NCBI GenBank assembly: GCA_028868975.1
Contig: JAGWTM010000006.1
Coordinates: 1-40,402 of the forward strand
Length of the DNA: 40,402 nucleotides
Reading direction: 5' to 3'
DNA from: Actinomycetales bacterium
GTDB lineage: Bacteria > Actinomycetota > Actinomycetes > Actinomycetales > Microbacteriaceae
In this document: positions 1 through 40,402 of the stretch, piece by piece
How positions within the stretch are numbered: position 1 is the first letter of the stretch
Layout of the letters: every line of letters starts with the position of its first letter
Translations under genes and position numbers: made by a program
Notes under the pieces: generated by a model
Told to the model about the DNA's origin: nothing
The model's input: the letters and a program-made list of their open reading frames with translations, nothing else
The model's database searches: none

Positions 1-162
1 ACGGATGGTTTCTGCATCGCTCTCGGTGCCGTAACCAATCAGATCGATGTCTGCCGCACTCTGCTGTGATTCGATCGAGACCCTGAACTCAGGAACTTCA
101 AGCCACGGTGAGAGCATTCCGGGAGTCTGGGCTCCCTGTCCTGGGCAGACGACGACAATCAT
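1..162 (-). CDS. fabD: malonyl-CoA:ACP transacylase, N-terminal part only
   Basis: The first 54 codons of FabD, which moves malonyl groups from CoA to acyl carrier protein for type II fatty acid synthesis; the rest lies beyond the window edge. The start MIVVVCPGQGAQTPGM carries the PGQGAQ motif (residues 7-12) that lines the active site of this family. ATG at 162 is preceded by a good ribosome site (AAGGAG). It follows the aceE stop by 31 nt on the same strand, so it is probably read with aceE. In many actinobacteria a PucR-type regulator gene (FasR) lies between aceE and fabD; here there is no room for one. Confidence 0.9.
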   Translation of the reverse strand, partial: MIVVVCPGQGAQTPGMLSPWLEVPEFRVSIESQQSAADIDLIGYGTESDAETIR

Positions 163-193
163 GAATTCTCCTTAGCCGACTTCTCGGGTATGA

Positions 194-2920
194 CTAGGCG
201 TCGCCGCCGGCTGAACCACTGGTTCCGGCGGTGACATCGTGCAAGCGGTACCGCTCAATGGCCTGTGCCGGCGCTGAAGAATCCATTTCACCGCGCTCAA
301 CAAGCTGCTGAAGGACGCGCACGACGATGGATGGACCGTCAATCTTGAAGAATCGACGAGCCGCCGCGCGAGTGTCAGAGAAGCCGAAACCGTCAGCACC
401 GAGAGTCGCATAGTCACCTGGAACCCAAGGGCGAATCATGTCCTGCACGGCGTGCATGTAGTCGCTGACGCCGAGGAATGGACCCTCAGCACCCGAAAGC
501 TTCTTGGTCACGTAAGCCGGTTCAACTGCTGAGCCCGGGTTCAGGAACTTCTGCTCATCCTTGGCGAGTCCATCGCGACGCAACTCGGTCCAAGAAGTAA
601 CCGACCAGATGTCGGCTGAAACGCCCCAGTCATCCTGAAGCAGTCGCTGGGCTTCGTAGGCCCATGGCACTGCCACACCTGAGGCCAGAATCTGCGCCTT
701 GCGGCCCGAGTGCTCATTCTTGCTGATGCGGTGAATGCCTCGGATGATGCCGTCGACGTCAACATCGGCTGGCTCTGCTGGCTGCAGGTATGGCTCGTTG
801 TAGACCGTGATGTAGAAGACAACGTTTGGATCCGGGTGGGTGCCTCCGTACATGCGCTCGATACCAGCTCGAACGATGTGGCCGATTTCGTAACCGTAGG
901 CAGGGTCAAAACTGATCACCCCGGTGTTGGTGGATGCGATCAGTGGGCTGTGGCCGTCAGCGTGCTGGAGGCCTTCACCGGTGAGCGTGGTGCGACCCGC
1001 AGTCGCACCAATCAGGAAGCCTCGAGCCATCTGGTCGGTAGCCGCCCAAATCGAGTCTGCGGTTCTCTGGAAACCAAACATCGAGTAGAACACATACATC
1101 GGGATGATCGGCTGACCCTGCGTGGCGTACGAGGTGCCGGCTGCGGTGAACGCCGCAACCGAACCGGCTTCGTTGATGCCGGTGTGCAGAATCTGACCGC
1201 CGGTGCTTTCCTTGTAGGACAGCAAAAGCTCGCGGTCCACCGAGATGTAGTGCTGACCGTTCGGGTTGTAAATCTTCGCGGTCGGGAAGAACGCATCCAT
1301 TCCGAACGTGCGCGCTTCATCCGGAATGATTGGGGCAATTCGCTCACCCAATCCAGGGGTGCGCAGGAGATCCTTGAGCAGACGAACAAACGCCATGGTC
1401 GTCGCGACGGGCTGGTTTCCTGAGCCACCCTTGGCGACCTTGTATGCGTCATCGCCTGGAAGGTCGAACGACACGTATTTGCTTCGACGTTCTGGCAGGT
1501 AACCACCGAGAGCTCGACGGCGTTCGTGCATGTACTCGATTTCCGGAGCGTCGTTTCCCGGGTGGTAGTAAGGCGGCTGATACGGGTTTTCTTCGAGCTG
1601 TGCGTCAGTGATTGGAATCCGAAGTTCGTCGCGGAAGCCCTTGAGGTCAGCGATGGTCATCTTCTTCATCTGGTGGGTCGCATTGCGGCCCTCGAATGAC
1701 TTGCCCAAGGTGAAGCCCTTGATGGTCTTCGCGATGATGACGGTTGGCTGACCCTTGTGCTCCATAGCAGCCTTGTAGGCAGCATAGACCTTGCGATAAT
1801 CGTGGCCACCTCGCTTGAGGCCCCAGATTTCGTCATCGGTCATGTCCTTGACCAATTCGAGAGTGCGAGGATCGCGACCAAAGAAGTTTTCGCGAACAAA
1901 GGCGCCGTCTTCGGTCTTGTAGGTCTGGTAGTCACCGTCTGGAGTGCGGTTCATCAGGTCAACCAAGGCTCCATCGTGGTCGCGGGCCAGGAGGTCATCC
2001 CACTCGCGGCCCCAAATGACCTTGATTACGTTCCAACCGGCACCCCGGAAGAAGCTCTCGAGCTCCTGGATGATTTTGCCGTTTCCGCGAACTGGGCCGT
2101 CGAGGCGTTGCAGGTTCGCGTTGACCACGAAAGTCAAATTGTCGAGTTTGTCGTTGGCAGCCAACTGCAGGGCTCCACGTGATTCAACTTCGTCCAACTC
2201 GCCATCACCGAGGAAGGCCCAGACATGCTGGTCAGCGGTGTCCTTGAGACCGCGACCGGCCAAATACCGGTTGAACTGAGCCTGATAGATGGCGTTGATT
2301 GGGCCGATACCCATCGAAACGGTTGGGAACTGCCAGAAGTCTGGCATGAGGCGAGGGTGCGGGTACGAGCTAAGACCGCCGCCCGCGTGTGACTTTTCCT
2401 GTCGGAAGCCGTCTAGCTGGTCTGCCGATAGGCGTCCCTCGAGGAATGCTCGGGCGTATGGGCCGGGCGAAGCGTGACCCTGGATGAAGATTTGGTCGCC
2501 ACCCGATGGGTGATCTTGACCTTTGAAGAAGTGGTTGAAGCCAACTTCATAGAGCGATGCCGAGGATGCAAAGGTCGAAATGTGGCCACCGACGGCGATG
2601 CCTGGACGCTGGGCGCGGTGAACCAGCATGGCTGCGTTCCAACGCATCCACGCGCGGTACGTGCGTTCAATGGCTTCGTCACCTGGGAATTCGGGTTCGT
2701 TTTCAGGAGCGATGGTATTGATGTAATCGGTCGTTGGGATGCTCGGAACGTTGAGCTGTAGCTCATGTGAGCGCCGCAGCAAATTGAGCATGATTTCTCG
2801 TGCACGACCGCGACCGTGCACTCGCGCAACCGCGTCAAGTGACTCGAGCCACTCCGAGGTCTCTTCTGGATCCTGGTCAGGAGTGTTAACTGCGTAGGCG
2901 TCATTGTTGTTGATTGACAC
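194..2920 (-). CDS. aceE: pyruvate dehydrogenase E1 component (homodimeric type)
   Basis: Thiamine-diphosphate-dependent E1 that decarboxylates pyruvate and acetylates the lipoyl group of E2. From GTG at 2920 the protein is 908 aa, close to other AceE proteins (about 890-930). Family landmarks include [21 protein letters not shown] near the N-terminus, the ThDP-binding region [10 protein letters not shown], and [11 protein letters not shown] in the C-terminal half. I prefer GTG at 2920 over the upstream in-frame ATG at 2995 because a purine-rich site (GAAAGGG) precedes it and the extra 25 residues look unlike the family. E2 and E3 partners are encoded at 23.3-26.0 kb. The gene is divergent from the peroxiredoxin and is followed closely by fabD. 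Confidence 0.95.
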
Positions 2921-3058
2921 GGTATCCCTTTCGTGGGGGAGTGAGAAAACGGCGAACCCATGGGTGAAGTCCTCTAATACTTTAGGCGAACTCATGGAAT
3001 GATTTGGTTCTTAGATAGGTTTGACAACACGAAATTGACCTTATTTTCAGGAGCAAAA

Positions 3059-3517
3059 ATGTCTCTCATCATCGGCGAAACCGCACCGGATTTCGAACTC
3101 CCAAACCAGAACGGCGAGCCAGTTCGTCTCAGCGACTTCCGTGGCAAGAAGGCCGTGGTCATCGTGTTTTATCCGCTATCTTTCACGGGCATTTGCACTG
3201 GCGAGCTGTGTGAGCTTCGCGACAACATCGCCCAGTTCCAGAACGACAAGGTTGAGCTTCTAGCAATTTCGGTCGACTCAAAGTTCACCCAGAAGAAGTT
3301 TGCCGAGCAGGAGGGCTACACGTTCAACGTGTTGTCTGACTTTTGGCCGCACGGTGGTGTCGCCAAGCAGTATGAGGTTTTCTTGGAAGACAACGGCTTC
3401 GCTAACCGAGCAACCTTCGTCATCAATAAGGATGGCGAACTGGTCGCAAGTTTCAAGACTGCGCCAGGCCAGCCGCGCAGCCTTGCTGACTACCAGAAAG
3501 CTCTCGAGCTGCTCTAA
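3059..3517 (+). CDS. AhpE-type peroxiredoxin
   Basis: Thiol peroxidase of 152 aa that reduces peroxides through an active-site cysteine. FYPLSFTGICTGEL around Cys46 and LSDFWPHGGV later in the chain are closest to mycobacterial AhpE as I remember it. A second cysteine, Cys51, lies five residues after the peroxidatic one (C-X4-C), the spacing of Bcp/PrxQ two-cysteine enzymes; AhpE lacks this residue. ATG 3059 is chosen because AGGAG lies just upstream; the in-frame start at 2999 would add a 20-residue tail not typical of the family. It is divergent from aceE and precedes the tRNA-Val gene. Confidence 0.92.
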   Translation: MSLIIGETAPDFELPNQNGEPVRLSDFRGKKAVVIVFYPLSFTGICTGELCELRDNIAQFQNDKVELLAISVDSKFTQKKFAEQEGYTFNVLSDFWPHGGVAKQYEVFLEDNGFANRATFVINKDGELVASFKTAPGQPRSLADYQKALELL

Positions 3518-3554
3518 ATCTGCCACGATTTGCAATCGGGGCTGAGCCGTCTGC

Positions 3555-3560
3555 TATGCT
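3555..3560 (+). promoter_or_regulatory. probable -10 box of tRNA-Val
   Basis: TATGCT ends 7 nt before the mature tRNA 5' end, predicting a start at about 3567 and almost no leader. A -35-like TTGCAA lies at 3530-3535, but the 19-nt spacing is long. The tRNA could also be co-transcribed from the peroxiredoxin. Confidence 0.4.
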
Positions 3561-3567
3561 CTTCTGC

Positions 3568-3640
3568 GGGCCTTTAGCTCAGTTGGTAGAGCGCCACGCT
3601 TACACCGTGGATGTCATCGGTTCGAGCCCGGTAGGGCCCA
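3568..3640 (+). tRNA. tRNA-Val (anticodon UAC)
   Basis: The 73-nt sequence folds as a full cloverleaf. The acceptor arms GGGCCTT and AGGGCCC pair, the D arm is GCTC/GAGC, the anticodon stem is CCACG/CGTGG around loop CTTACAC, and the T arm contains TTCGAGC. The anticodon TAC reads GUA valine codons. The discriminator base is A and no CCA is encoded (CGA follows), so CCA must be added by nucleotidyltransferase. Confidence 0.97.
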
Positions 3641-3645
3641 CGAAT

Positions 3646-3680
3646 AAACCGAGGCGACTCAAGTAGTCGCCTCGGTTTTC
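3646..3680 (+). terminator. strong intrinsic terminator after tRNA-Val
   Basis: A perfect 14-bp inverted repeat (arms 3646-3659 and 3665-3678, loop CAAGT) ends in a TTTT run. It starts 6 nt after the tRNA and isolates it from the permease gene, whose -10 box begins 15 nt downstream. The AAAA on the other arm means it could act on both strands. Confidence 0.9.
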
Positions 3681-3694
3681 ACTTATCCGGTGGG

Positions 3695-3700
3695 TAGGAT
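3695..3700 (+). promoter_or_regulatory. -10 box for leaderless permease mRNA
   Basis: TAGGAT is followed by exactly 6 nt (TTGGGC) and then ATG at 3707, so transcription should begin on the A of the start codon. This decides the start over the in-frame TTG at 3701. Confidence 0.6.
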
Positions 3701-3706
3701 TTGGGC

Positions 3707-5653
3707 ATGGTCGAGAACAGGTACGAGCCGCCAATTAGGCAGGCGCTATCTGACGATGAGCTTCTTGAGGCCCTGGGCGAGCGTCAGGGGGAGACCGATT
3801 CCACCTTGACCGCCATCGCGGTTCTCGAGCGTGAAACCGCGCTTAGAAATGCAGATCGCGCTGCCTTCGAATACTGGGTGGCCCAGATGATTGCAGAAAA
3901 TTCAGTAGCTGCGAGAGCCGCGCTTGCTGCTCATGCGCCAGAGGCGTTAGCCGGCCTGGAAGAAGTTGTTCCATCTGCCGAATTGCACGCGACTGTTTCG
4001 GTGCAGGTCGAACCACCTACTGACAGTCATTTTCAACCGACCGCCGAGGACATCGAGCAGCTCGCCGCTGTCATGTCAAGCCGCGAGGAGGCTTCACCGG
4101 CTCGCAGTGGAAATCTCGATGACCCAAAGCAGGAGAAATCTGCACAGTTGGTTGCCGCGGCCAAAAATGGTTCTCGCCAACTTTATGATTTTTTGACCTC
4201 AAATGATCGAGGTAAGGCCACCTCTCAGTTTTGGGCCTGGTTCGGAATTTCTGGCACGGCGTTACCCGTCTTGATAGCCGCGCTTTTCGCGCGCCTCGGA
4301 TTCAGTTTTGGTCAGAGCGCTGCCGCGCTCGCACTCGGCTTCATTGGCTCGGCAGTAATCATCAGTGTTGGTTCCCTTGCCGGCAAGCGCTCAGGTCTGC
4401 CCACGGCTGTCATCAGTCGCGCTGCGTTTGGTGTCGTCGGAAACTACCTTCCGGCGTTGACGCTGATCTTCAGTCGAGTCTTTTGGGTCGTGGCGGCATC
4501 GTTGGTTGGTGCCACGCTCATCGGCGGTGTGAGCCCAGCCGTGCCTGCTGCCGGGGACTCGATTGGGAACATCTTCGGTTTCGACATTCCCTGGGCCACT
4601 CTGTTCGTGATTGGACTCTTGTTTTTGGCTGGCCTTTCAATTGCTTTTGGCGGCCGCGTTTTGGCGTCGGTGCAGAAATTTGGTGGGTTGCTGGGCGTGA
4701 CTAGCGCGGCTGCACTTCTAGTTGCCGAATGGCCGAGGATTGCCTCGGCTCAATTGACGTTCAATGAGGGCGTTTCGAATTTGGAGGTAATCACCGGCGC
4801 AATCTTGGTGGTTGCGGGGATGGGCCTGGCTTGGGTTTCGGCTGGCGCTGATTTTGCTCGAAAGCTTCCGACGAATGCTTTAGGCGTCCGAGTGGTCGGC
4901 TGGGCTTTGCTCGGTTTGGCAGTCGTGCCCACGGTAGTCGGAATCGCCGGAGCCGCCACGTTCTCGGGCTTGAAACTTGAATCCGCCTCGAACCCACTGC
5001 GTGAGGCATTATCGGTGCTGCCAAGTTGGGCTCCGCCATTGCTAGTCCCGGGCATGATTTTGACCATTGTGGTGTGGATTGCGATGGCTCTGTATTCGGC
5101 AAATCTCGGCTTTCAGGCACTGGGAGCCAAGTTCGGGGCTCGCATCGGAGCGGCATTGTGCATCATTGCGACCATAGTCATCAGCGGTTTTGGCTATCAG
5201 CTGTGGTCTCCGGGGGGACTCTGGAACAATCTCGCGGGACTAGCTGTCTTCTTGGGTGTTCCGGTCGCTGCATGGAGCGGAATTTTCATCGCCGACGTGC
5301 TGCTGAGACGAATTGCCTATCACGAGGTCTCGCTGAGTCGCAGCTATGGTTTCTACGGATCGGTGAACTGGGTCAATCTAGTTGGCTGGATACTCGCCGT
5401 TACGCTCGGCGCATCCATGGTCGAGGTAAATCTCTTCGGCCTCAACCTAACCGGATTGCTTCGCATCGAACCTGCCGGCTTGCTCTCGGCTAATTTTGGT
5501 CTTTTTGTCTCAGGAGCGCTCGGTTTCGCCTTCCCGCTGCTATTTGGCTTGCGGCGGATACGCAACCAAGAACGCGAGGTTTTGGCCACGGAGGCTAGAC
5601 GGCGAGACCTTGCGGGCATTTTCGATGGAAACCGAGAGTTGGGATTCGACTAA
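3707..5653 (+). CDS. NCS1/cytosine-purine permease-like transporter with a long N-terminal extension
   Basis: Membrane protein of 648 aa. I count about 12 hydrophobic segments from residue 170 or so to 625, and the sequence resembles the nucleobase:cation symporter-1 (cytosine permease) family, which normally has 12 segments and about 450-550 aa. The excess is a soluble, acidic, helix-rich region of about 165 residues at the N-terminus that I cannot assign to a domain. The substrate cannot be read from the sequence; a nucleobase or related compound is the family expectation. The stop overlaps the nif3 start by one base (TAATG), so the two are probably translationally coupled. Start choice rests on the leaderless promoter. 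Confidence 0.8.
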   Translation: MVENRYEPPIRQALSDDELLEALGERQGETDSTLTAIAVLERETALRNADRAAFEYWVAQMIAENSVAARAALAAHAPEALAGLEEVVPSAELHATVSVQVEPPTDSHFQPTAEDIEQLAAVMSSREEASPARSGNLDDPKQEKSAQLVAAAKNGSRQLYDFLTSNDRGKATSQFWAWFGISGTALPVLIAALFARLGFSFGQSAAALALGFIGSAVIISVGSLAGKRSGLPTAVISRAAFGVVGNYLPALTLIFSRVFWVVAASLVGATLIGGVSPAVPAAGDSIGNIFGFDIPWATLFVIGLLFLAGLSIAFGGRVLASVQKFGGLLGVTSAAALLVAEWPRIASAQLTFNEGVSNLEVITGAILVVAGMGLAWVSAGADFARKLPTNALGVRVVGWALLGLAVVPTVVGIAGAATFSGLKLESASNPLREALSVLPSWAPPLLVPGMILTIVVWIAMALYSANLGFQALGAKFGARIGAALCIIATIVISGFGYQLWSPGGLWNNLAGLAVFLGVPVAAWSGIFIADVLLRRIAYHEVSLSRSYGFYGSVNWVNLVGWILAVTLGASMVEVNLFGLNLTGLLRIEPAGLLSANFGLFVSGALGFAFPLLFGLRRIRNQEREVLATEARRRDLAGIFDGNRELGFD

Positions 5654-6477
5654 TGGCAGTAACGCTTTCAGACCTTATTGACGCAGCCGAGAATCTTTGG
5701 CCGACCGCTAACGCAGAAAGTTGGGACGCCCCGGGTTTAGTTTCAGGTGCCACGCAGCAGATTGTCTCGCGTGTTCTTCTGACCGTGGATGTCACCGATG
5801 CCGTTATCGATGAGGCTATTGACGGAGCTTTCGATTTGGTTATTGCTCATCACCCATACCTCATGCGCGGTGTTTCAACCGTTGCTGAGAACACCGCAAA
5901 GGGAGCCGTTCTAGCCAAAGCGATTCGCCACGGCGTCTCGATTTTCTCGGCACACACAAACGCTGACGTCGTCGAGACCGGTGTTTCCTGGGCGCTTGGA
6001 AGCGCCTTCGGCCTAACCAACCTGAGACCACTTGCCCCGATTCAAGGCAGTGACACTATCGGTCACGGACGAATTGGAGATTTGCCTGAAGCCATGGTCC
6101 TGGGTGATTTTGCTCGGTTGATAGCTCAAGTCATTCCACCAACAGCCTCCGGAGTCAGAGTCGCCGGCGAATATGACAGGGTCATCCGATCGGTCGCACT
6201 CTGCGGGGGAGCCGGTGACAGTTTCATTTCTGCCGCCATTGCTCAGGGAGCCGATGTTTACGTCACCAGCGACTTGAGACATCATGTCGTTCAGGATGCG
6301 GTTGAGTTGACGGCGGTTGGCCTAGAAGGCCCGGCGCTGATCGACATTTCTCACTGGGCAGCAGAATCTCTCTGGTTAGAGCAGGCGGCTACCGAATTGA
6401 CCGCTATCTTTGAAGGGCTGCAGGTGGTTGCTTCACAGTTGCGAACAGATCCCTGGGATTTTGTCGTAACGCAGTAA
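5653..6477 (+). CDS. Nif3-like dinuclear metal-centre protein (DUF34 family)
   Basis: The 274-aa protein belongs to the widespread Nif3/YbgI family, sometimes annotated as GTP cyclohydrolase I type 2, whose cellular role is not settled. Expected metal-ligand motifs are present in order: IAHHPYLMRG near residue 65-75, SAHTNADV near residue 97-105, and in the C-terminal part TSDLRHHVVQDA and DISHWAAESLW. Length is usual for the shorter bacterial form without the inserted PII-like domain. It overlaps the permease stop by one base and is followed after 21 nt by the zinc-ribbon protein; this nif3-zinc ribbon-RNase H order is common in actinobacteria. Confidence 0.93.
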   Translation: MAVTLSDLIDAAENLWPTANAESWDAPGLVSGATQQIVSRVLLTVDVTDAVIDEAIDGAFDLVIAHHPYLMRGVSTVAENTAKGAVLAKAIRHGVSIFSAHTNADVVETGVSWALGSAFGLTNLRPLAPIQGSDTIGHGRIGDLPEAMVLGDFARLIAQVIPPTASGVRVAGEYDRVIRSVALCGGAGDSFISAAIAQGADVYVTSDLRHHVVQDAVELTAVGLEGPALIDISHWAAESLWLEQAATELTAIFEGLQVVASQLRTDPWDFVVTQ

Positions 6478-6498
6478 AGAACTCGGAGAAAATTACAC

Positions 6499-7215
6499 AT
6501 GAAGGCTACTCAGACCCAACAGCAAGACCTCCTTGCCCTTGGTGCCATTGACCTAGAAATCAGTCGAACGAAAAAGGTCGTTGCGCAACTTCAGAGCCCC
6601 GAGCAGCACGCCGAAATCTCCGGGCGCATTCGCGAAATCGCATCCAGATTGCTAATGGCGCGCAATCAACTCGATGATGCAAAGCTCGAACTGGATCGAG
6701 CCGAATCAGATCTGAAAATTGTTGAAGCGCGAATCAGCAAAGACCAGGCTGCATTGAAATCAACTTCCGTGCCATCGATTGCTACTGGCATTCAGCACGA
6801 GCTCAACACGCTTGCGCGTCGCAAGTCGGAACTTGAGGACATCGAAATCGCGATTCTAGAACGCAGGGAATCCCTCGAGGCAGAGTTTGCTGCCATCTCA
6901 GCCGAAAAGGCCGTTGTCGATGCCGAACTAGCGACGGCCCACCAGGCCACTGAGCAAGAAATCATCAAGCTCAAGTCGGGTCTAGCGCTTCAGTTGCAGA
7001 ATCGCGACCAGCTGGTCTCGCGACTTCCAGAGGACCTGGTCGCTTCTTACCAGCACAAAATTTCTCGAGGTTCCGGCGTTGGTCGTCTTTCGGGACGCGA
7101 GTGTTCGGCCTGCCACATCGGTATCGATGCCGTAGCCCACTCTGCACTTTCGGCAATGCCAGCGGATGAGCTTCCCGAATGCCCGGAATGCGGCGCTTTC
7201 TTGGTTCGAGGTTAG
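6499..7215 (+). CDS. coiled-coil protein with C-terminal zinc ribbon (DUF164/CT398 type)
   Basis: The 238-aa protein has a long helical, heptad-rich region over roughly residues 10-180, predicted to form an antiparallel coiled coil, then a zinc ribbon built from CSACHIG and ECPECG (two CXXC pairs, near residues 202-205 and 228-231). This is the architecture of the CT398/DUF164 family; molecular function is not established. GGAG lies 10 nt before ATG 6499. It sits between nif3 and the RNase H fusion, with only 3 nt to the latter, so the set is almost certainly one operon. Confidence 0.92.
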   Translation: MKATQTQQQDLLALGAIDLEISRTKKVVAQLQSPEQHAEISGRIREIASRLLMARNQLDDAKLELDRAESDLKIVEARISKDQAALKSTSVPSIATGIQHELNTLARRKSELEDIEIAILERRESLEAEFAAISAEKAVVDAELATAHQATEQEIIKLKSGLALQLQNRDQLVSRLPEDLVASYQHKISRGSGVGRLSGRECSACHIGIDAVAHSALSAMPADELPECPECGAFLVRG

Positions 7216-7218
7216 GTC

Positions 7219-8394
7219 TTGGCGAGGCTGATTATTGAAGCCGATGGCGGATCCAGGGGTAACCCAGGTCCCGCCGGTTCGGGTGCGGTTGTAATCGATG
7301 GCGACTCAGGCGAGATTTTGGTCGAGATTGCAAAGTTCATCGGTTTGGCAACCAACAATGTCGCGGAATACATCGCGCTGATCAGTGGTCTGGAATGGGT
7401 GGTGCAAAACCGTCCAGGGGACTCCGTTGCAGTAAGGATGGACTCGAAGCTAGTCATCGAGCAAATGTGCGGTAACTGGAAAATCAAGCATCCCGACATG
7501 CAGCAGCTCGCAATTCGGGCAAATCAGCTGGCTTCCGGCCTGGATGTCGAGTACCACTGGATACCACGCGAACAAAATTCGCGAGCAGATGCTTTGGCCA
7601 ATAAGGCCATGGATGAGTCAGAAGACTCAATCGCTGAGACCCCGGCGGCACCGGCTGTGCCGTCTGCGCAAAAACACCAGATCTCATCCGTCGTCGAGTT
7701 CAATCGATCGGCGCCATCTTCGGTTCGAGCCCCCGGTGGTGTCACGGAACCGTTGACCACGGTCATTCTGGTCCGCCATGGTAGGACGGCTCTGACCGAA
7801 TCGAAGAAGATTTCTGGTTCGGGCGGCGAAAATCCGTTTTTGAGCGAGGCTGGAATCGAGGATGCCAAAGCTGTCGCGCGAGAGTTGGCTAAAGTCGGCA
7901 CCTCGGGTCCTTGGGCGCACTTACAGCCTCCGACAGCAATCGTCGCCAGCCCCATCAACCGAACCGTCCACACGGCAACGATCATCGGGCAGCATCTCGG
8001 TCTTTCGGTCGAGACAAACGACGACATCGCCGAAATAGCTTTTGGTGACTGGGATGGTCACACTAACGATGAGGTCCTGGCCAATTGGCCAGATGAATTC
8101 AGGCGCTGGCAGGGCTCCTGGGATGTTGCACCCCCTAACGGTGAGAGCCTTGAGGCCTTTGACATTCGGGTGCAACGTGGTCGTAGAGACATTCTGAAGA
8201 AATTCGCTGGCAAAACCGTCGTCGTGGTCTCGCACGTCATGCCTACTCGGGGATTCCTGAGAGCGGCAAACGAGGGGGGTATTTCGGCATACTGGCGACC
8301 TCAAATTTCACCCTGCAGCATTTCGATTGTTCGCTTTTGGGGAGATCAGGCTGCAGAGATCGTAACCATGAACTCAACCAGTCACCTGGTCTAG
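7219..8394 (+). CDS. bifunctional RNase H / acid phosphatase (histidine phosphatase) fusion
   Basis: The 391-aa protein has two domains. Residues 1-130 are a type I RNase H with catalytic acids Asp9 (EADGGSRGNPG), Glu50 (NNVAEY), Asp75 (RMDSKL) and Asp124 (SRADALANKA). After a 50-residue linker, residues 180-391 form a phosphoglycerate-mutase-like phosphatase with LVRHGRT (His188) and a second histidine in VVVSHVMPTRG. The same fusion is known from M. tuberculosis Rv2228c, where the C-terminal half resembles CobC. The likely start is TTG at 7219, 3 nt after the preceding stop, since residues from there match the family and no ATG or GTG serves better. rnpB follows directly. Confidence 0.93.
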   Translation: MARLIIEADGGSRGNPGPAGSGAVVIDGDSGEILVEIAKFIGLATNNVAEYIALISGLEWVVQNRPGDSVAVRMDSKLVIEQMCGNWKIKHPDMQQLAIRANQLASGLDVEYHWIPREQNSRADALANKAMDESEDSIAETPAAPAVPSAQKHQISSVVEFNRSAPSSVRAPGGVTEPLTTVILVRHGRTALTESKKISGSGGENPFLSEAGIEDAKAVARELAKVGTSGPWAHLQPPTAIVASPINRTVHTATIIGQHLGLSVETNDDIAEIAFGDWDGHTNDEVLANWPDEFRRWQGSWDVAPPNGESLEAFDIRVQRGRRDILKKFAGKTVVVVSHVMPTRGFLRAANEGGISAYWRPQISPCSISIVRFWGDQAAEIVTMNSTSHLV

Positions 8395-8414
8395 CGAGGT
8401 TTCAACCCACGCGG

Positions 8415-8420
8415 TAACCT
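8415..8420 (+). promoter_or_regulatory. probable -10 box of rnpB
   Basis: TAACCT with 6 nt to position 8427, which is also the first base able to pair in the closing helix of RNase P RNA. The agreement supports both the promoter and the RNA 5' end. No convincing -35 is seen. Confidence 0.5.
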
Positions 8421-8426
8421 TGTCCT

Positions 8427-8778
<352 letters not shown>

Positions 8779-8842
8779 GCTAATACTCGCAAGTTGCCAG
8801 CTCGCCTCGTGGCTAGGGGCTCTCGTGGCCAGTTCACCTCTG

Positions 8843-9604
8843 CTAGTTTTCGTCGCGATTCTTGAAAGCCAAGGCGGCTGCACCCAAGATGCCCGCGTTA
8901 TTTCGCTTGATCGCAGGAACAATTGGGGCGTTTAGTTTCAAAAGCGGCAAGAACTGTTCATAGGACTTTGAGATTCCGCCTCCGACGATGATGAGGTCTG
9001 GCGAAAAAAGTCGTTCAATCGTCGAGTAGTACTTCTGCAAACGTTCAGACCACTCGCTAAATGACAGGCCCTCGCGCTCCATGGCCGAATAGGCAGCTTT
9101 TGTTTCGTAGTCAACGCCGTCGATTTCAAGGTGCCCGAGCTCGGCGTTCGGAACCAGTTCGCCTTTGATAAACAGGGCAGTCCCGATTCCGGTTCCAAGG
9201 GTGCTCATGAAGACAAGTCCCTTGTGCTTCTTCGCGGCGCCGAACTTAACCTCGGCCACTCCGGCGGCATCGGCGTCGTTCATGATGTGAACGTGACGAC
9301 CGAGAGCCTTTTCAAACAGTGTTTCGGCGTCCAAACCAATCCACTCCTTGCTGATGTTCGCGGCCGACATGGTTTTGCCGTGTTTGACCACGGCAGGAAA
9401 GCAGATGCCGACCGGCAAGGTGCCTCGGTCGCCGGTCAATTGCTTGACTAGTTCGGCCACCACGCGTGAGATGTCATCGGGGCGTCCACCTGCAGGAGTC
9501 ATGACGCGAATGCGTTCTCCAACGATTTCGCCCTTTTTCACATTTACAAGCGCGCCCTTGATTCCGGTTCCGCCGATGTCGATGCCGATTGCCTTCTTAG
9601 TCAT
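8843..9604 (-). CDS. ppgK: polyphosphate glucokinase
   Basis: ROK-family kinase of 253 aa that phosphorylates glucose using polyphosphate (and usually ATP). The phosphate-binding motif GIDIGGTGIKGALV is at residues 7-20, with MNDADAAGVAE, STLGTGIGTALF and GHLEIDG following. Length and sequence match actinobacterial PpgK. ATG 9604 has GAGAGG upstream. It lies 25 nt downstream of map and is probably read from the map promoter. Confidence 0.94.
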   Translation of the reverse strand: MTKKAIGIDIGGTGIKGALVNVKKGEIVGERIRVMTPAGGRPDDISRVVAELVKQLTGDRGTLPVGICFPAVVKHGKTMSAANISKEWIGLDAETLFEKALGRHVHIMNDADAAGVAEVKFGAAKKHKGLVFMSTLGTGIGTALFIKGELVPNAELGHLEIDGVDYETKAAYSAMEREGLSFSEWSERLQKYYSTIERLFSPDLIIVGGGISKSYEQFLPLLKLNAPIVPAIKRNNAGILGAAALAFKNRDEN

Positions 9605-9629
9605 GCTTGCCTCTCTGTTTGAAAAGTCT

Positions 9630-10499
9630 TTAGGGGAGCGTCAAAATTTCTGGTCCGTCGTCGGTGATGACGATGGTGTGCTCGAACTGTGCGGTGATGG
9701 ACTTGTCTTTGGTCGTTACGGTCCAGTCATCGGCCCAGATGTCCCACTCATGGGTCCCCAAAGTCAACATCGGCTCAATCGTGAAAACCATGCCAACCTT
9801 GATCTCATCGTTATACAGTGGCGCAGAGTCATAGTGCGGAACGATGAGTCCACTGTGAAAAGCTTCACCGATGCCGTGGCCGGTGAAATCCCGAACGACC
9901 CCGTAATTGAAGCGTTTGGCATAACTCTCAATTGCGCGACCGATGATGCTCAATTGGCGTCCTGGTAGGGCGGCATTGATGCCTCGCATCATGGCCTCGT
10001 GGGTTCGCTCGACGAGGTCACGAACTTCTTGACGCACGTCACCGACCAGGAAGGTTCGGTTGCTATCTCCGTGAAAGCCATCCAGGTATGCGGTTATGTC
10101 GATGTTGACGATGTCGCCGTCTTCCAGAACTGTGTCATCCGGGATTCCGTGACAGATAACCTCGTTGATTGACGAACAAATCGATTTGGGGTAGCCCCTA
10201 TAACCCAGAGTAGAGGGGTATGCACCTTGCGAAACTAAGAATTCGTGGGCGATTCGATCCAACTCGTCCGTGGTGACGCCCGGCTTTGCGTTTTCCCCAA
10301 CCAGCTCGATCGCCTGGGCCGCGATTCGGCCCGCGCGGCGAATTTTCTCGACCTGTTCCGGGGTTTTGACATCGCTTCCGAGAAATTTCGCGGGAGCTTT
10401 CTTGCCAACATATTCCGGACGAGCAATCGAAGCGGGAACCAACCGTGTTGGTGAGAGTTTTCCCGCTACGAGGTGTTTGGTTAGCGGGTCGCGAGGCAT
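9630..10499 (-). CDS. map: methionine aminopeptidase type I with N-terminal extension
   Basis: Removes the initiator methionine from new proteins. The 289-aa chain has the five metal ligands in their motifs: [10 protein letters not shown] and FHGDSNRTF (Asp, Asp), [11 protein letters not shown] (His), FTIEPM (Glu) and QFEHT (Glu). About 40 extra residues at the N-terminus match the longer actinobacterial form (M. tuberculosis MetAP1c type). The ATG lies exactly 6 nt after a TAGACT -10 box with no ribosome site, so the mRNA is predicted to be leaderless. The box is shared with the divergent SPOR gene. ppgK follows in the same operon. Confidence 0.95.
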
Positions 10500-10501
10500 G
10501 G

Positions 10502-10514
10502 GAATAGTCTATTC
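10502..10514. promoter_or_regulatory. palindromic bidirectional promoter between map and the SPOR gene
   Basis: GAATAGTCTATTC is a 13-nt palindrome around one central base. On the plus strand TAGTCT (10505-10510) stands 6 nt before GTG 10517; on the minus strand TAGACT (10511-10506) stands 6 nt before ATG 10499. Both transcripts would be leaderless, and the start codons are only 17 nt apart. I find no good -35 for either side. The two directions may compete for one polymerase. Confidence 0.65.
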
Positions 10515-10516
10515 GC

Positions 10517-10726
10517 GTGACCCAACGCAGCAGTTATTCCGAGCACGACGAGCAGCCAGAATTTTGGTTTAACACCAAGACTGGCGAAGTCGAGGTTGGA
10601 TTTCAGACGGCGGCCGCGTATCGGATCGGGCCATTCGCATCGCGCGAAGAGGCAGCCCGAGCCCTAGAAATTGTTGCTGAACGCGCCAGACAGCTGAGGC
10701 TCGAAGACGCTGCTGACGACGACTAG
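10517..10726 (+). CDS. small SPOR-like protein next to map
   Basis: A 69-aa protein with FWFNTKTGEVEVGFQ followed by GPFASREEAARALEIVAERAR, the short SPOR-like pattern seen in actinobacterial proteins next to map that are often mislabelled as methionine aminopeptidase. SPOR folds bind peptidoglycan in other proteins, but this one has no signal peptide or membrane segment, so a cytoplasmic role is more likely; function unknown. The GTG start has no ribosome site and is predicted to be the transcript's first codon. Convergent with panB. Confidence 0.85.
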   Translation: MTQRSSYSEHDEQPEFWFNTKTGEVEVGFQTAAAYRIGPFASREEAARALEIVAERARQLRLEDAADDD

Positions 10727-10777
10727 CTGTCGAGTCGGCAGGTCACGCTGCGACAACGGTTGCTCACCACAACTGAG

Positions 10778-11587
10778 TTAGAAGGATTGCGCTTCGTTGG
10801 GGAATTCACCGCTGGCGACTTCGGCACGGTATTCCTGAGCAGCAGCGAGCAGGGTTTCCCGCAGATTGGCGTACTGCTTTACGAACTTTCTTGGTTTGTG
10901 AGCGCTCAAGCCGGCGAAGTCGGTCCACACCAGAATCTGCCCATCGGTGGCATTTCCCGCACCAATTCCGATGGTTGGAATAGATAGCTCTGCTGAAACC
11001 CGAGCAGCCAACTCTGCTGGCACAAGTTCGAGGACGACCGCGAAGGCGCCCGCGGCCTCTACCGCCTTTGCATCCGCTAGTAGTTGCTCGGCACCTTCAC
11101 CGCGTCCTTGCACCTTGAACCCGCCCAAGCCGTTCACGCTCTGTGGGGTGAAGCCGATATGCCCCATGACGGGGATTCCTGCCTCAACGATTTTGGCGAT
11201 TTGACCCGAACTTCTGGTTCCACCCTCGAGCTTCACGGCTGCGCAACCGCTGAATTTCACCATGCGCAAGGCTGTCTCGAGTGCCTGATCAGGCCCAAGT
11301 TCGTACGACCCGAAGGGCATGTCGATCACTGTCAGCGCACGACTGGTCGAGCCTGATACGGCGCGCCCGATTGAAATCAGCTCGTCGACCGTAATCGGAA
11401 GCGTTGTGTCGTAGCCAAGAGCATTGTCGGCAGCCGAGTCACCAACCAGGAGCACTTCGATGCCGGCCTCATCAAAGATGCCTGCAGTGAGAGCGTCATA
11501 GCTGGTTAGACAGGAGAATTTCCGTCCGGCCGCCTTGAACTCGCTCAGATGCGAGATTCGGACCTTCTTGGGCTCAAATACGGTCAT
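10778..11587 (-). CDS. panB: 3-methyl-2-oxobutanoate hydroxymethyltransferase (ketopantoate hydroxymethyltransferase)
   Basis: First committed step of pantothenate synthesis: adds a hydroxymethyl group from methylenetetrahydrofolate to 2-oxoisovalerate. The 269-aa protein has the family motifs LTSYDALTAGIFDEAG, LLVGDSAADNALGYDTTLP, GHIGFTPQSVNGLGGF, AVVLELVP and IPTIGIGAG. Its ATG overlaps the ridA stop (ATGA), so the two are translationally coupled. It is the last gene of nadE-ridA-panB; panC/panD are not in the window. Confidence 0.96.
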   Translation of the reverse strand: MTVFEPKKVRISHLSEFKAAGRKFSCLTSYDALTAGIFDEAGIEVLLVGDSAADNALGYDTTLPITVDELISIGRAVSGSTSRALTVIDMPFGSYELGPDQALETALRMVKFSGCAAVKLEGGTRSSGQIAKIVEAGIPVMGHIGFTPQSVNGLGGFKVQGRGEGAEQLLADAKAVEAAGAFAVVLELVPAELAARVSAELSIPTIGIGAGNATDGQILVWTDFAGLSAHKPRKFVKQYANLRETLLAAAQEYRAEVASGEFPNEAQSF

Positions 11588-11979
11588 TCAGAGCGCTTCC
11601 ATGAGTCAACTTCAATCTCAACGAGCATCGCCGGATTGATGAACTGGATTCCCGCCAGCATCGTGGCGGCTGGGCGAATCTCACCGAAAATCTCTCCATG
11701 CGCCTTTCCTACGGCATCCATGTCTTCCGCGTTTGCGAGGTAGACGCGAGTGCGCACTACATCTGCGAGCGAGTGACCGGCCTGTGCCAGCGCTCCGGCG
11801 ATTACCTGCTCGAGAGCCACCTTGGTCTGGCCGTAGGCGTCCCCTTCAAACTGGAGTTTTCCGTCCACGGTGGCGGTACTGCCCGAGACGTGAACGTATT
11901 CGCCCGCCACGGTAGCTCGTGAGTAGCCAATGACGGCTTCCCAGGGGCCACCGGATGAAATTAGGCGATCTGCTGACAT
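11584..11979 (-). CDS. RidA-family (YjgF/YER057c/UK114) protein
   Basis: A 131-aa member of the RidA superfamily; RidA proper hydrolyses reactive enamine/imine intermediates such as 2-aminoacrylate. The arginine in VVRTRVYLA and the glutamate in VEIEVDSW occupy the positions of the E. coli catalytic pair (Arg105, Glu120), but many subfamilies keep them with different substrates, so I leave the symbol open. AGGA precedes the ATG. Coupled by a 4-nt overlap to panB and 30 nt after nadE. Protection of PLP-linked amino acid metabolism feeding PanB is possible but unproven. Confidence 0.88.
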   Translation of the reverse strand: MSADRLISSGGPWEAVIGYSRATVAGEYVHVSGSTATVDGKLQFEGDAYGQTKVALEQVIAGALAQAGHSLADVVRTRVYLANAEDMDAVGKAHGEIFGEIRPAATMLAGIQFINPAMLVEIEVDSWKRSE

Positions 11980-12009
11980 GTTTAGTCCTAGCTGTTTTGG
12001 TTTTGGTGT

Positions 12010-13656
12010 TTATCTGAATCGATTTGTGATTGGCATTCGTCGATCGCGTCCATAGGCCATCGGCGTAATTTTGGGACCAATCGCTCCCTGTCGACGCTTC
12101 CACTCCGCAATCGAGACGAGTCCGATTACTCGGTCTACCACGGCTGAATCAAAGCCCAGCGCGATGATTTCATCGCGACCGAGTCTACGTTCGATGTATG
12201 CGTCGAGAATGCTGTCAAGTTCATCGTAGGGCGGCAGGGTGTCCTGGTCCACTTGGTCAGGGCGAAGCTCGGCTGAAGGTGGTTTCACAATCGAGTTTGT
12301 AGGAATCGGCTCAACTTCACCATTCTGGGAAGCGAACGTATTTCGCCATTTGGCGAGCTCCCAAACCAGGGTTTTTTCGACATCCTTGATCGGAGCAAAA
12401 CCTCCGACAGAGTCACCGTAAATGGTGCTGTATCCGACGGCAAGCTCGGTTTTGTTGCCGGTGGTGAGAACCAGATGCCCCTCTTTGTTGCTGAGCGCCA
12501 TGAGGATCACACCACGCATGCGAGCCTGTAGATTTTCGGCCGAGAGGCCACTCAGTTCGAGCTTTGCCTCAAAGTCGGCCACGTAACTTTCGATGCTTTC
12601 GGTGCGCAAGTTGATGCCGAGACGAGCAGCGGTCTCATCGGCATCGGTGCGCGAATGCTCACTTGAGAACTTGCTCGGCATGCTCACGCCGAAAACTCTG
12701 TCGGAGCCGAGCGCATCCTTGGCAATCGCGGCGCAGACGGCGCTGTCTATGCCACCGCTAAGCCCTAGAATCACGGATTTGAAACCGTTTTTCTGCACAT
12801 AGTCACGAAGGCCGAGGGTCAGCGCATTCCAAATTTGCCAAAGGTCGTCGGCTTTGCTGACCGAGGCCTGCGCTGCCAGATTCGCACCACCATTCGAGTC
12901 AAAGTCAATCAGCACCAGGTCTTCGGCAAATTGGCGACCGCGTGCGATTACTGATCCAGCAGCATCGACCACAATGCTGTCGCCGTCGAACACCAGGTCA
13001 TCCTGTCCGCCGACGAGGTTGCAGTAGGCAACCGCACAACCGTGATTTTCGGCAATGGTTTTCACGAGACCTAGACGTCGATCATCTTTATCGACTTCGA
13101 AAGGTGACCCGTTGAGCACTAGTGCTATGTCCGTGCCGGCGTCCCCGAGCTGGGCAACCGGTCCACCCGATTGCCAAATGTCCTCGCAAATCACCGTCGA
13201 GAACTTGAAGCCAACATGCTCAAAGGTCAGCAGCTGGTCGCCAGCCACGAAATTGCGGTGCTCGTCGAAAACGCCGTAGTTCGGCAAATGGTGTTTTGCG
13301 TACGAACCAACGACTGTTCCGTGGCGGAGCACCGACGCGCAGTTGTGAGCGATGGCCCAGCCGTTTGACTGTCCGGCGAGTGCGGGATGACCCAGGACGA
13401 CCGCTATCTCGCCCAGGCCAGCTTTTTCCAGTCGTTCCGCGAAGGCATAGGTCGCATCCTGTGCCTTTCGGACAAAACTCTCTCGATGTGCAAGATCTTC
13501 AATCGGGTAGCCGGTAACGACCATCTCACCAAAAAGAACCAACTGAGCGCCCTGATTCGCTGCTCGAGAGACGAATTCGAAACAGGAATCCAAATTGCCA
13601 TTGAGGTCGCCAACAACGGGGTTGGTTTGGGCGAGAGCCACGCGAATTTGAGGCAT
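12010..13656 (-). CDS. nadE: glutamine-dependent NAD+ synthetase
   Basis: Converts deamido-NAD to NAD with ammonia from glutamine. From ATG 13656 the protein is 548 aa. The N-terminal nitrilase-type glutaminase has its triad in VLFGEMVVTGYP (Glu), KHHLPNYGVFDE (Lys) and VICEDIWQSGG (Cys); the C-terminal synthetase has the P-loop LGLSGGIDSAVCAA and TGNKTELAVGYSTIYGD. ATG 13656 begins the family-typical MPQIRVALAQTNPVVGDL; the in-frame ATG at 13728 would read into glnA2. A TAGGCT -10 box lies 7 nt upstream and no ribosome site is seen, suggesting a leaderless mRNA. First gene of nadE-ridA-panB. Confidence 0.95.
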   Translation of the reverse strand: MPQIRVALAQTNPVVGDLNGNLDSCFEFVSRAANQGAQLVLFGEMVVTGYPIEDLAHRESFVRKAQDATYAFAERLEKAGLGEIAVVLGHPALAGQSNGWAIAHNCASVLRHGTVVGSYAKHHLPNYGVFDEHRNFVAGDQLLTFEHVGFKFSTVICEDIWQSGGPVAQLGDAGTDIALVLNGSPFEVDKDDRRLGLVKTIAENHGCAVAYCNLVGGQDDLVFDGDSIVVDAAGSVIARGRQFAEDLVLIDFDSNGGANLAAQASVSKADDLWQIWNALTLGLRDYVQKNGFKSVILGLSGGIDSAVCAAIAKDALGSDRVFGVSMPSKFSSEHSRTDADETAARLGINLRTESIESYVADFEAKLELSGLSAENLQARMRGVILMALSNKEGHLVLTTGNKTELAVGYSTIYGDSVGGFAPIKDVEKTLVWELAKWRNTFASQNGEVEPIPTNSIVKPPSAELRPDQVDQDTLPPYDELDSILDAYIERRLGRDEIIALGFDSAVVDRVIGLVSIAEWKRRQGAIGPKITPMAYGRDRRMPITNRFR

Positions 13657-13662
13657 AGCCAT

Positions 13663-13669
13663 TAGCCTA
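13663..13669. promoter_or_regulatory. shared symmetric -10 element between nadE and glnA2
   Basis: TAGCCTA reads TAGCCT rightward and TAGGCT leftward. Leftward it sits 7 nt from the nadE ATG (leaderless). Rightward it predicts a start at 13675 and a 20-nt leader with GAGAGGA 7 nt before the glnA2 ATG. No clear -35 on either side. Confidence 0.5.
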
Positions 13670-13694
13670 GTAGCAGGCAAGAGAGGACCGCCCG

Positions 13695-15032
13695 ATGGAT
13701 AAGCAGACCGATTTCGTTCTTCGCACAATTGAGGAACGCGGAGTCAAATTTGTTCGCCTTTGGTTCACCGATGTGGCCGGCACTTTGAAGTCGGTTGCTA
13801 TCGCTCCCGCTGAGGTTGAGGGCGCATTCGCAGAGGGTCTGGGCTTTGATGGTTCGGCTATCGAGGGCCTTGCCCGCACCTACGAGGCCGACATGCTTGC
13901 CGTGCCAGATCCGAGCACTTTCCAAATTCTGCCGTGGCGCGGAGAGATCGATCCGACTGCCCGCATGTTTTGCGACATTCAGACCCCAGATGGACAACCG
14001 GCGGCCGCCGACCCTCGAAACGTGCTTCGCCGCGCGCTTGCCAAGGCATCGGACAAAGGCTTCTCGTTCTACATTCACCCTGAGATCGAGTTCTACCTGC
14101 TGAAGTCATCGCAGATTGGCCCCGAGGGGCCTATTCCGGTTGACAAGGCTGGCTACTTCGACAACGTGCCTGGCGGAACCGCACACGATTTCCGTCGCAA
14201 GGCGGTGACCATGCTGGAGCAACTCGGCATCTCGGTTGAATTCAGTCACCACGAGGGCGGGCCCGGTCAGAACGAGATCGACCTGCGTTACGCCGACGCC
14301 CTAACCATGGCTGACAACATCATGACCTTCCGAACCGTAATCAAGGAAGTCGCGATCGAGCAGGGTGTCTACGCAACGTTCATGCCCAAGCCGTTCACCG
14401 AACACCCTGGCTCGGGCATGCACACCCACATGAGCCTGTTCGAGGGCGACACAAACGCTTTCTTCGACCCGTCGAGCCAGTATCACCTCAGCAAAACCGC
14501 AAGGCACTTCATCGCTGGCCTGCTGCGACACGCATCCGAAATCACCGCGGTTACCAATCAGTACGTCAACTCGTACAAACGACTCTGGGGTGGCGGCGAG
14601 GCTCCATCCTTCGTCTGCTGGGGGCACAACAACCGTTCAGCGCTCATTCGCGTACCGCTGTACAAGCCGAACAAGGGTGGTAGCTCGCGCATCGAGTACC
14701 GAGCAATCGATTCGGCCGCGAACCCATACCTCGCTTACGCGCTGATTCTTTCGGCAGGCCTCAAGGGAATTGAAGAAGAGTATGAGCTGCCCGCCGAAAC
14801 CGAGGACAACGTTTGGGATCTCTCCGAATCCGAGCGCCGGGCGATGGGCATCCAGCCTTTGCCGACTTCGCTCGAACACGCGATCCGCAAACTCGAAGAG
14901 TCTGAGCTAGCCGCTGAAACTCTCGGTGAAGAGGTTTACAGCTACGTTCTGGCCAATAAGCGTCGTGAATGGGCTGAGTACCGCGCACAGGTCACCCCGT
15001 TTGAGCTGAAGCAAAACTTCGAAGTTCTATAG
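13695..15032 (+). CDS. glnA2: glutamine synthetase, type I (GlnA2-like)
   Basis: A 445-aa type I glutamine synthetase-fold enzyme. Metal and ATP-site motifs are present: HPEIEFYLL, GPGQNEIDLRYADAL, FMPKPFTEHPGSGMHTHMSLF, RIEYRAIDSAANPYLA. At the position of the adenylylated tyrosine the sequence is DNVWDLSE with Trp374, so GlnE cannot adenylylate it. It is the GlnA2 type paired with glnE in many actinobacteria; whether it makes glutamine or a gamma-glutamyl amide was not decided from sequence. The ribosome site is GAGAGGA. glnE starts 5 nt downstream. Confidence 0.94.
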   Translation: MDKQTDFVLRTIEERGVKFVRLWFTDVAGTLKSVAIAPAEVEGAFAEGLGFDGSAIEGLARTYEADMLAVPDPSTFQILPWRGEIDPTARMFCDIQTPDGQPAAADPRNVLRRALAKASDKGFSFYIHPEIEFYLLKSSQIGPEGPIPVDKAGYFDNVPGGTAHDFRRKAVTMLEQLGISVEFSHHEGGPGQNEIDLRYADALTMADNIMTFRTVIKEVAIEQGVYATFMPKPFTEHPGSGMHTHMSLFEGDTNAFFDPSSQYHLSKTARHFIAGLLRHASEITAVTNQYVNSYKRLWGGGEAPSFVCWGHNNRSALIRVPLYKPNKGGSSRIEYRAIDSAANPYLAYALILSAGLKGIEEEYELPAETEDNVWDLSESERRAMGIQPLPTSLEHAIRKLEESELAAETLGEEVYSYVLANKRREWAEYRAQVTPFELKQNFEVL

Positions 15033-15037
15033 CAGCG

Positions 15038-18000
15038 ATGGCTTACGCTGAACGCCCTGGTGGACTATCTGAGCTAGCCAGGTACGGCTTTGTTGACCTG
15101 TCTGGCACCATGCAGAAGATCGACCAGCTTGTGAAACTTGTAGGTGATCCCGGTCGAAGCGCCATTGCCTCGCTGTCGAAGTCGGCCGACCCAGATCAGG
15201 CACTCAACGCATTACTTGGCTTCGCGGAGACCTATCCAACGCAGATCAAAAGTCTTTTGAAAAAGGAAGACTCGGCGACTCGTCTGTGTCTTGTCCTCGG
15301 TGCTTCTGCTGCGCTCACCGACTTCTTGCGGCGGCGCCCCGAGGCGTTCGGCGAGTTCGAAAAGCCAATCTCATCGCTGGATGGGGCAGCTGAACTGAAT
15401 CGGCACCTACTCGGTGTTGTCGAACCGCTCCTCACGCCCGGATTCGAAAGCCAGAAGGTTTGGACGGCTCTGAGGGTTGAGTACCGTCGGCAGCTTTTGA
15501 GGATCGCGATCTTCGATGTTTCGGCTGCGGATCCTCTGGCCGTTCAGCCCACCGTTGCGGCCGCTTTGGCTGATCTCGCCGGAGCGGCCATCGAAGCGGG
15601 TTTGCGCATCGCCCGAGCCGAGCTGGCGCTTACCACAGAGTTCGGTATTTTTGACCCACGTGAAATCGACGATACTCGACTGACCGTAATCGCCATGGGC
15701 AAGTGTGGAGCGCGAGAACTCAACTACATTTCGGACGTCGACGTGATCTATGTCGGTCAGAGCTCAACCGAAGAGACCTCACATCAGCGCGCCGTCGAGA
15801 TCGCAACCAAGATTGCCACCCGAATGATGAGAGCCATGGATGGCACCGCTCCCGAACCGGGTCTTTGGCAGGTCGACCCGAACCTCCGGCCCGAAGGCAA
15901 GTCTGGGGCCCTGGTTCGAACCCTTGAAAGTCACGTCTCCTATTACGAACGATGGGCCGAAAGTTGGGAATTTCAGGCCTTGCTAAAGGCGCGTCCCTTG
16001 GCCGGTGACATGGATCTTGGACGCGCCTATGTCGAGGCTCTCGCGCCGAAGGTCTGGGCTTCTGCCTCGCGGGATAACTTCGTCGAATCGGCCCAGCGCA
16101 TGCGTGAGCGTGTAACCGAGCACATCCCCGCGGACGAGGTTGACCGTCAGATAAAACTTGGCCCAGGCGGTCTTCGCGACATCGAATTTACGGTTCAGCT
16201 GCTGCAGTTGGTCCATGGCAGAACCGACGATTCAGTCCGTCAACGCGACACACTAAGTGCGCTCGAGGCTCTGGCTAACGCGGGTTATGTTGGTCGCTCC
16301 GAGGCGGCACTGTTTTCGGCCCACTACAAGTTTTTGCGAGTGCTTGAACATCGCATACAGCTCTCCAATCTTCGGCGCACACACCTAATGCCGACCGCTG
16401 AGGTTGCCCGTCGTGCCATCGCAAGATCCGTCGACATCAAGTTGACCGCAGAGCAACTTATACAGCGCTGGGAGGGCGTGAAGCTCGAAGTTCGAAGCCT
16501 GCACCAAAAGCTCTTCTATCGCCCGCTGCTATCAGCGGTGGCGCGACTCGATGGACAGAGCCTTGAGCTAACTAGCCAGCAAGCATATGACCGCTTGAGC
16601 GCTATCGGTTTTGAAGACCCCAAGGGTGCCCTCGTACACATCCAGGCGCTAACCAGCGGTCTTTCAAGGCGTGCCGCCATTCAAAAGCAACTGCTTCCTG
16701 TGCTGCTGCAGTGGTTTGCCGAGGGCACGGACCCTGACGCGGCTCTGCTTGCCTTCAGAAGGCTCTCAGAGGACCTGGGGGAGTCGCACTGGTACCTCAG
16801 AATGCTGCGAGACTCTAGCGGTGCGGCCAGAGCGATGACACAGGTGCTAGCCAATAGTCGCCTTGCGACCGAACTCTTTGAAAAGATTCCCGAGGCCGCT
16901 GCTTGGTTCGAGCGCGACGAAGATCTGATCCCGATGAACAAGGATGAGCTCCGCACCGAAGTGCTCTCCCTGCTTTCCAGACACTCCGGAGTGGACGCTG
17001 CTGGGGCAGCGATTCGCCACATTCGCAGGCGAGAGACCTTAAGGGTCGCGATCGGCGCAGTCCTCGGAAGTTTGACCATCGATGAAGTCATGACCGGGAT
17101 CACCGACCTGAACGAGGCCTATCTTCTCGGTTTGCTCGAATGCGTGATGACTTTCGATGATGCCGATGTATGCGATGTGCCGGTTCGTGAGGTTCTTGAC
17201 CTGGGGATCGTTGCCATGGGCCGCTTCGGCGGGGCCGAACTCGGTTTCGGTTCAGATGCCGACGTGATGTTTGTCTATCAGCCAAATCAGCCGGAACTCG
17301 CCGAAAAGGCGCAGAAGGTCGCTGAGCGGGTGATTGCCGAGATCAAGCGGCTCGCCACCGATCCTCTTCTGGAATTTGACCTCGACCTTGATTTGCGTCC
17401 GGAGGGCAAGAAGGGAGCCGTCGCGCGTTCGCTCGATTCATATGCCGCCTACTATCAGCGCTGGTCTGACACCTGGGAGGCTCAGGCACTCATCAGGGCA
17501 CGCGTGATCGCCGGTGGGGCAGAGCTAACCAAGGCTTTCACCGCTCTCATTGATCAGTATCGTTATCCATCATTGTTGAGCGAAGCGGCAGTCTTGGAAA
17601 TCCGCAGAATCAAGGCCCGCGTTGAGAATGAGCGTTTACCGCAGGGCGCAGACCCTAAGCGCCACATGAAACTTGGACGAGGTTCGCTCAGCGATGTCGA
17701 GTGGCTGGTGCAGTTGTTGCAACTCAAGTTTGGCGCGGCGCATCCTTCAATTCGATCGCCTAGAACTCTTGATTCCCTGCGCGCCTGCGCGGCGGCTGGC
17801 TTGGTCGCAGAACACGACGCAAGAGTGCTGGAAGAGGCCTGGTTGCTGGCCACAAGAGCTCGTTCGGCCTCAGTGCTATGGGGCAATAAGCGCACTGACG
17901 TCTTGCCAACTGACCGAAAGCAATTGGAAGGCATGGCCAGAATTCTTGAGTACCCGCGTGGCGGAGCAGCCCAACTCGAAGAGGATTACCTCGCGTTCAC

Positions 18001-18043
18001 TAGACGTGCCAGAGCGGTCTTCGAGCGCGTTTTTTACGCGTAG
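15038..18043 (+). CDS. glnE: glutamine synthetase adenylyltransferase/deadenylase
   Basis: A 1001-aa bifunctional enzyme that attaches and removes AMP from glutamine synthetase according to nitrogen supply. It has two nucleotidyltransferase halves: the N-terminal one with MGKCGARELNYISDVDVIYV and GPGGLRDIEFTVQLLQL, the C-terminal one with MGRFGGAELGFGSDADVMFV and GRGSLSDVEWLVQLLQL. In each, the G-X11-D-X-D pattern gives the metal-binding aspartates. Length is normal. The ATG lies 5 nt after glnA2 with little ribosome site, implying coupling. The substrate is probably GlnA1, encoded convergently just downstream. Confidence 0.97.
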   Translation: MAYAERPGGLSELARYGFVDLSGTMQKIDQLVKLVGDPGRSAIASLSKSADPDQALNALLGFAETYPTQIKSLLKKEDSATRLCLVLGASAALTDFLRRRPEAFGEFEKPISSLDGAAELNRHLLGVVEPLLTPGFESQKVWTALRVEYRRQLLRIAIFDVSAADPLAVQPTVAAALADLAGAAIEAGLRIARAELALTTEFGIFDPREIDDTRLTVIAMGKCGARELNYISDVDVIYVGQSSTEETSHQRAVEIATKIATRMMRAMDGTAPEPGLWQVDPNLRPEGKSGALVRTLESHVSYYERWAESWEFQALLKARPLAGDMDLGRAYVEALAPKVWASASRDNFVESAQRMRERVTEHIPADEVDRQIKLGPGGLRDIEFTVQLLQLVHGRTDDSVRQRDTLSALEALANAGYVGRSEAALFSAHYKFLRVLEHRIQLSNLRRTHLMPTAEVARRAIARSVDIKLTAEQLIQRWEGVKLEVRSLHQKLFYRPLLSAVARLDGQSLELTSQQAYDRLSAIGFEDPKGALVHIQALTSGLSRRAAIQKQLLPVLLQWFAEGTDPDAALLAFRRLSEDLGESHWYLRMLRDSSGAARAMTQVLANSRLATELFEKIPEAAAWFERDEDLIPMNKDELRTEVLSLLSRHSGVDAAGAAIRHIRRRETLRVAIGAVLGSLTIDEVMTGITDLNEAYLLGLLECVMTFDDADVCDVPVREVLDLGIVAMGRFGGAELGFGSDADVMFVYQPNQPELAEKAQKVAERVIAEIKRLATDPLLEFDLDLDLRPEGKKGAVARSLDSYAAYYQRWSDTWEAQALIRARVIAGGAELTKAFTALIDQYRYPSLLSEAAVLEIRRIKARVENERLPQGADPKRHMKLGRGSLSDVEWLVQLLQLKFGAAHPSIRSPRTLDSLRACAAAGLVAEHDARVLEEAWLLATRARSASVLWGNKRTDVLPTDRKQLEGMARILEYPRGGAAQLEEDYLAFTRRARAVFERVFYA

Positions 18044-18133
18044 TTTTCCACGCTCAACGGCCAATTCGTTCAGTCCGAACCCGTGATAACTGGCGAACCC
18101 TAGGCGACGATTCAAGGTCTTAACCTCATTGCT

Positions 18134-18171
18134 CCAAAAGAAAGAGGGCCACACCTGACGGTGTGACCCTC
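18134..18171 (-). terminator. terminator between glnE and glnA1
   Basis: A 12-bp hairpin with one mismatch (18144-18155 with 18160-18171, loop TGAC). Read leftward it is followed by TTTCTTTT, an intrinsic terminator for glnA1. In the glnE direction no T-run follows, though the hairpin may still help. Confidence 0.8.
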
Positions 18172-18197
18172 GAATCCTGTTTCGAGAAGCTGACGGG

Positions 18198-19622
18198 TTA
18201 GACGCCGTAGTAGAGCTCGAACTCGTATGGGTGTGGACGAAGAGCAAGTGGCTTGATTTCCTTCTCGCGCTTGTAGTCGATCCAAGTCTCGATTAGGTCC
18301 TTGGTGAACACGTCGCCTGCGAGCAGGTAGTCGTGGTCTGCCTCGAGAGCCTTGAGGACGTCCTCCAGGTTGCCTGGAACCTGAGGGATTAGCTTTGCCT
18401 CTTCAGCTGGAAGCTCGTAAAGGTCCTTGTCAACCGGAGCGTGTGGCTCGATGCGGTTCTTGATGCCGTCGAGGCCAGCCATCATCATCGCAGCGAATGC
18501 GAGGTATGGGTTGCTCGAAGCGTCAGGAGCGCGGAACTCGATGCGCTTTGCCTTGGCGTTGGTGCCAGTCATCGGGATGCGGATTGCAGCCGAACGGTTA
18601 CCTGCCGAGTAAACGAGGTTTACCGGAGCTTCGAAGCCAGGCACGAGGCGGTGGTACGAGTTAACGGTTGGGTTGGTGAATGCGAGAAGCGATGGAGCGT
18701 GCTTCAGGAGACCGCCAATGTACCAGCGAGCGATGTCCGAAAGACCGCCGTAGCCTGCCTCGTCATAGAACAGCGGCTTGCCGTCCTTCCAGAGTGACTG
18801 GTGAACGTGCATACCCGAACCGTTGTCACCGAAGACTGGCTTTGGCATGAAGGTTGCGGTCTTACCCCACTGGTGAGCAACGTTCTTGACGATGTACTTG
18901 AACTTCAGGATGTCGTCTGCTGCGCTCACGAGGGTGTCGAAGCGGTAGTTGATCTCACCCTGGCCGGCGGTGCCGACTTCGTGGTGTGAACGCTCTACCT
19001 GGAGGCCGGCAGCCTCGAGCTCGAGCACGATGTTGTCGCGCATGTCGGCGTGCTGGTCAACCGGAGTTACAGGGAAGTAACCACCCTTGAATGGGGTCTT
19101 GTTGGCGAGGTTTCCGCCTTCTTCCTGACGGCCTGAGTTCCAGGCACCTTCGCTCGAGTCAACGAAGTGCATCGACCCGTTTGACTTGTACTCGTAGCGC
19201 ACGTCATCGAAGATGAAGAACTCTGCTTCTGGCGCGAAGAATGCGGTGTCGGCGATGCCGGTTGAAGCGAGGTATGCCTCCGCCTTCTTGGCAACCTGAC
19301 GAGGGTCGCGACCGTAGATCTCGCCATTGCGAGGGTTGTAGATGTCGAAAAGCATCACCAGGGTCTTCTCGGCGCGGAATGCGTCGAGGTACGCGGTGGT
19401 GACGTCCGGGATCAACTGCATGTCTGACTCGTGAATCGAGGCAAAACCGCGGATCGAAGAACCATCGAATAGCTGGCCGTCAACGAAGAACTGCTCGTCA
19501 ATCATGCTGGCCGGCAGGTTGAAGTGCTGCTGTACACCAGGAAGATCAGTGAAACGAACGTCTAGGAACTTAACGTCGTTGTCCTTGATGTACTTGACTA
19601 CCTCTGAGGCAGACTTGAACAT
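18198..19622 (-). CDS. glnA: glutamine synthetase type I, adenylylatable
   Basis: Main ammonia-assimilating glutamine synthetase (GlnA1 type), 474 aa. Motifs are [62 protein letters not shown] and [17 protein letters not shown]. Tyr402 in [10 protein letters not shown] is the adenylylation target, in contrast to Trp374 of GlnA2. AAGGGA lies 8 nt before the ATG. A minus-strand -10 (TAGACT) predicts a 55-nt leader. A GlnR-like half-site lies further upstream. It ends at a hairpin terminator facing glnE. Confidence 0.97.
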
Positions 19623-19683
19623 AGGGAAATCCCTTCAAATATTGGAATGGGGGAGACCGGCACGCCTTTAGGCCGTCGCAATA

Positions 19684-19689
19684 AGTCTA
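19684..19689 (-). promoter_or_regulatory. candidate -10 box of glnA
   Basis: TAGACT on the minus strand would start RNA near 19677 and leave a 55-nt leader containing the AAGGGA ribosome site. A second minus-strand box, TAGATT, overlaps the RDD promoter at 19754-19749 and would give a leader of about 120 nt. Confidence 0.4.
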
Positions 19690-19747
19690 TTGCTCAGCCT
19701 CTGGCTAACCCCGAAATCTATGTTTCAGCCATGTAAAAACTTTGCCG

Positions 19748-19754
19748 TAATCTA
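19748..19754. promoter_or_regulatory. -10 box for leaderless RDD mRNA, symmetric
   Basis: TAATCT (19748-19753) stands 6 nt before GTG 19760, predicting a leaderless mRNA. The following A makes TAATCTA, which also reads TAGATT toward glnA on the other strand. Confidence 0.55.
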
Positions 19755-19759
19755 ACTGC

Positions 19760-20152
19760 GTGAGCGTTCAACAAAATTGGCCCGGAGAGCGGCTTGGGCT
19801 ACCTCAATTGGGTTCAGGCAGCCTAGCTAAGTTTCCAAGGCGACTTGGAGCACTGTTAGTTGATTGGGGAATCGCCTACTTGATTTCGTACGCCTTTTTC
19901 AATGCAGATCCCACTGCAATCCAGGCTGTTTTCCTCGTCGAACAATGGTTGTTGACCGCCACTGCAGGCGCGAGCATCGGCCATCGAATCTTCGGTATGC
20001 GAGTCGCGCGACTCGATGGTGCCTGGCTTGGTTTTTGGCGCAGCCTAATCCGATCAGGTCTGCTGATACTGCTAATTCCGGCGGTTATTTGGGACGCCGA
20101 CCATCGCGGTTTGCACGATAAAGCTGCTGGCACCGTCTTGGTGCTGCGCTAA
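19760..20152 (+). CDS. RDD-family membrane protein
   Basis: A 130-aa membrane protein with the RDD-family pattern: RRLGALLVDWGIAYLISY holds the Arg and Asp of the first segment, then a second segment near TAGASIGHRIFGMRV and a third (SGLLILLIPAVIWDAD) ending in HRGLHDKAAGTVLV. RDD proteins are small integral membrane proteins, a few linked to ion transport; the function here is unknown. In many actinobacteria the gene lies, as here, between glnA and DUF4191. The GTG is predicted to be the 5' end of the mRNA. Confidence 0.87.
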   Translation: MSVQQNWPGERLGLPQLGSGSLAKFPRRLGALLVDWGIAYLISYAFFNADPTAIQAVFLVEQWLLTATAGASIGHRIFGMRVARLDGAWLGFWRSLIRSGLLILLIPAVIWDADHRGLHDKAAGTVLVLR

Positions 20153-20153
20153 C

Positions 20154-20169
20154 GCTCGCCGTTGCGAGC
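20154..20169. terminator. small hairpin between convergent RDD and DUF4191 genes
   Basis: GCTCGC-CGTT-GCGAGC forms a perfect 6-bp GC-rich hairpin with a tetraloop between two convergent stops. There is no T-run, so termination strength is doubtful. Confidence 0.35.
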
Positions 20170-20178
20170 CGGATGCGT

Positions 20179-20880
20179 CTAGCGGCGAGGAGCCCTGAAC
20201 TTGGTCGGGTCGATGCCCTTGGGCACAGCTAGGTTCATGCCAACCGTCGAAAGGCGATTGGCCACCGCGGTAATCTCGCTTCGGTTGAGAGTTCGCTTCA
20301 GCTTGTAGATACTCCGCGCAAGCTTGAGAAGCGGGGTTCCTTCAGCATCATCGACAACCCAGAAAACGTGAATCGGCACGCCGCTTGCGACTCGAGCAAT
20401 ACGCTTTTTCTCATCCTCAAGCAACTGACGAACCTGGCTGCGCTTGCCTTCGGCGATCAGCACAACGCCTGCGGGGCCAATAGCGCGGTATACGGCATCG
20501 AAGGTTCGCGGGTTGACTGCGACAGGTCTTTCACTCGTCCGCCAGCCTCGCTTCAACGCGCTGGAGAGGACGGCACCCACGGCACCCTGCTTGCCCTCGA
20601 TGTTTTGATAAGCAACGCGTTCGGCGCGACGCGACATAGTGATAAGGAAGCCCAGGAAGCCCAGAAGGACGCCGGTTACGATCCAGGTTGCTTGCCCCAA
20701 GCCGTTGTTAGGCGAGAGCAGATTTGCCAGCGCGATACCGAGCAGCAGTGAGAGTCCGAATGGTAAGAGTGCCCACCACAGAGCTTTTTTGTCTGCCGCC
20801 ATGGTCATCTTGTACATCGACAAAAGTTGGCGGACTTGTCCCTGTTTTTTCGGAGCTTTGTTCTGATCCTGCTTAGCCAT
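20179..20880 (-). CDS. DUF4191 membrane protein
   Basis: A 233-aa protein with a basic N-terminus (MAKQDQNKAPKKQGQ), two adjacent membrane segments (about residues 32-55 and 62-82) and a cytoplasmic C-terminal domain. It matches the actinobacterial DUF4191 family, which regularly follows lipA; function unknown. ATG 20880 is chosen because a TAGGCT -10 box lies 7 nt upstream and the upstream in-frame ATG (20940) would overlap the end of lipA. It could also be read through from lipA, whose stop is 22 nt away. Confidence 0.85.
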   Translation of the reverse strand: MAKQDQNKAPKKQGQVRQLLSMYKMTMAADKKALWWALLPFGLSLLLGIALANLLSPNNGLGQATWIVTGVLLGFLGFLITMSRRAERVAYQNIEGKQGAVGAVLSSALKRGWRTSERPVAVNPRTFDAVYRAIGPAGVVLIAEGKRSQVRQLLEDEKKRIARVASGVPIHVFWVVDDAEGTPLLKLARSIYKLKRTLNRSEITAVANRLSTVGMNLAVPKGIDPTKFRAPRR

Positions 20881-20887
20881 GCGCTCT

Positions 20888-20893
20888 AGCCTA
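20888..20893 (-). promoter_or_regulatory. possible -10 box for DUF4191
   Basis: TAGGCT on the minus strand, 7 nt before the ATG and with no ribosome site in between, fits a leaderless start. It overlaps the lipA-DUF4191 spacer. Confidence 0.35.
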
Positions 20894-20902
20894 GCGTCAG
20901 AA

Positions 20903-21895
20903 TTAGACAGCTTGCCCGAAGCCGTCGCGCGCCGCTGCATCGGCCAAATGCTGGAGTTCTGGCGGGATAACGCGACCCTTCTTCTGCATCGATTGAGCCC
21001 ATAGGCGCCCGGCTCGGTAGCTGCTGCGCACCAGTGGGCCGCTCAAAACGCCGAGGAAGCCAATTTCCTCGGCAATGGTCTTTAGTTCGACGAACTCTTC
21101 CGGCTTCACCCAACGCTCGACCGGGTGGTGGCGAGGTGTTGGACGAAGATACTGCGTGATGGTGATGATGTCGGTACCAGCCGCGTGTAGGTCCTTTAGC
21201 GCCTCGATGATCTCATCCCGAGTTTCGCCCATACCCAGAATCAGGTTGGATTTGGTCACCAGACCGAAATTTCTGGCCTGAGTAATCACGTCAAGCGAGC
21301 GCTCGTACCTGAATGCAGGCCTAATTTGCTTGAAAATTCGTGGCACAGTCTCGAGATTGTGAGCGAACACCTCAGGGGTGGCCTCGAAGACTTTGCCGAG
21401 GAATTCAGGATTACCCGAGAAATCAGGAACTAGAATCTCGACGCCAGTGCCGGGGGATTGTTCGTGAATCTGTCGAATGGTCTCGGCGTACAGCCACGAA
21501 CCCTCATCCTCGAGGTCGTCGCGAGCAACACCCGTGACAGTCGCGTAACGAAGCTGCATCTGCTTCACCGAGTCGCCAACGCGGCGCGGCTCATCCGCAT
21601 CAAAATCGGCTGGCTTGCCGGTGTCAATTTGGCAGAAATCGCAGCGTCGAGTGCACTGTGAGCCACCGATTAGGAACGTCGCCTCACGGTCTTCCCAGCA
21701 CTCGAAAATGTTTGGGCAACCGGCCTCTTGGCAAACGGTGTGCAGATTCTCGGTCTTCACCAGATTTTGCAGCGCTTGGTATTCCGGACCCATCTTGGCT
21801 CGAGTCTTGATCCACTCGGGCTTCTTTTCGATTGGCACCGCAGCGTTACGAACCTCAATTCTCAAGAGCTTGCGCTCAGCCTTGATTTCGCTCAA
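20903..21895 (-). CDS. lipA: lipoyl synthase
   Basis: Radical-SAM enzyme that inserts two sulfurs into protein-bound octanoyl groups. From TTG 21895 it is 330 aa. The auxiliary cluster motif [13 protein letters not shown] (C-X4-C-X5-C) and the radical-SAM motif [11 protein letters not shown] (C-X3-C-X2-C) are intact. The reading frame is open further upstream, but those 83 residues are the antisense-free overlap with lipB in another frame and resemble no LipA. The TTG overlaps the lipB stop (TTGA), so translation is coupled. Substrates include the E2 lipoyl domain encoded at 23.3-24.6 kb. Confidence 0.95.
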
Positions 21896-22527
21896 AGGGT
21901 TACCTTGCCAATCTCGCCCAGGTGGCGCATTACGACCTCGGCGGCCATCGCTGGCGTAACCTCGGTTCCGGTCATCAGACTTATCGTGCTTGTGGCCGCA
22001 TCGCGAATACCGCAAGCGACGATTGTTTCGTAGGGGTCTAGGGAATTGTTGCAGTTCAGGGCGAAGCCATGCATGGTTACCTTTTCGGCGACACGGATGC
22101 CTATGGCGGCAATCTTTACATGGCCACCCTCCACAGGTGCCCAAATACCTGTTCTCCCCGGTACGCGTTCGGTATAGAGGCCAAATTCGGCAACCGAGTC
22201 AATCAGCACCTGTTCAAGCCAGCGCACATAGCCGACCACGTCAATCGGCAAGGGCAGTTTCATGATCGGGTAACCAACCAATTGTCCCGGGCCGTGCCAC
22301 GTGATTTTGCCGCCGCGATCGACTTCAACAACCGGAGTACCATCGGTGGGTCTTTCATCATCCTCGGTACGCTTACCGGCTGTGAAAACGCTCTCGTGCT
22401 CGAGCAAAATCACGGTGTCGGGTCTGGCGCCGCTAACCACATCCGCATGAATTTCACGCTGAAGGTCCCAACCGTCAAGGTAACCAACGAAGTTGGGGTT
22501 GAGACCTGCGGTGATGAATTGGGGCAC
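21892..22527 (-). CDS. lipB: lipoyl(octanoyl) transferase
   Basis: Transfers octanoate from ACP to lipoyl domains. The 211-aa protein has the family motifs [42 protein letters not shown] (catalytic lysine) and [11 protein letters not shown] (acyl-carrying cysteine). The GTG start stands 6 nt after a TAGGAT box and lacks a ribosome site, so the mRNA is predicted to be leaderless. The stop overlaps the lipA TTG start. Confidence 0.95.
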
Positions 22528-22533
22528 GTTTCA

Positions 22534-22539
22534 ATCCTA
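22534..22539 (-). promoter_or_regulatory. -10 box for leaderless lipB-lipA mRNA
   Basis: TAGGAT on the minus strand, then TGAAAC (6 nt), then the lipB GTG. No convincing -35 hexamer is visible. Confidence 0.55.
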
Positions 22540-22617
22540 AATCTCCATTTGGTACGAGTTTCTCAACAAATGTTTTGGACATTGGATTCCGCTGCTTGGA
22601 GGGGCCATTGTTTCATC

Positions 22618-23199
22618 ATGAGTTTTATAGAAAAGCCATGGAGAGGAACGAATCGTCAGTCTTCACGAGTTGTCGGTGCACCTGTCTGGTGGCAGTCCGA
22701 CCTCTTGGCTCAGAACGGAACTCAGTATGCGCTTTCGCGATTCGGAATCCTCAGGGCCACATTTGCGTCTTCTCCAAGTCTTGATCAGATGTACCTAGAT
22801 CAAACCGCGCGGCCGCCGTTTCGGGCGCGAGGCAACGTCGCCAAACCCAAAACACGGTTTGTTCGAAGAGTAGGGCCAGAAAAATGGCGCAGGGTTCCAA
22901 TTGTTTTTCTCGCCTTTGCTGCTGCGGCTTGCGTCTTACTCGCAGCGAATTCGATTGGGAAGGCAAAGCCACAGTCGGGTGTTACGGGTGCCCCCAAGAA
23001 GGTGCAAGGTTCGCTCGAAGGACAAGCCGCACTGGAGATAGCAGAAGGGGCATGTGGTGTCCGTCCTGCAGCAGCAACACCTACCGAGGCGGGTTCCTAC
23101 AGTCTGAGGTTTGGCGGTGTCATCGTGACAGCGTCAAAAGGTCAGAATGGAAGACCGGAGATTACCTCGCGTACCGCGGCCACTCGGCTTGGTTGCTAA
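22618..23199 (+). CDS. hypothetical single-pass membrane protein
   Basis: I do not recognise this gene. From ATG 22618 it would be 193 aa: a basic, Arg-rich cytoplasmic part, one membrane segment near VPIVFLAFAAAACVLLAANS (about residues 98-117), then a tail of about 75 residues with a cysteine in EGACGVRP and another as the last residue, which could form a disulfide outside the cell. The start is uncertain: ATG 22570, 22618 and 22789 are all in frame and none has a good ribosome site or a -10 box at the leaderless distance. The open frame continues upstream across lipB antisense, which I regard as chance. A strong terminator follows the stop directly, supporting a real transcript. Confidence 0.5.
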   Translation: MSFIEKPWRGTNRQSSRVVGAPVWWQSDLLAQNGTQYALSRFGILRATFASSPSLDQMYLDQTARPPFRARGNVAKPKTRFVRRVGPEKWRRVPIVFLAFAAAACVLLAANSIGKAKPQSGVTGAPKKVQGSLEGQAALEIAEGACGVRPAAATPTEAGSYSLRFGGVIVTASKGQNGRPEITSRTAATRLGC

Positions 23200-23238
23200 A
23201 AAAGGGCTGCCCCCGCGTTGCGTGAGCAGCCCTTTTTT
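23198..23238. terminator. bidirectional terminator between the hypothetical gene and sucB
   Basis: Arms 23198-23210 (AAAAAAGGGCTGC) and 23226-23238 pair perfectly over 13 bp around a 15-nt loop, with T-runs on both strands. It sits between convergent stops at 23199 and 23251 and can end both transcripts. Confidence 0.9.
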
Positions 23239-23250
23239 AGAGGCCTGATA

Positions 23251-24603
23251 CTAAAGACCGAGGTTCGCCTCGAAGTTTGCCTCTTCGAGACGGTTTTTGA
23301 CGTCCACGAGGAAGCGGCTTGCGTCAGCACCATCAACGATTCTGTGGTCGTACGACAGGGCGAGGTAAACCATGCTGCGGATCGCAATTGACTCGTTACC
23401 GTCGGTGTCAGTGACTACAACAGGACGCTTAGTCACGACACCGGTACCAAGAATCGCAACCTGAGGCAGGAAGACGACTGGAGTGTCGAAGAGAGCGCCG
23501 CGAGAACCGGTGTTGGTTAGCGTGAAGGTTCCGCCGCTGAGCTCATCCGGCTTCAGCTGGTTTGCACGGGTGCGAGCGGCCAGGTCAGCGATCTGTCCAG
23601 CGATCTGAGCAATGTTCAGAGTCGAAGCATCGCGGAGGACCGGAGTGAGCAGGCCACGCTCGGTGTCAACCGCGAAGCTGATGTTCTCGGTGCCGTGGTA
23701 GACGATGTTGTCGCCGTCAACCGAGGCATTGATCTTCGGGTGTACGCGAAGAGCCTCAGCGGCAGCCAGTGCGAAGAACGGCATGAAATTGAGCTTGCCG
23801 CCAGTCTTGGCAACGAACTCTGACTGCACCTTTGAACGCAACTGAGCGATTCGGGTCACGTCAACTTCGACAACGGTAGTGAGCTGCGCGGTTGAAACCA
23901 TTGAGGCGACTGCACGCTCTGCCAACACCTTGCGGAGGCGCGACATTGGCTCAACGGTGCCGCGAAGTGGTGATGCGTCACCTGGCACATGTGCTGCAGC
24001 CGGAGCCGAAGCGACCGAAGAACCGACTGCTGGTGCACTCACGGCCGCGAGCACGTCGTCCTTGCGGATTCGGCCGCCTACACCGGTACCAGCGATTGAG
24101 CTCAGGTTGATCCCGCTCTCGTTGGCTAGCTTGCGGACGAGCGGAGTCACATAGCCGGCATCACTGGCGGCTGCTGGTGCAGCGACAGGTGCAGGAGTTG
24201 CAACAACTGGAGCAGCAACAACTGGAGCAGCGACAGGTGCGGAAACGACCGGTGCAGCAGCAACCGGAGCTGCAACCGGAGCGGCGACCGGTGCTGGGGC
24301 AGGGGTCGGAGCTTCAACAACAGGAGCAGCAGCTGCCTCTGGAGCTGGAGCTGCAGCCGGAGCGGCGGCACCATCTCCGATGATCGCTAGAACAGCTCCG
24401 ACTTCGACAGTCTCATCCTCTTGAACAAGAATCTGCTGAATCACACCGGCTACCGGCGAAGGAATCTCAGTGTCAACCTTGTCGGTCGAAACCTCAACTA
24501 GTGGCTCGTCGACCGCAATCGTGTCGCCAACCTTCTTGATCCATCGGGTAACGGTTCCTTCGGTAACGCTCTCTCCAAGCGCTGGAAGACGTACTTCGCT
24601 CAT
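23251..24603 (-). CDS. sucB: dihydrolipoamide acyltransferase (E2) of 2-oxoacid dehydrogenase complex
   Basis: The 450-aa core enzyme carries acyl groups on lipoate. It has one lipoyl domain (residues 1-78, lipoylated Lys42 in STDKVDTE), a 70-residue Ala/Pro/Val swinging linker, a subunit-binding domain (about 150-188, YVTPLVRKLANESGI) and a catalytic domain ending in SYDHRIVDGADASRF (His420, Asp424). It resembles the actinobacterial SucB type, which in related bacteria serves the pyruvate and/or 2-oxoglutarate complexes. Several actinobacterial homologues carry more than one lipoyl domain; here only one is present. It follows lpd by 19 nt. Specificity cannot be read from sequence. Confidence 0.92.
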   Translation of the reverse strand: MSEVRLPALGESVTEGTVTRWIKKVGDTIAVDEPLVEVSTDKVDTEIPSPVAGVIQQILVQEDETVEVGAVLAIIGDGAAAPAAAPAPEAAAAPVVEAPTPAPAPVAAPVAAPVAAAPVVSAPVAAPVVAAPVVATPAPVAAPAAASDAGYVTPLVRKLANESGINLSSIAGTGVGGRIRKDDVLAAVSAPAVGSSVASAPAAAHVPGDASPLRGTVEPMSRLRKVLAERAVASMVSTAQLTTVVEVDVTRIAQLRSKVQSEFVAKTGGKLNFMPFFALAAAEALRVHPKINASVDGDNIVYHGTENISFAVDTERGLLTPVLRDASTLNIAQIAGQIADLAARTRANQLKPDELSGGTFTLTNTGSRGALFDTPVVFLPQVAILGTGVVTKRPVVVTDTDGNESIAIRSMVYLALSYDHRIVDGADASRFLVDVKNRLEEANFEANLGL

Positions 24604-24622
24604 TTTGTGATTACTCCTCGTG

Positions 24623-25999
24623 TTACGCGTGTGCGTGCAGCGGCTTGCCGGCCAAAGCTAGGTGTGCTTCGCCGATGGCTTCGTTCATGGTTGGGTGTGC
24701 GTGGACCAAAGTCGCTACGTCCTCAGGGTAGGCCTCCCAGTTGACGATAAGCTGCGCTTCACCAATTTGCTCGCCAACTCGCGAACCAATCATGTGTACG
24801 CCGATTACTGGTCCGTTGTTTCTGCGAACAAGCTTGATGAATCCCGCAGTTCCCAAAATCTGACTCTTGCCGTTGCCGCCAAGGTTGTACTCGTAGGTCG
24901 AGATGTTCTCTGCACCGTACTGCTCAGCCGCCTTGGCTTCGCTGAGGCCAACCGAGGCAACTTCAGGCTCACAGTAGGTGACCTTAGGAATTCCGGTCTC
25001 GTCAATCGCAACCGGGTTCAGACCTGCAATTTCCTCAGCGATGAAGATTCCCTGCTGGAATCCACGGTGGGCCAGCTGCAATCCTGGGACAATGTCACCG
25101 GCCGCGAAGACACCGGGGACCGAGGTCTGCAGACGTTCGTTGGTCAACACGTAGCCGCGGTCCATTGCGACGCCGTTTTCCTCATAGCCGAGTCCAGCGG
25201 TGTTTGGGCCACGACCCACGGCAACCAGCATGATCTCTGCTTCCAGCTTTTCGCCGTTTTCTAGCGAGACGATCACGCCGTTAGCGTGCTGCTCAACGCC
25301 TGAGAATCGGACGCCCAGTTTGAAGTCGATTCCGCGCTTGCGGAATGCGCGCTCTAGACCCTTGCTGATTGACTCATCCTCGTTTGGAACAAGGTGGTTT
25401 AGGCCTTCGATGATGGTCACTTCGGCTCCGAAAGACTTCCAGATTGAGGCGAACTCGACACCGATTACACCGCCACCGAGCACAATCACCTTGCCCGGGA
25501 CGAAGTCGAGCTGCAGTGCGTGCTCTGAAGTGAGGACGCGACCGCCGATCTCAAGACCTGGCAGGCTGCGGCTGTACGAACCTGATGCCAGAACTAAGTT
25601 GGCTCCGGTGTAGTTATCGCCATTGACCTGAATGGTCTTTGGTCCAACCATGCGGCCCTCGCCCTGAACGAGCGTGATCGCCTTTGAAGCGACCAGACCA
25701 GACAAACCCTTGTAGAGACGGTCGATAATGCCGTCGCGGTACTTGTTAACCACTGGCATGTTGATTGAACCGAATGCTGACTCGATACCGTATGCGGCCG
25801 ATTCCTTGACCACGTCGGCGACCTCTGCCGAGTGCAGGAGAGCCTTGGTAGGGATACATCCGCGGTGAAGGCAGGTGCCGCCCAGTTTGTCCTTCTCGAT
25901 TAGGGCAACGGATTTACCCAATTGAGCCGAACGGAGGGCAGCAGCGTAACCGCCGCTTCCGCCACCGAGAATTACTACGTCGAAATTGTGGTCAGCCAC
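24623..25999 (-). CDS. lpd: dihydrolipoyl dehydrogenase (E3)
   Basis: FAD enzyme of 458 aa that reoxidises dihydrolipoamide with NAD+. It has the FAD-binding VVILGGGSGGYAAALRSA, the redox-active disulfide GGTCLHRGCIPTK (Cys43, Cys48), the NAD-binding VIVLGGGVIGVEFASIW, TNERLQTSVPGVFAAGDI and the C-terminal His-Glu region HAHPTMNEAIGE. The start is GTG 25999 with GGAG 8 nt upstream. First gene of lpd-sucB, 68 nt after pepA. Confidence 0.96.
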   Translation of the reverse strand: MADHNFDVVILGGGSGGYAAALRSAQLGKSVALIEKDKLGGTCLHRGCIPTKALLHSAEVADVVKESAAYGIESAFGSINMPVVNKYRDGIIDRLYKGLSGLVASKAITLVQGEGRMVGPKTIQVNGDNYTGANLVLASGSYSRSLPGLEIGGRVLTSEHALQLDFVPGKVIVLGGGVIGVEFASIWKSFGAEVTIIEGLNHLVPNEDESISKGLERAFRKRGIDFKLGVRFSGVEQHANGVIVSLENGEKLEAEIMLVAVGRGPNTAGLGYEENGVAMDRGYVLTNERLQTSVPGVFAAGDIVPGLQLAHRGFQQGIFIAEEIAGLNPVAIDETGIPKVTYCEPEVASVGLSEAKAAEQYGAENISTYEYNLGGNGKSQILGTAGFIKLVRRNNGPVIGVHMIGSRVGEQIGEAQLIVNWEAYPEDVATLVHAHPTMNEAIGEAHLALAGKPLHAHA

Positions 26000-26024
26000 G
26001 GATTTTGCTCCAAACAGTAGGGCG

Positions 26025-26065
26025 ATTAGCGCTTAAAACTTTACTACCAACAACGGTGCGCTAAT
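26025..26065. repeat. inverted repeat in the pepA-lpd spacer
   Basis: ATTAGCGC (26025-26032) and GCGCTAAT (26058-26065) are perfect 8-nt inverted arms, 25 nt apart, between the pepA stop and the lpd start. No T-run follows, so this could be an RNA stem at the pepA 3' end, an operator, or chance. Confidence 0.4.
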
Positions 26066-26067
26066 GC

Positions 26068-27570
26068 CTACTTGGCCGCGCGTTCCGCGAGGGCAACCAG
26101 AGTGCGCACGTATGAGCCGGATGCGCCCTTTCCGATGTACCCGTATGGAGCAGCATCGTTGTTCGCTGGTCCGGCGATGTCGAGGTGAGCCCAATCGATT
26201 TGGTTTGGCTCAGAACCCTTGGCGCCAGGCCGGTATCCAACAAATTCCTGCAAGAACAACCCACCAACAATCATTCCGCCGGCTGGGTTGCCCAGCTTGG
26301 CGTTGATGAGATCTGCAGTTTCACCCTCAAGATTCTTTTTCAGCTCCTCAGCAAGCGGCATGTGCCAGACGAGTTCGCCGGCCAACGCAGCCGCGTCCTG
26401 AATTTTCTGAACACCGGTGCCGACACCCATGAGACCCGCATAGCGATTTCCCAGGGCAACGGTCGCTGCCCCCGTGAGCGTAGCCACGTCAACGATCAGG
26501 TCGGGGTTTTCGTTCGAGGCCGAAATGAGTCCATCGGCCAAGACCAGTCGACCTTCGGCGTCGGTGTTGGTGATTTCAACTGTTTTGCCATTGCGATAGC
26601 GGATGATGTCGTTCGGACGAGTTGCCGAACCACTCGGTAGGTTTTCGGCAAGGCAGAGGTATGCAGAAACCTTTACATTGAGCCCGAGTTTTGCGATCGC
26701 GAGAATCGCCTGATAAACAGTCGCAGCCCCTGTCATGTCGTATTTCATACCGATCATCGAGGTTGGAGGCTTGAGCGACAGGCCGCCACTGTCGAATGTG
26801 ATGCCCTTGCCAACAAGTGCCAGAGAGGCTTTTGCACCCTTAGGCGCGTACTCAATTTTGACGAGGCGCGGACCACGCACCGAGCCTGAACCAACCGAGA
26901 GGATTCCGACCATCTTGTCGGCAGCCAACTTTTTCTCATCCCAGACTGTGACCTTTAGCGGTAATCCACGGGTGTGCTTGTTGACGTGCGCGGCGACAGC
27001 GGCAGGGTAAAGCTCGTTCGGTGGTGTGTTCACCAGATCTCGAGTGGCATGAACCGCGCCGGCGAGAACGGTGATGCGTTCGATTTCGGCGGGGCTCACT
27101 TTTTTGGCAGTAACCAGAGCGATCTCTTTTAGTTTCAGACCCTTTTTCGTGCCCTTGTAGTCCTCAAAAAGGTAGTTACCGATCGCAGCGCCCTCGAGCA
27201 AAGCTGAAGCTTGAACTCCGTTCGTAACAGGAACATCGATGATGACCTTGGCGAAGTTGGATAGGGTCCGGGTGATTGACCCACCCAAAGCCCTCAGTTG
27301 GTCGACACTCGGCTCCTGAGAACCCAAACCGACAATGGCAATCAGGGTGCCGTCGGCCGCCTGTGCTCGGGTAATGCTCTCGAAGTTTGAGGTAACGCCC
27401 AGCCCCTCAAGATTCAGGGAATTGAGAGCACCTTGCGCCACCAAGGAGGAAGCAATTCCCGAGTCCACGAGTTTAAGATCAGGAGCCTTACCGACTGCGC
27501 CCACGACGATTATCGAATCTTTGCGAGCGGATGGAAGTTTGGTGGTAACGGTCAACTTAGAGCTAGTCAT
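26068..27570 (-). CDS. pepA: leucyl aminopeptidase (M17)
   Basis: The 500-aa cytosolic aminopeptidase uses two metal ions. The C-terminal catalytic domain has VGKGITFDSGGLSLKP (Lys and Asp ligands), MKYDMTGAA, and the family signature NTDAEGRLVLADGL. The N-terminal domain is less conserved, as usual. ATG 27570 lies exactly 6 nt after TAGCAT and has no ribosome site, so the mRNA is predicted to be leaderless. Divergent from the PAC2 gene. lpd and sucB follow on the same strand. Confidence 0.95.
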   Translation of the reverse strand: MTSSKLTVTTKLPSARKDSIIVVGAVGKAPDLKLVDSGIASSLVAQGALNSLNLEGLGVTSNFESITRAQAADGTLIAIVGLGSQEPSVDQLRALGGSITRTLSNFAKVIIDVPVTNGVQASALLEGAAIGNYLFEDYKGTKKGLKLKEIALVTAKKVSPAEIERITVLAGAVHATRDLVNTPPNELYPAAVAAHVNKHTRGLPLKVTVWDEKKLAADKMVGILSVGSGSVRGPRLVKIEYAPKGAKASLALVGKGITFDSGGLSLKPPTSMIGMKYDMTGAATVYQAILAIAKLGLNVKVSAYLCLAENLPSGSATRPNDIIRYRNGKTVEITNTDAEGRLVLADGLISASNENPDLIVDVATLTGAATVALGNRYAGLMGVGTGVQKIQDAAALAGELVWHMPLAEELKKNLEGETADLINAKLGNPAGGMIVGGLFLQEFVGYRPGAKGSEPNQIDWAHLDIAGPANNDAAPYGYIGKGASGSYVRTLVALAERAAK

Positions 27571-27576
27571 GCGTTC

Positions 27577-27600
27577 ATGCTAACTCGCCGAAGTTAGGAT
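27577..27600. promoter_or_regulatory. divergent leaderless promoters of pepA and PAC2 with an inverted repeat
   Basis: Leftward, TAGCAT (27582-27577) is 6 nt from the pepA ATG. Rightward, TAGGAT (27595-27600) is 6 nt from GTG 27607. The inverted repeat CTAACT-N6-AGTTAG (27580-27597) overlaps both boxes, so one protein bound there could block both promoters. Confidence 0.6.
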
Positions 27601-27606
27601 TCTTGT

Positions 27607-28542
27607 GTGCTAGACCCGAGAGATTTATACAACTTCAGTGAGGACGCCGAGAGCGTACCGACCGGACTCCACATGGTTGCTGCGCTTTCGGGCTTTACAG
27701 ATGCCGGCTCGACTCTCGACCAGGTCGCGGAGCAGATTTTCAAGCAGTTTGAGCACGAGATTGTCGTCGAGTTTGATAACGACGAACTTTTGGACTACCG
27801 CTCAAGGCGTCCACTGATGTTCTTCGAAAAGGATCACATCTCGGAATACGCGCCGCCAGTGTTAGCCGTATACCAGGTTTGGGATGAAGCGAAGCAGCCA
27901 TTTCTGTTCTTACACGGCTATGAGCCTGACCTGCGCTGGGAGGCCTTCTCCGACGCCATTCAACTGCTAATCGAGGAGCTGGGAGTACAAGACTTCACCT
28001 GGGTCCATTCAATTCCGTTCCCGATTCCTCATACTCGCGAAATCGGAATCACGGTGAGCGGCAATCGCCAGGACATTATCGATTCCGTTTCGGAATGGAA
28101 ACCCCAGACACAGGTGCCGGGCAATGTGTTGCACCTCATCGAGTTCAAACTTCAGCAAATTGAATTTCCGACTTTGGGATACGTTCTGCTGGTTCCGCAC
28201 TATCTTGCGGACAGTGAATATCCAGCAGCCGGGGTAGCGGCCTTTGAGCACCTAATGTCTTCAACTGGCCTGGTCTTCGCAACCGACGAGCTTCGAGAGG
28301 CCAACCGCGACTTCACGGCGAAACTAAACAACCAAGTGGCTGAGAATGAAGAACTTCAGCGGATGGTCGCAAATTTGGAGCAGGGATACGCTCAGACCAA
28401 TGTCGGTCCATCGAAGAGTCCATTGCACCGCCGACAGAAACTTGTTCCCGACGCTGACAGTCTGGCCGCAGAACTGGAAGACTTCCTGGCAGCCCGGCAG
28501 AGAAATGCCGAACCGGGCGAAGGCCAAGACTCACACAACTAA
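27607..28542 (+). CDS. PAC2-family protein
   Basis: A 311-aa member of the PAC2 (proteasome assembly chaperone 2-like, formerly DUF75) family common in actinobacteria. Recognisable stretches are GLHMVAALSGFTDAGSTLDQ, LLDYRSRRPLMFF, FLFLHGYEPDLRWEAF, WVHSIPFPIPHTR and VPHYLADSEYPAAG; a coiled-coil tail follows around residues 225-260. Function in bacteria is not established, and many streamlined members lack a proteasome. The GTG is predicted to be the first base of the mRNA. Its stop overlaps the convergent SDR stop by 4 nt. Confidence 0.88.
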   Translation: MLDPRDLYNFSEDAESVPTGLHMVAALSGFTDAGSTLDQVAEQIFKQFEHEIVVEFDNDELLDYRSRRPLMFFEKDHISEYAPPVLAVYQVWDEAKQPFLFLHGYEPDLRWEAFSDAIQLLIEELGVQDFTWVHSIPFPIPHTREIGITVSGNRQDIIDSVSEWKPQTQVPGNVLHLIEFKLQQIEFPTLGYVLLVPHYLADSEYPAAGVAAFEHLMSSTGLVFATDELREANRDFTAKLNNQVAENEELQRMVANLEQGYAQTNVGPSKSPLHRRQKLVPDADSLAAELEDFLAARQRNAEPGEGQDSHN

Positions 28543-29363
28543 AAGTCGAATTTAACTCGCGTCAGGTTTTCAGATTCTGACCAGAGCGACTGACGCCAAC
28601 TATCATCCAGAACAATTGGGTTTACCTTAGCTACCGTTGGCCTACCCCAAAGTTCGGCTATAACAGGCCCGTAATAGGGGTTAGGGGAGCTGGCAATAGC
28701 TGCCTCGAGAATCGGAAGAGCGCCTCTCTGGGCGTGTTGAGCAAACAAAAATTCCGCAAATCTAGTTGCCCTTGAGCCGTATGGCTCGGCTCTGGTGAAT
28801 CCGGGATGTGCCGCAATCGATCGTTGTTCGCGGCCAGCCGCTCGAAGTCTATTGTCCAATTCAATCGCGAATCCAAGGTTCGCGAGCTTGCTTGCCGCAT
28901 AACGCTCTGACGTCGTGAAAGACCGGTTAGCAAAGACATCGTGAGGTGCGAAGCGGGCAACGATTGAGGATACGGTGACGATGCGGGCCTGATGTTGAGC
29001 TGTTGGCATTAGCCCATTGGTAAGCGCAAAGTGCGCGAGGTGATTGATGGCAAGGTGCCGCTCAAAGCCCTGAGCGCTCTGGCCAGCGTTGTTCACGATT
29101 TTGATACCCGCGTTATTGACCAAGAGGTCCCAGTCTTGGGCATGCTGATCACAGAATCGGCTGACCGCGTTCAAATCTGCAAAATCGACAGCGGCCGTGT
29201 CCACTTTTGACCGCGAGCGTGATTCGATTAGTTCTTTGGCTGCCACTAAACGATCTTGTCGGCTGGAAATCAGGGTTAGGTCGAATCCCTTGTGGGCCAG
29301 AGCAAGGGCTACCTCCAAGCCAATGCCGGCGCTGCCGCCCGTGACGATCGCATGCTTGGTCAT
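28539..29363 (-). CDS. short-chain dehydrogenase/reductase
   Basis: Rossmann-fold oxidoreductase of 274 aa. TGGSAGIGLEVALAL near the N-terminus is the cofactor motif, NNAG follows at about residue 85, and the active site has VSSIVARFAP then YAASKLANLGF (Tyr-X3-Lys). The arrangement resembles retinol-dehydrogenase/protochlorophyllide-reductase-like SDRs; substrate unknown. ATG 29363 is exactly 6 nt after TAAACT with no ribosome site, predicted leaderless. It overlaps PAC2 by 4 nt at the stops. Confidence 0.9.
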   Translation of the reverse strand: MTKHAIVTGGSAGIGLEVALALAHKGFDLTLISSRQDRLVAAKELIESRSRSKVDTAAVDFADLNAVSRFCDQHAQDWDLLVNNAGIKIVNNAGQSAQGFERHLAINHLAHFALTNGLMPTAQHQARIVTVSSIVARFAPHDVFANRSFTTSERYAASKLANLGFAIELDNRLRAAGREQRSIAAHPGFTRAEPYGSRATRFAEFLFAQHAQRGALPILEAAIASSPNPYYGPVIAELWGRPTVAKVNPIVLDDSWRQSLWSESENLTRVKFDF

Positions 29364-29368
29364 GGCCG

Positions 29369-29375
29369 TAGTTTA
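29369..29375. promoter_or_regulatory. shared symmetric -10 element between SDR and MFS genes
   Basis: TAGTTTA reads TAAACT leftward, 6 nt before the SDR ATG (leaderless), and TAGTTT rightward, predicting a start at 29381 and a 23-nt leader with GGTAGGAG before the MFS ATG. Confidence 0.55.
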
Positions 29376-29403
29376 CGCTGGAGGAGTTTGAGGTAGGAGC
29401 CAA

Positions 29404-30657
29404 ATGAAGCGGAATGCGACCTTGGTCTCGATTGCAGCCGTGCTCGCATACTTCGTGGCAGTAGCTGAGCGGAGCAGTCTGGGAGTCGCCGCAATTCAGG
29501 CATCCGAGCGTTTTGATGTGACCGCCGCCCAATTGTCATCGTTGACTGTGATGCAGCTTGCCGTTTATGCGGCCATGCAGCTTCCGGTTGGAGTTCTTCT
29601 GGATCGATACGGCTCCCGGCGCCTCATCGTTGTCGGGGCAATTTTCATGGCTGCGGGTCAACTTTATGTTGCGAGCGCAGATTCACTCGGGCAGGCAGTC
29701 TTCGGCCGGGCGATACTGGGCATGGGTGACGCCTTCACGTTCATCTCTATGATTCGACTCATCAATCACTGGTATGCCGGGCCGATAGCAACCAGACGAA
29801 CCCAGTTTTACGCAAACATAGGACAACTTGGTCAAGTCTTTTCGACCATTCCTTTCGCGTTTTTTCTTCATCAGGTCGGCTGGTCCTCGGGTTACACGGC
29901 CCTTGGTGCTCTAGCGTTGCTAAGCGCTTTGGTCGCTTGGATATGGATTAAAGAGTCTCCGACAAATGACGCCGAAGTACGCGTGGTCGCATCCTGGCGC
30001 ACGATTGCATCTCAGGTTCTAGAAAACCTGCGGAATCCCAGTGTTCGGATGGCCTTCTGGGTTCACTTCACCTGTCAGTCAAGCGGTTCGGTTTTCGTTT
30101 TGCTCTGGGGTTATACCTACCTGGTTCGAGGTCAAGGGGTGTCGCCGACGCTCGCCAGCATCATGCTGTCATCTTTCGTAGGCATCGGTTTTTTGATTGG
30201 TCCGATCCTGTCTCACCTGTGCGCAACGCGACCAGAAATTCGGGGGCGTTTGGTTGTCATCACCGTGTTATCGATCATCGCCGCGTGGTCGCTAGTTCTG
30301 CTCTGGCCAGGCCAGAGCCCAATTGGCCTGCTCTGGCTCTTGATTTTGGTGATTGGATCTGGCGGACCGGCCAGCATGATCGCCTTTGATTTCACTCGCT
30401 CTTACATTCGGACCGATCGGATGGGTTCCGCGAATGGGCTGGTTAACATGGGCGGTTTCATAGCGACCTTTGTCATCATGTATGCCGTTGGGTTGGTTTT
30501 AGATTTTTCGCTAAAACTGCACTGGTCCGAGTCGCTATTCGATGCAGTTGGCCTGCGCCTTGCGATGATGGTGCAATTTCTGATTCTGGGAATCGGGTTG
30601 GTCGCTTTCTGGCTCGAACGCCGCCGCGTGGAGCGCATGACTTTAGTCGAGAAATAA
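29404..30657 (+). CDS. major facilitator superfamily transporter
   Basis: The 417-aa membrane protein has about 12 hydrophobic segments. The loop after segment 2 reads LPVGVLLDRYGSRRLIV, the MFS signature (G-X3-D-R-X-G-X-R-R), and segment 4 holds GRAILGMGDAFTFISMIRLI. The substrate cannot be inferred. A good ribosome site (GGTAGGAG) lies before ATG 29404. It shares a promoter region with the divergent SDR but nothing shows they act together. Confidence 0.88.
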   Translation: MKRNATLVSIAAVLAYFVAVAERSSLGVAAIQASERFDVTAAQLSSLTVMQLAVYAAMQLPVGVLLDRYGSRRLIVVGAIFMAAGQLYVASADSLGQAVFGRAILGMGDAFTFISMIRLINHWYAGPIATRRTQFYANIGQLGQVFSTIPFAFFLHQVGWSSGYTALGALALLSALVAWIWIKESPTNDAEVRVVASWRTIASQVLENLRNPSVRMAFWVHFTCQSSGSVFVLLWGYTYLVRGQGVSPTLASIMLSSFVGIGFLIGPILSHLCATRPEIRGRLVVITVLSIIAAWSLVLLWPGQSPIGLLWLLILVIGSGGPASMIAFDFTRSYIRTDRMGSANGLVNMGGFIATFVIMYAVGLVLDFSLKLHWSESLFDAVGLRLAMMVQFLILGIGLVAFWLERRRVERMTLVEK

Positions 30658-30678
30658 AAAGCCGCTCACCGCGGTTTG
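30655..30678 (+). terminator. weak terminator-like hairpin after the MFS gene
   Basis: CCGC-TCACC-GCGG flanked by AAA and TTT, beginning at the stop codon. The stem is short and the T-run only three bases, so read-through toward sigA is possible. Confidence 0.3.
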
Positions 30679-30819
30679 TAACGATAGAGAAAACGCCGCC
30701 AGTTGAATCGTAAAGTCACGACTTCATAGGTTTCATGCGTTACTCTTTATTGAAAGACCCATGTATTTCGCAATCGCGACTTGACATGGGTCTAAGTACT
30801 GCCCGGATTAGCCTCACGC

Positions 30820-30825
30820 TAGTCT
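30820..30825 (+). promoter_or_regulatory. candidate -10 box of sigA
   Basis: TAGTCT would start RNA near 30832, leaving a 17-nt leader with AGAGG before the ATG. A perfect TTGACA at 30781-30786 has no good -10 at 17 nt and may belong to a second promoter. The 191-nt gap before sigA holds nothing else I can identify. Confidence 0.4.
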
Positions 30826-30848
30826 CGGCGGGGAGCCGAGAGGTCGGA

Positions 30849-32567
30849 ATGGCGAAGAAAGAGCAGCAGCCGGAGGGCGCGAAGAAACGTGGTTTCTTCG
30901 AAAGATTGTTGCACCCGGGTCAGGAAACTGCGATCGCTCAGGAAACTGCGATCGCTCAGGAACCGGTTTTGCCGGAACCAGCGCCCGCATCCAAGTCAAA
31001 GCCGGTGACCTCGAAGTCGAAGGCCACTGAATCAAAAGCCACCGGGGGCGCAAACAAAAAGGAAACAAGTACCATTCCAGCTTCAACTGCCAAATCCACC
31101 TCAACGACCAAAACCTCGACCACGAAGACCTCGTCTGCAAAAGCTGCAGCCGAGAAGAAAACAGTCGCAGATGACCCTAAGAAGGCGGCTAAGACTTCGG
31201 CCTCGTCTGCATCTAGTGACACTGCGAAGACCCCTGCTAAGAAGACTGCTTCAAGCAAGGTAATTGCCGAGCAGCCTGAGAAGTCGGCGGCTAAGCCAGC
31301 CAAAGCGGCTAAGCCAACCGCAAAAGACAGCGCGAGCGAAGAGGCCGAGGCCAAGCCGGTCAAGGCTGCGAAGGCACCAAAGGCGCCTAAGGCGGCGAAG
31401 CTGCCAAAGGGCATGGACGACGAAGTAGAACTAGACGACGAAGATGCGATTGAGGATGATGTCGCCGTAATCGTCGCTGAAGCCACCGAGGCAGTCGATC
31501 TCACCGCTGTTGAACCAGAGGTTGCTGAGGACCACCACGATGACGAACTTCCGGTAGACGCCAAAACTAAAGAGCAGCTTGATAGCCGCGGCGGTCTCAT
31601 CCTGACCCATCGTGAAGATGAGGACATTCCGGTTCAATCGACCACCATCACCGGTGCTACCGCCGACCCGGTCAAGGACTACCTAAAGCAGATTGGTAAG
31701 GTCGCGCTCCTCAATGCAGAGCTTGAGGTTGAACTTGCCAAGCGAATCGAAGCTGGTCTCTTTGCCGAGGAGAAGCTTGCAACCGACAAGAACCTAACTC
31801 GAGAAATGGAGCGCGACCTCAAGTGGGTCGTGAAGGATGGACAGAAGGCCAAGAGCCACCTGCTCGAAGCTAACCTGCGTCTCGTCGTAAGCCTCGCCAA
31901 GCGATACACCGGCCGTGGCATGCAGTTCCTGGATCTGATTCAGGAAGGCAACTTGGGTCTCATTCGTGCGGTGGAGAAGTTTGACTACACCAAGGGCTAC
32001 AAGTTCTCGACCTACGCAACATGGTGGATTCGCCAGGCCATTACGCGAGCCATGGCCGACCAGGCAAGAACGATCCGCATCCCTGTTCACATGGTTGAAG
32101 TAATCAACAAACTTGCCCGCGTTCAGCGACAGCTCTTGCAAGACCTTGGGCGCGAACCGACGCCTGAAGAAATTGCACGCGAACTGGACATGACTCCCGA
32201 AAAGGTGGTCGAAGTCCAGAAGTACGGTCGTGAACCAATTTCGCTCTCGACTCCGTTGGGTGAAGATGGCGATAGCGAATTTGGTGACCTCATCGAAGAC
32301 ACCGAGGCAGTTGTTCCAGCCGACGCTGTTGGCTTCACCATGCTGCAGCGTGAACTGGAACGCATTCTCGAGTCGCTACACCCTCGTGAAGCTGGCGTAA
32401 TTCGTTCACGTTTCGGTTTGGGTGACGGAGTTCAAAAAACTCTTGACCAAATCGGTGAAGAGTTCGGTGTGACTCGTGAACGCATCCGCCAGATTGAGCA
32501 AAAGACCATGTCCAAGCTCCGTCACCCGTCGCGTTCCCAGATGCTCCGTGACTACCTAGACAACTAG
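30849..32567 (+). CDS. sigA: primary RNA polymerase sigma factor (sigma-70 family)
   Basis: The housekeeping sigma factor, 572 aa from ATG 30849 (AGAGG upstream); the in-frame ATG at 30735 lies before the promoter. Residues 1-180 or so are Lys/Ala/Ser/Thr-rich, then an acidic stretch near 190-235, as in other actinobacterial SigA proteins. Region 1.2 begins at [16 protein letters not shown]; region 2 has [20 protein letters not shown] and [17 protein letters not shown], which melt and bind the -10; region 4.2 has [19 protein letters not shown]. It contains an exact 18-nt tandem duplication (30921-30956). murT and gatD follow, with 8 nt to murT. Confidence 0.96.
30921..30956 (+). repeat. 18-nt tandem duplication within sigA
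   Basis: CAGGAAACTGCGATCGCT occurs twice back to back, giving QETAIA twice in the protein, followed by a partial third copy (CAGGAA). Each unit holds the palindrome GCGATCGC. It keeps the frame and looks like a recent slippage or duplication in the disordered N-terminal region. Confidence 0.95.
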
Positions 32568-32575
32568 GCATCGGT

Positions 32576-33838
32576 TTGTACTTCCTCGCGATTATCGTCG
32601 GTCGACTGACTAGATTCGCGATTCGCCTTGTTCGGCCAGGTGGCGGTTCGGCATTGCCGGGTGTGATTTTGTCCAAGCTTGCGCCTGGAATCCTCAAACG
32701 AACTCTGGGGTCGTTCCCGCAAGGCGTGTTTATCGTGACCGGTTCCGCTGGCAAATCGACGACCACCAAGATGTTGGTTGCTATCGCGCGTGCGCACGGG
32801 CTGCGGGTTTTCACAAATCCAAGCACCGCCAACATCACCCAGGGTTTTTACGCAACTATCATCGAACGCTCGAGTCTTTCGGGTCGGATCACCGGCGACA
32901 TCGCAATTCTCGAGATGGATGAGGGGCACGCGGCCACGCTTGTCGATCTCGTGCCGCCAAGATTTGTCACGGTGCTGAACGTCATGGAGGACCAACTCGA
33001 TCGTTTCGTTGATCCGGCTCTGGTTCGCGAAAAACTTGCCAAGACTGCTGCGGCTGCGAGCGATGGCGTCGTGTTGAATGCTGACGATCAGAATTTGCTG
33101 CTGATTGCCGATGACGTCCCCGCCGTGAAGAGTTGGGTTGGTATCGATGATGTCCTCATGGCCCAGCAAGCGCACGGCCTCGGATACGCGCCGACCTATC
33201 TGGAGCAGCGGGTGAAACCTGAGGTTAGCGCCTTAGTGTTGAGGCTGAACGGGCTCACAGCAACGATTCGGCGCGGCGATGTCATGGGCGAAGTGAAACT
33301 ACCCAATCGCGGTCTCCATTTCGCCTTAGATGCCGTGGCGGCGATTGAATCCGCTGCGCTATTGTTTGGGGACGAATTCGATTTTGCCTTGTCCTGCCAG
33401 ACTCTCAGCGAACTACCTCCGGTGTTTGCCAGAGGTGAAATTGCCGAGGTAGAGGGCCAACAGGTCGAATTCATTCTGGTTCAAAATCCGATGAGCTTTC
33501 AGCTCAACCTTGACTATCTGACTACCGAACCCGAACGTCTGATGGTTGCCATTGGTCGAGACGTGCACGACCCGAGTTGGCTCTGGACCGTCGACCTATC
33601 AAACATCTCTCAGGTTGACGTGGTTACCGGGTACAACGCCTACGAAATGGCTCTCAGATTTGCCTATGACGAGGTCCCGATGGGCCTTGTCGAACCTGAC
33701 CTAGAGTCGGCAGTTCGAGCCTTCCTCGACCTTCCTGCCCCAGCGCGAGGCGTGAAAACCGTGATTTTCTCAGCGGATGCCATGAGGCGGATCCGCCGCA
33801 TGTTGGGCTTTACTGACCCAGAGGATGTGTCCAGGTGA
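32576..33838 (+). CDS. murT: MurT-like Mur ligase, lacking the zinc ribbon
   Basis: A 420-aa homologue of MurT, the ATP-dependent subunit that with GatD amidates the D-Glu alpha-carboxyl of lipid II. Residues 1-30 match the MurT N-terminus (GRLTRFAIRLVRPGGGSALPG). The P-loop is VTGSAGKSTTTKML (56-66) instead of the usual GTNGKTT. NVMEDQLDRF and the C-terminal DUF1727 domain with DPSWLWTVDL and VVTGYNAYEMALRFAY are retained. The four-cysteine zinc ribbon of the middle domain is absent; the whole protein has one cysteine (LSCQTL). It starts with TTG 8 nt after sigA and overlaps gatD by 4 nt. MurT ancestry is fairly sure; amidation activity is doubtful. Confidence 0.82.
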   Translation: MYFLAIIVGRLTRFAIRLVRPGGGSALPGVILSKLAPGILKRTLGSFPQGVFIVTGSAGKSTTTKMLVAIARAHGLRVFTNPSTANITQGFYATIIERSSLSGRITGDIAILEMDEGHAATLVDLVPPRFVTVLNVMEDQLDRFVDPALVREKLAKTAAAASDGVVLNADDQNLLLIADDVPAVKSWVGIDDVLMAQQAHGLGYAPTYLEQRVKPEVSALVLRLNGLTATIRRGDVMGEVKLPNRGLHFALDAVAAIESAALLFGDEFDFALSCQTLSELPPVFARGEIAEVEGQQVEFILVQNPMSFQLNLDYLTTEPERLMVAIGRDVHDPSWLWTVDLSNISQVDVVTGYNAYEMALRFAYDEVPMGLVEPDLESAVRAFLDLPAPARGVKTVIFSADAMRRIRRMLGFTDPEDVSR

Positions 33839-34482
33839 GTCAAATGTTCAATCTTCTCGTGCTGTATCCCGAACACCTCAATCTCAACGGCGATCTGGCG
33901 AATGCCGGCATTTTGGCGCGTCGCATGAATTGGTTCGGCTTCGACTCGGCCATTGAGTTCCATCATCCGGGTGACCCGTTGCCCAATTCGCAGCCGGACT
34001 TTCTACTTCTGGGTCATGGCTCGGAGGCTGCCTGGCAAGCTGTTCGCCGAGACCTGACCAACAATTGGTCACAGCTCAAGAGCTGGATAGATAACGGCAT
34101 GTATGGCCTTGCCGTGAACAGTGGTCAGGAACTCTTGCACGAACCTGCATTCGAGCTTTTTTCAAACACGCTGACCAGTGGACAACGCAAGAGTAATTTC
34201 GCCGTGGTTGAATCCGACCTCGTGTTGGCGGATAAAAAACTACTTGGTTATCAAAACAGCGAAACGAACGCTCCGCTTCTCGAGCGTTATAGAAACTTTT
34301 TAGGAACCCAATTGCACGGCCCGCTGTTGGCCAAAAATGCTTGGTTTGCAGATTGGCTTGTCTCTCAAATCACCGGTGAAGGTCATCCCGTGCCGGCCAA
34401 CTACTCACAGAGTTGGGTCGAGGCAGTTTCCAGTTTTGAGGCTGGGGTCTGGGCTCTTGAGAGTGAATTAGCGGGCGAGTAG
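33835..34482 (+). CDS. gatD: GatD-like class I amidotransferase homologue without the catalytic cysteine
   Basis: The 215-aa partner of MurT. The N-terminus FNLLVLYPEHLNLNGDLANAG and the late motif GTQLHGPLLAKN (His161) match GatD, which hydrolyses glutamine and passes ammonia to MurT. The nucleophile motif, normally like AVCGGYQLLG, is AVNSGQELLH: Asn95 replaces the cysteine. There is no cysteine anywhere in the protein, and the usual GGGQD loop reads GHGSE. It therefore should not hydrolyse glutamine. GTG 33835 overlaps the murT stop; ATG 33844 is an alternative. It overlaps the convergent DUF7455 gene by 15 nt. Confidence 0.82.
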   Translation: MSQMFNLLVLYPEHLNLNGDLANAGILARRMNWFGFDSAIEFHHPGDPLPNSQPDFLLLGHGSEAAWQAVRRDLTNNWSQLKSWIDNGMYGLAVNSGQELLHEPAFELFSNTLTSGQRKSNFAVVESDLVLADKKLLGYQNSETNAPLLERYRNFLGTQLHGPLLAKNAWFADWLVSQITGEGHPVPANYSQSWVEAVSSFEAGVWALESELAGE

Positions 34483-34686
34483 CTTTTCAGTCTCGTCGTG
34501 CCAGTCGAGGGCAATCGGTGCAAGTCGCTCACGATTCTCGTTTGCGTGGTGGCGGCAGAACAAAAGCTCACCCGACTCCAAGAGAACACGAACGTATGCC
34601 TGGGCTCCACAGCTGTCGCAACGGTCAGCCGTGGTGAGCGCAGGCGCCTCCTCGACGAGAGTCGCGGTGTTTTCAGTGTTTTCCAT
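34468..34686 (-). CDS. DUF7455 small zinc-binding protein
   Basis: A 72-aa protein with a CDSCGAQAYV pair (C-X2-C) and LLFCRHHANENRERL (C-X2-H type), forming one likely zinc site. It matches the short actinobacterial DUF7455 proteins found near sigma factor and topoisomerase genes; function unknown. ATG 34686 is preceded by GAAGGGA, and the longer frame upstream looks unlike the family. Its 3' end overlaps gatD by 15 nt on the opposite strand, so the two transcripts must overlap. Confidence 0.87.
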   Translation of the reverse strand: MENTENTATLVEEAPALTTADRCDSCGAQAYVRVLLESGELLFCRHHANENRERLAPIALDWHDETEKLLAR

Positions 34687-34828
34687 GGAGTGTCCCTTCA
34701 GTACGTCTCTATTGGAACACGAGTCCGGTGCGTGAGACGTCATTTTCGCCTCGAGTTCGCTAACTGCGAAGAGATTGTTCCATCGCCCTGCACTCGTGTT
34801 GGTCACTCAGGATTTTTCGTCAGCGGTT

Positions 34829-34834
34829 TACGAT
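34829..34834 (+). promoter_or_regulatory. -10 box for leaderless parE mRNA
   Basis: TACGAT, then TTGTGA (6 nt), then GTG 34841. No ribosome site is visible. Confidence 0.55.
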
Positions 34835-34840
34835 TTGTGA

Positions 34841-36934
34841 GTGCCAGAATCAAGCGAATACTCAGCCAGACATCTCAGCGTCCTGGAGGGGCTAGAGGCT
34901 GTTCGCAAGCGTCCCGGCATGTACATCGGTTCAACCGACTCTCGGGGTTTGATGCACTGTCTCTGGGAGATCATCGATAACTCGGTTGACGAGGCTCTGG
35001 CCGGTTTCGGAAATCGCATTGAGGTCACGCTTCACGATGACGGATCTGTTGAGGTTAGAGACCAGGCCCGAGGCATTCCGGTTGACATTGAACCCAAAAC
35101 CGGCCTCACTGGCGTTGAGGTGGTCTTCACCAAGTTGCATGCCGGCGGAAAGTTCGGCTCAGGTTCCTACGCAGCGTCGGGAGGATTGCACGGTGTAGGT
35201 GCTTCGGTCGTAAACGCACTGTCGCAACGTCTCGATGTTGAAGTTGATAGAGACGGCAAGACGCACAAGATGTCCTTCCGCAGGGGTGAACCAGGTCGCT
35301 TCGACGACTCCAAAGGTGTGGCTCCTGACAATCCATTCACTCCATTCGAGGACTCATCCTCGCTAGAAATTATTGGCAAAGTCGCCAAGGGTGTTTCGGG
35401 TTCTCGCGTCCGCTATTGGGCGGACCCTCAAATCTTTATTCGGGATGCTGTCTTCAGCATTGAGGATCTATTGAATCGTGCCCGTCAGACTGCTTTTCTG
35501 GTGCCGGGTTTGGCGCTCGAGATTGATGATCGTCGTCAATCGGCTGGTAGCTCCCCGGCCAAACACCAGTTCAGATTTGACGGCGGCATCACGGAATTTG
35601 CCGACTTCTTGGCCCCAGACAATCGATTGACGGACACCTGGAGACTTTCTGGCGAAGGCAAATTCACCGAAACCATTCCGGTGCTAGATGACTCGGGCAA
35701 CATGGTCTCACGCGATGTAGAGAGAAACTGCCAGGTCGACATCGCGGTTCGTTGGGGAACCGGGTACGAGACTCAGCTCAAGAGCTTTGTCAACATCATC
35801 GCTACGCCAAAGGGCGGAACACACCTTGCCGGGTTCGAACAGGCCATCTTGAAGATTCTGCGGGCTCAGGTCGAAGCCAATGCCCGAAAACTTAAGGTTG
35901 GCTCTGACAAGTTAGAAAAAGAGGATGCGCTAGCCGGCCTAACCGCGGTTATCACGGTTCGCCTGGCCGAGCCCCAATTCGAAGGGCAAACCAAGGAGGT
36001 ACTTGGTACTCCAGCGGTAAAGAACATCGTTGCGAACGTCGTCGCCAAGGCCTTGAACGACAGATTCACCAGCTCAAAGCGGGACGATAAAACGCAGGCA
36101 ACGCTGCTGCTCGAGAAGGTTGTCTCCGAGATGAAGGCCCGCATTTCGGCCCGCACCCACAAGGAGACCCAGCGCCGCAAGAACGCTCTTGAAAGCTCAT
36201 CGCTTCCGACCAAGCTGGTTGACTGTCGCACTCAGGAGACCGAGGGTTCAGAGCTTTTCATCGTCGAGGGTGATTCCGCTCTCGGAACCGCGAAATTGGC
36301 GCGCGACAGCGAATTCCAGGCTTTACTGCCGATTCGAGGAAAGATTCTCAACGTACAAAAGGCTTCTGTCAGCGACATGCTGTCTAACGCCGAATGCGCA
36401 TCGATCATTCAAGTAATCGGCGCCGGTTCTGGCCGAAGCTTCGACCTTGAAGCCGCTCGCTACGGCAAGGTCATCCTGATGAGCGATGCCGATGTTGATG
36501 GTGCACACATTAGGACTCTTTTGCTGACGCTGTTTTTCCGCTACATGAGACCGTTGGTGGAGGCAGGTCGCGTCTTTGCTGCCGTGCCGCCGTTGCACCG
36601 CGTCGAAGTGATCAACAGCGGTTCGAAGAAGAATGAGGTTTTGTACACCTATTCTCAGCAGGAACTAGAGCAGGTCCTCGCTCGCTTGGCGGCAACCGGG
36701 AAGCGGTACAAGGAACCCATCCAGCGCTACAAGGGATTGGGTGAAATGGACGCAGACCAGCTGGCGGAAACCACCATGGATAGACAACATCGCACGCTGC
36801 GTCGAGTACGCGTTGAAGATGCTGCCGCGGCAGAAGCGGTTTTTGAACTCTTGATGGGCAACGAAGTCGCTCCACGACGTGACTTCATCGTCGACTCGGC
36901 CGACAGCTTCGAACGTGAACGAATCGACGCGTAG
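34841..36934 (+). CDS. parE: DNA topoisomerase IV subunit B
   Basis: ATPase subunit of a type IIA topoisomerase, 697 aa. The GHKL ATPase domain has EIIDNSVDEALAG (Asn47), DQARGIPVDI and GGLHGVGASVVNALS; the TOPRIM domain has IVEGDSALGTAK and LMSDADVDGAHIRTLLL. I call it topoisomerase IV rather than gyrase because the partner subunit alongside lacks a GyrA box and because this location near sigA is that of the second type II enzyme of actinobacteria (ParY/ParX of Streptomyces). The GTG is predicted to be the mRNA 5' end. Convergent with parC, 50 nt apart; no clear terminator in the gap. Confidence 0.93.
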   Translation: MPESSEYSARHLSVLEGLEAVRKRPGMYIGSTDSRGLMHCLWEIIDNSVDEALAGFGNRIEVTLHDDGSVEVRDQARGIPVDIEPKTGLTGVEVVFTKLHAGGKFGSGSYAASGGLHGVGASVVNALSQRLDVEVDRDGKTHKMSFRRGEPGRFDDSKGVAPDNPFTPFEDSSSLEIIGKVAKGVSGSRVRYWADPQIFIRDAVFSIEDLLNRARQTAFLVPGLALEIDDRRQSAGSSPAKHQFRFDGGITEFADFLAPDNRLTDTWRLSGEGKFTETIPVLDDSGNMVSRDVERNCQVDIAVRWGTGYETQLKSFVNIIATPKGGTHLAGFEQAILKILRAQVEANARKLKVGSDKLEKEDALAGLTAVITVRLAEPQFEGQTKEVLGTPAVKNIVANVVAKALNDRFTSSKRDDKTQATLLLEKVVSEMKARISARTHKETQRRKNALESSSLPTKLVDCRTQETEGSELFIVEGDSALGTAKLARDSEFQALLPIRGKILNVQKASVSDMLSNAECASIIQVIGAGSGRSFDLEAARYGKVILMSDADVDGAHIRTLLLTLFFRYMRPLVEAGRVFAAVPPLHRVEVINSGSKKNEVLYTYSQQELEQVLARLAATGKRYKEPIQRYKGLGEMDADQLAETTMDRQHRTLRRVRVEDAAAAEAVFELLMGNEVAPRRDFIVDSADSFERERIDA

Positions 36935-36984
36935 CGCTCGATAAGGAGCCCGAGGGCGACAACCTTTTGCCAGTTGAGGATTTC

Positions 36985-39411
36985 TTAGTCCAGGTGAGCT
37001 ACGCCGACTGAGCCTACAAATCCCGTCAGCGGTGAACCGCTCGCGTCGCGTTTCATAGGTTCAACTGGTAACTGGAGTGGTTTTCCATCGGGGGTCAAAC
37101 CTCTTGGCTCGGCTGAGCCCACCCATGCGAAATAGAGCTGGTCTTCAGAACGAACGAAGCGCTGGGCTCGTACACCACCGGTGGCTCGACCCTTGGCGGG
37201 GAACTCGTCCAATAGCGAGAGTTTCGCGCTACCTGCGTCCGTGCCAGCGAGCGCCGACGAGCTGTTGGCTGCTGTGAGGACTACGGCCTCGTTGGCATCT
37301 CTCACCGCGCCAAAGAAAATCACCTTGGCATCTGCAGATAGGTTGATACCGGCCATTCCGCCAGCTGGACGACCTTGCGGACGAACCAGTTCGGCCGAGT
37401 AATGCAAGAGTTGAGCGTCGGATGTGACGAAGATTAATTCGGACGAGTCATCGGCAATCGCCGCACCAACAACCTCGTCGCCTTCCTTTAGGGTGATGAG
37501 CTCGAACTCATCCTTGCTCGGATAATCGGCAACGACGCGTTTGACAACGCCTTGGCTCGTTCCAAGCGCAATTTGATTCGCATCATTTGCCTCTAGGACC
37601 AGCAACAGGCGTTCATCGGCTTTCAGGCCTAGGAAGCTTGCCGCCTCGACGAATGATGCCGTGGAGTCGAGTGAATCACCTGGCGGTACGTCGGCCGCGT
37701 GGATTCTCAGTCCACGGCCCTTCGAAGTTACGAAAACCAGATCTGAGCGCGTCGTGGTTGAGAACTCATTCGCCAAGGCATCGTGTTTGGCGCGCTTGGC
37801 TGATGACCTGCCCGGATTTTCAGGTAGACGTGCAATCCGACCGGATGCGGTGAGTGCTATGAAGCAGGGCCCATCGGCCAGCTCGGCATCGACTGAGGCA
37901 GCCTTTGCCGCTGAAAGCGGTCTGACTTCCTCGGTCTCCGACATCAGGATGGTTCTTCGGTCATCGCCGTAGCGATCCGAAACTTCACTCAGCTCGGTCG
38001 ATACCAAGTCGCGAAGAGCCTGATCTGAGGACAAGATGCGCTGAAGGTTTGCTATCTCCTCGAGCAACTGGTCTCGTTCGGCCTCCAGTTCGATGCGACT
38101 GAATTTGGTCAAGCGCCGCAAACGAAGTTCGAGGATGTACTCTGCCTGCAACTCGCTTAATTTGAAGGCATCACGGAGTCGCTGCCTAGCCTCATCCACC
38201 TCATCGCTCTCGCGAATCAATTTGATGACCCGATCGATGTCGAGAATCGCCGTTAGAAGGCCTTCAACCAGGTGCAGGCGAGCCTGGCGTTTACCTAGTC
38301 GGTTCTGACTGCGGCGACGGGTGACGGTGATGCGGTGCGCGAGATACACACCAAGCAAGTCGCGAAGACCCAAAGTGGCAGGACGACCATTTACCAGCGC
38401 AACATTGTTTATGCCGAAGGAATCCTCCAGTGGAGTGAAACGGTATAGCAAATCAAGGACGACCTGCGGATCAAAACCCGTCTTTAGCCCGATGACCAGT
38501 TTGAGACCATTCGCTCGGTCGGTTAGGTCGGTGACATCCGAGATTCCCTGGAGCTTCTTGGAGTTCACCCCGTCCTTGATCTTTTCAATAACTTTTTCTG
38601 GGCCAACGAGGTAGGGGAGTTCACTTACGACAAGACCAAGTTTTCTCGGGCTAACGCTCTCCACACTCACCTTGGCGCGGGTCTTGAAAACGCCTCGACC
38701 CGTGGCATAGGCATCACGAATCCCATCCATGCCCACGATGATGCCGCCAGTTGGAAGGTCCGGCCCAGGCACGTACTTCATCAGATCCTCGAGTGTCGCC
38801 TCTGGGTGCCCTAACAGGTAGCGCGCGGCGGCAATGACTTCGCGAAGATTGTGTGGCGGCATGTTCGTGGCCATACCAACCGCGATACCGCTTGCACCAT
38901 TGACCAAAAGATTCGGGAACGCCGCCGGTAGCACCTCGGGTTCGGTCAGCTGGGCATCGTAATTCGGTTTGAAATCAACGACGTCTTCATCTAGGCCATC
39001 GTTCATCAGCATCGCAGCTTGACTGAGACGAGCTTCTGTATAACGCGCCGCTGCAGGGCCATCGTCCAGCGAACCAAAATTACCGTGTCCGTCGATGAGT
39101 GGCATACGGAGACTGAAAGGTTGCGCCATTCGGACAAGGGCGTCGTAGATTGCACCGTCGCCATGGGGATGCAGCTTGCCCATAACTTCGCCAGTTACAC
39201 GCGCGGATTTGACGTGACCTCGATCTGGTCTAAGGCCCATCTCACCCATTTGGTAAACAATGCGGCGATGAACAGGCTTGAGTCCGTCGCGAGCGTCTGG
39301 GAGGGCTCGAGCATAGATGACCGAGTACGAGTACTCCAGAAACGACTCTTGCATCTCGAGCGACAGGTCTATATCGACGATGCGCTCTTCAGAGTTCGGA
39401 CTAGCGGTCAT
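36985..39411 (-). CDS. parC: DNA topoisomerase IV subunit A
   Basis: DNA-cleaving subunit, 808 aa, with the active-site tyrosine Tyr124 in [10 protein letters not shown]. The quinolone-pocket helix reads [12 protein letters not shown], with Gly86 where E. coli GyrA has Ser83, and Asp90. The C-terminal pinwheel (from about residue 500) is degenerate and lacks the QRRGGKG GyrA box, as expected for a decatenase. AGGAAAC lies just before ATG 39411. It is convergent with parE, unlike the usual tandem order, and divergent from the phosphodiesterase gene. Confidence 0.94.
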
Positions 39412-39470
39412 GTTTCCTGTTTTGTAGAAGGGGCTCAGGTCCGCGTGGCAGACTGGACTGGATGCCTACG

Positions 39471-40402
39471 ATGCTACCTTCCGCGCCCAAAAGTCTTGGG
39501 AGGCTGTCCGATGTCTTCCAAGCGGCCTTTGACAGCATCAACGGAACCTCAAACGCACTTGGTTTGAAGCCGGTTGACTCGGCAATCGTCTTGATGGTCG
39601 ACGGGCTAGGTTTTCACAATCTGAAGGAAGCTGGCGGCCACGCGCGATTTCTAAACATGGCGCTGGGCGCGTCGAAGGCAATTTCAACCGTGTTCCCATC
39701 AACCACGGCTGCGGCTCTCACCAGTTTCGCTTCGGGATTACAGCCAAGTCAGCATGGGTTCGTCGGCTATCGAATCCTGGATCGCGGTCGAAACCAGTCG
39801 CAAAACCTGCTTAGCGGCTGGAGCGATTTCGAATCCAGTCGTGGCTGGCGCGAGGGAGACACGGTCTCTGACCGGGCGCGAAATAGTGCGGTGAAGGTTA
39901 GCTTCATTGGTCCGGCCGCATACGCGCGATCGGGGTTCACAAATGTGATCATGCCGGAGGCCGCTTACGTGCCAGCGCAGAGTCTTGAAGAGCGGATCAC
40001 TCGGGCGATTGAAACTGTCAAAAACCCGAATCAACTCGTTTATTTGTATGTGCCCGAGCTCGATCAAGCCGCCCATGCCAAAGGCGCCAAGTCGCAGTTT
40101 TGGCTCGACAGGGTAGAGGCCCTTGATGCTCAAGTCAGACGACTCAACGAGAGTTTGGGTCGACGTACGGGCCTTTTGGTTACCGCGGATCACGGGATCG
40201 TGGATGTCCGACCCGGTGCTCAAATTGAATTGGCGGAATTGCAATTGCCATCGTTGAGCTTCGTCGGGGGAGACACGCGAGCCGCTTACCTTTATCTTGA
40301 ATCGACTCGACAATTCGAGTCGGTCAGGGCCTCACTGGAGGTTGCCTTGCAAGACACCTGCTGGGTGGCCGGACTCGACGATTTGGTCGGCGCAAATTGG
40401 AT
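39471..40402 (+). CDS. alkaline phosphatase superfamily protein (nucleotide pyrophosphatase/phosphodiesterase), 3' truncated by window edge
   Basis: 310 codons of a type I phosphodiesterase/nucleotide pyrophosphatase-like enzyme; the end is outside the window. Metal-site motifs are IVLMVDGLGFHNL (Asp), FPSTTAAALTSFASG (nucleophilic threonine), YVPELDQAAHAKG and VTADHGIVDV (Asp-His). The N-terminus MLPSAPKSLGRLSDVF leads into NALGLKPVDSAIVLMVDG, a pattern I know from actinobacterial homologues next to topoisomerase IV genes. ATG 39471 was chosen on this match; no strong ribosome site or leaderless -10 supports it. Substrate unknown. Confidence 0.88.
   Translation, partial: MLPSAPKSLGRLSDVFQAAFDSINGTSNALGLKPVDSAIVLMVDGLGFHNLKEAGGHARFLNMALGASKAISTVFPSTTAAALTSFASGLQPSQHGFVGYRILDRGRNQSQNLLSGWSDFESSRGWREGDTVSDRARNSAVKVSFIGPAAYARSGFTNVIMPEAAYVPAQSLEERITRAIETVKNPNQLVYLYVPELDQAAHAKGAKSQFWLDRVEALDAQVRRLNESLGRRTGLLVTADHGIVDVRPGAQIELAELQLPSLSFVGGDTRAAYLYLESTRQFESVRASLEVALQDTCWVAGLDDLVGANW

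Follow-up and report, generated by a model that had tools for sequence, protein, structure and literature searches.

A cysteine-less MurT/GatD pair as a candidate ligase for the type-B peptidoglycan cross-bridge of Microbacteriaceae

A MurT/GatD pair encoded on a 40,402-nucleotide stretch of a Microbacteriaceae genome (assembly GCA_028868975.1, contig JAGWTM010000006.1; hereafter the window) is probably an amidotransferase remade into an ATP-dependent ligase, which would join a D-diamino acid to the alpha-carboxyl of D-Glu. Type-B peptidoglycan, cross-linked via this carboxyl, is a taxonomic hallmark of Microbacteriaceae, and we know of no enzyme for the type-B bridge, nor of any defined family of B-type bridge ligases. 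A full-text search of a limited literature collection found nothing joining MurT and GatD with Microbacterium, murT with Clavibacter, or B-type with Microbacteriaceae. The first-pass annotation of the window had proposed that MurT activates the carboxyl for an amino-acid nucleophile, with GatD as a non-glutaminase partner, in making the B-type bridge, and comparative evidence from the family lends support to this core idea.

The two genes, murT (420 aa, TTG start; positions 32576..33838, + strand) and gatD (215 aa, GTG start; 33835..34482, + strand), occupy open frames that overlap by 4 nt. MurT matches PF08245 (32.8 bits, cut-off 24) and the MurT_C family PF08353 (37.5 bits, cut-off 25), while GatD matched no Pfam family and was recognised by its similarity to S. 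aureus GatD (phmmer E 3.3e-08); both proteins miss the NCBIfam equivalog level (NF045635, 84.4 bits versus 800, for MurT; NF045636, 31.4 bits versus 400, for GatD). AF2 models have mean pLDDT values of 92.9 (MurT) and 90.4 (GatD), with MurT of S. pyogenes (9sq9_B) as the top Foldseek match of the former among PDB entries and a GatD chain (6h5e_A) as that of the latter. Gapless alignment to S. aureus GatD places Asn95 (codon 34117..34119, + strand) at the site of the nucleophile Cys94, and GatD contains no cysteine; the substitution thus stands as annotated, but the motif pairing offered for it (AVNSGQ with AVCGGYQ) requires a gap, the gapless match being AVNSGQE to TICGGYQ. Alignment also bears out the changed loop (GHGSE for GGGSD/GGGQD) and the retained His161 (codon 34315..34317, + strand; S. 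aureus His189), which lies in an LHGP motif aligned with LHGP of S. aureus. The reading of MurT was likewise correct as to its single cysteine, P-loop (GSAGKST), DPSWLW motif and MurT_C domain. The Mur-ligase residues are all present (P-loop GK[ST] Lys60, Mg-binding Glu113 and carboxylate-binding Asn86), as is Asp332 (codon 33569..33571, + strand; S. aureus Asp349), with a preceding loop 3 residues shorter. Glu138 (codon 32987..32989, + strand) occupies the site of S. pneumoniae Arg135, the ammonia-gate residue according to the available part of PMC6085368.

The pair resembles the MurT/GatD lipid II isoglutaminyl synthase of S. aureus and S. pneumoniae in its two overlapping genes, both folds, the MurT_C domain and the positions of the P-loop Lys, Glu108, Asn85, Asp349, Asp136 and Arg140. 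Unlike that synthase, it has no nucleophile cysteine, a changed GGGxD loop and no gate Arg135, and its MurT has the shortened loop before Asp349 and lacks the Cys4 zinc ribbon, the last of which is not diagnostic. Judged from these residues, the known glutaminase mechanism of MurT/GatD cannot run in the window's pair. Class I glutamine amidotransferase subunits that kept the fold and lost the nucleophile cysteine (pseudo-glutaminases) exist; unlike these in general, the loss in GatD is common to a whole subfamily and comes with changes in the synthase subunit. A second, normal MurT/GatD pair was not found in the window's genome (a single PF08353 match; assembly 90.6% complete) or in a complete genome of the same genus, where the two other matches were weaker than 1.5e-5.

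A MurT tree of 195 rows, built by a quick method from 208 loci (L002-L209) minus 13 with short or identical MurT, unites the cysteine-less MurTs in one clade of 109 rows (SH-aLRT 100), whose sister clade keeps the GatD cysteine in 57/57 rows. A second set comprises 72 clade rows from 80 named loci, after exclusion of six non-family loci and two in which no GatD was found (L247 and L283), and has some genomes in common with the first. The comparison set of 75 cysteine-keeping rows is defined by having the cysteine (the 57 sister-clade rows and 18 others). Glutaminase and gate features were lost as a block while ligase features were retained: the GatD cysteine is present in 0/109 and 0/72 clade rows, MurT Arg135 in 0/109 and 0/72 (75/75 cysteine-keeping rows), and the loop before Asp349 has 6 residues in 109/109 and 72/72 (9 in 75/75), whereas the P-loop Lys, Glu108, Asn85, Asp136, Arg140 and Asp349 are kept in 109/109 and 72/72. 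By alignment alone, the shortening of this loop removes a DNAAD motif. The GatD His161/His189 column holds His in 75/109 clade rows versus 75/75 cysteine-keeping rows, and the Arg118 column, which matches GatD Arg128 by alignment alone, holds Arg in 104/109; Arg128 is a glutamine-binding residue in the accessible text of PMC5871853. Simple decay of the pair, which the first-pass annotation had discounted on its intact, overlapping frames, is rejected by this uniform loss in 109/109 rows beside intact ligase residues. The annotation had also taken the missing zinc ribbon as a sign of repurposing; this argument fails because 67/75 cysteine-keeping MurTs lack the ribbon pattern too (CxxC...CxxC is present in 8/75), and the excerpted PMC6085368 places the zinc tetrad in 'some Actinobacteria'.

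Among the genomes searched, the cysteine-less clade is confined to Microbacteriaceae: in a profile search of 394 genomes of the class, 14 family genomes scored 565–592 bits and no genome outside the family exceeded 402, and all 58 non-family rows of the 195-row set keep the cysteine. The expectation that cysteine loss marks the B-type lineage is borne out with exceptions: 17/149 family genomes carry a cysteine-keeping pair (the sole pair in 14 of them), so that a rule of cysteine loss in all Microbacteriaceae is rejected. A cysteine-less MurT of this clade occurs in 97/149 family genomes (class B/C, a tally that includes G035, with MurT at a contig end and no GatD) and the clade B/C pair is missing from 52; some cysteine-less pair (classes B/C, D and E) is held by 107, and three genomes (G050, G060 and G113) have a cysteine-containing pair alongside a cysteine-less one. 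A MurT match better than 3.2e-8 to the window's MurT was not found in 27/149, and the rule that a B-type wall needs this pair is rejected as stated; if all the genomes lacking the clade B/C pair are B-type, something else must make the bridge there. In the presumed Microbacterium (g78, by MurT identity to named loci), at least 5 genomes have a MurT match and at least 13 have none, among those listed.

The cysteine-less pairs occupy one chromosomal slot. In the window it is bounded on the left by a sigA-like sigma factor gene (30735..32567, + strand) and on the right by a gene for a small CxxC protein (34468..34806, - strand) and a parE/gyrB-like topoisomerase gene (34841..36934, + strand). The sigA-like neighbour is found at 146/198 loci examined, and at 0/36 cysteine-keeping Actinomycetales loci among these; the parE-like neighbour is likewise found at 0/36. 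Alanine-racemase-like genes flank 27/67 cysteine-less loci with wide flanks and 0/75 cysteine-keeping loci (wide flanks for 32 of the 75), and they do not adjoin clade B pairs, the window's included. Many MurT-less genomes carry in the same slot a cassette of CofE-like F420-0:gamma-glutamyl ligase (PF01996), ATP-grasp (ATPgrasp_ST, PF14397) and often racemase-like genes, which is of amide-ligase type and belongs to protein families other than those of MurT and GatD. Across the 149 family genomes, strong CofE-like matches (E < 1e-100) are limited to genomes without MurT, with 0/107 among genomes holding a cysteine-less pair versus 21/42 among those without (Fisher p 2.8e-14, kinship ignored; of the 17 slot genes behind the profile, 14 came from the 21 positive genomes, and the cut-off was set after the scores were known). 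Five genera (g7, g9, g53, g70 and g77) include genomes of both kinds, some with the CofE-like cassette and some with the cysteine-less MurT. At E 1e-20 the profile also gives more distant matches in three genomes with a cysteine-less pair (G049, G112 and G134), and in 6 of the 27 MurT-less genomes the cassette was not found either. By reading of ORFs, the slot of genome G045 holds an ABC transporter and no ligase.

It seems to us an even question whether this sigA–parE slot holds an exchangeable cassette determining the type-B cross-bridge of the wall in Microbacteriaceae, with the old glutaminase pocket and the subunit interface selecting the diamino acid in its MurT form. Its variants would comprise cysteine-less MurT/GatD subclades for diaminobutyrate (Dab) and a single Orn/Lys subclade, with racemase-like genes accompanying some of them, a second, distant MurT/GatD lineage lacking both the cysteine and the histidine, and the CofE-like, ATP-grasp and racemase set. 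B-type walls are documented in papers for several Microbacteriaceae genera, and in Rhodoluna, the genus of the window, the accessible description of the type strain, R. lacicola MWH-Ta8, reports a wall measured as B2beta/B10, with D-Dab in the bridge and the peptide D-Ala-D-Dab, which backs at genus level the B-type wall that the first-pass annotation had assumed.

The MurT subclade follows the bridge residue against the species tree. The residue fits the subclade in 11/11 rows (8 genera) with literature chemistry, and in 24/24 when 13 rows with uncited chemotypes, compiled after the clade membership of the genera was visible, are added; most of the chemotypes are genus-level. On the MurT tree the trait requires 1 change, versus 3 (papers) or 6 (all) on the GyrA+ParC tree. 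Agreia, Subtercola and Herbiconiux form one clade in GyrA (100/100). The AU test rejects them as a single MurT clade (p 1.7e-58), although the grouping tested had been picked from the GyrA tree made in that same analysis. Agreia is reported to have L-Dab joined to D-Orn, whereas Dab is given for Subtercola, and the Agreia MurT groups with the Orn/Lys subclade; as a point against the fit, Cryobacterium inferilacus is reported to have both Dab and Orn. The marker trees also place Clavibacter with Curtobacterium, Frondihabitans and Frigoribacterium, against the MurT tree. We consider it rather unlikely that the agreement reflects a poorly resolved species history or a biased assignment of chemotypes, an explanation that would in any case be compatible with a ligase role. 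In its favour, independent contrasts on starred branches are few (3/3 with papers only, p 0.25; 4/4, p 0.125), and the deep branches of the marker trees are unsafe because two outgroup rows fall within the family in the GyrA and GyrA+ParC trees; set against it, both of these conflicts with MurT lie on starred branches, and MurT itself rejects the first grouping.

In the reaction that we propose, MurT would bind ATP and activate the D-Glu alpha-carboxyl of a wall precursor as an acyl phosphate, a step suggested by its retained ligase residues. The nucleophile would be a free D-diamino acid, attacking through its amino group, rather than ammonia (D-2,4-diaminobutyrate in Rhodoluna), and the product, a D-Glu(alpha)-D-diamino acid branch, would lead to the B2-type cross-bridge. 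GatD would no longer hydrolyse glutamine but would remain associated with the C-terminal domain of MurT, where it may contribute to binding or selecting the diamino acid. Passage from ATP to an acyl phosphate and attack by an amino acid would be chemistry like that of MurD, MurE and MurF, and MurF chains are the first non-MurT Foldseek matches of the window's MurT, from rank 12. Unlike those ligases, MurT has a GatD-like partner encoded next to it and D-Glu alpha-carboxyl as its proposed acceptor, and the available part of PMC6113224 describes an N-terminal UDP-binding domain in MurD, MurE and MurF that MurT is without.

Loss of the cysteine alone does not forbid amidation, because the S. aureus complex of MurT and GatD C94G can use free ammonia to amidate lipid II at pH 8.5 (PMC3266927, in the part accessible). 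Together with the intact MurT ligase residues, this speaks for the main rival reading, a pair that still amidates D-Glu with free ammonia for some other wall use, GatD being a mere scaffold. We judge this improbable: it does not account for the absence of gate Arg135 and the shorter loop in 109/109 rows, for the agreement with the bridge residue, for the racemase-like genes nearby or for the CofE-like cassette of MurT-less genomes; an amidated alpha-carboxyl is unable to carry the bridge; and the co-occurrence of both kinds of pair in three genomes suggests two different jobs.

Micrococcus luteus carries glycine on D-Glu, and B-type or glycine-bearing walls also occur in Erysipelothrix and Eubacterium/Acetobacterium. 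Intrasporangium calvum has glycine on the D-Glu alpha-carboxyl in the accessible portion of PMC3035309, so MurT might add another residue such as glycine to D-Glu, or act on another wall substrate, with the diamino-acid fit being indirect; we hold this to be quite improbable, as the racemase-like neighbours, though absent beside clade B pairs, fit a D-amino acid. The missing catalytic cysteine of GatD would fit a pair that is a catalytically dead relic, or a regulator that persists solely for its contacts. This is very improbable, given that the P-loop Lys, the Glu that binds Mg and the Asn that binds the carboxylate are kept in 109/109 and 72/72 rows, that both subunits have confident predicted folds and that variants are exchanged at the slot.

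If the reading of MurT/GatD as a diamino-acid ligase is right, an enzyme for the type-B bridge would be named, an amidotransferase would have been turned into an amino-acid ligase through loss of its glutaminase, and the MurT subclade would serve as a genomic marker from which the bridge residue could be predicted in Microbacteriaceae.

The Cys-less pair of the window comprises two intact forward-strand frames, MurT (32576–33838) and GatD (33835–34482), overlapping by 4 nt as described in the first-pass annotation. The window MurT carries the Mur ligase middle domain and, as had been noted, retains the C-terminal domain MurT_C, both above Pfam cut-offs. No Pfam family was matched by the window GatD, and in its phmmer alignment with S. 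aureus GatD (E 3.3e-08) Asn95 occupies the position of Cys94, upholding the reported replacement of the nucleophile by asparagine. The AF2 models are confident (mean pLDDT of 90.4 for GatD and 92.9 for MurT), and their best structural matches are solved GatD and solved MurT, respectively. A second MurT/GatD pair in the same genome, named earlier as an observation that would speak against a repurposed pair, was not seen in the 90.6% complete assembly, with a single MurT_C match being found. A genome search placed G009 in the window's genus.

MurT/GatD pairs collected through family, order and class searches were divided into classes: A and F retain the GatD Cys; B (including the window) and C combine a Cys-less GatD with a MurT without the zinc-ribbon pattern; D has an FTHNALEVL-like elbow in GatD, with neither Cys nor His; E consists of two genomes; and L126 is an additional odd pair. 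In a 195-row MurT tree inferred by a quick method, classes B and C form one clade (SH-aLRT 100, branch 0.63) of 109 rows, all from Microbacteriaceae and none with the Cys, while its sister clade has the Cys in 57/57 rows. Cys loss across A-type lineages had also been named earlier as contrary evidence; outside Microbacteriaceae, Cys loss was seen in none of the 58 non-family rows of this set or the 16 class-search loci (many from the same genomes as the 58 rows), all of which retain the Cys. Among 149 family genomes, an even draw from a larger group, 97 have a class B/C pair (3 of them with a Cys-keeping pair as well), 8 class D, 2 class E, 1 the odd pair and 14 a Cys-keeping pair only; MurT was not found in 27. 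Cys-keeping and Cys-less pairs share a genome at L096/L055 (G050), L098/L056 (G113) and L101/L047 (G060).

Across 394 genomes of the class, a B/C clade profile scored 565–592 bits in 14 family genomes and ≤402 elsewhere. The best 80 loci from a scan of genomes with names comprised 74 that are Microbacteriaceae or group with them (including MAGs and one Planococcus-labelled record whose MurT groups with Microbacteriaceae genera) and 6 others (one Saccharibacteria bin and five Lactobacillaceae); GatD was found in 72 of the former, Cys-less in 72/72, and in 4 of the latter, Cys-retaining in 4/4. One contig binned as Candidatus Saccharibacteria (UBA2112; L279) bears an Actinomycetales-like, Cys-keeping MurT/GatD with 60.6% identity to a same-order row and is perhaps mis-binned.

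Residues were counted in two sets of B/C clade rows (the 109 of the tree and the 72 from the scan of genomes with names, some genomes being in both). The GatD nucleophile Cys and MurT Arg135, the latter described in S. pneumoniae as flanking the opening that faces GatD (PMC6085368), are each present in 0/109 and 0/72 rows. The MurT stretch preceding Asp349 has 6 residues in clade rows compared with 9 in 75/75 Cys-keeping rows, a shortening that, by alignment, would remove the DNAAD-like motif described as implicated in muropeptide binding (PMC6113224). Present in all 109 + 72 rows are the P-loop Lys, Glu108, Asn85 (described as carboxylate-binding by analogy with MurD/MurF; PMC6085368), Asp136, Arg140 and Asp349. 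The last has been proposed in the literature as the third residue of the triad, and its conservation in a clade without the Cys suggests another role. On this residue pattern, the glutaminase and gate half has been lost and the ligase half retained in the B/C clade. It is possible that the window pair still amidates, driven by ammonia, since S. aureus GatD C94G is described as supporting ammonia-driven amidation in vitro at pH 8.5 (PMC3266927).

Inspection of about 3 kb on either side showed that the Cys-less class B, C and D pairs, the window's included, occupy a chromosomal slot bounded by sigA on one side and by a small CxxC gene and parE on the other; neither sigA nor parE was found at four B/C loci, two of them second copies (L063, L090) and two cut (L110, L221). 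Neither gene adjoins Cys-keeping pairs within such flanks (0/17 family and 0/19 order loci). Alanine-racemase-like genes (PF01168/PF00842) lie in the flanks of 27/67 wide-flank B/C loci. These loci belong to clade C, and the window's pair has no such gene beside it. ATPgrasp_ST adjoins 4/8 class D loci and L069. Class D represents a second MurT/GatD lineage in this slot (L115–L122; 8/149 genomes, seven genera), with the zinc-ribbon pattern in 7/8 MurTs, and four of its genera (g34, g38, g44 and g61) also include a sampled genome of class B/C. Class E (L123 and L124 in G049 and G112, one genus), a third Cys-less lineage, lies beside a CofE-like gene at both loci. In a very reduced genome (G013, 927,303 bp contig), which we take to be Tropheryma whipplei, the Cys-less pair L107 has Ser at the nucleophile place and is flanked by sigA, parE and racemase-like genes.

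We also examined 21 MurT-less genomes (18 from the 27 above and 3 from genus g78). In 18, sigA is not close to parE, and the slots (L395–L412) hold a CofE-like F420_ligase gene (17/18), ATPgrasp_ST (15/18) and two alanine-racemase-like genes (12/18); the slot of G045 (L411), with neither MurT nor a CofE-like gene, appears to encode an amino-acid-type ABC transporter. In G017 and G047, sigA directly adjoins the CxxC gene and parE, and the G057 slot is cut by a contig end. The direct adjoining also holds in 9/9 Cys-keeping-only genomes examined (of 14), the CxxC gene not being found in two of these. Strong CofE-like matches (E < 1e-100) occur in 0/107 genomes with a Cys-less pair versus 21/42 without (149 genomes), of which the absence elsewhere is the telling part, as 14 of the 17 slot genes in the profile came from the 21 matching genomes; at a cut-off of 1e-20, 3/107 also match (G049, G112 and G134). 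Both slot states are present within genera g7, g9, g53, g70 and g77, indicating that slot content has been swapped within genera.

MurT phylogeny was compared with GyrA (34 genomes with names) and ParC (37, as for MurT, window included), the two outgroup rows being nested within the family in the GyrA and the combined GyrA+ParC trees, which makes the deep branches of these trees unsafe. GyrA unites Herbiconiux, Subtercola and Agreia (100/100); MurT places Subtercola + Herbiconiux (100/100) within subclade C1 and Agreia within C2 (100/99), and a single MurT clade of the three is rejected (AU test, p 1.7e-58). Similarly, Clavibacter groups with Curtobacterium, Frondihabitans and Frigoribacterium by GyrA (99/94); by MurT it falls in C1 (open fork) and the other three in C2. 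Published bridges include D-Lys in Frigoribacterium, Dab in Cryobacterium, C. arcticum and Clavibacter, Lys/Orn in Salinibacterium and, as described in PMC4156110, D-Dab in Rhodoluna. All 11 rows with published chemistry fit the MurT subclades (B and C1 rows having Dab, C2 rows Orn or Lys); Cryobacterium inferilacus, reported with both Dab and Orn, counts against the fit. Adding 13 rows with chemotypes taken as background knowledge, listed after the clade membership of the genera was seen, gives 24/24. The trait requires 1 change on the MurT tree versus 3 (published rows) or 6 (all 24 rows) on the species tree, and the contrasts on starred branches, all in the same direction, number 3 or 4, too few for a sign test to reach 0.05.

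We claim novelty for the bridge-ligase reading only against the literature searched, on MurT/GatD and on B-type Microbacteriaceae walls. Most simply, the slot would encode the enzyme linking the bridge residue to D-Glu, racemase-like genes would supply D-amino acids, and the Cys-less MurT/GatD would be this ligase in the majority of sampled genera, among them the window's.
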